Shown here piece after piece: positions 1 to 64,000 of a DNA stretch of 64,000 bases. Both the position numbers and the translations under genes were made by a program. A model generated the notes under the pieces. The model searched no databases. It saw only the letters and a list, made by a program, of their open reading frames with translations, and had not been told where the DNA came from. Origin of the DNA: Neisseria animalis (GTDB lineage Bacteria > Pseudomonadota > Gammaproteobacteria > Burkholderiales > Neisseriaceae); NCBI RefSeq assembly GCF_900636515.1, contig NZ_LR134287.1, forward strand, positions 992,001 to 1,056,000, read 5' to 3'. How positions within the stretch are numbered: the stretch's first letter is position 1; every line of letters begins with the position of its first letter.

Positions 1-1
1 A

Positions 2-427
2 TTCTTAAATGCGGATTTGGATAAGGCCAGTGTGGAAAACGAGCGCAATGCGGTGCTGGCAACCACTGCTTCGGGACGTGAAATTACTTTTGTGCAGGTT
101 GCCGGATTGGTGGCGCGCCGTATTTTGTGTTATACCAAAGTCGGCGACAAGCTGGCGCGTGGCGAACGCTATGGCTTTATCCGCTTCGGTTCGCGCGTGG
201 ATGTGTACCTGCCTGTGGACGCTCGGGCAATGGTTGCCATCGGCGAAAAAGTAACCGGTGTTCAAACGGTTTTGGCGCGTCTGCCGCAACAGGCGGAGCA
301 GGATTCTGAAAGCGACCGCGCTGAAGAAGCAGTATCGCACGCCCCGTCTCAAGCGGACAGCGAGCAGGAAATGATTGCTCAGGCGGCAGAAAAAATCCGC
401 CAAGCCGTGCAAAAAGTTGCAGAATAA
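2..427 (+). CDS. psd: Phosphatidylserine decarboxylase proenzyme, C-terminal part (5' end outside window)
   Basis: The frame is open from base 2 ([10 protein letters not shown]...) and ends at a TAA, so the N-terminal half lies outside the window. PSD converts phosphatidylserine to phosphatidylethanolamine at the inner membrane. It cleaves itself at a Gly-Ser bond to make the pyruvoyl cofactor. The segment [11 protein letters not shown] carries that Gly-Ser site in the form seen in short bacterial PSDs. The last ~45 residues are a charged, Ala/Glu-rich tail outside the catalytic fold. An imperfect DUS hairpin (about 453-490) with a T-run follows and can act as terminator. Identification rests on the conserved C-terminal block. 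Confidence is high despite truncation. Confidence 0.88.
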
Positions 428-452
428 AAGAGATGTATCCCAATTAGCATAT

Positions 453-492
453 GAAGCCGTCTGGAAACCATTTTTCAGGCGGCTTCGTTTTT
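453..492 (+). terminator. Imperfect DUS-like hairpin after psd
   Basis: AGCCGTCTGGAAA pairs with TTTTTCAGGCGGCT around a short loop and is followed by TTCGTTTTTT. It is a degenerate DUS pair that makes a plausible intrinsic terminator. Confidence 0.55.
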
Positions 493-588
493 TGCGTCGG
501 CGGCGTGGTAGAATATACGCTTTTGCAGACGGCTTTTTCGGGAAGAATGCAGCCCGAAACGGCAGCAGTAACAGAATGGCGGCAGAGT

Positions 589-1743
589 ATGGGCAGACAT
601 ACCGTGTTTCAAGTAGACAAATCATTAGAACGCCCCGAGCGCGTGATGCTGGTCGGGGTGATGTTGAGTGCCGACTATTCCGGAGCGAACGAAACGCGGG
701 AACGTTGTTTTCAGACGGCTTTGGCGGAGGCGGCGGAGCTGGTGTCGGCGGCGGGCGGTGATTTGCAGTTGGTTGAAACGGCCAAGCGTGATAAAGCGCA
801 GACGGCATTGTTTGTCGGCACGGGAAAGGCGGAGGAGCTGGCGCTTGCCGTGAAAGCAAACAACATCGAGCTTGCGGTATTCAACCACGAGCTTACGCCG
901 ACGCAGGAGCGTAATTTGGAAAAAATCCTGCAATGTCGGGTGCTGGATCGGGTGGGGTTGATTTTGGCCATTTTCGCCAAACGCGCCCAAACTCAGGAGG
1001 GCAAACTTCAAGTGGAGTTGGCCCAGCTCAACCATTTGAGCGGACGGTTGGTGCGCGGCTACGGACATATGCAGAGCCAAAAAGGGGGCATCGGCTTGAA
1101 AGGGCCGGGGGAAACCCAGTTGGAAACCGACCGCCGTCTGATTAATCAAAAAATTACCGCCTTGAAAAAACAGCTCCAACAAGTGAAGAAACAGCGTGCC
1201 ACCCGCCGCAAATCCCGCATGGACAGCCGTCTGAAAACCTTTGCCATTGTCGGTTATACCAATGCAGGCAAATCAAGCCTGTTCAACCGCCTGACCAAAG
1301 CCGATGTTTTGGCGAAAGACCAACTTTTTGCCACGCTCGATACCACTGCCCGCAAGCTGTTTCTGGCACCGGAAGCCAGCGTGGTGCTGACCGATACCGT
1401 GGGTTTTGTCCGCGATTTGCCGCACAAGCTGGTTTCGGCATTTTCGGCAACATTGGAAGAAACCGCTTTGGCAGATGTCTTGCTGCATGTTGTCGATGCT
1501 TCCAATCCTGATTTCGAGCGGCAGATAGACGATGTGAATACTGTATTGGAAGAAATCGGCGCACATGAAATCCCTCAACTTCTGGTGTACAACAAAATCG
1601 ATTTGCTGCCCGAAGGCAAGCGGGAAGCCGGTATTCTGCGCGACCATCAGGGCGTGGCGGCGGCCGTCAATATTTCGGTCGTGCAAAATAGCGGTTTGGA
1701 GGCTTTGCGGGAAGCCATGACCGAGCACGTATTGATGCAGTAG
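589..1743 (+). CDS. hflX: GTPase HflX
   Basis: HflX is a ribosome-associated GTPase that splits stalled or heat-stressed 70S ribosomes. The N-terminal HflX domain contains the usual signatures (FVGTGKAEEL, FNHELTPTQERNLEK, RVLDRVGLILAIFAKRA, GGIGLKGPGETQLETDRR). A helical linker precedes the G domain: Walker A GYTNAGKSSL at about residues 222-231, DTVGF as G3 and NKID as G4. With the start MGRHTVFQVDKSLERPER the protein is 384 aa, normal for the family. The frame is open further upstream, but the 589 start matches where conservation begins. A GCCGTCTGAAAA core lies inside the coding region near 711. Confidence 0.92.
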   Translation: MGRHTVFQVDKSLERPERVMLVGVMLSADYSGANETRERCFQTALAEAAELVSAAGGDLQLVETAKRDKAQTALFVGTGKAEELALAVKANNIELAVFNHELTPTQERNLEKILQCRVLDRVGLILAIFAKRAQTQEGKLQVELAQLNHLSGRLVRGYGHMQSQKGGIGLKGPGETQLETDRRLINQKITALKKQLQQVKKQRATRRKSRMDSRLKTFAIVGYTNAGKSSLFNRLTKADVLAKDQLFATLDTTARKLFLAPEASVVLTDTVGFVRDLPHKLVSAFSATLEETALADVLLHVVDASNPDFERQIDDVNTVLEEIGAHEIPQLLVYNKIDLLPEGKREAGILRDHQGVAAAVNISVVQNSGLEALREAMTEHVLMQ

Positions 1744-1833
1744 CCATATATTGGCAAAACTGCTTTTTTATTGGCCGGACTGCTGATTTACAGACGGCCT
1801 TTTCCTGATTGAAGGACTGAACGGATTGCAATC

Positions 1834-4284
1834 ATGACCCGACACACCTGTTTCCATTGCGGATTGGACGTTCCCGAATCCGTGCATTTACCCGTTGTCT
1901 TTGAAAATCAGGAGCGCGAAACCTGCTGCGTGGGCTGTCAGGCTGTGGCGCAGAGCATTATCGAAGCAGGATTGGGCAGCTATTACAAACAACGTACCGC
2001 CGATGCGGAAAAGGCCGCGCTGCCGCCCGACGAAGTGTTGGCACAGCTCAAACTTTACGATTTGCCGGAAGTGCAGGCGGAGTTTGTGGAAAGCGGTGCG
2101 GACAACCAAAAAGAAGCGGTATTGATGCTCGGAGGCATTACCTGCGCGGCGTGCGTATGGCTGATTGAGCAGCAGCTTTTGCGTTTGGCCGGGGTAGTGC
2201 GTGTGGATTTGAACTACACCACTCAGCGCGTGCGGGTAGTATGGCATGACGGGCAGGTTGCGTTGTCGGATATTCTGCTGCGTATCCAATCGACCGGCTA
2301 CACGGCCGCGCCGTACGATGCACACAAAGTCGAAGCGCAGCACCAGCAGGAGCGCAAGCAGTTTATTGTGCGGCTGGCCGTAGCAGGGCTGTGCATGATG
2401 CAGACCATGATGTTTGCCATTCCCACTTATCTTTACAGCGAGGGCGAAATCGAACCGCTGTATTTGGGTATTTTGCATTGGGGGGCATTTATTATGGTCT
2501 TGCCGGTGGTGTTTTACTGTGCCTTGCCGTTTTACAAAGGCGCGTGGCGGGATTGGAAAAACCGCCGTGCCGGTATGGATACGCCGATTGCCATTGCGGT
2601 GGTGATGACGTTTATTGCCGGCATTTACAGCTTGGCCACCAATGCAGGGCAGGGAATGTATTTCGAGTCCATCGCCATGTTGCTGTTTTTCCTGCTCGGC
2701 GGCCGTTTCATGGAGCAAATTGCGCGGCGAAAAGCCGGAGACGCGGCGGAGCGTTTGGTCAAACTCGTTCCCGCGTTTTGTCACAAATTAAGCCGTTATC
2801 CCGAAAGCGAGGAAATCGAGGAAGCGGCGGTGGTCAAATTACAGCGCGGCGATGTGGTGCTGGTCAAGCCGGGTGAGGTCATTCCGGTGGACGGTATCGT
2901 GCTGTCGGGAGAAAGCGAAGTTAACGAAGCCATGCTGACGGGAGAAAGCCTGCCGGTAGCGAAGCGCACCGACGACAAAGTAACGGCCGGTACGCTGAAT
3001 GCCGTTGGTCCTTTGGTGGTGCGTACCGAGCAGGCGGGCAGCGATACGCGGCTGTCGCACATTGTCAAGCTGCTCGATCGCGCTTTGGCTCAGAAACCGC
3101 GTGCGGCGGAGTTGGCGGAAAAATATGCTTCCCATTTCGTTTTGGGAGAGCTGCTGCTTGCCGTACCGGTGTTTATCGGCTGGACGCTTTATGCAGATGC
3201 CCATACCGCATTGTGGATTACCGTGGCCTTGCTGGTCATTACTTGTCCGTGTGCTTTATCTCTGGCCACACCGACTGCTTTGGCAGCAGCTACCGGCAAA
3301 TTGGCGGGCAGCGGCGTATTGGTCGGCGGCCGGCAGAGTTTGGAAACGCTGGCGCAAATCAGCGATGTGGTGTTCGATAAAACGGGAACGCTGACCCGGG
3401 GCGAATTGTCTGTCAGCCGGCTGATTGCTTTAGGAACATGGAAGGAAGCGGATTGTCTGGCTGTAGCCCGCGCATTGGAGGCACAATCGGAACATCCGGT
3501 CGCGCAAGCGATTTTGCGCGGCGGAAATCAGGATTTTGCAGACGGCCTTCAGGTGGCGCAAAGGATAAACCGTGTCGGTTACGGAGTCAGCGCGCACATC
3601 ACGTTTAAAGGGGAAACCCAAATTTGGTCGCTCGGCCGTGCAGAATTTGTTGCCGAAACAGCGGGCAGCATACCCGATCTGCCGTTGGCAGAACATCGGG
3701 GCAGCATGGTGTTTCTCGGCAATCAACAAGGTTTTCAGACGGCCTTTCTGCTGGAAGATGAAATTAAAGAGGGTGCGGCGGAGATGGTTGCCGATTTGAA
3801 AGCAAAAGGTTTGCGCCTGCATGTGTTGAGCGGAGATAGGGATACCGCCGTTGCCCATCTTGCCGCTGCTTTGGATTTGGACGCATACCGCTCGGAGGCG
3901 GTACCGGAAGACAAGCTGGCTTATGTGGAGACTTTGCAGAAGCAGGGTTGTAAGGTGTTGATGGTAGGAGACGGCATCAATGATGCGCCGGTTTTGGCAC
4001 AGGCTGATGTATCGGTTGCCGTGGCGGGCGGTGCGGATATTGCGCGGGACGGTGCGGACGTGGTGCTGCTGAATGACGATATGCGCGTATTGCCGCAAAT
4101 GCTGGAGCAGGCGCGGCGTACCCGGGCGGTTATCGGACAGAATCTGCGCTGGGCAAGTGCGTACAACCTGATTGCCGTGCCGCTGGCGGTGTTTGGTTTT
4201 GTGACCCCGTGGATTGCCGCATTGGGCATGAGTTTAAGCTCGTTGCTGGTGTTGGGGAACGCATTGCGGCTACTGAAAAAATAG
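1834..4284 (+). CDS. Copper-translocating P1B-type ATPase, CcoI/FixI-like
   Basis: This 816-aa protein has the order of CcoI/FixI copper ATPases, which supply Cu for cbb3-type cytochrome oxidase. It has an N-terminal Cys-rich segment (C6xxC9, C31C32xxC35), then one heavy-metal domain with CAAC (104-107), then membrane helices with the CPC metal site (471-473). The phosphorylation site is DKTGTLT at 515 and the hinge is GDGIND at 712-717. The N-terminal Cys-rich region plus CAACVWLIE separates it from the detoxifying CopA type. No cco genes lie beside it here, so its role is inferred from domain order. DUS cores lie inside the gene near 3534 (GCAAA form) and 3733 (GAAA form). Confidence 0.88.
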
Positions 4285-4285
4285 T

Positions 4286-4341
4286 CAAGGCCGTCTGCAA
4301 AATGAAACAGTTCAAGCTGTCTTTATTTTGCAGACGGCTTT
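4286..4341 (+). terminator. Paired DUS hairpin (GCCGTCTGCAAAA form)
   Basis: GGCCGTCTGCAAAATG at 4289 and its inverse TTTTGCAGACGGC at 4326 face each other and end in TTTT, two bases after the copper ATPase stop codon. It serves as uptake signal plus terminator. Confidence 0.7.
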
Positions 4342-4445
4342 TAAACGGCTTCATCAGGTGGTTAAGCCGTCGGATATTCGGGACGGTTGCGAACAGATAC
4401 CGGCAGTTGCCCCAAGCAAACGGTTAAGGTAAGACGAAACAGAAG

Positions 4446-5843
4446 ATGACGACAGAAATCCCCAAGCCTTCGCGCTGGCTGCCTTTGCTGCTGGCGATAG
4501 CGATTTTCATGCAGATGCTGGACGCGACGATTTTGAATACCGCGCTGCCGGCGATTGCCGAAGATTTGCATGAGTCGCCGTTGAACATGCAGTCGGCAGT
4601 GATTGCTTATGCGCTGACGGTGGCATTGCTGATTCCGTTGAGTGGTTATCTGACTGACCGCTTCGGTACGAAAAAAGTATTTTTGGTCTCGGTGGCGCTG
4701 TTTGTGGCGGGGTCGTTATTGTGTGCGGCAGCGCCGAATCTGACTTCGTTGGTGTTGGCAAGGGTTGTTCAGGGCGTGGGCGGTTCTATGCTTGTTCCCG
4801 TGCCGCGCCTGACCATCTTGCGCGTTTACGACAAATCCCGACTGCTGAACGCCATCAATTATGCCGTTATGCCCGCGCTTATCGGGCCGGTACTCGGGCC
4901 GTTGGTCGGCGGCTATCTGGTGGAATATGCAACATGGCATTGGATATTCCTGCTGAACGTACCGATAGGATTGGTCGGTTTGCTGGTCGGTATGAAAATC
5001 ATGCCGGATGTGCGCGGCGAGCAGAACCGCTTGGACGTGGGCGGTTTTCTGTTGTTTGCTTCGGCTGCTGCGGCTTTGACTTTGGCGGTGGATATTGTTT
5101 CTTATCCGAATGCGGCGGTTTTTTCCCTGCTGCTGGCTTCAGGTGGCTCATTGTTGCTGTGGCGGTATTACCGGCACGCGCAAACGTATCCCCAACCTCT
5201 GTATGCGGGGCATTTGTTTAAAGTTCGGACCTTCCGCTTGGGGTTGGGCGGCAATTTGTTCAGTCGCTTGGGCATCAGCTCCGTACCGTTTCTGCTGCCT
5301 TTGTTGTTTCAGGTGGCGTTCGGATACAGTGCTAGTGTGTCGGGTTGGCTGGTTGCGCCGATTGCCTTGGCTTCTTTGGCGGTAAAACCGGCCATCAAAC
5401 CGCTGATGGCGCGTTTCGGTTATCGTGCGGTGTTATTGTGGAATACGAGGCTGTTGGCCGTATTGATTATGCTGTTGGCCTTGCCTGATGCGGGTACGCC
5501 GTGGCCGGTGTGGACGATGTTGCTGTTGGCAATGGGCGCTTGCAACTCGGTACAGTTTTCTGCAATGAATACGCTGACACTTGCCGACTTGCGCCCCTAT
5601 CAGACCGGCAGCGGCAACAGCTTGATGGCGGTCAACCAGCAACTGGCTATCGGTTTGGGCATTGCGGTGGGCGCGTTGATGTTGCAGCTTTGGCGCAACA
5701 GCAGTATCGTCGGGCAGGATTTGCACGCGGCATTCCAATATACTTTTATCGGTATCGGCATGATTACGCTGGCTTCCAGTATGATTTTCAGAAGGCTGCA
5801 TATGTCAGACGGCAGTAATCTGACCACGCGGGCGGAAAAATAG
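4446..5843 (+). CDS. DHA2-family MFS drug efflux transporter (EmrB/QacA, MdtD-like)
   Basis: The 465-aa protein is highly hydrophobic with about 14 predicted membrane segments, as in the DHA2 proton-antiport drug exporters. The N-terminal motif LDATILNTALPAIAEDL (helix 1, motif D1) and GYLTDRFGTKKVFL (motif A between helices 2 and 3) are diagnostic of EmrB/QacA members. The proline/glycine motif C region is GPVLGPLVGGYL. Substrates cannot be read from sequence. There is no adjacent membrane-fusion protein gene, so it probably works as a single-component MdtD-like pump. Confidence 0.85.
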   Translation: MTTEIPKPSRWLPLLLAIAIFMQMLDATILNTALPAIAEDLHESPLNMQSAVIAYALTVALLIPLSGYLTDRFGTKKVFLVSVALFVAGSLLCAAAPNLTSLVLARVVQGVGGSMLVPVPRLTILRVYDKSRLLNAINYAVMPALIGPVLGPLVGGYLVEYATWHWIFLLNVPIGLVGLLVGMKIMPDVRGEQNRLDVGGFLLFASAAAALTLAVDIVSYPNAAVFSLLLASGGSLLLWRYYRHAQTYPQPLYAGHLFKVRTFRLGLGGNLFSRLGISSVPFLLPLLFQVAFGYSASVSGWLVAPIALASLAVKPAIKPLMARFGYRAVLLWNTRLLAVLIMLLALPDAGTPWPVWTMLLLAMGACNSVQFSAMNTLTLADLRPYQTGSGNSLMAVNQQLAIGLGIAVGALMLQLWRNSSIVGQDLHAAFQYTFIGIGMITLASSMIFRRLHMSDGSNLTTRAEK

Positions 5844-5933
5844 AGTAATCACGGAAAATCGGTTAAAATGCCGCTGTTTTATTATAAATAAGCGGTAAAT
5901 ATTACAGTAAGGCCGTCTGCAAAACCACACCAC

Positions 5934-7466
5934 ATGAACAAATACCATCTTGTGCTTATGATACCCGCATTTCTTTCGGGCTGTGCTTCGCTGCCGCCGC
6001 TTGAAGAGCGAAGCGAAAGCCGCTATCTCAAAGTAGAATCCTCTCCGCGCTTGGATGCAGTGTTACGGTCTGATGAAAATACGGAAATCTCAGCCGATAC
6101 CGATATTTCCGGCGTATACCTGCTCAATGACGCGCACGAAGCATTTGTTGCCCGGGCGGCACTGATTGAATCCGCCGACCATGCACTGGATATCCAATAC
6201 TATATCTGGCACAACGACATTTCGGGACGGCTGCTGTTTAACCTGCTGCACCGTGCTGCCGAGCGGGGTGTTCGCGTACGTCTGTTACTGGACGATAACA
6301 ATACCAATGGGCTGGATAACGTCCTGTTGGCACTCGACAGCCATCCGAATATTGAAATCCGCCTGTTTAATCCCTTTGTATGGCGGAAATGGCGCGCACT
6401 CGGCTATTTAACCGACTTTCCGCGCCTCAACCGCCGTATGCACAATAAATCCCTTACTGCAGACAACCGTGCGACCATACTCGGCGGCCGCAATATCGGC
6501 GACGAATATTTCAAAGTAGGGGACGATACCGTCTTTGCCGATTTGGATATTTTGGCAACCGGTCGCGTTGTTACCGAAGTATCCGAAGATTTCGACCGTT
6601 ATTGGGCCAGCCATTCCGCTTACAACGCAACAGATGTGATTAAAAAAGGCAATGTTGAAAAAGGTTTCGACGAGCTCAGTTACAGCGATTCCGATAAAAA
6701 CAATACGCTCGACCGATACCGCAGGGAGGTAGAAAATTCCGCCTTATACCGCGCTATGTCGGACAAACGTATCCCGTTTCATCATGTCCGCACCCGCCTG
6801 ATCAGCGACGATCCGGCCAAAGGGCTGAACCGCGACCGTCATAAAACGCCGATTCTCGACCGCATGGTTGAAGCACTCCAAAAACCTGAAAAAAGTATGT
6901 ATTTGGTTTCTCCCTATTTTGTCCCCACAAAATCCGGTACGCAGGCATTGGGAGAAATCGCGGCAGACGGCGTGGACGTAACCATATTGACTAACTCGTT
7001 ACAAGCCACCGATGTTGCCGCCGTGCATTCCGGTTATGCCAAATACCGCAAGCCGCTGCTTAAAGCAGGGGTAAAATTGTATGAGCTCCAACCTAATCAT
7101 GCTGTGCCCAAGAGTAAAGACAGAGGCTTGACCGGCAGCTCGGCCACCAGCCTGCACGCCAAAACCTTTATCGTTGATGCCAAGCGCGTATTTATCGGCT
7201 CGTTTAATCTGGACCCGCGTTCGGCACGCCTGAATACGGAAATGGGCGTAGTTATCGAAAGCCCGACCATCGCAGGGCAAATGCAGCGCACGCTGGAAAC
7301 CACTACGCCGGATTATGCTTATAAAGTAACATTGGATAAGCATAAAAAATTGCGCTGGCAGGATCCGGCAGACGGAAAAATCTATGCCAAAGAGCCTGAA
7401 GCGGGATTTTGGAAGCGTGTAACCGCCAAAGTATTATCGTTTTTACCGATTGAAGGATTGTTGTGA
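5934..7466 (+). CDS. Phospholipase D family lipoprotein, ClsC/YmdC-like cardiolipin synthase
   Basis: Two HKD motifs make this a phospholipase D superfamily member: HNKSLTAD at residues 170-177 (followed by GGRNIGDEY) and HAKTFIVD at 408-415 (followed by GSFNLDPRS). At 510 aa with this spacing it resembles ClsC (YmdC), which joins phosphatidylglycerol and phosphatidylethanolamine into cardiolipin. The N-terminus MNKYHLVLMIPAFLSGCASL ends in a lipobox (LSGC), so it is probably a lipoprotein, unlike the membrane-anchored ClsA. Activity as ClsC is inferred. Confidence 0.85.
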   Translation: MNKYHLVLMIPAFLSGCASLPPLEERSESRYLKVESSPRLDAVLRSDENTEISADTDISGVYLLNDAHEAFVARAALIESADHALDIQYYIWHNDISGRLLFNLLHRAAERGVRVRLLLDDNNTNGLDNVLLALDSHPNIEIRLFNPFVWRKWRALGYLTDFPRLNRRMHNKSLTADNRATILGGRNIGDEYFKVGDDTVFADLDILATGRVVTEVSEDFDRYWASHSAYNATDVIKKGNVEKGFDELSYSDSDKNNTLDRYRREVENSALYRAMSDKRIPFHHVRTRLISDDPAKGLNRDRHKTPILDRMVEALQKPEKSMYLVSPYFVPTKSGTQALGEIAADGVDVTILTNSLQATDVAAVHSGYAKYRKPLLKAGVKLYELQPNHAVPKSKDRGLTGSSATSLHAKTFIVDAKRVFIGSFNLDPRSARLNTEMGVVIESPTIAGQMQRTLETTTPDYAYKVTLDKHKKLRWQDPADGKIYAKEPEAGFWKRVTAKVLSFLPIEGLL

Positions 7467-7480
7467 AGATGACTGTTAAC

Positions 7481-7512
7481 AGGCCGTCTGCAAAATAAGG
7501 CCGTCTGCGAAA
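7481..7512 (+). repeat. Tandem direct DUS copies
   Basis: AGGCCGTCTGCAAAA is followed after 3 bp by AGGCCGTCTGCGAAA in the same orientation. Most intergenic copies here are inverted pairs, so a tandem is uncommon. It lies just after the phospholipase D gene. Confidence 0.8.
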
Positions 7513-7611
7513 TTTATATGGCGGTTGCTGATTAATATTCGGAGTCTTTGTTGGACGCAGCGGGGCAGGAGATAATCAGACAAGCTGATGAACCGGAGCG
7601 GGCATGGCCAT

Positions 7612-7741
7612 CGAACACAGAACGATACAGCGTTCTTACCTTGTTCAAAGAGAAAGGCAGACTAAGCTGCTGAAACAGTAAGGCTGCCGATTCGTACTGT
7701 TTGTACTGTCTTCGGTTCTTGTTCTCATTTATTCGACAATA
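7612..7741 (+). repeat. Decayed long Correia-type element (CREE)
   Basis: The stretch resembles the long CREE: AACGATACAGCGTT at its left, CGTACTGTTTGTACTGTC in the middle, and ATTTATTCGACAATA at its right end. It is diverged from the sharp 107-bp copies in the window. With the element at 7766 and a terminator at 7888 it accounts for most of the gene-free 7467-7932 stretch; 7513-7611 shows nothing recognisable. Confidence 0.65.
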
Positions 7742-7765
7742 AATAACGGATAATCAAAAAGCAAA

Positions 7766-7872
7766 TATAGTCATTTAAAATAAGAATGATACAGCGTTGC
7801 TTTGCCTTGCCGTACTATGTGTACTGTCTGCGGCTTCGCTGCCTTGTCTCATTCTTATTTTATTCGACTATA
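7766..7872 (+). repeat. Short Correia-type MITE, 107 bp, intact copy
   Basis: The element runs from TATAGTCATTTAAAATAAG to TTATTTTATTCGACTATA with imperfect terminal inverted repeats. Its inner part (CCGTACTATGTGTACTGTC, CGGCTTCGCTGCCTTGTC) matches the known right half of Neisseria CREE. Near-identical copies lie at 10392, 54722 (inverted), 55085 and 61691. Confidence 0.88.
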
Positions 7873-7887
7873 AAAGCGGGCAAACAA

Positions 7888-7919
7888 AAAAACCGTACTT
7901 CATGAAGAAGTACGGTTTT
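7888..7919 (-). terminator. Intrinsic terminator of rplU-rpmA
   Basis: AACCGTACTTC and GAAGTACGGTT form a near-perfect stem with a 5-nt loop. The A-run at 7886-7892 becomes the U-tract on the minus strand, 13 bp after the rpmA stop. Confidence 0.85.
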
Positions 7920-7932
7920 GGATTGAATCAGC

Positions 7933-8202
7933 TTATTCTTCGCCGGTGTAAGGGCGGATGCTTACGGTTTTGCGGTTCAATGCACCTTTGGTTTTGAACT
8001 CAACGTAGCCGTCCACTTTGGCGAACAGAGTGTGGTCTTTGCCCATGCCTACATTGTCGCCGGCGTGGAATTTGGTACCGCGTTGGCGGACGATGATAGA
8101 GCCTGCCGGAATCAGTTCGTTGCCGTAGGCTTTAACGCCCAAGCGTTTGGCTTCTGAATCGCGACCGTTGCGGGTGCTACCGCCTGCTTTTTTACTTGCC
8201 AT
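7933..8202 (-). CDS. rpmA: 50S ribosomal protein L27
   Basis: The 89-aa basic protein begins [20 protein letters not shown], the classical L27 start, whose flexible N-terminus reaches the peptidyl-transferase centre. YVEFKTKG is the conserved C-terminal part. It lies 29 bp downstream of rplU in the universal L21-L27 operon and is followed by a strong terminator. Confidence 0.98.
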
Positions 8203-8231
8203 TTTTAATACTCCTAAACTTGATTAAAAAA

Positions 8232-8540
8232 TTAGGCGATTGCCACGATTTCAATTTGGGTGAAATTTTGGCGGTGGCCTTGGCGTTTTTGGTAGTGTTT
8301 GCGACGACGCATTTTGAAAATGCGGATTTTTTCGCCACGACCATGAGCAACTACTTTAGCAGTTACTTTCGCGCCTTCGATAAAAGGTGCGCCTACTTTT
8401 ACAGAATCGCCGTCAGCAATCATCAAAACTTCAGTCAGTTCGATTTGGCTGTCGAGTTCGGCTGGTATCTGTTCTACTTTCAATTTTTCGCCAACGGTAA
8501 CTTTGTATTGTTTACCGCCGGTTTTTACGACCGCGTACAT
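8232..8540 (-). CDS. rplU: 50S ribosomal protein L21
   Basis: This 102-aa protein starts [14 protein letters not shown] and has the L21 signature [16 protein letters not shown] near its C-terminus. It binds 23S rRNA in the large subunit. The start at 8540 is preferred over an in-frame ATG four codons upstream because [11 protein letters not shown] is the conserved terminus. It is first in the rplU-rpmA operon, with a consensus promoter about 60 bp upstream. Confidence 0.98.
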
Positions 8541-8598
8541 ACTCAACTCCATGAGAATTTTGGTTTAAACAACCGCACACCATTGTGCGGAATTTCGC

Positions 8599-8627
8599 AT
8601 TATGCAGGTATTTTGCTGTTTTGTCAA
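8599..8627 (-). promoter_or_regulatory. Sigma70-type promoter of rplU-rpmA
   Basis: On the minus strand TTGACA (8627-8622), a 17-bp spacer and CATAAT (8604-8599) form a near-consensus promoter, as expected for a ribosomal protein operon. Confidence 0.75.
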
Positions 8628-8677
8628 AACTTATTTGAAAAATGTGGTACAGAATGCGGTTTTGCTTTTTGAAAAGC

Positions 8678-8706
8678 GTGTTTAATGTGCCGGTTGCTGA
8701 TATAAT
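8678..8706 (+). promoter_or_regulatory. Extended -10 promoter of ispB
   Basis: TGATATAAT (TG-N-TATAAT, -10 at 8701-8706) is an extended -10 element; the -35 region (around GTGTTT) is weak. It lies about 75 bp upstream of the ispB start and is divergent from the rplU promoter. Confidence 0.6.
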
Positions 8707-8779
8707 CCGACGATTGACCGGAAACATGGTCTGCCTCGTGCTTAAATAAACTGTTTATTTTTTGCTAAAGACAATCATC

Positions 8780-9754
8780 ATGCTCGAAAACCTGCCTTAT
8801 TTCCAACGCCATTTGCCGGATGATCTTGCTAAGGTTAATGCGGTCATCAGCAGTGCGGTTCAATCGGATGTCGCATTGATTTCGCAAATCGGTACCTATA
8901 TCATCAGCGCGGGAGGCAAGCGTTTGCGCCCGATTATGACGATTTTGGCCGGCAAGTCGGTGGGTTACGATGATGAAAAGCTGTATTCTCTGGCGGCGAT
9001 GGTGGAATTTATCCATACTTCTACTCTGCTGCATGATGATGTGGTTGATGAAAGTGATTTGCGCCGCGGCAGGGAAACGGCAAATAATTTATTCGGTAAC
9101 GCAGCGGCGGTATTGGTGGGCGACTTTCTCTATACGCGCGCGTTTCAGCTGATGGTTGCTTCGGAAAGCATGAAGATTTTGGAAGTGATGGCTTCTGCCA
9201 CCAATATCATTGCTGAAGGCGAAGTCATGCAGTTGATGAACATCGGCAATACCGATATTACCGAAGAGCAGTATGTTCAGGTTATCCAATACAAAACCGC
9301 CAAGTTGTTTGAAGCGGCGGCGCAGGTTGGGGCGATTTTGGGCGGGGCAACTCCCGAACAGGAACAAGCCTTGAAAGATTACGGTATGTATGTCGGTACG
9401 GCATTCCAAATTATCGATGATGTGTTGGACTATTCGGGTGAAACCGAAGAAATCGGTAAAAATGTCGGCGACGATTTGGCAGAAGGCAAGCCGACGCTGC
9501 CGCTGATTTATCTGATGCGTAACGGCAGTGAGGAGGCGGCAAATGATGTGCGTTATGCTTTGGAAAATGCCGACCGCAGTTTGTTTGAAAAAATCCACGC
9601 TCATGTAGTCAATTCGGAAGCATTGGAATATGCGACAAGCGAAGCCCGCAAGGCGGTAGAAAAAGCGGTGGCCTGTTTGGATGTGCTGCCCGATAACGAT
9701 ATTACCCAAGCGATGCGCCAGTTGGCTCAGGAATCATTGGTACGGGTGTCGTAA
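8780..9754 (+). CDS. ispB: Octaprenyl diphosphate synthase (polyprenyl synthetase)
   Basis: A trans-prenyltransferase that elongates farnesyl diphosphate with isopentenyl diphosphate to make the ubiquinone side chain. Both Asp-rich motifs are present: FARM at [15 protein letters not shown] and SARM at [11 protein letters not shown]. The N-terminal GGKRLRP is also present. At 324 aa it has family length. The start at [12 protein letters not shown] is chosen over a TTG six codons upstream. The divergent rplU-rpmA neighbour is the arrangement found in many beta- and gammaproteobacteria. The side-chain length (C40) is assumed from Neisseriaceae and not visible in sequence. Confidence 0.93.
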
Positions 9755-9756
9755 AC

Positions 9757-10203
9757 GTGAATTTCAGTTTGATTCCGCTGTTTTTGGTATCGCTTATTTT
9801 TCTCGGCGTATTGAGCAACAATAATACGATTACCATTTCTGCCGCAGTATTGCTTTTGATGCAGCAGACGGCCTTGGTAAAATATGTTCCGATGGCAGAG
9901 AAGTACGGCATGACGTTGGGTATTATCTTCCTGACCATCGGCGTACTCAGCCCGCTGGTATCGGGAAGGGTTCAAATACCGGGTTGGTCGGAATTTGTTA
10001 ATTTGAAAATGTTGGCAGCCGTGGCAGTCGGGATTTTTGTGGCATGGGTAGCCGGATATGGTATTCCGCTGATGAGCAGTCAGCCCGTTTTGGTTACAGG
10101 CTTGTTGATCGGTACCATTATCGGTGTGGCCTTTATGGGCGGTGTTCCCGTGGGGCCGCTGATTGCTGCCGGATTGTTGTCGTTTGTTGCCGGAAAGATT
10201 TAG
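9757..10203 (+). CDS. DUF441 (YeaL-type) integral membrane protein
   Basis: A 148-aa hydrophobic protein with about four membrane helices. The glycine-rich [18 protein letters not shown] and [21 protein letters not shown] segments are typical of the DUF441/YeaL family. Its function is not established. It starts with GTG two bases after the ispB stop, so it is translationally coupled to ispB. A tRNA-Arg gene begins 9 bp after its stop. Confidence 0.85.
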
Positions 10204-10212
10204 TTTTGGTGT

Positions 10213-10287
10213 CCCGCCGTAGTTCAACGGATAGAACGTATGCCTCCTAAGCGTAAAATACAGGTTCGATTCCTGTCGGCGGGGCCA
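10213..10287 (+). tRNA. tRNA-Arg (anticodon CCU), CCA encoded
   Basis: The acceptor stem CCCGCCG pairs with CGGCGGG before discriminator G and encoded CCA. The D-arm GTTC/GAAC, the anticodon stem TATGC/GCGTA with loop CTCCTAA (anticodon CCT), and the T-arm ACAGG-TTCGATT-CCTGT all form. It sits at the left border of the accessory region, a common context for integration, but no attachment-site duplication was seen. Confidence 0.96.
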
Positions 10288-10316
10288 CACTAGATAAGTG
10301 CAGTTATTGGATATGC

Positions 10317-10391
10317 AAATGATACGGCGTTGCTGTGTCCGGCTTTCCAAAGGGGTTAAGCCGCTGAAGCAGTAAGTTTTCCGATTGGTAT
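10317..10391 (+). repeat. Left part of a decayed long CREE, interrupted by a younger short CREE
   Basis: AATGATACGGCGTTGC and GGGGTTAAGCCGCTGAAGCA match the left half of the longer CREE remnants at 13992 and 16428. The short 107-bp element follows directly, and a possible right remnant (GTGTTATTCAATA) ends near 10551. This suggests nested insertion. Together these fill much of the gene-free 10288-10723 stretch. Confidence 0.5.
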
Positions 10392-10498
10392 TATGGTCAT
10401 TTAAAATAAGAATGATACAGCGTTGCTTTGCCTTGCCGTACTATGTGTACTGTCTGCGGCTTCGCTGCCTTGTCTCATTCTTATTTTATTCGACTATA
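10392..10498 (+). repeat. Short Correia-type MITE, 107 bp
   Basis: It is the same element as at 7766, with one change in the left terminal repeat (TATGGTC instead of TATAGTC), and ends CGACTATA. It is inserted within the older CREE remnant. Confidence 0.85.
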
Positions 10499-10550
10499 TT
10501 TGGTATCGTTTGCGCTTTTGCTGCTTTATATTATGCTGTGTTATTCAATA

Positions 10551-10588
10551 AAAAAAGCCTTGAGACCGGATTGCTCAAGGCTTTTTTG
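10551..10588. terminator. Bidirectional intrinsic terminator
   Basis: AAAAAAGCCTTGAG and CTCAAGGCTTTTTT form a 14-bp stem around an 8-nt loop, with A and T runs on both sides. It could stop transcription from either direction. Confidence 0.75.
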
Positions 10589-10605
10589 TATCAATATGGT
10601 TGAAA

Positions 10606-10661
10606 AGCCGTCTGTAAAATAGCTTGTTTGTTCATATTCAAGTATTTACAGACGGCTTTGT
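10606..10661. terminator. Inverted DUS-like pair, GCCGTCTGTAAA variant
   Basis: GCCGTCTGTAAAA and TTTACAGACGGC face each other across a ~25-nt loop downstream of the minus-strand transporter gene. The base after GCCGTCTG is T, a third variant beside the A and C forms. Confidence 0.6.
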
Positions 10662-10723
10662 GCGGTTTAAACGGTGAACTGTTCGTTCAGGGAAAGCGTA
10701 TGCTTTTACCGGCTTGATATAAA

Positions 10724-12064
10724 TTACGAGGTTTTGTTTTCCCGATACACGAAATATTTCAAGGTCAGCGCAGCGGCAATCAAAACGGCAGGGACGGTCA
10801 GTGCCATGGCGACGGTGGAGAAGTTCCAGCCCGCGTTCAGCATCCATGCGCCTGCGAAGGCGGAGATGATGGCTCCGGTGCGGCCGATGCCGTGCATCCA
10901 GCTGTTGCCGGTGGCGCGTGCGGCCAGCGGGAAGAAATTGCTGGAAAGCGCGTTCATGCCGGTGCCGCCGCCGTTAAACGCCGCACCGATATAGAACGAT
11001 GTGATGCAGAGCAGAAGGTATTCCGGCCCCAAAGTGCTCATCCATACCAAAACCGCTGCGCCGCTCAGGTATGACAATGCCAAAACGCGGTGCGGTTCGA
11101 AACGGTCCATAAACCAGCCGAGCATGATGGAACCCAGCGGGCCGCCCAGTTGGAACATCGCTGCGATGATGGAGGCTTGCGCGGTATCCATGCCGGATTC
11201 TTTAATCATGGTCGGCATCCAGCTTCCCAGCAGGTATACGAGGAAGAGATGGCTGAAATAGATAATCCAAAGTAATACCGTGCCTTTGGCGTAGTGGCGG
11301 TTCAGTACGGTTTTAATCGGATTTTCATCACTTTTTACCGTGGCGGGAGAGGGGATGTAAAAAGTGCTGTGTTCTGTGGTCGAACCGGGGGCGCACCATT
11401 CGACGATTTGGCGGATTTTTGCGCGATCTGCGCCTTTATGCACCATATATGCCAGCGATTCGGGCAGTTTGAATACCATAAAGATGCTTAATAAAACCGG
11501 CATGATGCCGCCGAATACGAAAACGCTTTCCCAACCCCATTGCGGAATCATCCATGCGGCCAGAAAGCCGCCGCCCGCCGCTCCGACGGTAAAGCCTGCG
11601 AAGACGATGGTTACCAGCAGCGAGCTGCGTTTTTCCGGCGAGTATTCTTTTGCCAAAGTTGCCACCATCGGCATGATGCCGCCCATGGCAAAACCGGCGA
11701 TAAAGCGGAAGGCAATCATGTGCCAGATTTGGGTGGCGTAAGCGACCAGCCATGTGAACAGGCCGAAAATGAAGACGCTGGCAATCAATACTTTGCGGCG
11801 GCCGAAGCGGTCTCCCAAGGGGCCTGCGGTGAGTGCGCCGAAGGTCAGGCCGAAGAGGGCGGCACTGAGTACCGGAGCCAAGTCGTTATTGGAAAGGTTC
11901 CATGCCTCTTTTAGAGAAGGGCCGACAAAGCCCATGATGACGACGTCGAAGCCGTCCATGACCACAATCAGAAAGCATAGGAAGACCACCAGCTTCTGAT
12001 AAGTGCTGACATCGCGGCTGTCGAGCAGCTCGCGCACATTGATTTCATGAGAAGGTTGCGGCAT
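10724..12064 (-). CDS. AAHS-family aromatic acid:H+ symporter (MFS)
   Basis: The 446-aa protein has 12 predicted helices. It carries the AAHS hallmarks: an acidic motif in helix 1 (VVMDGFDVVIMG) and GPLGDRFGRRKVLI between helices 2 and 3. Family members such as PcaK, BenK and MhbT import benzoate-type acids with protons. The start has a good ribosome-binding site (AAAGGAG). It is last in a minus-strand run with tenA and a shikimate-dehydrogenase-like gene. It differs clearly from the second AAHS protein at 24485. Its substrate is unknown; shikimate- or quinate-like acids are possible given the neighbour. Confidence 0.88.
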   Translation of the reverse strand: MPQPSHEINVRELLDSRDVSTYQKLVVFLCFLIVVMDGFDVVIMGFVGPSLKEAWNLSNNDLAPVLSAALFGLTFGALTAGPLGDRFGRRKVLIASVFIFGLFTWLVAYATQIWHMIAFRFIAGFAMGGIMPMVATLAKEYSPEKRSSLLVTIVFAGFTVGAAGGGFLAAWMIPQWGWESVFVFGGIMPVLLSIFMVFKLPESLAYMVHKGADRAKIRQIVEWCAPGSTTEHSTFYIPSPATVKSDENPIKTVLNRHYAKGTVLLWIIYFSHLFLVYLLGSWMPTMIKESGMDTAQASIIAAMFQLGGPLGSIMLGWFMDRFEPHRVLALSYLSGAAVLVWMSTLGPEYLLLCITSFYIGAAFNGGGTGMNALSSNFFPLAARATGNSWMHGIGRTGAIISAFAGAWMLNAGWNFSTVAMALTVPAVLIAAALTLKYFVYRENKTS

Positions 12065-12141
12065 GGTTTTCTCCTTTGTATTGAGGTGGTTGTGTTATTT
12101 TGCAGACGGCCTGTGCGGTTGCGGAGCCGTAGTTTCGGGGC

Positions 12142-12798
12142 TTACAGCGAACAGTTCAGACCCATATCCCAAAAAGCGGCTTCCATACGGGTTGCCGTGG
12201 TGAAAATATGTCCGGCTTTTTCGAGTTGTGCGGGGGTGAGTGGTTGGCAAAGGTTGTCTATAAAATGTGTCATTTCGACGGCACTTTGTTGGAACGCACT
12301 GTCCGCGTAAGTATCAATCCATGCGCGGTAGGGGTGGTTTTCATCAATCTGCCGCTCTTCTTTGATCCAGCGGCCGATTTCCGCATAACCCAGCATACAG
12401 GGCGCGATGGCGGCATAAAGTTCCGCCAGAGAACCGGTTAAACCGCAGTCCAATACATAGCGCGTATAAGCGATGAGTGCGCTCGATTCCTGCTCGGCAA
12501 ACAGCTCTGCTTCGCCAATGCCCCATTCGCGGCAGAAGGCGATGTGCAGTTGGATTTCGTCCAATACGGCGTTCAGGCTGTCGCGCGCCGTCTGCATTTG
12601 CGTAAAGTTTTCCGACTTGTACATTGCCAATGCAAACATTCGGCTGTAATGGAACAGATAAATGTAATCCTGTTTCAGATAATGCCGGAAACAGGCTTGG
12701 GGCAGCGTGCCGTCTGCAAGCCGGCATACAAAGTCATGGCGGACATAGGCTTGCCAGTGCGGTTCGGATTGTCGGATAAATTGTGCGGTACTCGACAT
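12142..12798 (-). CDS. tenA: TenA-family protein (thiaminase II type, Cys class)
   Basis: TenA hydrolyses aminopyrimidines to salvage the HMP half of degraded thiamine. This 218-aa protein keeps the class's active site: D44 and Y47 in QDYIYL, the catalytic Cys at 134 (APCMLGYAEIG), and the C-terminal Glu at 206 (RMEAAFW). It therefore belongs to the TenA_C group and is probably active. It lies between the AAHS transporter and a shikimate-dehydrogenase-like gene with its own AGGAG site. No TPP riboswitch was seen upstream. Why it sits in an aromatic catabolism cluster is unclear; it may be a passenger. Confidence 0.86.
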   Translation of the reverse strand: MSSTAQFIRQSEPHWQAYVRHDFVCRLADGTLPQACFRHYLKQDYIYLFHYSRMFALAMYKSENFTQMQTARDSLNAVLDEIQLHIAFCREWGIGEAELFAEQESSALIAYTRYVLDCGLTGSLAELYAAIAPCMLGYAEIGRWIKEERQIDENHPYRAWIDTYADSAFQQSAVEMTHFIDNLCQPLTPAQLEKAGHIFTTATRMEAAFWDMGLNCSL

Positions 12799-12888
12799 TT
12801 TTTTCTCCTGTAAACGGGAAATACGTTAAACATGAAATAAGATTCCGGCAAAACAGTTGGTTTGGATACGGTAATGCCGTCTGAAAAA

Positions 12889-13725
12889 TCAATATTCGAT
12901 TCGCGCCACTTCGCGCAGGTGTTCGGCGGTGGTAGCCGGCAGGCCGAAGTATTCGAGATACACGGGAATTTGTTCGAACAGCATGTCCGTACCGATTTGG
13001 GTGGGGCAGCCTTTGGCTTGCGCCGCTGCTAAAAACGCGGTGGTTGCGCTTTTGAGCACGACCTCGCCGACAAAGGTTGACGGAGCGATGCGGCCAACAT
13101 CCACAGGCATGGGATCGCCTTCGTACATGCCCAACGGCGTGGCGTTGACAACCAAATCGAATCCTGCCGGATCATTGCCGCCGGTTTCGACGGTCAAAGC
13201 GGGGTAATGCTGTTTCAGACGGCCTGCCAGACTTTCCGCCGCAGCGGTGTTGACATCGAATAAGGCCAAACGTGCCACGCCTGCGGCAGCCAAAGAGGCC
13301 GCAATCGCCGAGCCGACCCCGCCGCTGCCGACAACCAGTGCGGATTTGCCTTCAGGGGCGAAACCTTTCCGGCGCACGCCGCGCACAAAACCTTCACCGT
13401 CGAACATATCGCCTTCGAGTTTGCCGTCGGCCCCGCGGCGGACGGCGTTGCACGAACCGGCTATTTGCGCGGTGGGTGTCAGGCGGTCGGCCAGCGCGGT
13501 GGTGGTGACTTTGTGCGGCATGGTAACCAATGCGCCGATTACGTTGTCACAAGTAAAGACGGAGCGCAGGAAATCGGGATAAACGGGAGCTTGGGAGGAG
13601 AAAGGAACCACCAGGGCATTGATGGAGGCATGCTCGAAATAAGGGTTGTAAATCATCGGCGATTTGAAAGTGTGGGTGGGGTAGCCGATGTGTGCGATGA
13701 CCCGGGTGTTGCCGTCGATGTTCAT
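12889..13725 (-). CDS. Shikimate dehydrogenase-like protein (divergent, catabolic type), copy 1
   Basis: This 278-aa protein has the two-domain AroE fold. K72 (TMPHK) and D109 (GDMFDGEGF) match the catalytic Lys-Asp pair. GSGGVG (133-138) binds the nucleotide, NATPLGM is present, and Q252 (TDMLFEQ) is kept. The first substrate-binding Ser of AroE (SxSP) is replaced: here TFKSP. Strand beta-2 of the nucleotide fold ends in Asp157 (LFDVN) in place of the NADP-type NRT motif, so NAD is the likely cofactor, as in catabolic quinate/shikimate dehydrogenases. It is first of a minus-strand run with tenA and the transporter, with AAGGAG upstream. Its substrate is not proven. Confidence 0.8.
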   Translation of the reverse strand: MNIDGNTRVIAHIGYPTHTFKSPMIYNPYFEHASINALVVPFSSQAPVYPDFLRSVFTCDNVIGALVTMPHKVTTTALADRLTPTAQIAGSCNAVRRGADGKLEGDMFDGEGFVRGVRRKGFAPEGKSALVVGSGGVGSAIAASLAAAGVARLALFDVNTAAAESLAGRLKQHYPALTVETGGNDPAGFDLVVNATPLGMYEGDPMPVDVGRIAPSTFVGEVVLKSATTAFLAAAQAKGCPTQIGTDMLFEQIPVYLEYFGLPATTAEHLREVARIEY

Positions 13726-13991
13726 GAAACAGCTCCTTATGCAGATAAAATGTTGTTGATATTTGAAATTTTTCAGACGGCCTCCGGCTGGCAGGCCGAC
13801 TCTTGCAGGTATTGGATTTCATACCGTCAGTTACGGTATTGTAATACAGTATGCAAGGAATGTTTCGTGCCATTTGTTGACAAAAAACACCATGTTTGGT
13901 TTCAAAAGCCTGCGGAGGCCGTCTGAAAAAACGGACGGTATCCGCTTTACCCGCGCCGGTGCGGCAAACCTTTTTGTTCGAACCCACACGC

Positions 13992-14131
13992 TGTAGCGTT
14001 ATTTAACACGGAATGATACGGCCTTGGTGTGTCTTGCTTAAAGAGGGCTTGACTGAACTGCCGAAGCAGCAAGTCTGCCTGCCCGTACTGTCTGCGGCTT
14101 TGCGGCTTTGTCTCATTTTGTATCATCCGAC
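13992..14131 (+). repeat. Decayed long CREE overlapping the 3' end of the galD-like gene
   Basis: TGTAGCGTTATTTAACACGG at the left, GCCCGTACTGTCTGCGGC inside and TGTCTCATTTTGTATC at the right follow the long CREE pattern. The last codons and stop of the minus-strand galD-like gene (14113) lie in its right arm. Between this and 13725 the gene-free stretch holds two oppositely oriented GCCGTCTGAAAA DUS (13769-13783, 13918-13929). Confidence 0.7.
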
Positions 14132-15225
14132 GGTTTTCCGTTCCAAATACGGCTTGGAATCATGATTTCTCCACGCATAATGTTGCGCGCCGTCCGGATT
14201 AGTGCGGCTCCTGTCACCCTGCCTCCGGCATCGGTTTCCAGCGCAACACTAAATTCGCCGCCCGGGTGTTCGATGGAAAGGGAGGCGGGATTGCCGACGG
14301 CGGCCAAACCGTCGGCAACGCTGTTTTCCATCACGCAGGCGGTGGCAATGGTAACGGCGGCCAAAACGCCGATGGCTTCATGGCAGACATGTGGAATGAA
14401 GCAGCGCGTATGGACGGCTCCGCCGTGAAGCGGGGCATTGAGCAGGCACATTTTCGGGTAGTTTTTGGCGGAAACATCGCCCAATCCCATTTTTTCTGCG
14501 GCAATCAGGCGCAGTTTTTCCAAGGTGGCTTTCAGGGTTTCGTTGCTGTTGAGGTCTGCAACCCCTTCGTAGGCGGTGCAATCCAAATCGGCTGCGCGGA
14601 CCAGCACCATCGGCATGCCGTTGTCGATGCAGGTGGCTTCCAATTTGCCGAAACCCTCGATATCGAAAACATCACTGATACTGCCGGTAGGCAGCAGGCT
14701 GCCCGCAACCGAACCCTCCGTATCGAGAAAGCGGATAAGGACGGGTGCGGACGTGCCGGGCACGCCGTCGATTTTGGCGGAGCCTTCATAGCAAACCACA
14801 CCGCCGGGCGTTTGCACGGTAATATCGCTGAGCATGCCGGTGTTTAAGGTGAGCACGCGCAAAGTCGTTTCCTCACCCCGCGCCCGAACCATACCTTTTT
14901 CGAGTGCGAACGGCACGGCGGCGGCCAGCATGTTGCCGCAGTTGGGTTTGGTATCGACTATATCGTTTTGCGGCTGGAGTTGGGCAAACAAAAATTCCAA
15001 ATCCACACCTTCCCTTTCGGAAACGGAAACAATGCCGACTTTGCTGCTCAGCGGGTGCGCGCCTCCCGCACCGTCAATTTGGCGCGGATCGGGCGAGCCG
15101 ACTGCCGCCAGCAAAACCCGATTGCGTAAGTTTTCATCGGCAGGTAAGTCGGACTGTGCGAAAAAAAGCCCTTTGGAGCTGCCGCCGCGCATCAGCATGG
15201 CGGGAACGGGGGTTTGGGCGGACAT
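14113..15225 (-). CDS. galD: 4-oxalomesaconate tautomerase, GalD/LigU-type (PrpF family)
   Basis: The 370-aa PrpF-fold protein has MRGGSSKGLFF near its start and DTKPNCGNMLAA, like GalD of Pseudomonas putida. It interconverts the keto and enol forms of 4-oxalomesaconate, needed between LigI and LigJ in protocatechuate 4,5-cleavage. No cofactor is expected. The start at 15225 is chosen because AAGGA lies 6 bp upstream; an ATG two codons earlier is too close. It is transcribed away from the lysR gene, and the intergenic region holds two copies of a shared motif. Its extreme C-terminus (about SDDTK) is encoded by a CREE remnant. Confidence 0.85.
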   Translation of the reverse strand: MSAQTPVPAMLMRGGSSKGLFFAQSDLPADENLRNRVLLAAVGSPDPRQIDGAGGAHPLSSKVGIVSVSEREGVDLEFLFAQLQPQNDIVDTKPNCGNMLAAAVPFALEKGMVRARGEETTLRVLTLNTGMLSDITVQTPGGVVCYEGSAKIDGVPGTSAPVLIRFLDTEGSVAGSLLPTGSISDVFDIEGFGKLEATCIDNGMPMVLVRAADLDCTAYEGVADLNSNETLKATLEKLRLIAAEKMGLGDVSAKNYPKMCLLNAPLHGGAVHTRCFIPHVCHEAIGVLAAVTIATACVMENSVADGLAAVGNPASLSIEHPGGEFSVALETDAGGRVTGAALIRTARNIMRGEIMIPSRIWNGKPSDDTK

Positions 15226-15310
15226 CGGCATTCCTTTTTTAATGTGGTGGGTTGTTGAGAATTATTGACGGTAAAATTTTGTTTAGAAAGAATAGGGCAA
15301 GACTATCAGT

Positions 15311-15327
15311 TATAACAAAAACGCATA
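15311..15327 (+). promoter_or_regulatory. Putative LysR-type operator, galD/lysR divergent region
   Basis: TATAACAAAAACGCATA is closely matched by TATAACAAAACCGTATA at 25935 and TATAAGCAAAACAATAT at 26040. The T-N11-A-like near-palindrome and its place between divergent genes fit a LysR binding box. Confidence 0.5.
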
Positions 15328-15377
15328 GAATAGTGTTTTGTGATATAGTCATCTTGTATCGGACAAGGTAAAGCTAA

Positions 15378-15395
15378 TATAAACAAACCGGTATA
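15378..15395 (+). promoter_or_regulatory. Second putative LysR-type operator near lysR start
   Basis: TATAAACAAACCGGTATA followed by GGCAG is the same motif as at 25935 (TATAACAAAACCGTATA then GGCAG), with one extra base. It lies 55 bp upstream of the lysR start, fitting autoregulation. Confidence 0.45.
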
Positions 15396-15449
15396 GGCAG
15401 TTGGCCGTTATGTATTGAGCAGGTATTAATCTTAAGTTAGAGAAAAAGC

Positions 15450-16352
15450 ATGAATCTAAAACAGCTTCAATATTTTCAATCTATCGCTCGCTCCGGCAGC
15501 TATACTCGTGCTGCTGATGAACTTGGTGTAGCACAGCCGGTTTTGAGTCGCCAAATACGTTTGTTGGAAATCGAGCTGCGTCAAAATCTGCTTACTCGGC
15601 ATGGACGCGGTGTTACTTTAACTGAATCCGGCCGTATTTTGCTTGAGCATTGCCGTATTATTTTGCAACAAATCGAGTTGATAAAAGAGGATTTGAACCA
15701 TAACAGCGGCAAATTGGGTGGACATATTGTTTTGGGATTGCCTCCTACCCCTGCGAAATTGTTGTCTCTACCTTTGATTAAACGCTTCCGCAACGAGCTG
15801 CCGGATGCACAATTAAGGATTACTGAAGGGCTGAGCAACCAACTGCAAGACCGCCTGCAACAGGGAAAAATCGATATGGCGTTGCTGTACGATCCGCAAT
15901 ATTCGCCGGATATCGACAAATTGTTGGTGCATGAGGAGCGTTTGTATTTGGTTGCTCCGAAAAGTGATACAGAAATCGATGAACAAGGTATTCAGACAGC
16001 ACAGGAGTTGGCTGAGTTACCACTAATTATGCCTTCGGCACCGAATACTTTCCGGGTTTTGGTAGAAGATGAAATGGCGAGGCATAACAGTCAACCCAAT
16101 ATTATCTTGGAAATTGACAGCGTGGAAACCATGCTGCAATTGGTTGCAGAAGGTATGGGTTATTCGATTTTGTCGCAATATTCGATTGAGCTGATGAATT
16201 ACCGTGACCGTATCCGTTTTATACCGATTGAACAGCCGAAATTTACCAGCCGTTTGTTTTTGGCAACTTCCTCCAAGCGTGCGCTGACACGTACTCAAAG
16301 AGCAGTTATTTTGATGTTGAAACAATTGCGAACAGATTTAGTAGGTAAATGA
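15450..16352 (+). CDS. LysR-family transcriptional regulator
   Basis: The 300-aa protein has the LysR helix-turn-helix at residues 1-60 (MNLKQLQYFQSIARSGSYTR, then QPVLSRQIRLLE) and a periplasmic-binding-like effector domain. It is divergent from the galD-like gene, the standard layout for LysR activators of catabolic operons. Shared motifs in this region and between pcaK and the flavoprotein gene suggest that it controls both halves of the island. The effector is probably a pathway acid such as protocatechuate or 4-oxalomesaconate (inference). It ends in an inverted DUS pair. Confidence 0.88.
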   Translation: MNLKQLQYFQSIARSGSYTRAADELGVAQPVLSRQIRLLEIELRQNLLTRHGRGVTLTESGRILLEHCRIILQQIELIKEDLNHNSGKLGGHIVLGLPPTPAKLLSLPLIKRFRNELPDAQLRITEGLSNQLQDRLQQGKIDMALLYDPQYSPDIDKLLVHEERLYLVAPKSDTEIDEQGIQTAQELAELPLIMPSAPNTFRVLVEDEMARHNSQPNIILEIDSVETMLQLVAEGMGYSILSQYSIELMNYRDRIRFIPIEQPKFTSRLFLATSSKRALTRTQRAVILMLKQLRTDLVGK

Positions 16353-16398
16353 AAAAGCCGTCTGTAAAACAAGACTCTGTTTTGCAGACGGCTTTTTA
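16352..16398. terminator. Mixed inverted DUS pair after lysR
   Basis: GCCGTCTGTAAAAC on the left and TTTTGCAGACGGC on the right form the stem, ending in TTTTT. The two arms carry different dialect bases (T and C). Confidence 0.65.
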
Positions 16399-16427
16399 TT
16401 GTGTTTTGCTGACATTAATCTAAAAAA

Positions 16428-16512
16428 TATAGTCATTTAACACGGAGTGGCAAGATTTTGCCGGTTCGGGTTTCTAAATGGGGTTAAGCCGGTGGAGCAA
16501 TGAGTTTGCTGT
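16428..16512 (+). repeat. Truncated long CREE
   Basis: It begins TATAGTCATTTAACACGG and continues with GGGGTTAAGCCGGTGGAGCA, like the left halves at 10317 and 13992. The right terminal repeat is missing. It abuts the 3' end of the aldo/keto reductase gene. Confidence 0.6.
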
Positions 16513-16520
16513 ATTGATGT

Positions 16521-17507
16521 TTAATATTCTTCCGTATCAATTTCAGCTTGGGTGTTTTCCGGATAGCGGGCACCTTTGACATTGCTGGAGCAGATAATTT
16601 GACCGGCCTGCCGTAACAACTCTAAGGGAATGTCTAAAGCAGCCGCTGCGATATTGTCGGTCAGGTGTTGCAGATTGGTAGTACCCGGAATCGGCAGGAT
16701 ATTGTCGGACTGAGCCAGCAGCCATGCCAAACCGAGTTGCGCGACAGTGCAGCCTGCTTGATTGGCAAGAATTTGCAGTTGGTCACGCAGTTGCAGGTTG
16801 GACGGATAATTTTCTGCACTAAAACGTGGCATAGAACGGCGGATGTCTTTTTCAACCAATGTTGAGATGTCGCGTAAATTTCCTAAGAAACCACGGGCAA
16901 TCGGGCTGAAGGCAACAAAGGCAATGCCCAAATCTTGCGTTTTTTTCAATACGGCGATTTCGGGATTGCGCGTCCATAAAGAGTATTCGGTTTGTACTGC
17001 GGCAATAGGATGTACAGCATGGGCTTTGTGCAAGGTGTCGGCAGAGACTTCCGATAAGCCGATGGCACGGATTTTGCCTTGTTCGACCAAGCGGGACAGT
17101 GCGCCGACACTTTCTTCAATCGGCACGTTTTTATCCCAGCGGTGCAGGTAATAAAGGTCAATCACATCGGTTTGCAGACGGCGTAGTGACTCATCAGCTT
17201 GGCGGATTAAGGTTTCTGGGCGACCGTCGATGACACGTTTGCCGTTTACACCGCCCATGCCGCATTTGCTGGCGAGCAGAATTTGGCTGCGGTAGGGCTT
17301 GAGGGCTTGGCCGACTAGGGCTTCATTCGCTCCGAAGCCGTAAAGAGTGGCGGTGTCGAAATGGTTGTAGCCCAAATCAATGGCATGGTGCAGCAGGGTC
17401 ACGGCATCATTTTCGGACGGCGGTGTACCGTAGGCGTGGCTTAAATTCATGCAGCCGAGACCGATGGGGCGGACAGAGGTGTTGTGCAGGGTACGGTTTT
17501 GTGGCAT
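16521..17507 (-). CDS. Aldo/keto reductase
   Basis: A 328-aa (beta/alpha)8 oxidoreductase of the AKR superfamily. The catalytic tetrad is visible: D51 and Y56 in FDTATLYG, K81 in ASKCG and H122 in LYYLHRWD. The C-terminal NADPH-binding segment ILPIPGTTNLQHLTDN is present. It resembles the AKR11/13-type enzymes with broad aldehyde and ketone specificity. The start at MPQNRTLHN follows AAAGGA; an upstream in-frame ATG is less likely. It lies between the regulator and the lig operon but may be unrelated to aromatic catabolism. Confidence 0.85.
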   Translation of the reverse strand: MPQNRTLHNTSVRPIGLGCMNLSHAYGTPPSENDAVTLLHHAIDLGYNHFDTATLYGFGANEALVGQALKPYRSQILLASKCGMGGVNGKRVIDGRPETLIRQADESLRRLQTDVIDLYYLHRWDKNVPIEESVGALSRLVEQGKIRAIGLSEVSADTLHKAHAVHPIAAVQTEYSLWTRNPEIAVLKKTQDLGIAFVAFSPIARGFLGNLRDISTLVEKDIRRSMPRFSAENYPSNLQLRDQLQILANQAGCTVAQLGLAWLLAQSDNILPIPGTTNLQHLTDNIAAAALDIPLELLRQAGQIICSSNVKGARYPENTQAEIDTEEY

Positions 17508-17552
17508 GTGGATTCCTTTGGGAGATGTTTGTCCGAAAAGGGTTGGCATCAT

Positions 17553-17620
17553 TATAGTTATGTAACACAGACTGATACATTATTACTGCCTTATCTTAAT
17601 TCTGTGTTGTTCGACCATGG
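17553..17620 (+). repeat. Miniature CREE-like remnant
   Basis: TATAGTTATGTAACACAG at the left and TCTGTGTTGTTCGACCATGG at the right form imperfect inverted ends of a 68-bp element, with an internal deletion relative to other copies. Apart from this and the DUS hairpin at 17711, the 17508-17758 interval shows nothing. Confidence 0.45.
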
Positions 17621-17710
17621 TAGGTTGAGCTTTGGTTTAGCAAGCTCTGTGAGTCCAAAGTTATTGAGTCATGGTTAGAATTTTGGACTATATGCTTCAT
17701 CAAACATTAA

Positions 17711-17751
17711 AAGGCCGTCTGAAAATATCTAAAATTTGCAGACGGCCTTAA
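17711..17751. terminator. Chimeric inverted DUS pair (GAAA arm and GCAAA arm)
   Basis: The left arm is AAGGCCGTCTGAAAAT, the right arm reads AAGGCCGTCTGCAAATTT on the minus strand. The hairpin sits 8 bp after the ligC stop and probably terminates the lig operon. It mixes the two dialects at the edge of the GAAA-type region. Confidence 0.7.
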
Positions 17752-17758
17752 AAGAAAT

Positions 17759-18715
17759 TCAACCTTCCAGCTGTTTTTCCAATTCGTCCAATACTTTGTA
17801 GCAGTTGATTACGCTTTCTACGCTGGAATTGGGTTGGCGGCCTTCGCGGATGGCGGCGAAGAATTCGCGGTCTTGCAGCTCGATGCCGTTCATGGATACG
17901 GCGGTTTTGCTCACGTCAATCGGTTCTTCTTTGCCGTTGACCAAGTCGTCATAGCGGGCGATGTAGGTGCCGTTGTCGCAGATGTAGCGGAAGAAAGTGC
18001 CCAAGGGGCCGTCGTTGTTGAACGAGAGCGACAGGGTGCAGATGGCGCCGTTTTCAGCCTGCAATTGGATGGACATATCCATGGCGATGCCCAATACGGG
18101 GTGTTTCGGGCCTTGGATGGCGTTGGCTTTCACCACTTTGCTGCCGGTTTGGTATTGGAACAAATCCACGGTGTGGGCGGCGTGGTGCCACAGCAGGTGG
18201 TCGGTCCAGGAGCGCGGCTCGCCTTTGGCGTTGGTGTTGGTGCGGCGGAAGAAATAGGTTTGCACGTCCATTTGCTGGATATTCAATTCGCCTGCGCTGA
18301 TTTTGTTGTGCACCCATTGGTGGCTGGGGTTGAAGCGGCGGGTGTGGCCGACCATGGCAACCAGGCCGGTTTCTTTTTGTACGCGCAGCACTTCTTCGGC
18401 ATCCGCCCAAGAGTCGGCCAGCGGGATTTCCACTTGCACGTGTTTGCCGGCTTTCAGGCATTGCAGGGTTTGCGCGGCGTGCATTTGGGTGGGGGTACAC
18501 AAAATCACGGCATCCAATTCGGGCAGTTCGAGTGCTTTGGCCAAGTCGTCGGTAACGAAGCCGATGCCGTATTTGTCGGCTACGGCTTGGGTTTTGGCCA
18601 TGTCGCGGCCGATGAGGGCGACGACTTCCACATCGGGGATGTTTTTGATGCCGTCGAGGTGTTTTTCGCCGAACGCGCCGGCACCGGCGAGGGCGGCTTT
18701 GATGGTTTTGCTCAT
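17759..18715 (-). CDS. ligC: 4-carboxy-2-hydroxymuconate-6-semialdehyde dehydrogenase
   Basis: LigC oxidises the hemiacetal of the LigAB ring-cleavage product to 2-pyrone-4,6-dicarboxylate with NAD(P)+. The 318-aa protein has the Gfo/Idh/MocA layout: a Rossmann domain (AALAGAGAFGEKHLDGI) and the C-terminal sheet domain with PRSWTDHLLWHHAAHTVDLF. The conserved EIPLADSW replaces the EKP of sugar dehydrogenases, as in LigC enzymes. The start MSKTIKAAL follows AAAGGA. It is last of the minus-strand lig operon, after ligB and a GAAA-type DUS hairpin. Confidence 0.93.
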   Translation of the reverse strand: MSKTIKAALAGAGAFGEKHLDGIKNIPDVEVVALIGRDMAKTQAVADKYGIGFVTDDLAKALELPELDAVILCTPTQMHAAQTLQCLKAGKHVQVEIPLADSWADAEEVLRVQKETGLVAMVGHTRRFNPSHQWVHNKISAGELNIQQMDVQTYFFRRTNTNAKGEPRSWTDHLLWHHAAHTVDLFQYQTGSKVVKANAIQGPKHPVLGIAMDMSIQLQAENGAICTLSLSFNNDGPLGTFFRYICDNGTYIARYDDLVNGKEEPIDVSKTAVSMNGIELQDREFFAAIREGRQPNSSVESVINCYKVLDELEKQLEG

Positions 18716-18759
18716 TGGGTTTCCTTTCAATGGGTGGTTGTTGTTGGCGGGGCTTGGGG

Positions 18760-18798
18760 AGGCCGTCTGAAAACCATGATGGCGTTTTCAGACGGCCT
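18760..18798. terminator. Inverted DUS pair between ligB and ligC (GCCGTCTGAAAA form)
   Basis: AGGCCGTCTGAAAACC and GGTTTTCAGACGGCCT-type arms flank a short loop. It may attenuate transcription into ligC. Confidence 0.65.
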
Positions 18799-18804
18799 GA
18801 CGCA

Positions 18805-19659
18805 TTATTTCTCCGGTGCTTCCAAAATCAGATGGCCGACCGCGGTGTTGGATGCGGGAACGTGGTAGAAGCGGTGTTTCACCACCGGCTCTTCGCCTTC
18901 TTCGCACATGGCGGCGCGGGCAATCAGCCACATCACCAGCTCGATGCCTTCGGAACCGGCTTCGCGCACATATTCCACATGCGGTTTTTCCGCCAATTCT
19001 TTCGGGTCGGCAATCAGGTCGTCCAAGAACCGGTTGTCCCATTCTTTGTTGATCAGGCCGGCGCGCGGGCCTTGCAGCTGGTGGCTCATGCCGCCGGTAC
19101 CCCAGATGTGGACGTTCAGGTCTTCGTCGTAGCATTCCACGGCTTTTTTGATGGCGCGGCCCAAATCGTAGCAGCGTTGGCCGCTGGGCACGGGGTATTG
19201 CACCACGTTTACATGCAGCGGAATCACTTTGACCGGCCATTTTTCCACGTCGCCGAACATCAGCGTCATCGGCACGGTTAAGCCGTGGTCGACTTCCATT
19301 TCGTAGCACAGGGTCAGGTCGAAGCCTTGTTCGATAACGGAATGCGCCAGATGCGAGGCGAATTTCTGGTCGCCTTCCACAGCCGGTACGGGGCGCGGGC
19401 CCCAGCCTTCGTCGCTGGGTTGGAAGATGTGGTTCATGCCCAGGGCAAAGGTGGGAATCAGGCTGAAGTCGAAGTTGTTGGTGTGGTCGTTGTACACCAG
19501 AATAATGATGTCGGGGCGGTTTTCCTTCTGCCATTCTTTGCTGTAATCGTAGCCTGCGAACACGGGTTTCCAGTAGTCTTCGCCGGTTTTTTTCAAGTCT
19601 GCGGCCACGCCGATGGCGGGAACGTGCGAGGTGTAAACGCTTGCGGTGATTTTTGCCAT
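18805..19659 (-). CDS. ligB: Protocatechuate 4,5-dioxygenase, beta (catalytic) subunit
   Basis: LigB binds the non-haem Fe(II) of the extradiol dioxygenase that opens protocatechuate between C4 and C5. The 284-aa protein keeps the ligands at LigB-like positions: H12 (TSHVPA), H59 (YNDHTNN) and E240 (EGIELVMW). H193 (TGGMSHQLQG) matches the catalytic base. The gene follows ligA by 22 bp. That gap is a DUS whose trailing bases (TGAAAGGAGAC) also supply the Shine-Dalgarno site. It partners with LigA in a heterotetramer. Confidence 0.95.
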   Translation of the reverse strand: MAKITASVYTSHVPAIGVAADLKKTGEDYWKPVFAGYDYSKEWQKENRPDIIILVYNDHTNNFDFSLIPTFALGMNHIFQPSDEGWGPRPVPAVEGDQKFASHLAHSVIEQGFDLTLCYEMEVDHGLTVPMTLMFGDVEKWPVKVIPLHVNVVQYPVPSGQRCYDLGRAIKKAVECYDEDLNVHIWGTGGMSHQLQGPRAGLINKEWDNRFLDDLIADPKELAEKPHVEYVREAGSEGIELVMWLIARAAMCEEGEEPVVKHRFYHVPASNTAVGHLILEAPEK

Positions 19660-19681
19660 GATGTCTCCTTTCAGACGGCCT
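19660..19681 (-). promoter_or_regulatory. DUS that contains the ligB ribosome-binding site
   Basis: On the minus strand AGGCCGTCTGAAAGGAGACA fills the whole ligA-ligB gap; AAAGGAG is a strong Shine-Dalgarno 5-6 bp before the ligB ATG. One sequence thus serves uptake and translation. Confidence 0.75.
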
Positions 19682-20077
19682 TCATTCGGATTTTTGTTCG
19701 TGCAGATAGCGGTTGCCTTCGATGCTGCGGCCGCCGTTAATCATCATGTCGCGGTATTCCTGCTCGCTCATGCCGGTCATGCTGCCCGCCATTTGCTGGA
19801 AGGTCAGGCCGTCGGTGGCACCGATTTTCGCCAACACATAAATATTGCCGCCCAAATCAATCAAGCGGTTCAAATCGCGGGCGATAACGGCGTCTTTCTG
19901 TTCTTCGGTCATCGGCCACTGATCCATATAGGCGCGTTGGTCGGTTTTGAAGCGTTCGCGGTTTTCAGCTTTCATCAGCGACATACAGAATTGGTTTAAA
20001 TGATAGCCTTGGCTGGCGCGTTCGGAATCGAAAATGCGCGTGCCCGGAATGTCTTTGTAAGGCTTGTCGAGTGCCAT
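19682..20077 (-). CDS. ligA: Protocatechuate 4,5-dioxygenase, alpha subunit
   Basis: The small alpha-helical subunit caps the LigB active site and helps bind substrate. This 131-aa protein shows the LigA pattern: YHLNQFCMSLMKAENRERFK, then GGNIYVLAKIGATDGLTFQQ and MAGSMTGMSEQEYRDMMINGGR. Family length is about 130-140 aa. It is directly upstream of ligB, the usual order. A degenerate inverted pair of GCCTGTCTGAA cores lies upstream between ligI and ligA. Confidence 0.94.
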   Translation of the reverse strand: MALDKPYKDIPGTRIFDSERASQGYHLNQFCMSLMKAENRERFKTDQRAYMDQWPMTEEQKDAVIARDLNRLIDLGGNIYVLAKIGATDGLTFQQMAGSMTGMSEQEYRDMMINGGRSIEGNRYLHEQKSE

Positions 20078-20103
20078 GAGATTCTCCTTTTGTATGGTCG
20101 GGT

Positions 20104-20173
20104 TTCAGACAGGCTTGCCATGCACGGTAATGTGAAACTGCAGCATCGTTGTGCCGTAAAAAGCCTGTCTGAA
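20104..20173. repeat. Inverted pair of GCCTGTCTGAA (wadDUS-core) sequences
   Basis: TTCAGACAGGC at 20104-20114 and GCCTGTCTGAA at 20163-20173 face each other between ligI and ligA. The 11-mer is the core of the TG-wadDUS dialect (TGCCTGTCTGAA) reported for N. wadsworthii/N. shayeganii, not the local dialect. Confidence 0.7.
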
Positions 20174-20177
20174 AGAT

Positions 20178-21107
20178 TTATGCCTGACTGCCGGACTCTT
20201 CCGGCCAATACAGGCGCATCGGATTGTCTGCCAGCAGTTTTTGGCGTTCGGCTTCGGTGGGCGCGATTTGGGCAACCCAGTCCACCAGCAGGCCGTCGTC
20301 GGGCATGTGGTCTTTCAGGTTCGGATGCGGCCAGTCTGTGCCGAACAAAACGCGGTCGGGAAATTCCTGCATCAGGCGGCGGGCAAACGGCACCACGTCG
20401 GTATAGGCCTGCTGTTCTCCGTTTAAGGCTTTGGGGCCGGTGTTGCTCAAACGCTCTGGGCAGGAGAGTTTGCTCCAGAAATTCGGGTTTTCGCGCATCA
20501 GTTTGACGAATAATTCGAAATCGCCGCCGTGCGCGGGCTGCGATACGTCGGGTCGGCCCATATGGTCCACCACCACGGTGGTCGGCAGCGAAGTAAAGAA
20601 ATCATAGTATTCAGCCAAGTCTGCCGCTTCAAAATAAATCACGATGTGCCAGCCCAAAGGGGCGATTTTGTCGGCGATGGCGCGCAGGGTATCGACCGGC
20701 GCGGTGTCAACGAGCCGCTTGACGAAATTGAAGCGCACGCCGCGCACGCCCGCTTCGTGCAGCCGCTGCAATTCTTCCTGCGTAACACCGGCTTTTACCG
20801 TGGCTACGCCGCGCGCCTTGCCGCCCGCAGCCTGCAATGCGTCGACCAGGGCGCGGTTGTCCGCACCGTGGCAGGTGGCCTGCACGATGACATTGCGTGA
20901 AAAACCCAGATGGTCGCGCAGGGCAAACAGTTTTTCTTTGCCCGCGTCGCAGGGGGTGTATTTGCGCTCGGGGGCGTAGGGGAATACGTCTCCCGGCCCG
21001 AAAACGTGGCAGTGCGCATCCACCGCGCCTTGCGGCAGTTGCAGCTTGGGTTTGGACGGGTTGGGGTGGAAATCCAGCCAGCCCGGCGTTTTTTCAAATG
21101 AACTCAT
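20178..21107 (-). CDS. ligI: 2-pyrone-4,6-dicarboxylate hydrolase (lactonase)
   Basis: LigI opens 2-pyrone-4,6-dicarboxylate to 4-oxalomesaconate in the amidohydrolase superfamily without metal. The 309-aa protein has the VDAHCHVFGPGDVFPYAP start typical of LigI, VVDHMGRPDV and the C-terminal LFGTDWPHPNL Asp. It is translated from ATG with GGATAA upstream. Gene order pobA-ligI-ligA-ligB-ligC matches the chemistry downstream of protocatechuate. Confidence 0.94.
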   Translation of the reverse strand: MSSFEKTPGWLDFHPNPSKPKLQLPQGAVDAHCHVFGPGDVFPYAPERKYTPCDAGKEKLFALRDHLGFSRNVIVQATCHGADNRALVDALQAAGGKARGVATVKAGVTQEELQRLHEAGVRGVRFNFVKRLVDTAPVDTLRAIADKIAPLGWHIVIYFEAADLAEYYDFFTSLPTTVVVDHMGRPDVSQPAHGGDFELFVKLMRENPNFWSKLSCPERLSNTGPKALNGEQQAYTDVVPFARRLMQEFPDRVLFGTDWPHPNLKDHMPDDGLLVDWVAQIAPTEAERQKLLADNPMRLYWPEESGSQA

Positions 21108-21225
21108 GCGTTATCCTTTTTTCGGAACAGGTTTTTTCAGACGGCCTTTTGTTTCGGCATCCGTAGCATTTGTAGGCCGGGTTTCAACCCTGCACCGTCA
21201 GATTGAATGTGTTGTTCCGGTTTTG

Positions 21226-21250
21226 CCGGACTGAAGCCCGGTCTGCGGCT
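21226..21250 (+). repeat. Short hairpin repeat, copy A
   Basis: TTGCCGGACTGAAGCCCGGT plus CTGCGG recurs at 22597 with one change (C to T). CCGGACTGAAGCCCGG folds as a small hairpin. It lies between ligI and pobA and resembles small REP-like repeats of Neisseria intergenic regions. Confidence 0.6.
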
Positions 21251-21290
21251 TTCTTTTTTCCGGCGCAAGTTTTTTCAGACGGCCTTCCCG

Positions 21291-22538
<1,248 letters not shown>

Positions 22539-22596
22539 TTATGGTGTTTGGGGGCAGGCCGGGGATTTTGCCCGGCATGTTGTTTTGTCAGGGTAT

Positions 22597-22643
22597 TGCC
22601 GGACTGAAGTCCGGTCTGCGGGGTTGCTGCTTTTCAGACAGGC
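22597..22643. repeat. Short hairpin repeat copy B plus a GCCTGTCTGAA core
   Basis: TTGCCGGACTGAAGTCCGGT plus CTGCGG repeats the 21226 unit. Directly after it, TTCAGACAGGC (22633-22643) is a third wadDUS-type core in the lig operon, between ligK and pobA. Confidence 0.6.
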
Positions 22644-22669
22644 TTTTATCCCAACCTGTCTGCATACCG

Positions 22670-23368
22670 TCAGTCAATATATTTCAAACCGGCTTTTTCC
22701 AAGCCCTCGCGCATTTTGTAGTAGTCCAAACCGAGTATGCCGGAGGCGAACAACTCGCGCTTGCTGCCTTCGCCGGCTTCGCGCGCTTCGGCTTTGTCGG
22801 CCACTTCCTGTGCACGTTCGGCCGGTACGACCACTACACCGTCGATGTCGGCAATTACGACATCACCCGGGTTGACCAACGCGCCCGCACACACCACGGG
22901 TACGTTGACCGAACCCAGTGTAGCTTTGATGGTGCCTTTGGCGTGGATGGCTTTGGCGAATACGGGAAAACCCATGGCTTCCAAGTCGGCCACGTCGCGC
23001 ACGCCGCCGTCGATAATCAGGCCTTTGCAGCCTTGCGCTTTGAACGAAGTGGCCAGCAGGTCGCCGAAAAAGCCGTCTGTGTTTTCGGTGGTGCAGGCGG
23101 CAACGGCCACGTCGCCCGGGCGCAACTGCTCGGCAGCCACGTGCATCATCCAGTTGTCGCCCGGTTGCAGCAGGATGGTAACGGCGGTGCCGCAGATTTT
23201 CGCGCCGCTGTAGACGGGGCGCATATAGGGTTTCATCAGGCCGGTGCGCCCCATGGCTTCGTGGATGGTGGCTGTGCCGAAACGCGACAGTTTTTCTACC
23301 GCGGCCGGGTCGGCGCGCTTGATATTGCGTTTGACCACGCCTAATTGGTTCGGATATACGTCGGTCAT
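22670..23368 (-). CDS. ligK: 4-carboxy-4-hydroxy-2-oxoadipate (CHA/HMG) aldolase
   Basis: LigK cleaves 4-carboxy-4-hydroxy-2-oxoadipate to pyruvate and oxaloacetate, the last step of the pathway. The 232-aa class II aldolase belongs to the RraA-like fold: [36 protein letters not shown], and [23 protein letters not shown] with the Arg-Asp metal site. Many relatives also decarboxylate oxaloacetate. It starts 2 bp after the ligJ stop, so the two are translationally coupled. Confidence 0.94.
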
Positions 23369-23370
23369 GT

Positions 23371-24402
23371 TTACATTCCTTTCGATTTGAGCAGGGCATC
23401 CAAGCGCGGGAAGACGCGGCGGGCGTTGCCTTCGTATATTTGGTGTTTGTCTCCGGCGGAAATGTTTGCCGCTTCGATGTAGCGTTTGGTGTCGTCGAAG
23501 TAGAAGCCGGTGCGCGGGTCGATGTCGCGTACCGCGCCGATCATTTCGGAGGCAAACAAGATATTTTTGTTCGGCATCACATCCAGCAGCAGGTCGATGC
23601 CGGGCTGGTGGTAAACGCAGGTGTCAAAGAAGATGTTGTTTAAGAGATGTTGTTCCAACTCGGGCTTTTTCAGCACCATTGCCAAGCCGCGGAAGCGTCC
23701 CCAGTGGTAGGGCACTGCTCCGCCGCCGTGCGGAATGATGAAGCGCAGGGTGGGGAAGTCTTTAAACAAATCTCCTTGCAGCAGCTGCATAAACGCGGTG
23801 GTGTCGGCGTTCAGGTAGTGCGCGCCGGTGGTGTGGAAGCAGTGGTTGCACGAGGTGGAAACGTGAATCATGGCGGGGATGTCGTATTCCGCCATTTTTT
23901 CGTAAATCGGATACCAGTATCTGTCGGTCAGGGGCGGGGAAGTCCAATGGCCGCCGCTGGGGTCGGGATTGAGGTTGATGCCGACGTTGCCGTATTCGTT
24001 GACGCAGCGTTCCAGCTCGGCGATACAGGTTTCGACCGGCACGCCGGGGCTTTGCGGCAGCATGGCGACGGGAGCGAAATTGTCGGGGAAGAGCTGCGAT
24101 ACGCGGTAGCACAATTCGTTGCAGACGGCAGCCCAAGCGGAAGACACTTCAAAGCCGCCGATGTGGTGCGCCATAAAGCTGGCGCGCGGAGAAAACAGGG
24201 TCATGTCCGCGCCGCGCTCTTTCATCAGGCGCAGCTGGTTTTTCTCGATGGTTTCGCGCAATTCGTCGTCGCTGATTTTGAGTTCGCCTGCTTTGGGCAT
24301 TTGCGACGGGTTGCCGATGGCGGCGATTTGCTTGTTGCGCCAGGCTTCCAATGAAGGCGGCGCGGTGGTGTAGTGGCCGTGGCAGTCGATAATCAGGCTC
24401 AT
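23371..24402 (-). CDS. ligJ: 4-oxalomesaconate hydratase
   Basis: LigJ adds water to 4-oxalomesaconate to give 4-carboxy-4-hydroxy-2-oxoadipate. This 343-aa amidohydrolase-fold protein opens with [19 protein letters not shown] (HxH metal motif), has [33 protein letters not shown] and the C-terminal [23 protein letters not shown] that mark the LigJ/GalB-like hydratases of this fold. It is followed by ligK with a 2-bp gap. A GAAA-type DUS pair separates it from the upstream transporter gene. Confidence 0.93.
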
Positions 24403-24420
24403 GTTTTTTCTCCTGTGGTG

Positions 24421-24464
24421 TTTTTCAGACGGCCTGCTGATGAAAAGAATGAGGCCGTCTGAAA
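24421..24464. terminator. Inverted DUS pair between pcaK-like gene and ligJ
   Basis: TTTTTCAGACGGCC and GGCCGTCTGAAAAG stand back to back across a 20-nt loop; both arms are the GAAA form. It is a possible partial terminator or processing site. Confidence 0.55.
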
Positions 24465-24484
24465 AGGTTGGATATGAAACGTGT

Positions 24485-25813
24485 TCAGCTGTTGCCGTAA
24501 ACTTTTTGTTTCACCAGCAGGCAAACGGCCATGATGACTGACGGTATCGCCAAGATGATGAAAATGCTACCGAAATCCAGTTTCCATTGCAGCAGCAGGC
24601 CGGTCAGGAAAGTGCCTGCAATCGCCCCAAAGCGGCCGATGCCCAGCATCCAGGATACGCCGGTGGTGCGGCACTCTGCCGGGTAAAATTTGGCGGCCAG
24701 CGCAGGCAGCGAGGATTGGGCGGTGTTTTGGAATACGCCGGCAATCAAGACCACGGCAACCAGCATGCCCAAGCCTTGGCCGATCGACCAGCCGATAAAG
24801 GCTACCGACACGGCGGTTAAAAGGGACAGCAGCGCAATCAGTTTGTTGCCGTTGAATCTGTCCATCAGGTAGCCGTTGGCAATCGCGCCCAAGCCGCCCA
24901 AGGCGAACAGGCCGGAAATTTTCGGGCCCAAATCGGCAGGCATACCGGCTTCGCGGAAAATCACCGGCATCCAGTTAATCATGGCATAGAAAATAATCAG
25001 ACCCATAAAGTAGCTGATCCACAGCATAGTCGAGCCTAAGCGGAAGTGGCTGCCCAGCACCATTGCCATCGGGTTGCTGCTGACCGCTACGGCTTTTTTA
25101 CCGTCGATCACAAATTCGGCGTTGTCCAAATTGGCCTGCGGATTGATGCGGTGCAGAATCCGGCGGATTTCTCCGGCCGGTTTTCGGGTTACCGCCAAAT
25201 AGGAAACAGAACGCGGCATGATGAAAATCATCAGCACCCCCAAAGCCAAGGGCAGCAGGCCGCACCACATAATTGCGGTTTTCCAGCCGTAGGCCGGAAT
25301 CAGCCATGAAGCGAAAAAACCGCCGGCGGCCGCGCCGATGGGAAAGCCGGTATACATGGTGTTGACGATAGTGGCGCGGCGGTGTGTCGGGCAGTATTCG
25401 GTCAGCAGGGTAACGGCGGTCGGCATGGCCGCGCCCAAGCCCAAGCCGGTGATGAAACGCAAAACCGACATCTGCGCGATATTTTCCGCCCAAGCCGAAG
25501 CGGCGCAAAAGCCCGAAAACAACAGCACGGAAGCGGTTAACACCAATTTGCGCCCGAACTTGTCGGCCAAGGGGCCGGAAGTCATCGCGCCGATGGCCAG
25601 ACCGAACAGCGCGGCACTCAACACCGGCGCGAGCTGGCTTTTTTCAATACCCCAGTCGTCGAGCAGGCTGGGGGCGATGTATCCGATGGCGGCGGTGTCC
25701 ATGCCGTCGAAAAACGCCACCAGAAAACAGATGATGAAAATCATCCATTGATAGGGGGAAAATTTGTTTTCGTCCAAAAAATGCTGGACGTTTATTGTGC
25801 GCGTCGCACTCAT
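24485..25813 (-). CDS. pcaK: AAHS-family aromatic acid transporter, PcaK-like
   Basis: The 442-aa MFS protein has 12 predicted helices. It carries FFDGMDTAAIGYIAPSLL in helix 1 (the acidic DGxD motif of AAHS symporters) and GPLADKFGRKLVL between helices 2 and 3. PcaK imports 4-hydroxybenzoate and protocatechuate with protons. Its position at the head of the ligJ-ligK-pobA-ligI-ligA-ligB-ligC run supports that substrate range. The upstream region is shared with the divergent flavoprotein gene and holds two copies of the putative LysR motif. Confidence 0.9.
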   Translation of the reverse strand: MSATRTINVQHFLDENKFSPYQWMIFIICFLVAFFDGMDTAAIGYIAPSLLDDWGIEKSQLAPVLSAALFGLAIGAMTSGPLADKFGRKLVLTASVLLFSGFCAASAWAENIAQMSVLRFITGLGLGAAMPTAVTLLTEYCPTHRRATIVNTMYTGFPIGAAAGGFFASWLIPAYGWKTAIMWCGLLPLALGVLMIFIMPRSVSYLAVTRKPAGEIRRILHRINPQANLDNAEFVIDGKKAVAVSSNPMAMVLGSHFRLGSTMLWISYFMGLIIFYAMINWMPVIFREAGMPADLGPKISGLFALGGLGAIANGYLMDRFNGNKLIALLSLLTAVSVAFIGWSIGQGLGMLVAVVLIAGVFQNTAQSSLPALAAKFYPAECRTTGVSWMLGIGRFGAIAGTFLTGLLLQWKLDFGSIFIILAIPSVIMAVCLLVKQKVYGNS

Positions 25814-25934
25814 GATGTTTCTCCTCGCAGTCCCGGATGTAGTCTTGAGAAATCCGTATATAAATGTTTTAGTTTGTCCGACAGATTATTGGCGATATTG
25901 GTGTTAAGTAAAAGCATGTCTTTCTACTAAGAGT

Positions 25935-25951
25935 TATAACAAAACCGTATA
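25935..25951 (+). promoter_or_regulatory. Putative LysR-type operator, pcaK/flavoprotein divergent region
   Basis: TATAACAAAACCGTATA followed by GGCAG nearly equals the motif at 15378 upstream of lysR and at 15311. It lies about 120 bp upstream of pcaK. The 25814-26116 gene-free stretch also holds a DUS hairpin (25966-25998) and a second motif at 26040. Confidence 0.5.
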
Positions 25952-25965
25952 GGCAGAATATACCG

Positions 25966-25998
25966 AGGCCGTCTGAAAATAATATTCAGACGGCCTTT
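25966..25998. terminator. Compact inverted DUS pair (GAAA form)
   Basis: AGGCCGTCTGAAAATAATATTCAGACGGCCT-type arms form a nearly perfect hairpin between the two divergent promoters, which may insulate them. Confidence 0.6.
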
Positions 25999-26039
25999 TG
26001 AATCCGAATATAGCACAAATGCCGTTTCCGCATATGAGT

Positions 26040-26056
26040 TATAAGCAAAACAATAT
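26040..26056 (+). promoter_or_regulatory. Putative LysR-type operator near the flavoprotein start
   Basis: TATAAGCAAAACAATAT is a weaker match to the motifs at 15311 and 25935 and lies about 60 bp upstream of the flavoprotein ATG. Confidence 0.4.
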
Positions 26057-26116
26057 GGCTGTTCTCCGTCAGCCCGTTACAATTTGAACGGTTACAACCC
26101 GCTATAAAAGGTACGG

Positions 26117-27916
26117 ATGATGACGCACACGAAGACACATACCGAATGGCAGTGCGACGTTTTGATTGCGGGCAGCGGTGCGGGCGGTTTGGCGGCTGCG
26201 GTGACGGCGGCGCACCACGGCTTGAAAGTCATCGTGGCCGAGCGTGCGGCGGTTTGCGGCGGTGCAACGGCGCGTTCGGGCGGTTGGGCTTGGGTGCCGG
26301 GCAATCCGCTGGCGAAGGCCGACGGCGTAAACGAGCCGCGCGACGATTTCCGCAATTATCTGAAAGCCGTTATCGGTGAAGCCGGCTACGACCACGAGCG
26401 CATTGAAGTGTTTCTGGAAAACGCGCCGCATATGGTGGGCTTTTTTGAAAACTTCACGCCGCTGAAATTCACGCCCGGTGCGAAAATCTGCGACATCTAC
26501 GGCAAGCTGCCCGGCGCGGGTACGGGACACCGTTCGGTGGCCGCCACGCCGTTTTACGCCGCGTCGCTGCCCAAACACCTGCTCGGCATCCTGCCCGACC
26601 AGTTCAAAATGACTTCCTTCTGGGGCATGGGCATCATGGCCGGCCCCGACCTCGGCCATTTCCTCAATGCCATGAGAAATCCGCGCAGCTTCGCTTATGT
26701 TGCGCGGCGCACGGCGGTGCATATCTGGGACAAAATCGTCCACCGGCGCAATATGCAGATGGTGAACGGCTTGGCACTGATTGCCAAGCTGGTTCAGGCT
26801 GCCGACGAAAAAGGCGTGCAAATCAAGGTCAATTCCCCTGTTGGCGAATTATTGTTTGACGAAGGCGGCCGCGTGTGCGGCGCATTGCTCGACACGCCCG
26901 AAGGCAAGGTCAAAGTGCATGCCGCACGCGGCGTGGTGTTGGCTACCGGCGGCTATCCGGCCAATATCGGACGGCGCAAAAACTTCCCGCGCAATCCCGA
27001 CGGCCGCCACCATTGGACGCTCGCGCCCGACGAAGCAGACGGCGCAGGCTTGGCGTTGGCCGAAAGCGCGGGCGGTTATTTGGACGACAGCGGCCGCTCG
27101 CCCGCCGCGTGGTGTCCCGTATCGCTGGTGGACTTCAAAGACGGCAGCACGGGCGTGTTTCCGCACATTGCCGACCGCGCCAAGCCCGGCGTAATCGGCG
27201 TGCTGCAAAACGGGCGGCGTTTTGTCAATGAGGCCGACGGCTATTACGACTACGTTTCCGCCATGATACGGGCGGTGCCGGAGGGCGAAACCGTGCAGTC
27301 GTGGCTGATCGGCGACGCACGCGTCATCCGCCGGTATATGTTCGGCTACGCCAAACCGCGCCCGATTCCGCGCCGACTCTACACCCGCCGGCTCAAATGC
27401 GTGGTGCAGGCCGATACTTTGGACGGATTGGCGGAGCAATGCGGCATCGATCCGGTCGGGCTGATGAACACCGTCGCCCGTTTCAACCAAAACGCCAAAA
27501 AAGGCATTGACCCCGATTTCGGCCGCGGCGAAACGCCGTTCAACCGCTACGGCGGAGACGCGTCCGCCGGTTTTCCCAATCCCTCGCTCGCCCCTTTGGG
27601 TAAAGGCCCGTATTACGCCGTGCGCGTGCTGCCCGGCTCGTTCGGCACTTTTGCGGGCATCGCCGTGAACGCGCGCTCGCAAGTCATCCGCGCCGACGGC
27701 GGCACGGTGGACGGCCTCTACGCCATCGGTCTCGACCAGAAATCGGTATTCGGCGGCAACTACCCCTGCGGCGGCATCAACATCGGTCCCGCCATGACTT
27801 TCGGCTACGCCGTTGCCCGCGATTTGGCCGGTGCGCGGCGTTACGAAGACGACAACAGCGCGGCACCGTCGCCCGATTACCAAGGCAGCCTGCATGTTGA
27901 TACGCAGGCCGTCTGA
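26117..27916 (+). CDS. FAD-dependent oxidoreductase, 3-ketosteroid-1-dehydrogenase/fumarate-reductase-like, copy 1
   Basis: This 599-aa flavoprotein has the FAD motif DVLIAGSGAGGLAAA near residue 15, ATARSGGWAWVPGNP, VVLATGGYPAN and the C-terminal GGNYPCGGINIGPAMTFGYA. This is the fold of 3-ketosteroid 1-dehydrogenases, 4-oxocyclohexanecarboxylate desaturases and soluble fumarate reductases. Such enzymes remove hydrogens next to a ring ketone. No haem or FMN domain is present. It is divergent from pcaK and upstream of a shikimate-dehydrogenase-like gene and a second flavoprotein. Aromatisation of an alicyclic acid to feed PobA or LigAB is an attractive inference. The stop codon is the TGA inside a DUS (GCCGTCTGA). 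Confidence 0.8.
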   Translation: MMTHTKTHTEWQCDVLIAGSGAGGLAAAVTAAHHGLKVIVAERAAVCGGATARSGGWAWVPGNPLAKADGVNEPRDDFRNYLKAVIGEAGYDHERIEVFLENAPHMVGFFENFTPLKFTPGAKICDIYGKLPGAGTGHRSVAATPFYAASLPKHLLGILPDQFKMTSFWGMGIMAGPDLGHFLNAMRNPRSFAYVARRTAVHIWDKIVHRRNMQMVNGLALIAKLVQAADEKGVQIKVNSPVGELLFDEGGRVCGALLDTPEGKVKVHAARGVVLATGGYPANIGRRKNFPRNPDGRHHWTLAPDEADGAGLALAESAGGYLDDSGRSPAAWCPVSLVDFKDGSTGVFPHIADRAKPGVIGVLQNGRRFVNEADGYYDYVSAMIRAVPEGETVQSWLIGDARVIRRYMFGYAKPRPIPRRLYTRRLKCVVQADTLDGLAEQCGIDPVGLMNTVARFNQNAKKGIDPDFGRGETPFNRYGGDASAGFPNPSLAPLGKGPYYAVRVLPGSFGTFAGIAVNARSQVIRADGGTVDGLYAIGLDQKSVFGGNYPCGGINIGPAMTFGYAVARDLAGARRYEDDNSAAPSPDYQGSLHVDTQAV

Positions 27917-27950
27917 AAATCCGGTTGAAACAGTTTTTCAGACGGCCTTT
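27906..27950. terminator. Inverted DUS pair after flavoprotein 1
   Basis: AGGCCGTCTGAAAATC and TTTTTCAGACGGCCTTT enclose a ~15-nt loop. The left arm provides the last two codons and stop of the flavoprotein gene. Confidence 0.7.
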
Positions 27951-28140
27951 CGGATACCGAAGAATAAAAGCTGCAAGGATTGCGGCATGGATTTTAGTTA
28001 ATTGTCGGATTGGCTTTACGCTTCGTCGCCATGCAGCTGCGCACCGTATGTTTTGAAGCACACTTGTCGCAGAAAAGGTAAGTTGGTTTTGATGCAATAT
28101 TTTGAAATTATTGAATATTGTGTTGGATTTTCAACCCAAT

Positions 28141-28383
28141 CTACAGCTTGTTTGCCATTCGGTAGGGTGCATGCCGAAGCATGCACGCGTTGCATAATGG
28201 GACAGGGAAAGGTTCAAACCGAAGGTGGCAAATCAAATCGGCAAGTCATTTAAATCAAAACAAATATGCCGTCTGAAAATGTTTCAGACGGCATAAGAGC
28301 CAAGCCCGACCGACGCATGCATGCAAGGGCATGCGCCCTACGCGGGGAATTTGGCGTTCCATGCAGGCTGCGGCGTGTTGATA
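28141..28383 (+). repeat. ~240-bp intergenic repeat, copy 1
   Basis: From CTACAGCTTGTTTGCCATTC to CATGCAGGCTGCGGC this stretch matches 38679-38921 over its whole length, at roughly 85% by eye. It contains GCATGCCGAAGCATGC palindromes, an inverted DUS pair (ATGCCGTCTGAAAA with its complement) and CCCTACGCGGGGAATTT. No open frame is conserved between the copies. The rest of the 27951-28491 gene-free stretch shows only the AGGCAGCCTGAA site at 28443. Confidence 0.8.
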
Positions 28384-28442
28384 ATGCTTGATTGTTTTAA
28401 TGGTATCTGCGCCTGTGGATTATTTTATCGAAAAAACTTTTC

Positions 28443-28454
28443 AGGCAGCCTGAA
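28443..28454 (+). repeat. AGGCAGCCTGAA, the AG-kingDUS sequence
   Basis: The exact 12-mer lies 38 bp upstream of the second shikimate-dehydrogenase-like gene, inside the palindrome TTCAGGCAGCCTGAA. This dialect is known from Kingella and related genera, not from the rest of the window. Confidence 0.6.
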
Positions 28455-28491
28455 ATCCTGATAAGCAACCGTTCAAACAAAGGAAAATACG

Positions 28492-29286
28492 ATGAAACTG
28501 ACACTCAACGGCTCAACCCGTTTGTATTTCGTGGTGGGCGATCCGATTGCCCAAGTCAAATCTCCCGAAGGCATGACTGCTGCGTTTCAGGCAGCCGGCA
28601 TCAACGGCGTGTGCCTGCCCGCCCACGTTGCGCCCGAGGATTTGGAAGACTGGGCTGCCGGTATCCGCCGCATGAAAAACGTCGACGGCCTGATGGTTAC
28701 CGTGCCGCACAAAATCGCGTTTACCGGATTGTGCGACAGCATTTCCGACACCGCCCGTTTTTTGAATACCGTCAACGTGGTGCGCTTCGATGGCAGCGGC
28801 TGGCACGGCGATATGTTCGACGGACGCGCCCAAGTGGAGGCTTTGCTGAAAAACGGCGCGGTGCTGCAAGGCAAAAAAGCTATTCAGGCAGGCGCGGGAG
28901 GCGCGGGTACGGCGATCGCCCATGCGCTGGTGATGGCGGGCGTGTCCGAGTTGGCCGTCGTGGAAACCGACGCGCCGCGCCGCGACAGCCTGATTGAGCG
29001 TTTGAACAGCTTGGGCAGGGCGAAAGTGTATGCCGGAACGTCCGATCCGGGCGGTTTCGACATTGTGGTCAACGCCACGCCGATGGGTATGAAAGAAGGC
29101 GATCCTCTGCCGTTTGACGGTGACAGGCTCACGCCGCAAATGTTTGTCGGCGATGTCGTGACCTATCCCGACACCGCATGGATTGCCAAAGCCAAAGCGC
29201 AAGGCTGCCGCACCGCCACCGGCTTGGATATGTATGCGGCGGTACGCGATTTGATGGCGGCGTTTTTATTGGAAGGCAAGGTTTAG
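28492..29286 (+). CDS. Shikimate dehydrogenase-like protein (divergent), copy 2
   Basis: The 264-aa AroE-fold protein keeps K74 (TVPHK), N92 (LNTVNVV), D110 (GDMFDG), GAGGAG (134-139) and NATPMGM. Two substrate contacts of biosynthetic AroE are lost: the first Ser (QVKSP here) and the C-terminal Gln, replaced by Val251 in LDMYAAV. Acidic E158/D160 at the end of beta-2 argue for NAD. It is distinct from copy 1 at 12889 and from a biosynthetic AroE. It is flanked on both sides by ketosteroid-dehydrogenase-like flavoproteins, so its substrate is probably a related hydroxycyclohexane(ene) carboxylate. Confidence 0.8.
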   Translation: MKLTLNGSTRLYFVVGDPIAQVKSPEGMTAAFQAAGINGVCLPAHVAPEDLEDWAAGIRRMKNVDGLMVTVPHKIAFTGLCDSISDTARFLNTVNVVRFDGSGWHGDMFDGRAQVEALLKNGAVLQGKKAIQAGAGGAGTAIAHALVMAGVSELAVVETDAPRRDSLIERLNSLGRAKVYAGTSDPGGFDIVVNATPMGMKEGDPLPFDGDRLTPQMFVGDVVTYPDTAWIAKAKAQGCRTATGLDMYAAVRDLMAAFLLEGKV

Positions 29287-29458
29287 GCCGTCTGAAAAAC
29301 CGCATGGGATGCATTCCTGCGTATCGTTAAGAAAGCCGGTTTTCAACAGCCGGGTTGTTTGCCGGCCCAACGATAAGCTCGAATCATCAGGCCGTCTGAA
29401 AAAACTGTATGGGATACGCCCCGGCGCATCAGGCTGTATTCCTTTATCGGAGAAGCAC

Positions 29459-31144
29459 ATGAATACCACACAACAAGTTGATTTGCTCGTCATCGGCGGC
29501 GGCGCGGCAGGCATGACGGCCGCGCTGACGGCCAAACTCGAAGGTTTGAATGTTTTATTGTGCGAAAAAGAGCCGTATGTCGGCGGCATTACCGCCACTT
29601 CCGGCGGTACGACCTGGGTGCCCGGCACGCATTTGAGCGTGAAGGCGGGCGTGCCCGACACGGTAGAAGCCGCACGCGAATTTTTAAGCCATGTCTGCCA
29701 AGGCAAAAACGGCGAAGCGTTGCGCGAAGCCTTTCTCGCTTCCGGCCCCGAGATGATTCGGGAGCTGGACGAAAAAACCGAAGTGAAATTTGTGGCGGCG
29801 CAGGCGCATCCCGACTACATCGGCCCGCTGCCCGGCGAAGCCTACGGCGGCCGCGCACTCGCGCCGGTAGCGTTTGACGGCAAGCTCTTGGGAGAAGACT
29901 TCGACCGAGTGCGCCCGCCGCGCCGCGAATTTATGGGCTTGGGCGGCATGATGGTGAACCGCAACGAATTGGGTGCGCTGCTCAATCCCTTCCAATCGGC
30001 CGGCAATTTCAAAACCACCCTGAACGTGGTGCTGCCTTATTTCAAAGACCGCCTGAAATACAAGCGCGGTACGCGGCTGGTGATGGGCAATGCCTTGGCC
30101 GGCCGCCTCTATTACAGCCTGAAAAACGCGGGTGTGCCGGTGTGGTTTGATTCGCCCCTGAAGGAATTAATCGTGGAAAACGGCAAGGTTTGCGGCGCGG
30201 TGATTCTGCAAAACGGCCGCGAAGTGCGCGTATCCGCCGCCAAAGGCGTGGTGCTGGCCACCGGCGGCGCGGGTTGGAACAAATCGCTGCGCGAACGCTT
30301 TTTCCCGCAGGGTACGCCGGATTCGTTTGCCCCGCGCAGCAACAGCGGCGACGGCATCGCAGCGGGCGAAGCGCTCGGCGCGGCATTGGAAAACACCGAC
30401 AGCCCCGCGCTCTGGTTTCCCACTTCGTTCAAACAGGAGCGCGACGGCTACCAAGCCATGTGGCCGCACATCATTCTCGACCGCGCCAAACCCGGCCTGC
30501 TGGCAGTAGCATCCGACGGCAAACGTTTCGTCAACGAAAGCGACTCCTACCACGACTTTTCCACCGCCCAGCTGCAATACAACAAGCACACCCCCGCGCT
30601 GCCCGCCTATCTGATTGTGGACGAAGCCTTTATCCGCCAATACGGCTTGGGCTTCATCATGCCCGGCGGCAAAAGTCTGGGCAGTCATCTGGCACGCAAT
30701 TATCTGACCCGCGCCGACAACTTGGACGAATTGGCACGCCGCATCCGAGTGCCTGCCGACGCACTCAAAGCCACCGTGCGGCGTTACAACGAACAGGCCG
30801 TACGCGGCGAAGACAGTGATTTCGGACGCGGCACCAGTGCGATGAACCGTTTCAACGGCGATGCCGCCGTGCAGCCCAACCCCTGCCTGCGTCCGCTGGC
30901 GCAGCACGGTCCCTATTTCGCTCTGGCGGTGCGCCCTGCCGATTTGGCGGGCAGCGTCGGCCTGTCGTGCAATGAATACGGTCAAGTCTTGAAAGCAGAC
31001 GGCAGTACCATCGAAGGCCTGTTCGCCTGCGGCAACGATTTGGCCTCCATCTTCCGCGGCACCTATCCGGGGCCGGGTACCACCATCGGCCCGGGCATGG
31101 TGTTCGGCTGGCGGATTGCCAAGTTTGCGGCGGGGAAGCTGTAA
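29459..31144 (+). CDS. FAD-dependent oxidoreductase, 3-ketosteroid-1-dehydrogenase-like, copy 2
   Basis: The 561-aa protein has the FAD motif DLLVIGGGAAGMTAALTA near residue 9, ITATSGGTTWVPGTH, VVLATGGAGWN and the C-terminal YPGPGTTIGPGMVFGWRIA. It shares fold and core motifs with copy 1 but is clearly diverged, so it is not a recent duplicate. The start at 29459 follows GGAG; the frame stays open upstream across two DUS sites, which are unlikely to be coding. Two desaturases of this fold act in series in cyclohexanecarboxylate aromatisation to 4-hydroxybenzoate, a precedent for this pair. Confidence 0.8.
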   Translation: MNTTQQVDLLVIGGGAAGMTAALTAKLEGLNVLLCEKEPYVGGITATSGGTTWVPGTHLSVKAGVPDTVEAAREFLSHVCQGKNGEALREAFLASGPEMIRELDEKTEVKFVAAQAHPDYIGPLPGEAYGGRALAPVAFDGKLLGEDFDRVRPPRREFMGLGGMMVNRNELGALLNPFQSAGNFKTTLNVVLPYFKDRLKYKRGTRLVMGNALAGRLYYSLKNAGVPVWFDSPLKELIVENGKVCGAVILQNGREVRVSAAKGVVLATGGAGWNKSLRERFFPQGTPDSFAPRSNSGDGIAAGEALGAALENTDSPALWFPTSFKQERDGYQAMWPHIILDRAKPGLLAVASDGKRFVNESDSYHDFSTAQLQYNKHTPALPAYLIVDEAFIRQYGLGFIMPGGKSLGSHLARNYLTRADNLDELARRIRVPADALKATVRRYNEQAVRGEDSDFGRGTSAMNRFNGDAAVQPNPCLRPLAQHGPYFALAVRPADLAGSVGLSCNEYGQVLKADGSTIEGLFACGNDLASIFRGTYPGPGTTIGPGMVFGWRIAKFAAGKL

Positions 31145-31290
31145 ACCGTCAAAGTTTCAGACGGCCTTGCCGTACACGATAAAGATTGGACGGGTTGCCG
31201 GAAACAATTGTCCGGCAGCCATCCATTCCACGGGGCAGAAAGGGGGAGGATGGTTGCTGGTGGAACAATATTGGTTATATCCGAAAGCCC

Positions 31291-31329
31291 GGCCCACTCC
31301 CCAGCCCTCTCCCGTAGGAGGGGGAGTGG
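31291..31329. repeat. GC-rich inverted repeat
   Basis: CCCACTCCCC and GGGGGAGTGGG flank CTCTC/GGAG inner pairs, forming a strong hairpin. It sits in the 31145-31522 gene-free stretch, which also holds single and paired GAAA-type DUS at 31158 and 31439-31486. Confidence 0.65.
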
Positions 31330-31437
31330 GTTTCAGGCTGCATTAAGGAGATGTGGCTTGGGTTGCAAACCTAAAGGAATCTTTAATGATTTCAAAATGT
31401 CGGGCATAAACACAACCTGCCTTTTCCCTATGCCGTA

Positions 31438-31487
31438 AGGCCGTCTGAAAGGAAAAATATCGTTTTGCAAAGTTTCAGACGGCCTGA
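31438..31487. repeat. Inverted GAAA-type DUS pair upstream of the TIM-barrel gene
   Basis: AAGGCCGTCTGAAAGG and GTTTCAGACGGCCT face each other across ~20 nt. It is the last GAAA-type pair at the right side of the island; the next pair (32394) is GCAAA. Confidence 0.7.
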
Positions 31488-31522
31488 AAAAACTTCAAAC
31501 CGATTATTTAAGGAGAAACATC

Positions 31523-32335
31523 ATGACACGCCCCATCGGCATCGCACCGCTCAGCGTATTGGGCACCGAGCCCGTCGAGTTCATTCAGGCAGCCGCCAAA
31601 GCAGGCTATGACTTTATCGGCCTGCGTACCCGTCCGGTAACCGATACCGAAAAAGACTTCAACCTGCTGCACGGCAACCAACGCCTGAAAGAAGTGTCGG
31701 CGGTTTTAAAAGACACCGGCATGAAAGTAGTAGACACCGAATTTCTGGCCATCGGTGAGCAGACCAACGCCGACACCTGGCTGCCGATGCTGGAAGCCGC
31801 CCAAGCCCTCGACGCACAAACGCTCACCGCCACCATCGTCGATCCCGACTTGGCACGCGCGACCGCCGTGATGGCAAAGCTGGTTGAAGATGCAAAAGCC
31901 TTTCAGTTGAACATCACTTTGGAGCCGATTTCCTACCAAACCGTCAAACAGCTCGCCGAAGGTGTCGAAGTGGCCAAACAAACCGGCTGCCAAGTGCTGT
32001 TCGACACCCTGCATTTCCACCGTGCCTTCTGCGGCTTGGAGCAGATTACCGCCGCCCAACCTTATTTGGCTGATATGATCCAGCTGTGCGACGGTATTCT
32101 GGCCGACCGCGCCGACACCCGCGAAGGCTTGATTGAGGAATCGCGCGCCAAACGCTATGTGCCGGGCGAAGGCGATTTCAAACTCGCCGAATGCGTGGCA
32201 CTCCTGCCTGAAACCATGCCCGTCAGCATCGAAGTGCCGAACCCCAAATTCGCCGAGCTGGGCTTGGAGGGTTGGCTGAAATATTTGAAAACTGCAACCG
32301 AAAGTGTTTTGAAAAGGGCGGATAAATTGCGTTGA
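31523..32335 (+). CDS. Xylose-isomerase-like TIM barrel, candidate 3-dehydroshikimate dehydratase (AsbF/QuiC-like)
   Basis: This 270-aa protein belongs to the sugar phosphate isomerase/epimerase (AP endonuclease 2) superfamily. A divalent-metal site is visible: E134 (ITLEP), D161 and H164/H166 (FDTLHFHRA), and E237 (SIEVPN), with RYVPGEGDF before it. AsbF-type dehydratases turn 3-dehydroshikimate into protocatechuate with this fold and site. Association with shikimate-dehydrogenase-like genes and a protocatechuate pathway supports that role. Hydroxypyruvate isomerase or an inosose-type enzyme remains possible. AAGGAG precedes the start. It is the last gene of the island. Confidence 0.75.
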   Translation: MTRPIGIAPLSVLGTEPVEFIQAAAKAGYDFIGLRTRPVTDTEKDFNLLHGNQRLKEVSAVLKDTGMKVVDTEFLAIGEQTNADTWLPMLEAAQALDAQTLTATIVDPDLARATAVMAKLVEDAKAFQLNITLEPISYQTVKQLAEGVEVAKQTGCQVLFDTLHFHRAFCGLEQITAAQPYLADMIQLCDGILADRADTREGLIEESRAKRYVPGEGDFKLAECVALLPETMPVSIEVPNPKFAELGLEGWLKYLKTATESVLKRADKLR

Positions 32336-32393
32336 TTGGTAAGGAGTAGATGTTTTAAGCTATTACTATTATTTCGAATAACGACAACACCAG

Positions 32394-32434
32394 AAAGGCC
32401 GTCTGCAAAATTAAGAATTTTGCAGACGGCCTTT
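32394..32434. terminator. Inverted DUS pair (GCAAA form), island border
   Basis: AAAGGCCGTCTGCAAAAT and its perfect complement enclose a 5-nt loop. It terminates the TIM-barrel gene and the convergent cysI. Confidence 0.85.
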
Positions 32435-32474
32435 GTTTTTTTCCCTTCTATTTTTCTAATTGCCGACTTGGCGG

Positions 32475-34247
32475 TTATGCCTGCGCTATCCAGAAATCGC
32501 GCGGGGCATCGAGCACGGGTTGGACGATGCCGGTGCGGACGGCGAAATCGCCGAAGCCTTCGCCGGTTTCGCGGTTTTTTGCCCAAGCGGAAATCCATTC
32601 TTTCAGAATGTCCAAAATCTCCGGTTCGGTGATGTTTTCTTTAAACAGCCGCGGCAGCCGGGTACCTTGGCGGTTGCCACCGGTGTAGAGGTTGTAGCGG
32701 CCGACGGCTTTGCCGACTAAACCGATTTCGGCCAGCATGGAGCGGCCGCAGCCGTTCGGACAGCCGTTGACGCGCAACACGATGTAGTCGTCGCTCAAGC
32801 CGTTTTCTGCCATGATTTCATCGATTTTGTCGGAGAATGCGGGCAGGAAGCGTTCGGCTTCGGCCATGGCCAGCGGGCAGGTCGGCAGGGCGACGCAGGC
32901 CATGCTGTTTTCGCGCTGGCGGCTGACTTTATCGCTGATGAGGCCGTGTTCGCGGGCGATTTGCTCGATTTGGGCTTTTTGTGCTTCGGGTACGTTGGCG
33001 ACAATCAGGTTTTGGTTGGCGGTAAGGCGGAAGTCGCCTTTGTGGACTTTGGCGATTTCGCGCATGCCGGTTTTCAGCGGGCGGCCGGGATAGTCGAGCA
33101 GACGGCCGTTTTCAATGAATAAGGTCAGGTGCCAGTTGCCTTCTTCGCCTTGCACCCAGCCGATGCGGTCGCCGCGCGAGGTGAAACGGTACGGGCGCAG
33201 CGGTTCGAATTTGGCTCCCATGCGGTTTTCTACTTCGTCGATGAATACTTCCAAACCGACACGTTCGATGGTGTAGCGGGTTTTGGCGTTTTTGCGGTCG
33301 CTGCGGTTGCCCCAGTCGCGTTGGACGGAGACGACGGCGGCGGCGCAGTCGAGTACTTTGTCCAAGCCGATAAAGCCGAATTCGCGGGCGGTATTGGGGT
33401 AGGTTTTGTGGTTGCCGTGCTCCATCGACAGGCCGCCGCCGACCAGTACGTTGAATCCGGCCAGTTTGCCGTTTTCTTCGATGGCTATGAAGTTTAAGTC
33501 GTTGGCGTGCAAATCAACGTCGTTGTGCGGCGGAATGACGACGGTGGTTTTGAATTTGCGCGGCAGGTAGTTTTTGCCCAATACCGGTTCGGTAGCGTCG
33601 CCGCTTTTTACGGCATCGGCAAGCGGTGTTTCTGCCAAATCTTCGGTGGAGTGCAGCTTTTTCCCGTCCAGCCAGATTTCGGCGTAGGCACGGGTTTTCG
33701 GCAGCAGGTGTTCGCTGATTTTTTTCGCCCATTCGTAGGCTTCTTTGTGCAGGCTGCTTTCAACGGGGTTGCTGGTGCAGAGTACGTTGCGGTTGACATC
33801 GCCTGCGGTGGCGATGGAATCCAGCCCCAGTTCGTTGAGCCATTGGTGCATGGGTTTGATGTCGTCTTTCAGTACGCCGTGGAATTGGAAGGTTTGGCGG
33901 TTGGTCAGACGGATGGAGCCGTAGAGGGTTTTTTCTCCGGCAAATTGGTCTATGCCCAGCCATTGTTCGGGTTTGATGATGCCACCGGGCAGACGGCAGC
34001 GCAGCATGACGTTTTTGAGGTTGTCGAGTTTTTGTTCGTTGCGTTCGGCGCGGATGTCGCGGTTGTCTTGTTCGTACATGCCGTGGAAACGGATGAGCTG
34101 GAAGTTGTCGCCGTTGAAACCGCCGGTCAGACCGTCTTGCAGGTCTTCGGCGATGGTGCCGCGCAGGTGTCGGCTGTCGCTTTTCAGGCGTTCGTTGTCG
34201 GCAAGGGGTGCGTCGGGCAGTTTGGCGCGTGGGTCGTTGGTGGTCAT
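32475..34247 (-). CDS. cysI: Sulfite reductase hemoprotein beta-component
   Basis: CysI reduces sulfite to sulfide using a sirohaem coupled to a [4Fe-4S] cluster. The four cluster cysteines appear as CVALPTC and CPNGC in the C-terminal half. The 590-aa length fits. The start [15 protein letters not shown] is preferred because the open frame upstream is low-complexity and lacks family similarity. The flavoprotein subunit CysJ is not adjacent here. It is convergent with the island's last gene; the GCAAA-type DUS hairpin at 32394 marks return to core sequence. Confidence 0.94.
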
Positions 34248-34401
34248 GGTCGCTCCGGTTTGTTTTGATAGTGGGTCGGACGATACTGTACCGATGCCGT
34301 CTGCAAATGGGAAAGAATGGTTGGTTGTAATTAAAGATGATTTTGTTATATTGTTTTGGCTGAAATGGAAAACGGCATACTGTGGTATGCCGTGGTGGGG
34401 G

Positions 34402-35628
34402 TTATTCGGATTGTCCGGGGTCGGTAACTTCAAATACTTGGCGCAGGTAGGCGAGGAAGGTGCTGTTGTTGGTCATGGTTTTTCCGGGGCTGTCGGAGAG
34501 TTTGGCAACGGATTGGCCGTTGCATTCTACCAGCTTGAGGACGATGTTCAGCGGGGTATGACCGACATCGTTGGTCAGGTTGGTGCCGATGCCGAAGCTG
34601 GTTTTGAAGCGGTCTTTGAAATATTGGTGTAATGCCCATGATTTGTCGAGGTCGAGGCCGTCTGAAAAAGTGAGCATTTTGGTGCGGCTGTCGATTTTGA
34701 GCTTTTGGTAATGTGCGTGTGCTTTGTCGCCCCATGTATAGGGGTCGCCGCTGTCGTGGCGCAGGCCGTCGAAGAGTTTGGCGAAGTAGAGGTCGAAATC
34801 GCGCAGGAATGCATCGATGCCGACGACATCGGTCAGGGCAATGCCGAGGTCGCCGCGGTATTCGTGCACCCATGCTTCGAGGGCGGCTTTTTGGAAGTTT
34901 CTCAGGCGCACGTCTAGGGCTTGGAATGCTTGTAAAAATTCGTGTGCCATGGTACCGATGGGGAAAATGCCGAGTTGTTTGGCAAGGTAGACATTGCTGG
35001 TGCCGCGGAAGATGTCGGGCGCTGCTTGGTGCAGGGTGCGGACGACGTGTTCCTGCCATGAGCGGTTGTAGCGGCGGCGTGTGCCGAAGTCGGAAACGAG
35101 AAAGGGCGGGTCGTTGGGGTTTTGTGTGGCGGCGATTTCTTTCAGGCGTGCGGCTTTGATTTGCAGACGGCGTTCGCCTTCTTTGAGGATTTCGGGTGTT
35201 TCGAGACGGCGGAAGTAGAGTTCGTTGACGATGGCTAAGATGAAGATTTCAAAGAACATGGCTTGAATCATCGGGCCTTCGATGCGGATGTTCAGACGGC
35301 CTTTGTCGTCGCTGCCGACATGGACGAAGCGGCGTTGCAGTTGGAAGAGTTCGAGGTAGTCGACAAAATCGCTTTTGATGAAACGCAAGCCGCGCAGGTA
35401 GGCAAGTTCGTCTTCGGTAAAACGCAGACGGCATAAGGCATCTAATTCGCGCTCGAAATCTTCCTGTATGTCGGAAAGCGGGTAGGGCATTTCGGCATTG
35501 CGGCAGCGGAATTCGTACACGCTGTGGGTTTGCGGAAATTGGTGCAGTACGACTTGCAGCATGGTGAATTTGTACAGGTCGGTGTCGAGCAGGGACTTGA
35601 TAATGGGTGTGTGTACGCTTGGATTCAT
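34402..35628 (-). CDS. pncB: Nicotinate phosphoribosyltransferase
   Basis: PncB makes nicotinate mononucleotide from nicotinate and PRPP in NAD salvage. The 408-aa protein shows [17 protein letters not shown] at its start, [17 protein letters not shown], the phosphorylated-His region [14 protein letters not shown], and [16 protein letters not shown]. Length and motifs fit the short proteobacterial PncB. A GAAA-type DUS core lies within the gene near 34657. Neighbouring genes are separately transcribed. Confidence 0.94.
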
Positions 35629-35728
35629 AGTGGTCTCGTTTGCCGGATAAGCAGTTGCGGTATGCTTTATTAAACCATGTTTGCGGTGTGTGGTGTGTGA
35701 GACTGTGTAAAAGCCGTCTGCAAAATGA

Positions 35729-36580
35729 TTAGGAGGACTCTGCTTCTTCGGTTAATGTAGTGTCTGTTTCTTCCTGTTTGATGTGGATTTCGATTTCGCC
35801 GAAATGATCGGGTTGGACAATCCGTACCAAACCTTCTTTGGCCAACTCGAGCAAGGCGATAAAGTTGACGACGACATAAGCAGCCCCTTGTTCGGGTTTG
35901 AATAGTGCGGAGAAACAGCAGAAACCCCGTTCGTTCAGCCGGCGCAGAATGCTGCTCATTTGGGCGCGCACGGAAATGGCTTCGCGCACGACAGAATGGT
36001 TTTGGGTATGTTTGGCGCGGGAAAGGATACCCAGCCACGCTTGGGTTAAATCCGCTACATATACTTCCGGCAGTTTGGCTTCGACGGCGATTTCCAGCGG
36101 CAGGTGCGCCCATGCGAAATCCCGCCCGGCGCGAGGCAGCGCATCCAAACCTTGTGCGGCCAGTTTCATTTGTTCATACGCCAGCAGACGGCGCACCAGT
36201 TCGGCACGGGGGTCTGCTTCCTCCTCTTCGATTTCTGCCGGGCGGGGCAGCAGCAGCCGCGATTTGATTTCAATCAGCATGGCGGCCATCAAAAGATATT
36301 CCGCTGCCAAATCAAACTGATAGGCTTCCATTTGCGCGATATAGTGCAGATATTGCTCGGTAATCTTTACCATCGGAATATCCAACACATCAATATTCTG
36401 CTTACGAATCAAATACAACAGCAAATCCAGCGGCCCTTGGAAGCTGCTTAATACGACTTCCAAGGCATCAGGCGGGATAAACAGGTCTTGCGGAATATCG
36501 GTAACAGGCTGCCCGAATACCCATGCTACGGTATTTGCAGACGGCATTGAAGACGGATTGGTGTGGACGGCGGTATTCAT
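35729..36580 (-). CDS. scpA: Segregation and condensation protein A
   Basis: ScpA is the kleisin subunit that bridges SMC heads in chromosome condensation. The 283-aa acidic protein has the kleisin N-terminal signature [35 protein letters not shown] and [21 protein letters not shown]. The C-terminal winged-helix part is [33 protein letters not shown]. Its ATG overlaps the stop of tcdA by 4 bp (ATGA), so the two are cotranslated. scpB is not in the window. Confidence 0.93.
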
Positions 36581-37356
36581 TTTTTATCCGCTGCAATATG
36601 GTCAATGGCTGCTTGCGCGCAATACAGGCCGAAAGTTGCGGTAACCAGCATACTGGCACCATACCCGGCACACGACAAGCCCTGCGGCGAGGTATCGGCG
36701 GCACAGGCTTCTCCCGACTGGGGCGGAGTAATGTTTTCGGTGGAATACACACAAGGCACGCGCATTTTGGCTTGGGTGTCGCGGGTAAAACCGTAGCGTT
36801 TGCGTAAAGTGTAGCGCAGATTGGCGAGCAAGGGATCGTGGGTAACGCGGCTTAAGTCGGCAGTTTGAATCAGCGACGGATTTTTTTGTCCGCCCGCGCC
36901 GCCACTGAGAATAAAGGCTTGGCGGTGTCGGACAAAATAAGCCGCCATCGCCGCTTTGACACGCACTTGGTCGATGGCGTCAATCACAAAGTCAAAGCCG
37001 TCTGCAAACAGCGCATCGAGATTGTCTTCAGTTACAAAATCTTCGATTTCGGTAACGCGGCATTGAGGATTGATTTGGGTAATGCGCTCATTCAATGCAG
37101 TAACCTTCGCCTTACCGAAATCATTTGTCAGCGCATGCAGTTGGCGGTTGACATTGGATTCGGCAACATTGTCCAAGTCGATTAACGTCAGCTTGCCGAT
37201 GCCGCTGCGGGCCAAGGCCTCAACCGCCCAAGAACCGACACCGCCCACGCCGACCACGCAGACGTGTGCTTGGGCAAAACGCTGTAAGGCAGAGTCGCCA
37301 TATAATCTGGCAATACCGCCGAAGCGGCGCGAGGAAGTAAAATCGGTTTCAGACAT
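36577..37356 (-). CDS. tcdA: tRNA threonylcarbamoyladenosine dehydratase
   Basis: TcdA (CsdL) cyclises t6A37 of tRNAs to ct6A using ATP. The 259-aa E1/ThiF-like protein has RFGGIARLYGDSAL at its N-terminus, the nucleotide-binding VVGVGGVGSWAVEALARSGIG, LTLIDLDNVAESNVNRQ and the DFVIDAIDQVRVKAAM segment. The start MSETDFTSSRRF is preferred over an ATG 14 codons upstream. It overlaps scpA downstream by 4 bp. Confidence 0.93.
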   Translation of the reverse strand: MSETDFTSSRRFGGIARLYGDSALQRFAQAHVCVVGVGGVGSWAVEALARSGIGKLTLIDLDNVAESNVNRQLHALTNDFGKAKVTALNERITQINPQCRVTEIEDFVTEDNLDALFADGFDFVIDAIDQVRVKAAMAAYFVRHRQAFILSGGAGGQKNPSLIQTADLSRVTHDPLLANLRYTLRKRYGFTRDTQAKMRVPCVYSTENITPPQSGEACAADTSPQGLSCAGYGASMLVTATFGLYCAQAAIDHIAADKK

Positions 37357-37442
37357 GGTAGTTTGTGCTAAATCAATAAACAGACGGATAATCCGCACAC
37401 ACCGCAGAAAAACGCTGTACGGACAGATAAGGCGTATTATAC

Positions 37443-37471
37443 TTGAAAGCTGGAAGACTGTTGTGTATAGT
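37443..37471 (+). promoter_or_regulatory. Sigma70-type promoter of uspA
   Basis: TTGAAA, a 17-bp spacer and TATAGT give a strong promoter about 115 bp upstream of the uspA ATG. Confidence 0.65.
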
Positions 37472-37587
37472 CAGTGCCAATGTCCGCCCGCATGGAGCGG
37501 TTTGAGCGGATAAAGCAGTTCAGTATCGGAATTTCCGCCTTCAATCCCATTCAGCCGTTCAGTGCGGCGTATAAAAGGAGAACAAAT

Positions 37588-38052
37588 ATGTACAAGCATT
37601 TAGTTGTTGCCGTTGACGGTAGCGAAACTTCTTTGAATGCATTGAAACACGCCGCAGACTTGGCGCGTACCAATGCAGCCCGCCTGACCTTGGTACACGT
37701 TGCAAACCCTGCCGAATACATGGCTTTGGCACCTGAATTTTTACAACACGAAAGCTACGAAGCAGCCGCCGTCGCACAAGGTACGGAAGTATTGGAAAGC
37801 GCAGAAGCAGCCGCCCGTGAAGACGGCGTGGAAAACATCGTCAAACACCTGCTGGTTGCCAACAAAGGAGCTCGCGAAATGGCGCAGGAATTGGTGGACT
37901 ACGCCGATGAAAACGGCGCGGATCTGCTGGTGTTGGGTACGCACGGCCGTACCGGTCTGATGCACCTGCTGATGGGCAGCTTTGCCGAAACCGTTATGCG
38001 CCAAAGCCATCTGCCCTTGCTGATTATCCGCAGCAAAGGCGAAGATGCCTGA
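37588..38052 (+). CDS. Universal stress protein, UspA family
   Basis: The 154-aa protein has the UspA alpha/beta fold: MYKHLVVAVDGSETSLNALKHA at the start and the ATP-binding GTHGRTGLMHLLMGSFAETVMRQS near the C-terminus (G2xG9xG(S/T) motif), so it is of the nucleotide-binding class. The start at 37588 has a textbook AAAGGAG. It is monocistronic, with its own promoter and a perfect DUS terminator. Its role in stress survival is by family. Confidence 0.93.
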   Translation: MYKHLVVAVDGSETSLNALKHAADLARTNAARLTLVHVANPAEYMALAPEFLQHESYEAAAVAQGTEVLESAEAAAREDGVENIVKHLLVANKGAREMAQELVDYADENGADLLVLGTHGRTGLMHLLMGSFAETVMRQSHLPLLIIRSKGEDA

Positions 38053-38070
38053 TTATTTCTGTTGAATAAA

Positions 38071-38112
38071 CCAAAAAGGCCGTCTGCAAATATTTGCAGA
38101 CGGCCTTTTTGG
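38071..38112. terminator. Perfect inverted DUS terminator after uspA (GCAAA form)
   Basis: CCAAAAAGGCCGTCTGCAAA and its exact complement meet with a 2-nt loop, followed by TTTGG. Confidence 0.85.
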
Positions 38113-38311
38113 TTTGGATTTGAGCCTGAATAGGATTATTAAGAGAGCAGGAAAGATCAGGGTTATACCGTCTAATCATTATTTAAAAAAACAAATATAT
38201 AGAATGTTTTTCAGCGGCTGATTACATCATAATCTGATTATTGAGTAATGCACCTGAGGTAAGACTTGGTTTCAGAAAGCGGTAACCGGTGTTGGATTGC
38301 CTGCGACGCGC

Positions 38312-38578
38312 TTACTTTTGCAGACGGCCTACACGCGCCAAAACGCCGTGCGCATAATCACAACTTGCCGCCATCGTCCAGCCGGACTGCTCCGCTTCGG
38401 CCATTGCCGCCTCCACCAACACCCGCGCCAAGCCCCGACCTTGATAGGCAGGGTTGACACCCGTGTGGGTGATGTCCATCACCTCACCGCTCAAACGTTA
38501 ATCCAATTCACTGATTTCGGTATCGCTATCCGATAAAACAAAACGGCGGAACTCAGGATAATGGCGGACGGTCGGCAT
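38312..38578 (-). pseudogene. GNAT-family N-acetyltransferase, broken by an in-frame stop
   Basis: Read from the ATG at 38578 the frame gives MPTVRHYPEFRRFVLSD, then ...SELD-stop-RLSGEVMDITHTGVNPAYQG and so on. The second part has the acetyl-CoA loop QGRGLARVLVEAA and the SCDYA tail of small YjdJ-like acetyltransferases (~90 aa). The stop (TAA, 38500-38498) stands where relatives have a Tyr codon, so a single base change has disabled the gene. Reinitiation at a codon after the stop would lose the first strands. The gene-free 38113-38311 and 38579-38678 flanks show only one GAAA-type DUS near 38639. Confidence 0.8.
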
Positions 38579-38678
38579 GGCGGAGATCCTTATCAATAGG
38601 GAGAACAAGCAGTATAGGGCGTTTGCAGGAGCAGGGCAAGGCCGTCTGAAAAGCCCGCGCCGGTATAGTCAAATGCAA

Positions 38679-38921
38679 CCTACAGCTTGTTTGCCATTCG
38701 GTAGCGGCATGCCGAAGCATGCACGCGTTGTATGATGGAACAGCGAAAAGTTCAAACCGAAGATGGTAAATGCAATCGACAAGCCATTGAAATCAAAATA
38801 AACATGCCGTCTGAAAGTATTTCAGGCGGCATAATCACAAAGCCCGACGAACGCGTGCATGCAGGGGCATGCATCCTACGCGGGGAATTTAGCATTCTAT
38901 GCAGGCTACGGCTTGCTACGG
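38679..38921 (+). repeat. ~240-bp intergenic repeat, copy 2
   Basis: It is the partner of 28141-28383: CTACAGCTTGTTTGCCATTC at the left, a central ATGCCGTCTGAAA pair with TTTCAGGCGGCAT, GCATGCATCCTACGCGGGG, and CATGCAGGCTACGGC at the right. It ends 10 bp before the AIPR stop codon. Confidence 0.8.
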
Positions 38922-38930
38922 TTTGCTTGC

Positions 38931-40607
38931 TTAGCGATTTAATAGTTCTATCAAATCTGCACGACGAAATGTTGCAGACAGTTGCTGTAATGAAACTTGG
39001 CTTTCATAGGATGGGTTGTATAAATCTTTCAATGCTGTATCAATGTCCTGAACAGCCTGGTCAAAATATGCATCAATATTAGCATCCAGCATATCTTTGA
39101 CCTGTTGAAAATTACGATGATCGATGTCTTTAAATGATGCCAATTCCTTTTGTGTTACCAATTTTTTTGCCATTTGCATGGATAAAAAGCAAGATGCATA
39201 ACGTACAAACAGTTTATCTGCATCCAATAATTTTTTGCGTCGGGCTTCGGTAAAACGATAGATTTGAACAGCAATAATGGTTTGTGCGGCATTTAACTCT
39301 TTAAAGAAAATTTTTTCATAAAATTTGCCAAAATGTTCCGATGTTCTAAATTTGGCTTGATGTGGAAGTTGTACGATAACTGATAAAATAGCTTCGGCCG
39401 CAGTACCAGAAGTAATATCGCCTGCACGGACATTGGTGGTGCTGCGCTTGCGGTGATATGCATAGCCTAAGCCTTGGATACCTTCTTCTAATTGAAGTTG
39501 TTTTTCATCATTGGCACGCAAATCTTTTAAATCTACAGGATTCTGGTTATTGGTTGCATGGGTAATTTTATTAACGTAATTTTCATATTGTTCATCAGGC
39601 AAAGCATAAATTCGCACTAATACCGAAGCATTATCAGAAAGTACGCCATGAGTTTGCAGATAGCGATGTAGGGTCATGGAAGTCTGGCCGCCATTTACAA
39701 TCTGCAAATCTTTAACTTTAATAGTAAAATTATCTTGCTGTAATGCGTTGTAATTAAAATTTTTGCATACCAAAGTTAACCCATTATTCAGAAAATAAAA
39801 ATTATCGGGGTCTTTTTCTAACGTGGTGTGAATATCGTTATTGACCCGATTGCCTTGTAAGCCCAAATAGCGGCGTACGTTTCTCTCTAATAGCCTATCT
39901 CCGTATTGCTCAATCAAAGATGCCACCTTATTCACAGACATCCGACCAATACACACACGGCTAAAATTCATGTCTTCCACAATTGCTTTACCGATTAAGG
40001 GCAAATCAGCATCTACTTTTTCTGTATTTTTAAGTAGATTAAACAAAGTATCGTGATTAACGTGTTCCCAAGTAACTTGTTGGTTAAACGACGATAAGTT
40101 GATTTGCTCTTGGGCAGCGTCATTCCATTTTAGACCATTGTTTAAGGCAATCGCCCGAATTTTTGGAATATTGCCATCGCGTATCATAGAACGGATTTGT
40201 TCTATTTTGGTGCGTAAACGGTTATTTACCGCACCCAACTCAATATAAGGATCAAACAAATAACGTAAAGCATTCAGCATGTCTTTGATGCCATTTTCAG
40301 GAAAATTGCTGTTGCCTGCTAAGTTTTGCGTATATTTGGCTTGGATAATCGTAATAGGTAATTCACTTTCTTCGGGCGAACTCACATAAATAGCATCCAC
40401 ACCAAAATCTTGTCCACCATCTACAATACACTCTATGATTTCTTCTCTGTCCAAATCCAATAAGGCTCTAACCGAATAATAGAGAAAATAGATAGATTTT
40501 AATTTATTTTCATCTGTGCCTAGATTGAGCTCATCACGTAGCATTTGTTTGGTTTCATCATCTAAACCTAAAATTTGTTGTTCAATAATAGATGCAGTAA
40601 AGTCCAT
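38931..40607 (-). CDS. AIPR-family protein with an Mrr-like nuclease motif, candidate antiphage protein
   Basis: This 558-aa protein matches the AIPR (abortive infection phage resistance) family: the central block FYFLNNGLTLVCKNF followed by LQIVNGGQTSMTLHRYL is the family hallmark. Upstream, GGQDFGVDAIYV (D71) and ITIIQAKY (Q89xK91) form a D...QxK pattern of PD-(D/E)xK restriction-type nucleases. It is clearly AT-richer than its neighbours and starts after AAGGAA. It stands alone between a repeat plus broken GNAT gene and uvrA, with no methylase, antitoxin or second Abi gene. AIPR proteins are linked to phage abortive infection, but the mechanism is not settled; here activity is inferred. 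Confidence 0.85.
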   Translation of the reverse strand: MDFTASIIEQQILGLDDETKQMLRDELNLGTDENKLKSIYFLYYSVRALLDLDREEIIECIVDGGQDFGVDAIYVSSPEESELPITIIQAKYTQNLAGNSNFPENGIKDMLNALRYLFDPYIELGAVNNRLRTKIEQIRSMIRDGNIPKIRAIALNNGLKWNDAAQEQINLSSFNQQVTWEHVNHDTLFNLLKNTEKVDADLPLIGKAIVEDMNFSRVCIGRMSVNKVASLIEQYGDRLLERNVRRYLGLQGNRVNNDIHTTLEKDPDNFYFLNNGLTLVCKNFNYNALQQDNFTIKVKDLQIVNGGQTSMTLHRYLQTHGVLSDNASVLVRIYALPDEQYENYVNKITHATNNQNPVDLKDLRANDEKQLQLEEGIQGLGYAYHRKRSTTNVRAGDITSGTAAEAILSVIVQLPHQAKFRTSEHFGKFYEKIFFKELNAAQTIIAVQIYRFTEARRKKLLDADKLFVRYASCFLSMQMAKKLVTQKELASFKDIDHRNFQQVKDMLDANIDAYFDQAVQDIDTALKDLYNPSYESQVSLQQLSATFRRADLIELLNR

Positions 40608-40677
40608 TTTTAAATTCCTTAATAAAATGATAATTAAGATAATGAAAAATTTCTTTCAATTTCAGGCCGTCTGAAAA

Positions 40678-43527
40678 TCACTTCAAGACCATTTTCAAAT
40701 ACTTTCCAGTATAGCTAAATTTATTCTTTGCTACCATTTCAGGAGTGCCAGATACTAAAATCTTCCCCCCGCCGTCGCCGCCTTCCGGCCCTAAATCCAC
40801 AATCCAATCCGCGGTTTTAATCACGTCCAAGTTATGCTCGATAATCACAATCGAGTTGCCTTTGCCTTTCAGACGGCCTATTACTTCCAATAATAAAGCG
40901 ATGTCGGCAAAGTGGAGGCCGGTTGTCGGTTCGTCCAAAATATATAAAGTGCGGCCGGTATCGCGTTTGGAGAGTTCTAGGGCGAGTTTGACGCGTTGGG
41001 CTTCGCCGCCGGAGAGGGTGGTGGCGGATTGGCCGAGGCGGATGTAGCCGAGGCCGACGTCTTCTAGGGTTTGCAGTTTGCGGGCGACGGTGGGGACGGC
41101 ATCGAAGAATCGGCGGGCTTCTTCGACGGTCATGTCGAGGACTTCGCTGATGTTTTTGCCTTTGTATTGCACTTCGAGGGTTTCGCGGTTGTAGCGTTTG
41201 CCGTGGCAGACTTCGCAGGGGACGTATACGTCGGGCAGGAAGTGCATTTCGACTTTGATCACGCCGTCGCCCTGGCAGGCTTCGCAGCGGCCGCCTTTGA
41301 CGTTGAAGGAGAAGCGGCCGACGTTGTAGCCGCGTTCGCGCGAAAGAGGTACGCCGGCGAAGAGGTCGCGGATGGGGGTGAAGAGGCCGGTGTAGGTGGC
41401 GGGGTTGGAGCGGGGGGTACGGCCGATGGGGGATTGGTCGACGTTGATGACTTTGTCGAGGTGTTCGAGGCCGCGGATGTCGTCGTAGGGGGCGGGTTCT
41501 TCGCTGGCGCGGTTGAGCTCGCGGGCGGTGATTTTGGCCAGCGTGTCGTTGATGAGGGTGGATTTGCCGCTGCCGGATACGCCGGTGATGCAGGTGATGA
41601 GACCGAGCGGCAGCTCTAGGGTGATGTTTTTAAGGTTGTTGCCGCGCGCTCCGGTTAAGACCAGCATTCTCTCGGGGTTGACAGGCGTTCTTTCAGACGG
41701 CACGGCGATGGATTTTTTGCCGCTGAGGTATTGGCCGGTAATGGAATCTTTGCAGGCGGCGACTTTGGCGGGGGTGTCGGCAATCAGTACGCTGCCGCCG
41801 TGTTCGCCCGCGCCGGGGCCCATGTCGACGACGAAATCGGCTTCGCGGATGGCGTCTTCGTCGTGTTCCACCACAATCACGCTGTTGCCCAAATCGCGCA
41901 GGCGTTTGAGGGTGGCGAGCAGGCGGTCGTTGTCGCGCTGGTGCAGGCCGATGGAGGGTTCGTCGAGCACATACATCACGCCTGTCAAGCCGCTGCCGAT
42001 TTGGCTGGCGAGGCGGATGCGCTGGGCTTCGCCGCCGGACAGGGTTTCGGCGGAGCGGGAAAGGTTGAGATAATCGAGGCCGACGTTAATCAGGAAGCCC
42101 AAACGCTCGGTAATTTCTTTGAGGATTTTTTCGGCAATCTGTTTTTTGTTGCCTTCCAAATCGAGGGTTTCGAAGAAGCGGTGGGTTTGGGTGAGCGGCC
42201 ATGCGGAGATTTCGTGCAGCGGCTGTTTGCCTACATACACATAACGCGCCTCTTTGCGCAAACGTGCGCCGCCGCAGCTCGGGCAGGCGCGGTGGCTTTG
42301 GTATTCGGCCAACTGTTCGCGCACGGTAGGCGAATCGGTTTCGCGGTAGCGGCGTTCCAGATTGGGCAGGATACCTTCGAAGGCGTGGCTGCGGTTGAAG
42401 GTGGTGCCGCGCTCGGAAAGGTAGGTAAAATCGACCACTTCCTTGCCGGAGCCGTGCAAAACGATTTTGCGGATATTTTCAGGCAGGCTTTCAAACGGCG
42501 CATTGACATCGAAACCGTAATGCTTGGCCAGCGACTGAATCATTTGGAAATAAAACTGGTTGCGCTTGTCCCAGCCTTTTATCGCGCCGCCCGCCAGCGA
42601 CAATTCGGGGTGGGCGACCACTTTTTCGGGGTCGAAGAAATTCATGCTGCCCAAGCCGTCGCAACTCGGGCAGGCACCGACGGGATTATTGAAGGAAAAC
42701 AGGCGCGGCTCCAGCTCGGGCAGGCTGTAGGAACACACCGGACAGGCGAAGCGGGCGGAAAACCAATGCTCTTCGCCGCTGTCCATATCCAAAGCCAGCG
42801 CACGCTCGTCGCCGTGGCGCAGCGCGGTTTCAAAACTTTCCGCCAGCCGCTGTTTGATGTCGGCACGCACTTTGACGCGGTCGATGACCACATCGATATT
42901 GTGTTTGAAATTCTTTTCCAGCTTAGGCACTTCATCCAGCGTATAAACTTCGCCGTCCACGCGCACGCGGGCAAAACCCTGAGCCTGCAAATCGGCGAAA
43001 AAGTCCGCAAATTCCCCTTTGCGTTCGCGCACCGCCGGTGCCAGAATCATCACGCGCGTGTCTTCCGGCATTTTCAACACGGCATCCACCATCTGCGACA
43101 CGGTTTGGCTGGAAAGCGGCAAATCGTGTTCCGGGCAATACGGCGTGCCGACGCGGGCATACAACAAGCGCAGGTAATCATGGATTTCCGTAACCGTGCC
43201 CACTGTTGAACGCGGGTTGTGGCTGGTGGATTTCTGCTCGATGGAAATCGCCGGCGACAGACCCTCAATCAAATCCACATCGGGTTTGTCCATCATCTGC
43301 AAAAACTGGCGCGCATAGGCGGAAAGGCTTTCCACATAACGCCGCTGCCCCTCGGCATACAGCGTGTCGAACGCCAGCGAAGATTTGCCGCTGCCCGACA
43401 AACCCGTTACCACCACCAGCTTGTGGCGGGGGATATCGAGGTCGATGTTTTTCAGATTATGCGTGCGCGCGCCGCGGATGCGGATGGTGTCGTTGTCGTG
43501 TGGGTGTTTGTGGTCGTGGTTGCACAT
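40678..43527 (-). CDS. uvrA: Excinuclease ABC subunit A
   Basis: UvrA recognises bulky DNA lesions and loads UvrB in nucleotide excision repair. The 949-aa protein has two ABC ATPase modules: Walker A motifs [13 protein letters not shown] near residue 40 and [13 protein letters not shown] near 650, and signature motifs [12 protein letters not shown] and [12 protein letters not shown]. Zinc fingers are CPVC...CPSC and CEAC...CEVC. It begins just after a DUS. A GAAA-type DUS at 40663 sits between its end and the AIPR gene. Confidence 0.97.
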
Positions 43528-43619
43528 GATGGTAGGCCGTCTGCAAAATAAAAATCAAAACGCCGTATTGTAGCACTTTTTAAACAGACGGCACTTTAAC
43601 AACCATGCTTGGAAAAGGG

Positions 43620-44180
43620 TTAAGGCAGCTTTGGCGCGGGCTGCCAGCGGCCCGGCTGCAAGCCTGATTCAAAAATGTTCAGACGGCCTACCGCTATGCG
43701 TACCAAGCGCAGACAGGGATAGCCTGCTTTGGCGGTCATTCTCCGTACCTGACGGTTTTTGCCTTCGGTAATTTTGATTTCCAGCCAAAAATCGGGAACG
43801 GTTTTGCGTTCGCGAATCGGCGGATTGCGCGGCCACAATTTATCTGCTTCGCCTGTTGGCAAAACGCGGACTTTGGCGGGGCGGGTAATAAAGTCTCCCA
43901 AATTTACACCGTTTCGCAACATATCCAGTTTGGTTTCGTCGGGAGAGCCTTCCACTTGTGCCCAATAGGTTTTTTCCTGCTTGAATTTCGGATCGGCAAT
44001 CCGAGCTTGAAGTTTGCCGTTGTTGGTCAGCAGCAGCAGTCCTTCGCTGTCGGTATCCAAACGCCCGGCAGGGTAGAAGTTGGGCAGATGGATATATTCT
44101 TTCAGACATGGATGTTTCTCGTGGGCGGAAAACTGGCAGATTACCCCGTAAGGTTTGTTGAATATAATCAAATCATTCAT
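43620..44180 (-). CDS. rluE: 23S rRNA pseudouridine synthase, RluE-type
   Basis: The 186-aa RsuA/RluE-family enzyme isomerises a uridine of 23S rRNA (U2457 in E. coli). The catalytic Asp is D42 in [46 protein letters not shown] is the conserved C-terminal motif. The S4-like domain of RsuA/RluB is absent, as in RluE. The start [13 protein letters not shown] lies by a DUS. Confidence 0.9.
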
Positions 44181-44335
44181 TTTGCAGACGGCATTTGGTC
44201 AAATTGTGCTTATTGTAGCGTAGAACCGTATCATTGCAGTACCTGCTTTTGAGAAATTAAGACGGTTGTGCCGATATTGCTTGAAGTGTTTTTATTGGTA
44301 ATTCAGTTGTTTAATAAATTAGCTCAAATTCATGC

Positions 44336-44364
44336 TTGACGATAAAAGCCGCAACCAGTATAGT
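44336..44364 (+). promoter_or_regulatory. Promoter of tRNA-Ser
   Basis: TTGACG, a 17-bp spacer and TATAGT are followed by a GC-rich discriminator (TCGGGC) typical of stringently controlled stable-RNA promoters. It ends 14 bp before the tRNA. The 44181-44335 stretch before it shows nothing. Confidence 0.8.
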
Positions 44365-44378
44365 TCGGGCTTCCCTTA

Positions 44379-44471
44379 GGAGTAATGGCTGAGAGGCTGA
44401 AGGCACTTCCCTGCTAAGGAAGCATGTGGGGTCAACCTGCATCGAGGGTTCGAATCCCTCTTACTCCGCCA
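44379..44471 (+). tRNA. tRNA-Ser (anticodon GCU), CCA encoded
   Basis: The acceptor stem GGAGTAA pairs with TTACTCC before G and encoded CCA. The anticodon loop CTGCTAA (GCT) sits on stem CTTCC/GGAAG. A long class II variable arm and T-arm GAGGG-TTCGAAT-CCCTC confirm tRNA-Ser. It is followed by a hairpin terminator. Confidence 0.97.
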
Positions 44472-44479
44472 CAATACGG

Positions 44480-44516
44480 TAAAACCTGTCGGTAAACGGC
44501 AGGTTTTATTTTTTAT
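44480..44516 (+). terminator. Intrinsic terminator of tRNA-Ser
   Basis: AAAACCTG and CAGGTTTT form the stem with TCGGTAAACGG in the loop, followed by ATTTTTTATTTAT. Confidence 0.75.
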
Positions 44517-44517
44517 T

Positions 44518-44660
44518 TATAGCCGAATAGCAAGGAGTGAGGTAAAGCCGCAAGCCGTACAGACATACGGGCGGAGGACTTATTGCCTTAACAGCTTGGC
44601 CGAGCTTCCTTTCTGAGCAAGGTGCGGCAACGCCGTATTATCCCGTGTTATTTGACTGTA
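44518..44660 (-). repeat. Long CREE (143 bp), minus orientation
   Basis: It starts TATAGCCGAATAGCAAGGAG and ends CCGTGTTATTTGACTGTA. Inside, GCCGTACAGACATACGGGCGG and GCAACGCCGTATTAT mirror the long-form CREE at 13992. It has better preserved ends than the other long copies. Confidence 0.75.
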
Positions 44661-44676
44661 TCTCTTAAATTTACCT

Positions 44677-44729
44677 GAAAAGGCCGTCTGCAAAATACGC
44701 ATTGCTTGCATTTTGCAGACGGCCTTTTT
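44677..44729. terminator. Inverted DUS pair before icd (GCAAA form)
   Basis: AAAAGGCCGTCTGCAAAAT and its complement TTTTGCAGACGGCCTTTTT flank a 12-nt loop. It isolates icd from the upstream region. Confidence 0.75.
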
Positions 44730-44818
44730 ACATACTTTTGTTCACAATCCGTTAAAATATGCCATAATAGGGATTGTGTGGAATGAAAGCCGCAAGTTTA
44801 AAAGAAAAACCAACCTAG

Positions 44819-47062
<2,244 letters not shown>

Positions 47063-47114
47063 TCGCAAAATACGGTCAGCTTGAGTTTCAGATAACCGGC
47101 TTTTCCGTATGCTG

Positions 47115-47157
47115 AGGCCGTCTGCAAATGAGAAGTTTCATTTGCAGACGGCCTTTT
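47115..47157. terminator. Inverted DUS terminator after icd
   Basis: AGGCCGTCTGCAAATGA and TCATTTGCAGACGGCCTTTT form a long stem with a short loop. Confidence 0.8.
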
Positions 47158-47296
47158 CTGTTGCTCAAACAGGCAGGGCGGGCAGAAAAATGGTACACTC
47201 TTTGCCGGTAAAAACGAAAAGTTTGGTTTGGTTATACCGGTTTTGCCGGAGCAGTTTTGCAGACGGCCTGCCGGCGTTTAAACAATAAGGAACAGC

Positions 47297-47776
47297 ATGA
47301 ATATCCGTATCGGACAAGGTTATGATGTCCATCAGTTGGTTGAAGGGCGTGATTTGATTTTAGGCGGCGTACAGATTCCGTTTGAAAAAGGTTTGCTCGG
47401 GCATTCCGATGCCGATGCGCTGCTGCATGCAGTTACCGATGCGCTGCTGGGTGCTGCGGCATTGGGCGATATCGGCAAATTGTTTCCCGATACGGCTGCA
47501 GAAAACAAAGATGCCGACAGCCGCGTATTGCTTCGGGAAGCCTATAAAGCAGTACAGGCGGCGGGTTGGAAAGTCATTAATGTGGACAGTACCGTAATCG
47601 CGCAGCAGCCGAAACTGCGTCCGTACATTGATGCCATGCGTGCCAATATTGCTGCCGATTTGGGGCTACCGGTTGATTGCGTCAACATCAAAGGCAAAAC
47701 CAATGAAAAACTGGGCTACTTGGGGCGTATGGAAGCGATTGAAGCGCAGGCTGCCGTGCTGTTGGCCGCAGAATAA
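47297..47776 (+). CDS. ispF: 2-C-methyl-D-erythritol 2,4-cyclodiphosphate synthase
   Basis: IspF makes the cyclic diphosphate of the non-mevalonate isoprenoid pathway. The 159-aa trimeric protein has the zinc ligands D10 and H12 (GYDVHQ) and H44 region ([18 protein letters not shown]), and [19 protein letters not shown] near its C-terminus. AATAAGGA precedes the ATG. ispD, often next to it, is not in the window. Confidence 0.96.
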
Positions 47777-47874
47777 TACGGTAGTTCCGTCGCCCAGCAG
47801 GCATGAGAAGTGCACACAACTTTATCAAGAAATGTTAAGATAATAGTGTTTTTCCTACTTGAAAAGGCAGCAAT

Positions 47875-48552
47875 ATGGCAACGCAAGACGAACTCAAACG
47901 CATGGCGGCGGAAAAAGCCGTTGAATTAGTGCCGGAAAACGAATACATCGGTATCGGTACGGGTTCTACGGTTAATTTCTTCATTGAGGCTTTGGGCAAA
48001 AGCGGCAAAAAGATTAAAGGTGCGGTTTCCACTTCCAAAGAATCCAGCGCGCTGATGGCAAAATACGAAATTCCCGAAGTAGCATTGGGCGATGTAATCA
48101 GCTTGGCGGTGTATGTGGACGGCGCAGACGAAGTCAACCATATGCTTCAGATGATTAAAGGCGGAGGCGGCGCATTGCTGAATGAAAAAATCGTTGCGAG
48201 CGCCTCTGAAAAATTTATCTGTATTGCTGATGAAAGCAAATATGTTTCGCGTTTGGGGAAATTTCCGTTGCCGGTAGAAGTCGTTCCGCACGCCCGCTCG
48301 CTGGTGTCGCGCAAGTTGCTGGCCATGGGCGCACAGCCCGAACTGCGTGTAGGATTTACCACCTTCAATGGTAATCAAATCCTTGATTTGCATAATTTTT
48401 ATATTGACCGCCCCGTTTCCATGGAAGATGAAATCAACCGGATTACCGGTGTAGTGGAAAATGGTATTTTCGGCCATAAAGCGGCAGATGTATTGATTTT
48501 GGCGACTGCCGGCGGCGTAAAAGTATTGAAACCGGGGCAGGAAGCCGTTTAA
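47875..48552 (+). CDS. rpiA: Ribose-5-phosphate isomerase A
   Basis: RpiA interconverts ribose 5-phosphate and ribulose 5-phosphate. The 225-aa protein has IGIGTGSTVNFFIEAL, VDGADEVNHMLQMIKGGGGALLNEKIVA (catalytic Asp/Glu region) and VEVVPHARSLV. An AAAAGG site precedes the start. It ends shortly before an inverted DUS pair with AT flanks (48561-48612). Confidence 0.96.
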   Translation: MATQDELKRMAAEKAVELVPENEYIGIGTGSTVNFFIEALGKSGKKIKGAVSTSKESSALMAKYEIPEVALGDVISLAVYVDGADEVNHMLQMIKGGGGALLNEKIVASASEKFICIADESKYVSRLGKFPLPVEVVPHARSLVSRKLLAMGAQPELRVGFTTFNGNQILDLHNFYIDRPVSMEDEINRITGVVENGIFGHKAADVLILATAGGVKVLKPGQEAV

Positions 48553-48560
48553 CGCCGCTT

Positions 48561-48612
48561 ATGCCGTCTGCAAAATATCGGTTTTACCGGATTGAGTATT
48601 TGCAGACGGCAT
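48561..48612. terminator. Inverted DUS pair with AT-type flank
   Basis: ATGCCGTCTGCAAAATA and its complement TATTTGCAGACGGCAT enclose a ~20-nt loop. The flank is AT instead of the prevailing AG. Confidence 0.65.
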
Positions 48613-48656
48613 ATGCATGATAAAACACCATCAAAATCTCGGAAATAAGAAGCAAT

Positions 48657-49361
48657 ATGTACAAATGGCTTGCCGTTGTGGCGGCGTTGGCGGCTGCACT
48701 CGGATACAGCAACGATAAAATACAATGGTTGAAGTTGGGCGGCGAAGTTGTCGAGCGCGTCAGCAGCGGCAAAGGCAACTGGCGCGACATACTGCCTGAT
48801 TTGGCGGAGCTTGCCGGCATGGGCAATGCGACTTCTTCCGCGCAAAATTCTGCTGTCGAAAGCCGGCGTGCCAAACTGCCCAAAACATACAGCGGGCGCA
48901 TTACCAGAGTTTCCGACGGCGATACCATACAGGTTACCGATGCCGACGGGCGCAAACATAAAATCCGCATGGCTTATATTGATGCCCCCGAATTGCAGCA
49001 GTCTTACGGTACCCGTTCGCGCGATAATCTGAAAACTTTTGCAGAAGGCGCGAAAGTCAAAGTACGCGTGTTCGACATCGACCGTTACCAGCGGGAAGTC
49101 GCGCAGGTATCCAAAGGCAGCGTGGATTTGAACCTGATGCAGATTCGGGACGGAGCGGCTTGGCATTATGAAAGCTATGCCAAAAAGCAGCAAAGCAAAA
49201 CAGCCTATACGGATTACGCAGCTGCACAAAAAACCGCACAAAAGCAGCGTTTAGGTTTGTGGCGCAGCAAAAATCCGCAAGCGCCGTGGGAATACCGCCG
49301 AGCGCAAAACGGCGGCGCAAACAAGCAGGAGGGCGGCAAACAATGGTTCGGATTGTGGTAA
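48657..49361 (+). CDS. nuc: Secreted thermonuclease, Nuc (SNase family)
   Basis: The 234-aa protein has a hydrophobic N-terminus (MYKWLAVVAALAAALGYS) for export or anchoring, then a staphylococcal-nuclease domain. Ca2+/catalytic segments are GRITRVSDGDTIQV, RMAYIDAPELQQSYG, and the Arg in KVRVFDIDRYQREVA. The gonococcal homologue Nuc digests neutrophil extracellular traps and remodels biofilm DNA; that role is by homology. It is followed within 70 bp by hemDX. Confidence 0.9.
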   Translation: MYKWLAVVAALAAALGYSNDKIQWLKLGGEVVERVSSGKGNWRDILPDLAELAGMGNATSSAQNSAVESRRAKLPKTYSGRITRVSDGDTIQVTDADGRKHKIRMAYIDAPELQQSYGTRSRDNLKTFAEGAKVKVRVFDIDRYQREVAQVSKGSVDLNLMQIRDGAAWHYESYAKKQQSKTAYTDYAAAQKTAQKQRLGLWRSKNPQAPWEYRRAQNGGANKQEGGKQWFGLW

Positions 49362-49430
49362 AGGCCGTCTGCAAAAAGGCGGTGTATCCGGTTTGCTTGT
49401 GATGCCACCATCAAAACAAAGGCGGGCAGA

Positions 49431-51596
49431 ATGCCGAAACAGAAAATACTGATTATCCGCCCTGAAGCGCGTGCGGCTGCCGATGTGGCCGTCTGCAAAC
49501 AGCATGGCTGGGAAGCGGTGCCGCTTGCGCCGATGGAAATCGTGCCGGACGAAGCAGCATTGCAGCAGTTGCCGCAACAGTTTGCACAAGCCGATGTGGT
49601 ATTTTGGGTCAGCCCGACAGCAGTCGAAACCGCTGCGCCGTATGTGGATTTTGCAGACGGCCTTTCCGTACAGATTACCGTCGGCAAAGCCAGCAAGAAA
49701 GCCCTGAAGCAGTATGCAGGCCGGAACGTCCACGCACCTGCAGACGGCAACGACAGCGAGGCGGTTTTGCGCTTGCCGTTATGGGATACGCTGCCGGAAA
49801 AAGCGCGGATATTGATAATACGCGGACACGGCGGTCGGAAGTTTCTCGCAGACGAGCTTGCGGCCAAAGGTTTTGCCGTTGATTTTGCCGAAGTATATTG
49901 CAGACGGCCTAAAGGATTGAATTGGCAGGACTTTCAAACAGAAAACATCAAGGCGGCATATATTACTTCAAGTGAGCTGGTGCGGATGTTGTTTGCACAA
50001 ATTCCGGCCGAACACTCCCGATTCTTCAAAACCTTGTTATACTTTACCCATCACCACCGTGTTGCCGAAGCCTTGCGGCAGGCAGGCGCGGAACAGATTT
50101 ATGTGGCGGCATCGTTGCACGAAGCCTTGTCGGCACCCTTTCCGAACGGAGCAGATATGAGTCAAACCGAACACAATACGCCTGAAAACGAAACGCAAGC
50201 TGCCAAAGCCGAATATGCAGGCCAAGCAGCGGAGCAGGAAACAGAGGTCTCTCGCAAAGAGCAGGATAAAGCTGCGGTTGCAAACACAGGCGGAGCAGCA
50301 GAGGAAAATACAGGAAAGAGTATGTCGGAATCGAAAAATATACCGCAAACAGCCGCTCCGGTGGTTATCAAAGAATCTTCAGGAAAAGGCTTAGCCGCCG
50401 GTGCGCTGGTGCTGGCGCTGCTGGGCTTGGGAGCAAGCGGATTTCTGTTTGTGCAGGGGCAGAATGTTTTGAAAACCCAAGAACTGGCGTTTGCACAAAA
50501 AATCGATAAAGCCGCGCTGGGCGAGTCTGAAAATGCTGCGCTGCTGAAAGACAATATCAACCGCCAAACCCTTATCCAAACAGAATTGGAACGTCTGGGC
50601 AGCGGTCAGAAAGCCAATGCGGAACAAATCGCCATGAGCCGCAAAGCCTATCAGGAATTGCTTAAAGGACGTGCCGACTGGCTGGTGGACGAGGCTGAAA
50701 CCATGTTGAATCTGGCTTCGCAGCAATTATTGCTGTCGGGCAACGTGCCGGGGGCAATCAGCGTATTGGAACACATCAACAACCGCTTGAGCCGCTTCGA
50801 CCAAGCCGGGCTGCTGCCGATCAAGCAGGCGGTCAGCCATGATTTGTCTGCATTGAAAAGCCGCCCGTATGTCGATATTTCCGGTACGGCGCTGCGGATT
50901 GACCGCTTGGAGACCGCAGTATCCGGTTTGCCGTTGATTGTGGACGGTACGCTGAAACCGGGTGCGGAAGAAAAAGTGGCAACCGATGCATCGCTGTCTT
51001 GGTGGGAGAATGCATGGGAGAAATCGCTGGGCGCGTTGAAAGGCTTGGTTGAAGTCCGCAAGCTGGACAGCAACGATGCCATGTTGCTGGCGCCGGAGCA
51101 AATATATTTTGTGCGCGAAAATCTGCGCCTCCGCCTTTTAGATGCGCGTACCGCCTTAATGCAGCGTAACGGGGAAGTGTATCAAAGTGATTTGAACAAT
51201 GTTGAAGCAGCAGTCAGACAGTATTTCGATAACAAATCTCCGGCAACGCAATCTTGGCTGAAAGAGCTGGCAGAATTGAAAACATTAGATGTGCGTATGG
51301 TTTCCGATGATGTGCTGAAGTCCAGTTTGGCGGCAGTACGCGCTTATCAGGACGATGTGCGTACCCAAGTTGCCGGTGTTGCCGTGGAAGAACCTGAGGC
51401 TCAAGCGGCCAGCGCGGCTGTCGAACCGGCGCAAGCAGCCGCCAGCGCGCCTGCTGTGATGCCGGAAGCCCCTGCATTGCCGTCCGAACAATCGGCTACT
51501 CCTCCGGAAGCATCTGCTTCGGCTCCGGAACAAGAGGGTAAGCAGAAGCCGCAGACTGCTCCGGCAACCAATAAAGCAAAAGGGGAAGCTGCATGA
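49431..51596 (+). CDS. hemDX: Fused uroporphyrinogen-III synthase HemD / membrane protein HemX
   Basis: Residues 1-240 form HemD, which closes hydroxymethylbilane to uroporphyrinogen III (PKQKILIIRPEARAAADV; AYITSSELVRMLFAQ). An acidic Ala/Glu linker (243-310) follows, then a membrane helix at about 318-340 and the HemX periplasmic domain with coiled-coil and an Ala/Pro-rich tail. In many proteobacteria hemD and hemX are separate. At residue 243 an ATG (50157) has GGAG 6 bp upstream, so HemX may also be made alone. hemY starts in a 4-bp overlap. HemX function is not well defined. Confidence 0.88.
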   Translation: MPKQKILIIRPEARAAADVAVCKQHGWEAVPLAPMEIVPDEAALQQLPQQFAQADVVFWVSPTAVETAAPYVDFADGLSVQITVGKASKKALKQYAGRNVHAPADGNDSEAVLRLPLWDTLPEKARILIIRGHGGRKFLADELAAKGFAVDFAEVYCRRPKGLNWQDFQTENIKAAYITSSELVRMLFAQIPAEHSRFFKTLLYFTHHHRVAEALRQAGAEQIYVAASLHEALSAPFPNGADMSQTEHNTPENETQAAKAEYAGQAAEQETEVSRKEQDKAAVANTGGAAEENTGKSMSESKNIPQTAAPVVIKESSGKGLAAGALVLALLGLGASGFLFVQGQNVLKTQELAFAQKIDKAALGESENAALLKDNINRQTLIQTELERLGSGQKANAEQIAMSRKAYQELLKGRADWLVDEAETMLNLASQQLLLSGNVPGAISVLEHINNRLSRFDQAGLLPIKQAVSHDLSALKSRPYVDISGTALRIDRLETAVSGLPLIVDGTLKPGAEEKVATDASLSWWENAWEKSLGALKGLVEVRKLDSNDAMLLAPEQIYFVRENLRLRLLDARTALMQRNGEVYQSDLNNVEAAVRQYFDNKSPATQSWLKELAELKTLDVRMVSDDVLKSSLAAVRAYQDDVRTQVAGVAVEEPEAQAASAAVEPAQAAASAPAVMPEAPALPSEQSATPPEASASAPEQEGKQKPQTAPATNKAKGEAA

Positions 51597-52813
51597 AAAC
51601 CGTTGTTTGGATTGTGATTCTGTTTGCCGCCGCGGTAGGTCTGGCGTTGGTTTCGGGTATTTATACCGGTAATGTCTATGTGGTGCTCGGGCAAACCATG
51701 CTGCGCGTTAATCTGCATGCGTTTATCTTGGGGCTGATTATTGCGGTCGTGGTGCTGTACCTTCTGGTGGGATTGCTGGCCGGCGTGTTGAACGTACCCG
51801 GCCGTATGCGCCGTTTCAATACGGCGCGCAAAGGCCGTCAGGCGGCGGTGGCATTGAACAGTGCAGGCTTGTCTTATTTTGAAGGCCGTTTCGAGAAGGC
51901 GGAAACAGAAGCTGCCAAAGTGTTGGCAAACAAAGAGGCCGGCGACAACCGTACCTTGGCTTTGATGTTGGGGGCGCACGCTGCCGATCAAATGGATAAT
52001 TTGGCTTTGCGCGACCGCTATTTGGAAGACATCGAATTGCTGCCGAAAAAGCAGCAGCTTTCACGCTTTTTATTGTTGGCAGAATCTGCTTTGGGCCGCC
52101 GTGATTATCCGGTTGCCGAAAACAACTTGCTGGCCGCCGCACAAATTAATCCCAACCTTACCCGCTTGGTGCGTTTGCAACTGCGTTACGCATTTGATAA
52201 GGGAAATGCTTTGGAGGTTTTGGATAAATCGGCGAAGCTGGTCAAGGCCGGCGCAATCAATGATTTTGAAGCCGAACAATATCAAGTTTGGGCATACCGC
52301 CGTCTGTTGGCAACAGTATCGGATGCTGCCGGTTTGAAAGCCTGTTTGAAGCGCATTCCCGACAGCTTGAAATCGGGAGAGCTGTGTGTAGAGATTGCCG
52401 AGAAATACGCACGTTTAGGCTTGTACGGACAAGCGGTAAAATGGGTCAATCAGTATTATCCGCAAACACAACAGCTTGAGCTGCTCGAGCCGTTTATTGC
52501 AAGCGTTCGCTATTTGAGCGACAGGGAGCAGCAAAAAGCCATCGATACCGCGGAAGGCTGGCTGAAAACCACGCCTGATAATGCCCAGCTGCTGATGTAT
52601 CTCGGCCGGCTTGCTTATGATGAAAAATTGTGGGGTAAGGCACAAGGTTATTTGGAAGCCAGCCTTGCCGTCCAACCGAGCTTGACCGCCCACTTATCGC
52701 TGGCGCGTGTGTTTGACGAGGCCGGACAGCCGCAGAAAGCCGAGGCGCAGCGTAAGTTGGCGCTGGAAGCGGTAGACGAAGAAGATATGCCTGCCGAGCA
52801 TAAAGCAGTTTGA
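51593..52813 (+). CDS. hemY: HemY-like protein, TPR-containing membrane protein
   Basis: The 406-aa protein starts with two membrane helices (MKTVVWIVILFAAAVGLALV; FILGLIIAVVVLYLLVGLLA) followed by tetratricopeptide-like helices (LALMLGAHAADQMDNLALRDRYLEDIELLP, and PSLTAHLSLARVFDEAGQPQKAEA). It is the proteobacterial HemY of the hemCDXY cluster, of unclear function, not the protoporphyrinogen oxidase of the same name. It overlaps hemDX by ATGA. Confidence 0.9.
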   Translation: MKTVVWIVILFAAAVGLALVSGIYTGNVYVVLGQTMLRVNLHAFILGLIIAVVVLYLLVGLLAGVLNVPGRMRRFNTARKGRQAAVALNSAGLSYFEGRFEKAETEAAKVLANKEAGDNRTLALMLGAHAADQMDNLALRDRYLEDIELLPKKQQLSRFLLLAESALGRRDYPVAENNLLAAAQINPNLTRLVRLQLRYAFDKGNALEVLDKSAKLVKAGAINDFEAEQYQVWAYRRLLATVSDAAGLKACLKRIPDSLKSGELCVEIAEKYARLGLYGQAVKWVNQYYPQTQQLELLEPFIASVRYLSDREQQKAIDTAEGWLKTTPDNAQLLMYLGRLAYDEKLWGKAQGYLEASLAVQPSLTAHLSLARVFDEAGQPQKAEAQRKLALEAVDEEDMPAEHKAV

Positions 52814-52840
52814 TTTGTTTGACTTGAAATACATCACGAT

Positions 52841-52876
52841 AAGGCCGTCTGTAAAATGATGATTTGCAGACGGCCT
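52841..52876. terminator. Mixed inverted DUS pair between hemY and hemE
   Basis: AAGGCCGTCTGTAAAAT (T variant) faces ATTTGCAGACGGCCT (C variant) with a short loop. Confidence 0.65.
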
Positions 52877-52900
52877 CAACCCTGAAACAGAAAGCCTGAA

Positions 52901-53962
52901 ATGACTTCTTTAAAAAACGATACTTTTTTGCGAGCATTGTTGAAAGAGCCGGTAGATTACACGCCGGTATGGATGATGCGCCAAGCAGGGCGTTATCTGC
53001 CTGAATATAAAGCTACCCGCGCACGGGCAGGCAGCTTTTTGGATTTATGTAAAAATACCGAGTTGGCCACCGAAGTAACCATCCAGCCGCTGGAGCGTTT
53101 CGATTTGGATGCGGCGATTTTGTTTTCCGATATTTTGACCGTTCCCGATGCAATGGGGCTGGGCTTGTATTTTGCAGAAGGTGAAGGTCCGAAGTTTGAA
53201 CGTCCGTTGCAACACGAGGCCGACATTGCCAAATTGGCTGTGCCCGATATGGAAAAACTGGAATATGTATTCGATGCGGTAAGATCTATCCGCAAAGCTC
53301 TGGATGGGCGCGTACCGCTTATCGGCTTTTCCGGCAGCCCGTTTACGCTTGCCTGCTATATGGTAGAAGGCGGCGGCAGCAAAGAGTTTCGTACCATCAA
53401 AACCATGATGTACTCACGTCCGGATTTGTTGCATAAAATTTTAGACGTGAATGCCCGCGCGGTAACGGAATACTTGAATACCCAAATTGATGCCGGTGCA
53501 CAAGCAGTGCAGATTTTCGATACATGGGGCGGAGTATTGAGCGATGCCGCATTCCAAGAGTTTAGTTTGAAATACATACAGCAGATTATTGCCGGATTGA
53601 AACGCGAAAACGAAGGCCGCCGCGTTCCGGTGATTGTGTTTGCCAAAGGCGGCGGTTTATGGCTGGAACATATGGCGGAAATCGGCGCAGATGCCTTGGG
53701 CTTGGATTGGACGTGCAATATCGGTGAAGCCCGACGCCGAGTAGGCAGTAAAGTCGCACTGCAAGGCAACTTCGACCCATTTGCCTTATTTGGCACGCCC
53801 GAGTCCATTCGTCATGAAGTCGAACGCATTTTGAGCGGTTACGGGTCAGGCAGCGGTCATGTGTTCAATTTGGGACACGGCATCAATCAACACACCAATC
53901 CCGAACATGCCAAAATCTTGGTAGACAGCGTACACGAATTGTCGCGCCAATATCACAAATAA
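52901..53962 (+). CDS. hemE: Uroporphyrinogen decarboxylase
   Basis: HemE decarboxylates uroporphyrinogen III to coproporphyrinogen III. The 353-aa TIM barrel has the N-terminal signature [30 protein letters not shown] with the catalytic Asp, [19 protein letters not shown] and [15 protein letters not shown] near its end. It follows hemDX-hemY, so three haem genes are clustered. Confidence 0.97.
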
Positions 53963-53966
53963 AGAT

Positions 53967-54035
53967 AAGGCCGTCTGCAAATGAATGGAAGGAATAACCG
54001 GCAAATTTCCCTACATTTATACAGACGGCTTTTTA
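53967..54035. terminator. Imperfect inverted DUS pair after hemE
   Basis: AAGGCCGTCTGCAAATGAA at the left and TATACAGACGGCTTTTT at the right flank a ~40-nt loop. Confidence 0.55.
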
Positions 54036-54066
54036 ATGCTTATCCGTTGTAGAGGAGCAAACCATC

Positions 54067-54600
54067 ATGGATTTGAAAGAAACCAGACTTTCCGGCGAAC
54101 CGATTTATCAGGGTTCGTTTATCACCATCAGCCGTGACCAAGTGCGGCTGCCAAACGGCAATGAAAGCAGCCGTATCGTTATCCGCCATCCGGGTGCAGC
54201 GTGCATATTGGCCGTTACCGATAATGACGAGGTCGTCTTGGTACGGCAATGGCGTTATGCCGCCGATCAAGCCATATTGGAATTGCCGGCCGGCAAGCTG
54301 GATAAGGGCGAAGACCCTGCCGAGTGTGCATTGCGCGAATTGGCAGAAGAAACCCCTTATACCGCAGACAAAGTAAAACTATTGCATACATTCTATACGG
54401 CAGTCGGTTTTTGTGATGAAAAAATGTACCTCTACCAAGCCGAGGGCGTGCGATTGGGCAGTACTTTGAGTAATGATGAAGACGAAATTACCGAAACCGT
54501 TTTAATGAGTCGCGAAGCCGTGAAACAAGCATTGCAAAACAACGAAATCCAAGACGGAAAAACCTTGGCAGGTTTGCAATATTGGTTATTGAACAGTTAA
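54067..54600 (+). CDS. Nudix hydrolase, ADP-ribose pyrophosphatase-like
   Basis: The 177-aa protein has the Nudix box GKLDKGEDPAECALRELAEE, followed by TPY where the consensus has xG, and the upstream ELPAGKLD typical of ADP-ribose pyrophosphatases (NudF/YqiE). QWRYAADQAILELPAG matches that subgroup. It likely cleaves ADP-ribose to AMP and ribose 5-phosphate. Start at ATG with a GGAG site. The stretch after it to 55084 has no gene, only a CREE at 54722. Confidence 0.9.
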   Translation: MDLKETRLSGEPIYQGSFITISRDQVRLPNGNESSRIVIRHPGAACILAVTDNDEVVLVRQWRYAADQAILELPAGKLDKGEDPAECALRELAEETPYTADKVKLLHTFYTAVGFCDEKMYLYQAEGVRLGSTLSNDEDEITETVLMSREAVKQALQNNEIQDGKTLAGLQYWLLNS

Positions 54601-54721
54601 AAGTGTTGTATGCTTGATAAAAATACATGATTAAACAGCAAGGTAAAGTTACCGGCTGACGGCAGGACAGCTTTGGGCGGAATGGTTTGAGAGATTTACC
54701 GAGCAGCAGGAATGTAGTTTT

Positions 54722-54828
54722 TATAGTCGAATAAAATAAGAATGAGACAAGGCAGCGAAGCCGCAGACAGTACACATAGTACGGCAAGGCAAAGCAACGC
54801 TGTATCATTCTTATTTTAAATGACTATA
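54722..54828 (-). repeat. Short Correia-type MITE, 107 bp, minus orientation
   Basis: It is the exact inverse of the 7766 element, from TATAGTCGAATAAAATAAG to TTATTTTAAATGACTATA. It lies 256 bp from an opposite copy at 55085. The remaining gene-free sequence 54601-54721 and 54829-55084 shows no other recognisable feature. Confidence 0.88.
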
Positions 54829-55084
54829 ACACAAAACCATGTTGTTGCTTCAGGTAAAAGCATGACTTCAATCAAATCATCAGACGCATTGCACGATTCG
54901 TCCGCCAGATATAAAAAACGCCGCTTGGAAAACAAGTGGCGTTTTGTATAACGTCCGAAACACATCAAGCCAAGTTTGAAACCAATCTGAAAAAGTATCC
55001 CGAACCATCTGTTTTCCGGTCGGTTTTATTCAACAAACATCAAAGGCTGTTTTGCCCGAATCAGCCTGTTGATTAAATGAAAAG

Positions 55085-55191
55085 TATAGTCATTTAAAAT
55101 AAGAATGATACAGCGTTGCTTTGCCTTGCCGTACTATGTGTACTGTCTGCGGCTTCGCTGCCTTGTCTCATTCTTATTTTATTCGACTATA
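55085..55191 (+). repeat. Short CREE at the left junction of the phage gene
   Basis: The intact 107-bp element ends CGACTATA at 55191, and phage coding sequence (NADLLALEQEYTARRRGE) begins at the next base in an open frame. A near-identical copy in the same orientation lies at the other end (61691). Confidence 0.9.
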
Positions 55192-55994
55192 ATGCGGATT
55201 TACTGGCATTGGAGCAGGAATATACTGCCCGCCGCCGTGGAGAAACCCGCGAGGATTACGACAAGCGTGTAGCGGAGACGGCGGATAAGTTCGGGCAAGC
55301 GGTGGCAAAAACCAACCGCAAATACGATGATTTTACCGGCCGGCTGATGGCTGATGTCCGTTCGGGCAAGGGGGTATGGAGCTGCGATTCGGAATACGAG
55401 CAGTTTGCACGCATGGTAACGGCGGGGCAGTTTATGCCGTCTGATACGGCGGCGCAGGGTGTGCCGCAGCGCAACCGTGATGCTTCGGCAGTAGCTCCCG
55501 TAGAAACACAGGCTGCCATATTGCAAGGCGCGCCGGTATCAGTGCTTTCCGATACGGATTTGGCGGTTCCTGTTCCAAAGAGCGGCGGTATCAAGGCGGT
55601 GGTGGATTGGGCAGCGGACTTGTTCCGGCAATGGGGTAATGCGGCAGTCAATCCGATAATCGGCAGAGTGGAATTGAAACGGCGTTCGGCAAAAGACAGT
55701 TTGGCGCACGGCAAGTTTAATCCGGCTAAAAATTTGGCTTTTGCCGGGGTAAAAGATGTGCTTGAAAAAGGTGTGGTGGTTGCGGAAGACAGCAACGAAC
55801 AGGGCGAAAAGAGTTTTTATATTTCCGCACCGGTTATGATGAACGACAAGCAGAATGTGGTAACGGCATTGGTTCACCGCGACCCCAATACGCAGAGACT
55901 CTATTTGCACAGCGTTTCATTAAAAGAAAATCTGCTGAAACCCGAGTATCCGGCACCCTTGGGAAATCTTCCCGCACGCACTCCGGCTCACTGA
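55116..55994 (+). CDS. Phage polyvalent protein, N-terminal fragment (5' end replaced by a CREE)
   Basis: True coding homology begins at 55192; the first 25 residues from a TTG at 55116 are read through the CREE. Residues 26-120 are charged and helical (EQEYTARRRGETREDYDKRV). About 130-275 is a domain with NAAVNPIIGRVELKRRSAKDS, FYISAPVMMNDKQNVVTALV and RLYLHSVSLKENLL. This domain recurs in the downstream fragment (59328-59750). It resembles the polyvalent-protein-associated/BECR-nuclease-like domains of MuF-type phage proteins. The frame ends in TGA at 55992, while the natural continuation is one base back in frame, beginning near a G-GGA-AAT heptamer (55961-55967). It was probably one gene with 56030-61708. 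Confidence 0.7.
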   Translation: MLCLAVLCVLSAASLPCLILILFDYNADLLALEQEYTARRRGETREDYDKRVAETADKFGQAVAKTNRKYDDFTGRLMADVRSGKGVWSCDSEYEQFARMVTAGQFMPSDTAAQGVPQRNRDASAVAPVETQAAILQGAPVSVLSDTDLAVPVPKSGGIKAVVDWAADLFRQWGNAAVNPIIGRVELKRRSAKDSLAHGKFNPAKNLAFAGVKDVLEKGVVVAEDSNEQGEKSFYISAPVMMNDKQNVVTALVHRDPNTQRLYLHSVSLKENLLKPEYPAPLGNLPARTPAH

Positions 55995-56029
55995 CTTCAG
56001 CAGATATTCACAATGTACTACAAACCGCA

Positions 56030-59000
56030 TTGACCTACAAGCGGGGCAACACCACCCCTACCGACCTGCCGACCGACCGTATCGCACCGACCGCCCGCGA
56101 GCGGGCAGCGGCGGCAAGCACGCAGACGGGGCGTGTGGTGGCAGGCAAAGCCGACAGCGTGGACGTATCGGGCAGATATGAGCCGGTAGTGTGGGAATTG
56201 CGCGAAGCTTCCGATATGGGGGCAACGGTAAGCAAAGCAGAGAACCAATACCGTGACCGTAACCGTGCAGCCAGCGAGCAGCAAATCAACCATATTGCGG
56301 CAAACTTGGATTTCCGCAAAATCAGCGAATCGCCGTTTATGGATTTCGGCGCACCGGTATTGGCCAAAGACGGAGAAACCGTTATCGGCGGCAACGGGCG
56401 CGTGGCGGCGGTGAAACAGGCGTATGCTCAAGGTACGGCAGAAAACTACCGGCAGCAGCTTGCCGAACATGCGGCGGATTTCGGCTTTACCCCCGAAACC
56501 GTGGCAGCATTCGAACAGCCGGTATTGGTACGCCGTCTGCAAAACGATGTGGACATCAAAAAAGCAGCAATTGCTTCCAACGAAGGCGCAGGCTTGGCCA
56601 TGAGCAGTTTGGAACTGGCCAAAACCGATGCTTCGCGTCTGCCGCCGTTGCAGCTTTTTACGCATAACGAAAGCGGCAGTTTGAACACCCCTGCCAACCG
56701 CAGCGCGATTGCCCAATTTGTCGGCAATTTCCCGCAAAACCAACAGGCAGCCTTGCAGGACGCAAACGGTATGCTTTCGCGCGAAGGATTGCGCCGTTTG
56801 GAAAACGCCATGCTGTATCAGGCATACGGCGACAGCCCCGCTTTGCAGCGCATGGTGGAAAGCAACGACGTAGAAAGCCGCAATGTGGGCAACGCCTTGG
56901 CGCAATCGGCGGGCGTGGTGGCCGATGCGCGCAACGATATGGCTTATGGCGACTTGTACGATTTGGATATTGCGGCCGACTTGGTACAGGCGGCAGATTT
57001 GATTGAGTCGTTGCGTTCGCAGGGGCGCAGCGTGCAGGATTATTTGGCACAGCAGGACTTTGCCGATACCGTGGGCGATACGGCGAAAATGTTGCTGGCG
57101 TATCTGGACGGCAATATCCGCAGCGCGAAAAAAATCCGCGATTTGATACACGCCTATTACGGCGAAGTCCGCGCATTGGGCAATCCCAAAGAAGGGGATA
57201 TGTTCGGCGGAAACGATACGGTAACACGACAACAGCTATTGAGAAAGGCTATTCATGAGCAATCGGGAGACTTTGGAACAGAAACGCAACCGGGAAATAC
57301 GGGAGCGGATGCAGACGGCGAAACAGGCAACGGCCGGGCAGCAGAAGCAGGCTCTGATGAGGCTGATTTACAATCTGGAACACAATCCGCAGATGGCGCA
57401 GGCGATGGAAGCGGCGTTGAAACGGTTGGCGGGGCGGTAAGGCCGCAAGAGACGGACGGGGATTATCTTGCCGATGATGAGGCAATGACGGATGCGGAGC
57501 AGGAAGAGTTGTACAACTCGGTAATGTTCAGCCGTTCGGCGATGAAAGACACACAGGCGAATATCCGGCGCGGGCGTGAAAGCATGAACCGTGCGATTGT
57601 GGAAAAAGCAGATGTGCACCGTGCGATGTACCGCCAAGATTTGGGTTGGGTGGATTTTGTTTGGGGTAGTGAAGGCCGTCTAAAACCAAACAATAAAACA
57701 GTCGGTGCGATGGGCTTGGCGCATATTATTGAATCGCGTATGCGTAAAGATGATATGAGCTATAACGATGTTGTGGAAATGTTGACCGAACGTGTGGTGG
57801 ATACCATTGCGAAAGGGCATGATTCACAAATTACAGAAAGTGGAAAATCCAAGCGGGTATTTGTTGAATATAACGGAAACCGTGCAACGCTGGTTAAGCA
57901 TACAGGAAGCAACAGTTGGTTGATGAATGCGTTTGAGTTGCGATCAGACGATGATGCGGCGAGGAGTAACGATTCAACCGAACCTACGCACAACAAGCCT
58001 ACACGTCATCGTCAAGTTGTGGGAGCGTCTGTCGCTGATTCCAATGTACGCGCAAATGATGTTGATGTCAATGAAATCCACACCCGTTTGCGCCGTGCAT
58101 TGGGCGGCGAACGGGCGGCTTTGGTGCGGGTAGTGGATTCCAAAACCGCTTTTCCCAAGGATTGGGAAGCCATCATAGCGGGCGGTATCGAGGGCAGCTT
58201 TAACCGCAAGACGGGCGAACTGTATCTTTTTGCCGACAACCTGACCCCGGAGCGGGCGGTATGGGTGGCTTGGCATGAGCTGGGGCACAGGGGTTTTGCG
58301 GTAAAAGGCAGCCGCGAATACCTGAATACGCTGGATTTGCTGGGGCGCAATGAAACGGTGGCGAAGATGGCAGACAGAATCCAACGGTTGCGACGCGATA
58401 CGAACGATGCGGCGGCAACGGTACGCAGCGTGGCGGTGGAAGAAGCGGTTGTGGAACTGTATGCGGCACAGCAAACAGGCAACTGGGCGGAAATCGAGAC
58501 GCGCTACGGGGTGGAAATTTCAGACAGCCTGAAACGCCGTGCGGGTAATTGGTTGAAACGGATTGCCGAAACCTTGCGCCGTGTGTGGGCGATGGCAACG
58601 GGCAGACGAGAGGTTTCCGATCGCGAGGTGCTGGAAGCCTTGGCGGATATTCATCGGGATAATACGGCCGAATTGGACGGGGATTTGGGCGGAGATGTGC
58701 TGTTTTCCAAATACAGCGATGATGCGGATAAAGTGAATCGTGCGTTTGAAATCATGACAGAACCGTTTGGGGACAGGTTTATCGTAAGCAGAGATTCTTC
58801 GCGTATCAGCAATTCAGAATATGTTGAGATTTACGATGCGGAAAATGATGAAGGTTTTAAAGTACGCGTTTCCGACCATTCTTTGCCTGCTCATCATCGT
58901 AATCCTTATGAAGCGAAGTTTGAAGTATTTCCGCGCGGCGGCAAGGATACCAACAGTCGCGGTGAAGATGCGAAGTGGCATACCGACGGCAGTTGGGTGG

Positions 59001-61708
59001 AAGCGGTTGAAAAGGCGGCAGAAATGTTCGGATTGGAAATTCCGCCGCATGTGAAAGCGGTTAAAACCCGCATGGAGAGAAAGGCGGAGCAGGGGGAACA
59101 AAGCAAACCTGCAAGAAAAGCAGCCAAACGTAATCCGAACGCCAAGCGGATTAAGGAATTGAAGGCGCGTATTGCCCAATACGAGGAGATGATTTCGTGG
59201 AATCAGGGCGAATCGGAAGCGGCGGTAAGCAACCGTAAGTATTTTAGCGAACGCATTGCTGAATTTAAGGCTGAAATGGAATCGCTTCAGGATTCGGGCA
59301 GTCGGTTCAGCCGTTCGCATGATGCGGATTTTGCACGCAAGGCGGCGGTGTTGCAGGGAGAGCCGGTGGCAGTTATCAGCGAACGGAAAGCTCCACAAGG
59401 ATTTAAGGCTTTAAGGGAATGGGCTGCAGGCCTGTTTAAACAGGCGGGTGGTGCGGCAGTTAATCCTGAAGTTGGAGAGATTGCATTAAATGAGCGGGCT
59501 GTTCGTGACTCCATTGCACACGGAATGAATCCGTTTAAGGCAGAAGCATTTGCTGTTGTTCCGGAAGTGATTGAACAAGGTGTAGTTATCCATCAGGGCA
59601 GAAATCCTGATAATGGTGCGGAGTATGTTTATATCAGCGCACCAGTGATGATAGAAGGGAAAGATGATGTGGTTACGCTGCTGGCAAGAAATACGGGCAG
59701 CGGCAGACAGATGTATCTGCATAGTGTGGTTACAAAAGAAAGTATCCTGAATGCCAGTGATACCGAGACGGCTGTAATCAGCCGCGAAACGGGGAAGGTC
59801 AATTCAGGATACATAGCCAATATACTCCGTAATTATCTGAATTACAAGCCTGAAACGGAAAACAGTCTTTCCGATATGCGTTTTTCCCGTGCTGACTTGA
59901 TGACGGAAGAGCAGGTGCGGGAGTTTGCCGAAACGGGGGAAATGCCGCCGTCTGATTCGGTGTGGCAGGATATGCAGCAGGCTTATCGCGACGAGCAGGT
60001 GCGCGGGCGGTTGAAAGACGGAATCGTCAGCAAGAAAGACAAGCTGCTGGAAGCGGTGGAAGATGCGGCCATTCAATTGAAACGCTGGGCGGACGGTCTG
60101 CCTGATTTGGTGGCCGATGCGCCGATGCGCCAGCTTTTGGAACAGGCTTTCCGCCGCGCGCCGAATATGCGTAATGCGAAGAATCAGGAAATTCAGGTGC
60201 GTTTTGTAACGCCGCTGAATAAGGAATTGTCGCGTTTGCAGAAAAAGTACAAGGGCAAGAGCTTGGTTGAGCTGAAAAACCTTGTCGGCTATTGGATGAG
60301 CGCGAAGTATGCGCCGACAGCCAACAAGCGGCTGATTGAGCGGGCAGAAGCCAAGGTTGAAGAGGCGAAGGCGGCGTTGGCGAAAAAGGAAACGGCGGCG
60401 AATAAGGCGGCTTTGACCCGCGCGGAGAAGGAACTGGCGGAATACCGCGCGTCCATCAGCGGTAAGAAGCAGGGCAAGACGGCGGGCGGTTTCTCTAATC
60501 CTGTGGCGGCCAAGGTTAAGGCGGATATTGAGCAGCATATCGAGCTTGCGGACTTGGAGGCGGTGGCCGGCCATGTACGGGGTATGCTGGACTTTGCGCT
60601 GGACTTGGATTTGGAAAGCGGTATGATTTCCAAGGAGATGTATGATGAATTTAAGGTAAACGTGGATTATGTGCCGTTTACGGGCAATCCTTACGACCCG
60701 CTGAACGGCAGCGATGATGAACGCGATGTGTTGTTCGGCGGCGGCAGCGGGATTAATCAGGCGCGCGACAAGCAGATGAAAGGCCGTGTTTCGATGGCGC
60801 AAAACGGTATTGATGCGGCGTTCGGCAGGGTGGCGAAATCCACGGCCAACTACGGCTATGCGGATTTCAAGAACAAGCTGAATACGGTGTATGAGCGTGC
60901 GCTGCGCCATTATCTTGATATGGGGCTTGATGAGCATGAGGCCAAGAAGCGCGTGGCGGAGGAAATCGGCATTGCGCGCGCGGCGCGTTCGCCGTTTTCG
61001 CGCAATACGGACAATGTGATTTTTCATAAGGTAGACGGGCGTGATGTGGAGTTTTCGTTGCGCCCTGCGGTGATGGCGGGGATTGTGAATGCGAACCGCG
61101 AAGAAGTGCCGTCTTTTGTAAAACCGGTTCAGGGATTTACGCGGCTGTATGCGCGCGGGGTAACGCAATTTGCGCCGGCTTTTGCGCCGATGAATGCTTT
61201 CCGTGATATTTGGGAAAAAACGGAGATGATCCGGGTAATGGAAGGCTGGAACGAACAAGGCGGAAAGGTGGATATGGATAAGGTGGCGCGGCAGGCTTGG
61301 GCGAATTTTACGAAGTCTGCACCGACAACGTTTAATGCGGCGTGGAAGGGGGATTTTTCAGGGAAGGACGGCAAGCTGCTGAAGCAGTTTTTGGATTTGG
61401 GCGGGGTATCGACTTACGGGACGATGCTGGCGAAGACGGAAACGGATATGCTCAAGCATGTGGCAAGGGAAAGCGGTACGGCTTTGTCTGTGCTGAAAAA
61501 GGGTGTGGAAAGGGTTGAGCAGTACAATCAGATGTTTGATTTGATGCCGGGCTTTTCGCTGTTTAAGGCGTTGACCGACAACGGGGTATCGGCGGAGGCG
61601 GCGGCGGTATCGCCGTCTGAAATTTCGGCGGCGAAGTATCTGGGGGCGAAGCTGGCGATGACGGTTACGCCGACGGTTTTTCAGCCGAATTATAGTCATT
61701 TAAAATAA
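56030..61708 (+). CDS. Giant phage polyvalent protein (ParB-like, nuclease-like and zincin domains), 3' end truncated by a CREE
   Basis: This 1,892-residue frame (the TTG start is arbitrary; coding sequence continues upstream to about 55967) strings together domains of phage polyvalent proteins. A DdrB-like ParB-fold region (about 35-330) has FMDFGAPVLAKDG and GGNGRVAAVKQ. A BECR-type nuclease-like region (about 495-640) has RVFVEYNGNRATLVKHTGSN. A zinc metallopeptidase has HELGH at 749-753 and EEAVVELYA after it. A coiled coil lies near 1040-1090, and a second copy of the domain in the upstream fragment at 1100-1240. A long helical C-terminal part follows. Such proteins are injected by phages to counter host functions. 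The frame ends inside a CREE (PTVFQPN then YSHLK), so the true C-terminus is lost. No other phage gene is nearby. Confidence 0.75.
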   Translation: MTYKRGNTTPTDLPTDRIAPTARERAAAASTQTGRVVAGKADSVDVSGRYEPVVWELREASDMGATVSKAENQYRDRNRAASEQQINHIAANLDFRKISESPFMDFGAPVLAKDGETVIGGNGRVAAVKQAYAQGTAENYRQQLAEHAADFGFTPETVAAFEQPVLVRRLQNDVDIKKAAIASNEGAGLAMSSLELAKTDASRLPPLQLFTHNESGSLNTPANRSAIAQFVGNFPQNQQAALQDANGMLSREGLRRLENAMLYQAYGDSPALQRMVESNDVESRNVGNALAQSAGVVADARNDMAYGDLYDLDIAADLVQAADLIESLRSQGRSVQDYLAQQDFADTVGDTAKMLLAYLDGNIRSAKKIRDLIHAYYGEVRALGNPKEGDMFGGNDTVTRQQLLRKAIHEQSGDFGTETQPGNTGADADGETGNGRAAEAGSDEADLQSGTQSADGAGDGSGVETVGGAVRPQETDGDYLADDEAMTDAEQEELYNSVMFSRSAMKDTQANIRRGRESMNRAIVEKADVHRAMYRQDLGWVDFVWGSEGRLKPNNKTVGAMGLAHIIESRMRKDDMSYNDVVEMLTERVVDTIAKGHDSQITESGKSKRVFVEYNGNRATLVKHTGSNSWLMNAFELRSDDDAARSNDSTEPTHNKPTRHRQVVGASVADSNVRANDVDVNEIHTRLRRALGGERAALVRVVDSKTAFPKDWEAIIAGGIEGSFNRKTGELYLFADNLTPERAVWVAWHELGHRGFAVKGSREYLNTLDLLGRNETVAKMADRIQRLRRDTNDAAATVRSVAVEEAVVELYAAQQTGNWAEIETRYGVEISDSLKRRAGNWLKRIAETLRRVWAMATGRREVSDREVLEALADIHRDNTAELDGDLGGDVLFSKYSDDADKVNRAFEIMTEPFGDRFIVSRDSSRISNSEYVEIYDAENDEGFKVRVSDHSLPAHHRNPYEAKFEVFPRGGKDTNSRGEDAKWHTDGSWVEAVEKAAEMFGLEIPPHVKAVKTRMERKAEQGEQSKPARKAAKRNPNAKRIKELKARIAQYEEMISWNQGESEAAVSNRKYFSERIAEFKAEMESLQDSGSRFSRSHDADFARKAAVLQGEPVAVISERKAPQGFKALREWAAGLFKQAGGAAVNPEVGEIALNERAVRDSIAHGMNPFKAEAFAVVPEVIEQGVVIHQGRNPDNGAEYVYISAPVMIEGKDDVVTLLARNTGSGRQMYLHSVVTKESILNASDTETAVISRETGKVNSGYIANILRNYLNYKPETENSLSDMRFSRADLMTEEQVREFAETGEMPPSDSVWQDMQQAYRDEQVRGRLKDGIVSKKDKLLEAVEDAAIQLKRWADGLPDLVADAPMRQLLEQAFRRAPNMRNAKNQEIQVRFVTPLNKELSRLQKKYKGKSLVELKNLVGYWMSAKYAPTANKRLIERAEAKVEEAKAALAKKETAANKAALTRAEKELAEYRASISGKKQGKTAGGFSNPVAAKVKADIEQHIELADLEAVAGHVRGMLDFALDLDLESGMISKEMYDEFKVNVDYVPFTGNPYDPLNGSDDERDVLFGGGSGINQARDKQMKGRVSMAQNGIDAAFGRVAKSTANYGYADFKNKLNTVYERALRHYLDMGLDEHEAKKRVAEEIGIARAARSPFSRNTDNVIFHKVDGRDVEFSLRPAVMAGIVNANREEVPSFVKPVQGFTRLYARGVTQFAPAFAPMNAFRDIWEKTEMIRVMEGWNEQGGKVDMDKVARQAWANFTKSAPTTFNAAWKGDFSGKDGKLLKQFLDLGGVSTYGTMLAKTETDMLKHVARESGTALSVLKKGVERVEQYNQMFDLMPGFSLFKALTDNGVSAEAAAVSPSEISAAKYLGAKLAMTVTPTVFQPNYSHLK

Positions 61709-61797
61709 GAATGCTACAGCGTTGCTTTGCCTTGCCGTACTATGTGTACTGTCTGCGGCTTCGCTGCCTTGTCTCATTCTTATTTTATTCGACTATA
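61691..61797 (+). repeat. Short CREE at the right junction of the phage gene
   Basis: The 107-bp element differs from the 55085 copy at one position seen (AATGCTACAG for AATGATACAG) and supplies the stop codon of the phage frame. Orientation is the same as at 55085, making a direct repeat around 6.5 kb. Confidence 0.9.
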
Positions 61798-61806
61798 CCT
61801 GCCCAT

Positions 61807-61847
61807 AAAAAGGCCGTCTGCAAAATCGGATTTGCAGACGGCCTTTG
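61807..61847. terminator. Inverted DUS terminator (GCAAA form)
   Basis: AAAAAGGCCGTCTGCAAAATC and GATTTGCAGACGGCCTTT-type arms form a tight stem, ending the minus-strand hydrolase gene. Confidence 0.8.
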
Positions 61848-61863
61848 GCGGCTTTCTACTATA

Positions 61864-62502
61864 TTATTTCAATAATGCCGGAGCAAAACGCAGTATGGTA
61901 TCGCGCAGGGCGATCAGTTTGCCGTGGAAGAAATGTGATGAGCCGGCAAGGGTGATAACGGGTAAGTTTTGCGGCTCCGCCCATGACAGGGCTTTGCTGA
62001 TTTCGACAACTTCGTCTTCAGCACCGTGAATGAGCAGTGTTTTGGCTACATCGGGAACGGCTTGCGGCTCGGGGCGGTTGGTGTAGTGGTGAACGGCAGG
62101 TCCCAGCAGCAGCAGCAGGTCGGGCGTGCGTTGTTGTGCGGCGAAGGTGGCAACGTAACCGCCGAATGAAAAACCGGCCAGTGCAAATTCGGGCGAGTCG
62201 GGGTGTTGTGCGCGGGCATAGTCGATAACGGCGATGCAGTCGTCTGTTTCGCCTTTGCCGTAATCGTGTGTGCCTTGGCTGTTGCCGACACCGCGCAGAT
62301 TGGGCAGATAGCAGTGAAAACCCAGTTGGGTTAAGGCTTTGGCTGCGGTTTGAATAACTTTGTTGGTATAGGTGCCGCCTTGCAGGGGATTGGGGTGATT
62401 GATGACGGCGACACCGCGTTCCTGACCTTGTGCGGGCAGGTAAATGGTTTCGAGCAGGCCGGCAGGGCCGGAAATGTTGATGATGTCAGGTTTGTTGAGC
62501 AT
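61864..62502 (-). CDS. Alpha/beta hydrolase (small dienelactone-hydrolase-like)
   Basis: The 212-aa protein has the nucleophile elbow GFSFGGYVA, the early oxyanion segment NHPNPLQGGTYTNKV, the Asp in LLIHGAEDEVV and the His in GSSHFFHGK, completing a Ser-Asp-His triad. It belongs to the YpfH/YtmA-like group of short hydrolases conserved in beta- and gammaproteobacteria; the substrate is unknown. It is followed on the minus strand by a DUS terminator and preceded by the Smr gene. Confidence 0.85.
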   Translation of the reverse strand: MLNKPDIINISGPAGLLETIYLPAQGQERGVAVINHPNPLQGGTYTNKVIQTAAKALTQLGFHCYLPNLRGVGNSQGTHDYGKGETDDCIAVIDYARAQHPDSPEFALAGFSFGGYVATFAAQQRTPDLLLLLGPAVHHYTNRPEPQAVPDVAKTLLIHGAEDEVVEISKALSWAEPQNLPVITLAGSSHFFHGKLIALRDTILRFAPALLK

Positions 62503-62536
62503 GGTTGTTCCGATGGTGTGGTTGGGTTCGGGGTGG

Positions 62537-63163
62537 TTATTCTGTTTCGCCGTAGGGACGGTTGCGTTTTAATAAAATCCGCACGGCTCCGTCGTTGTTG
62601 GCGCGCGGCTCGACATAGGCCAATACGTCGGGGTGTTGCATCAGCCAGCGGCGGGTCATGTTTTTTAAAACGGGTTTGTAACCTGAGGAGCCGAGGCCGC
62701 TGCCGTGTACGATTTCTCCGCATACGCCGCGTTTTTTGACAAATTCGATAAATTCGTTCAACACTTGCTGTGCTTCCTCTTGGGTGTAGCCGTGCAAGTC
62801 GACATCGGCGACAACGGTGTAATGGCCGTTTTTCAGGCGTTGGATGTCGTTTTTGCCTTGTCCGTTTTTGCTGAAACTGGGCGGCGGTTCGTCCCAGTCG
62901 GTTCCGCCGTGGCCGACATAAAAGTAGTCTTCTTCGGCAAGGCTCTGTATTTCTTGCGGACGGGGTTTGATGGGGGAAGTGTCGCGCGGAGCTTGGTAGC
63001 GTCGGGTGTCTTTCAGCGGGGTAACTTCTCCTACCGCTTTGGCAAAGTCAATCTCCGCTTCGGCGCGTTTTTTGGCTTCCTGCTCGACAAGGGCGCGTGC
63101 TTCGGCTTCTTTTTTTGCTTGTTTGCCCAAGGCTTTCAGGGTTGCTTGGAAATCCGTGGTCAT
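62537..63163 (-). CDS. Smr-domain protein, SmrA-type
   Basis: The 208-aa protein has a charged N-terminal helix and a C-terminal Smr domain: VDLHGYTQEEAQQVL (DLHG), EIVHGSGLGSSG (HGxG), ending GAVRILLKR. Smr domains are DNA or RNA endonucleases; stand-alone SmrA/SmrB-type proteins act in recombination or in rescue of collided ribosomes. Which applies here cannot be told. It is 21 bp downstream of the DUF1841 gene and probably cotranscribed. Confidence 0.88.
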   Translation of the reverse strand: MTTDFQATLKALGKQAKKEAEARALVEQEAKKRAEAEIDFAKAVGEVTPLKDTRRYQAPRDTSPIKPRPQEIQSLAEEDYFYVGHGGTDWDEPPPSFSKNGQGKNDIQRLKNGHYTVVADVDLHGYTQEEAQQVLNEFIEFVKKRGVCGEIVHGSGLGSSGYKPVLKNMTRRWLMQHPDVLAYVEPRANNDGAVRILLKRNRPYGETE

Positions 63164-63184
63164 GATGTGTCTTTCTGTGGGCGG

Positions 63185-63688
63185 TTATTTCCGCAGGCTG
63201 ATTTGGTCGGACAATCCGACTTCGTGGGGGTTGATGCGGGCGTTGTCTTCCTGCCCCAAACCGATGAGCCGGCGCAGTCGGGTGATGTAGGCGTTTACGT
63301 CTAAGCCTCGGCCGTAGCGTTGGGCTTCCCAAATGGTTTCGACCAAAGCGTCCATCATTTCGTGTTCCGCGCGCAGCCGGTCGCCGTTGTAGCGGCCGCA
63401 CAGGGTTTGGTGGATATGGCGGATTCCGTGCGGCTGGTCGATGGCCGTCTGCTCTTGTAGGGAAAGGTGCAGCGACATATGCAGAAACGGGTTGGTTTCT
63501 CCGCTTTCGGGCTGCCAGTTTTTATCCAAATAATGTTCGATGTCGTCAAGATAGTGATGATATTCGGGGTGTGCTTCGATAATCTTCAGGGCTTTTTGTT
63601 GCAGGGCATCAAGTTGCAGCGGTTGGAAACGCTGCTGCCAAACTTGCGCGAAAAAGCGGCGGACATCGGAAGTGTTGACATCGTACAT
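63185..63688 (-). CDS. DUF1841 family protein
   Basis: The 167-aa protein starts MYDVNTSDVRRFFAQVWQQ and contains EHHYLDD-like HPEYHHYLDDIEHYL, NPFLHMSLHLSLQEQ and GIRHIHQTLCGRY, the pattern of this betaproteobacterial family of unknown function. The start at 63688 is chosen over a longer frame that runs through DUS sequences. It is the first of a minus-strand run with the Smr and hydrolase genes. Confidence 0.85.
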   Translation of the reverse strand: MYDVNTSDVRRFFAQVWQQRFQPLQLDALQQKALKIIEAHPEYHHYLDDIEHYLDKNWQPESGETNPFLHMSLHLSLQEQTAIDQPHGIRHIHQTLCGRYNGDRLRAEHEMMDALVETIWEAQRYGRGLDVNAYITRLRRLIGLGQEDNARINPHEVGLSDQISLRK

Positions 63689-63904
63689 GACATATCCGTT
63701 GATAATGGGAACAAGGCCGTCTGCAAAATGCGGGATAGGGTTGCGGCGTATGTATTGCGCCGGAAGGCTGTATTCAGACGGTAAAACAGGCCGTCTGCCG
63801 ACGGTTGAGCGAGGGCGGACGGCCTGTATTTTAACTGTTTTTACCGTAAGACAACAGTAGGCGCGCGGCATGGGATTTTGCAGACGGCCTGATGCTGTTT
63901 GAAG

Positions 63905-64000
63905 TTACTGCTTTTTCAAACTTTTGGCTTTAACGGCAGCGATGGCGCCGTCGATGCCTTTCTGTTTGATCAATTCGTTGAACTGGTTGCGGTAGATGGT
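63905..64000 (-). CDS. Unrecognised protein, C-terminal 31 residues (cut by window edge)
   Basis: On the minus strand the frame is open from the window edge (TIYRNQFNELIKQKGIDG...) to a TAA at 63905, ending in a Lys-rich tail. Too little is visible to assign a family. Codon use and position suggest a real gene. Confidence 0.55.
   Translation of the reverse strand, partial: TIYRNQFNELIKQKGIDGAIAAVKAKSLKKQ

Follow-up and report, generated by a model that had tools for sequence, protein, structure and literature searches.

A piece of a large polyvalent phage gene, truncated at both ends and broken in frame, lies in the chromosome of Neisseria animalis between two co-oriented copies of a 107-bp repeat, and our analysis suggests, with a probability that we put at about 0.52, that it is the relic of the polyvalent gene of a second phage, which would have been excised and placed by recombination between repeats and would have exchanged sequence with a related copy resident in the same genome. 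What the locus most likely illustrates is the cutting, moving and reshuffling of phage genes by repeats rather than a new kind of element. The window, i.e., the whole stretch of DNA that was analysed, comprises 64 kb and corresponds to genome positions 992001-1056000, the genome being a single contig with a length of 2,240,945 bases; the features discussed are collected in Table 1.

Table 1. Features at and around the repeat-bounded phage gene piece (window positions).
Feature	Position	Strand	Remarks
NUDIX hydrolase gene, left neighbour	54067-54600	+	Pfam PF00293
Correia-like repeat, inverted	54722-54828	-	letter-identical to left border copy
AT-rich piece between inverted and left border repeats	54829-55084		256 bp, 40.6% GC; no origin found
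Correia-like repeat, left border	55085-55191	+	107 bp
Truncated, broken polyvalent phage gene	55192-61690	+	residues ~357-2679 of resident protein
Diverged tract 1	55192-56054	+	9 mismatches in first ~290 bp, then LPD3 vs resident PBECR3; frame breaks here
Identical tract (DdrB-ParB region)	56055-57458	+	1,404 bp, vs resident copy
Diverged tract 2	57459-58403	+	PBECR1 nuclease-like module vs resident MuF_C
Identical tract (includes LPD3 domain)	58404-61607	+	3,204 bp, vs resident copy
Diverged right end	61597-61690	+	5 mismatches and a gap in 97-bp match running 3 bp into repeat; after 423-bp in-frame deletion
Correia-like repeat, right border	61691-61797	+	rare C24 variant; 33-base word exact at 3 genome places
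alpha/beta hydrolase gene, right neighbour	61864-62502	-	Pfam scan

The earlier note had described a piece of a giant phage gene that starts at the base after one repeat and ends at the base before another, with both repeats in the same orientation and almost identical. Comparison bore this out: the gene piece begins at 55192 and ends at 61690, directly abutting the repeats on either side, and the two border copies are co-oriented and differ at the single position 24 (A/C). Two further copies occur elsewhere in the window (7766-7872 and 10392-10498). The third copy close to the piece, which is inverted and separated from the left border repeat by 256 bp, was absent from the earlier note. Throughout the genome, the common end sequence of the repeat is matched 296 times in forward and 295 times in reverse orientation (at most one mismatch), and from these end-sequence counts the copy number is about 295. 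At least 40 copies are 100% identical to the left border repeat over all 107 bp (among the 41 matches listed; best 40 of 337 candidates), and because of these letter-identical copies the repeat family looks as if it had spread recently in this genome.

The identification of the repeats as CREE, as the earlier note had it, holds in part. Their length falls within the published CREE classes (104-108 or 153-157 bp; excerpts of PMC2649163), and their termini, TATAG...CTATA, provide the TA ends expected from the insertion of CREE at TA (excerpts of PMC2649163 and PMC1431543). The end sequences, on the other hand, deviate from the four Correia query sequences of PMC9778887 by 9-14 mismatches per 28-29 positions in ungapped comparison, beyond the up to 3 mismatches in Correia repeat ends that were tolerated there. 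As length and TA ends fit but the end sequences differ, we refer to the repeats as Correia-like and not as CREE. By eye, the motif GACAA at the inner edge of the repeat is common to two of the four published queries. Beyond this motif, the core may resemble that of CREE.

The junctions between repeats and gene piece are informative because a resident relative of the gene is present in the same genome. Homology to this relative starts at the TA of the left repeat and stops at the right repeat, and the outer sides of the border repeats do not match the resident gene. The earlier note had proposed a comparison of TA target sites. At the left breakpoint, the resident allele reads GATGCG[TA]ATGCGG, and the repeat in the window has TA as its last two letters, followed by ATGCGG. 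At the right breakpoint, the resident sequence CAGCCGAT-TA-TGCAG is met in the window by CAGCCGAAT-TA followed by the repeat; the base beside the TA differs here (CCGAAT-TA vs. CCGAT-TA in the resident allele) and the match is thus less exact than on the left. The outer junctions of the border repeats carry TA as well. Since the resident gene offers a TA exactly where the left repeat begins to interrupt the homology, and a less exact one on the right, the repeats look inserted in the phage gene, and the simplest reading is that both of them entered the gene itself at TA sites. The earlier note had considered that the repeats acted as composite ends, or as handles that let transformed phage DNA enter between copies already present in the chromosome. 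The general notion of composite ends or handles finds partial support in the exact boundaries, the co-orientation and the failure to find further fragments of the gene elsewhere in the genome; entry between pre-existing chromosomal copies is insufficient alone, since the resident TA, exact on the left and one base off on the right, points to repeats that were already in the phage gene. With about 295 copies in the genome, the chance that a breakpoint placed at random lies no more than 2 bp from the end of a repeat is p~0.0013, and for both ends it is ~1.7e-6, which is a post-hoc estimate.

The C24 variant of the right border repeat is found at two other places in the genome, one of them 7.1 kb downstream of the right repeat and in the same orientation. 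It may be a mark of kinship among repeats and does not tell the models apart. As a pointer to an exchange partner it decided nothing: the 120-base flanks of the other two C24 copies, inspected by eye, contained no phage sequence.

The enclosed piece is 6,499 bp long and derives from a polyvalent (ParB/nuclease) phage gene. Pfam domains were found in two reading frames: the left open frame encodes LPD3, and the main frame encodes DdrB-ParB, PBECR1 and LPD3, so that several domains above curated cut-offs reside on one polypeptide, as is the case for phage polyvalent proteins. The left frame closes at 55994, and the main one, open from at least 56030, is a different frame. Near the right end of the piece, a stretch of 423 bp (141 codons, in frame) is absent at a short repeat. 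At this site, the protein encoded in genome G029 aligns with the resident protein without a large gap (957 vs. 952 residues), and the absence is therefore taken as a deletion in the window copy. Start, end and frame are all lost. The window copy is thus no intact open gene in a virion gene cluster, and a whole protein is probably not made from it. That both gene ends are missing, as stated before, is evident from the fact that the piece covers only part of a protein of 2,890 amino acids. Elsewhere in the genome, remnants of the N-terminal (residues 1-356) or C-terminal part (from residue ~2681) were not detected; all nine of nine candidates scored with the resident protein. Fragments of the phage gene that could represent a reciprocal product were likewise sought and none emerged, neither among the best 40 of 670, the best 40 of 747 and the best 5 of 99 candidates nor, finally, among all nine of nine. 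DNA-uptake sequences were counted in the form of four 12-base words and their 10-base cores. The piece contains none of the four 12-base words and three matches to the 10-base cores, and two 12-base words are located just outside its right border.

The resident relative is an unbroken reading frame for the 2,890-residue protein at genome positions 1113573-1122245; it starts 60 kb downstream of the point at which the window piece ends on the right. All matches of the genome to this protein are accounted for by the resident gene itself and by the window piece. Its Pfam domains are PBECR3, DdrB-ParB, MuF_C, LPD3 and LPD38. The frame is open throughout and is situated near structural genes, within a prophage remnant that furthermore comprises an excisionase-like gene, KilA-N and a BrnT/BrnA toxin-antitoxin pair (L022:3573-14085). 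A copy of the repeat (97% identity, one gap) is found 1.9 kb upstream of the resident gene. The designation of the window gene as an orphan consequently applies to its immediate neighbourhood, in which no phage gene was found among the six genes scanned, and not to the genome, which harbours the fuller copy outside the window. As a separate observation, window positions 28155-28372 and 38694-38918 are ~80% identical to genome positions 1105374-1106088, near the edge of the prophage remnant.

When the piece is aligned with the resident gene, a mosaic becomes apparent (Table 1). The two identical tracts do not contain a single mismatch over 1,404 and 3,204 bp, vs. a divergence of ~3.6% (26/719) in the alignable parts of the diverged tracts, and at that rate ~4,600 identical bases are out of the question. 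Mismatches amount to 9 in the left 293 bp, 12 in the 331 bp from 58073 and 5 plus a gap in the last 97 bp; three more lie at 57459-57480 and one at 56054. The two stretches between the tracts that align poorly encode different domains in window and resident gene. On the strength of the sharp switches in identity and the differing modules, the alignment is read as recent recombination of two related, differing gene versions around their modules.

In genome G065, a related protein aligns with the window piece in register over 1,355 columns with 50% identity, and it carries LPD3 (two stretches), ParB and PBECR1 domains (2,048 of 2,118 residues scanned). Because this protein is in register with LPD3, ParB and PBECR1, the order of modules in the window appears to be a natural one. 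Within 40 kb around the gene in G065, no match to the repeat was found, and the corresponding 40 kb in G029 yielded one partial match of 54 bp. Searches with the protein of the window against genome contigs and viral contigs returned no named relative. With a four-row alignment as the query, there was no named relative among the genome contigs, and four distant loci (44-47%) were retrieved from the viral contigs. Phage records contained no match to the piece at the DNA level; at the protein level 69 of 50,697 matched, all with less than 60% identity. The best of these is Pasteurella phage Pmp11, in which a stretch of ~7 kb at the end of the genome is annotated as similar to a hypothetical protein.

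The chromosomal setting was addressed by scanning six neighbours (HemX/HemD, HemY, HemE, NUDIX, alpha/beta hydrolase, Smr), none of which is a phage gene. Within the bounds of these six genes, the earlier statement that other phage genes are missing nearby is substantiated, and the genes of a complete prophage (integrase, terminase, capsid and the like) were not found among them. Gene order at the interval was compared by alignment in 10 genomes. Among the 45 other genomes of the genus, five (G009, G012, G027, G035 and G063) have the NUDIX and hydrolase genes side by side, with 87-151 bp between the matches; HemE or Smr was found in none of these five within the ~1.5 kb beside the pair. In the nearest relative at the flanking genes, G034 (80-84% identity), HemE adjoins NUDIX and the hydrolase gene adjoins Smr on two different contigs. 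Beyond the matches, the sequence continues for 383 bp on one of them and for 124 bp on the other, such that it breaks off near the interval on either side; we read these points as contig ends. Between the NUDIX and the hydrolase genes, the relatives are too diverged for an empty site or a target duplication to be read from them. Of the AT-rich piece of 256 bp on the left, only a single weak match of 73 bp exists, in G034, i.e., in 1 of the 45 other genomes. Taken from these comparisons of gene order, an insertion between the NUDIX and the hydrolase genes is likely, not proved.

Under our preferred model, in which the piece is what remains of another phage's gene after recombination between repeats, two Correia-like repeats would first have entered TA sites within that gene, both pointing the same way. 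Homologous recombination between repeat copies would then have left only the stretch between the repeats at the NUDIX-hydrolase interval, and it could have done so in two ways. Either recombination between the direct repeats set free a circle that carried a single repeat and then entered a repeat already present at the interval, or a linear fragment with both repeats, possibly taken up through transformation, recombined with a chromosomal repeat. Both routes would produce the order repeat-piece-repeat in direct orientation, with phage DNA on the inner and chromosomal DNA on the outer sides. Later, the piece may have exchanged sequence with the resident prophage copy, or it may have arisen already as a mosaic through phage recombination. 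Exchange would halt at modules without homology, leaving different modules between identical backbones; this is the pattern displayed by the alignment, and its direction and timing are conjectural.

In favour of this reading we count the resident TA at the breakpoints, the absence of gene remnants, the sharp switches in identity and the natural order of modules. The co-orientation of the border repeats also speaks for it, since excision and integration or recombination at handles require direct repeats, and about 295 copies offer ample recombination partners. Published CREE-mediated inversion and the association of CREE with deletion (excerpts of PMC3454330 and PMC2649163) are in line with it. 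Several points count against it. A donor with two repeats in its polyvalent gene was not found in the 40-kb surroundings of the G065 and G029 genes, the lack of HemE and Smr beside the five NUDIX-hydrolase pairs leaves the ancestral order of the interval unproved, the closest relative is 80-84% identical at the flanks and its draft is split at the interval, a base beside the TA at the right breakpoint does not match, and pieces of 120 bp and 256 bp on the left are left out of account.

Alternatively, a prophage between the NUDIX and the hydrolase genes, with repeats within and flanking it, might have decayed in place, two repeat-by-repeat deletions leaving the middle of the gene. The resident copy itself sits in a prophage remnant, the chromosomal outer flanks agree with such a course, and an association of CREE with deletions is on record (excerpts of PMC2649163). 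We nevertheless regard decay in place as unlikely, as more events are needed (integration, four repeats, two deletions), the six scanned neighbours are not phage genes and the co-orientation of the borders would be a one-in-two coincidence. The earlier note had named as the sign of simple decay of a resident phage a complete prophage, at the same site in relatives, in which this gene has these repeat ends. Such a prophage was not found, but the flanking genes of even the closest relative show 80-84% identity, and none of the relatives is decisive.

Composite transposition, in which an enzyme would act on the outermost repeat ends and move the repeat-gene-repeat unit into a TA, appears rather improbable. 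Two element copies do bound other DNA here as in a composite transposon, TA is present at the outer junctions and the at least 40 letter-identical repeats (from the best 40 of 337 candidates) are indicative of recent movement. In addition, units composed of two miniature elements have been demonstrated in Pseudomonas (TIME-COMP; excerpts of PMC4133298), and stretches between homologous MITEs can be mobilised according to a review (excerpts of PMC10969869). Direct orientation is not required for this process and hence not predicted by it, the mechanism by which CREE are mobilised had not been established according to PMC2649163, and a search of the genome for transposases of the DDE_Tnp_1 family (PF01609), the one family covered, found none. 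A more speculative reading, to which we attach little credence, would make the piece between the repeats a mobile and silent store of cassettes that could be excised at the direct repeats, be inserted at any of the ~295 copies and trade nuclease-like modules (PBECR1 and LPD3 vs. PBECR3 and MuF_C) with the resident gene via the identical backbones. A mis-join of the assembly at near-identical 107-bp repeats is very improbable: ~295 copies could mislead an assembler and the draft of the nearest relative stops close to both sides of the interval, but the genome is one contig and a mis-join would be expected to leave the missing ends of the gene elsewhere, where none were found.

Known systems share individual traits with this locus. 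Excerpts of the literature on Neisseria connect CREE with inverted and deleted stretches, with disrupted genes and with a prophage region (PMC3454330, PMC2649163, PMC9778887); both inversion mediated by CREE and an association of CREE with deletion are on record (PMC3454330, PMC2649163). Such rearrangements resemble our case in having short TA-ended repeats at breakpoints, full-length repeats at junctions and insertions into genes and a prophage region; here, in contrast, a single internal part of a phage gene is enclosed by two co-oriented repeats, whose ends differ from published Correia sequences. As described in the excerpt of PMC4133298, TIME-COMP likewise consists of a DNA stretch between two copies of a miniature element, which are co-oriented in TIME-COMP2 too. 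TIMEs, however, are derived from Tn3 and their mobilisation was demonstrated, whereas movement in our case is deduced from the arrangement and lacks a known transposase. The phage polyvalent proteins in the excerpt of PMC5512222 possess the same PBECR, DdrB-ParB, LPD3 and MuF-C domains, and orthologous polyvalent proteins are extensively rearranged in Helicobacter phages. Unlike those, two versions exist here in one genome, one of them broken and bounded by repeats, with identical backbones and different modules. In the listed titles and abstract openings on Correia elements (Neisseria, prophage, recombination, composite transposon) and on MITE composites, we did not encounter part of a phage gene enclosed by a pair of these repeats, which does not establish its absence from print.

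If confirmed, the locus would document at the sequence level that Correia-like repeats move or carve out foreign DNA, beyond their adding promoters or breaking genes, and it would tie together, in one strain, the mobilisation of enclosed DNA by repeats and the swapping of polyvalent-protein modules on an identical backbone. It also holds a warning for annotation, as a phage gene that seems to be an orphan may have been cut by repeats out of another phage.

One element in another genome suggests that several Correia-like families with common cores and changing ends exist in the genus. Upstream of the hydrolase gene in genome G002 (locus L096), an element with a similar core and different ends (TATAGTCGTTTCAATTTAG...) was seen by eye.
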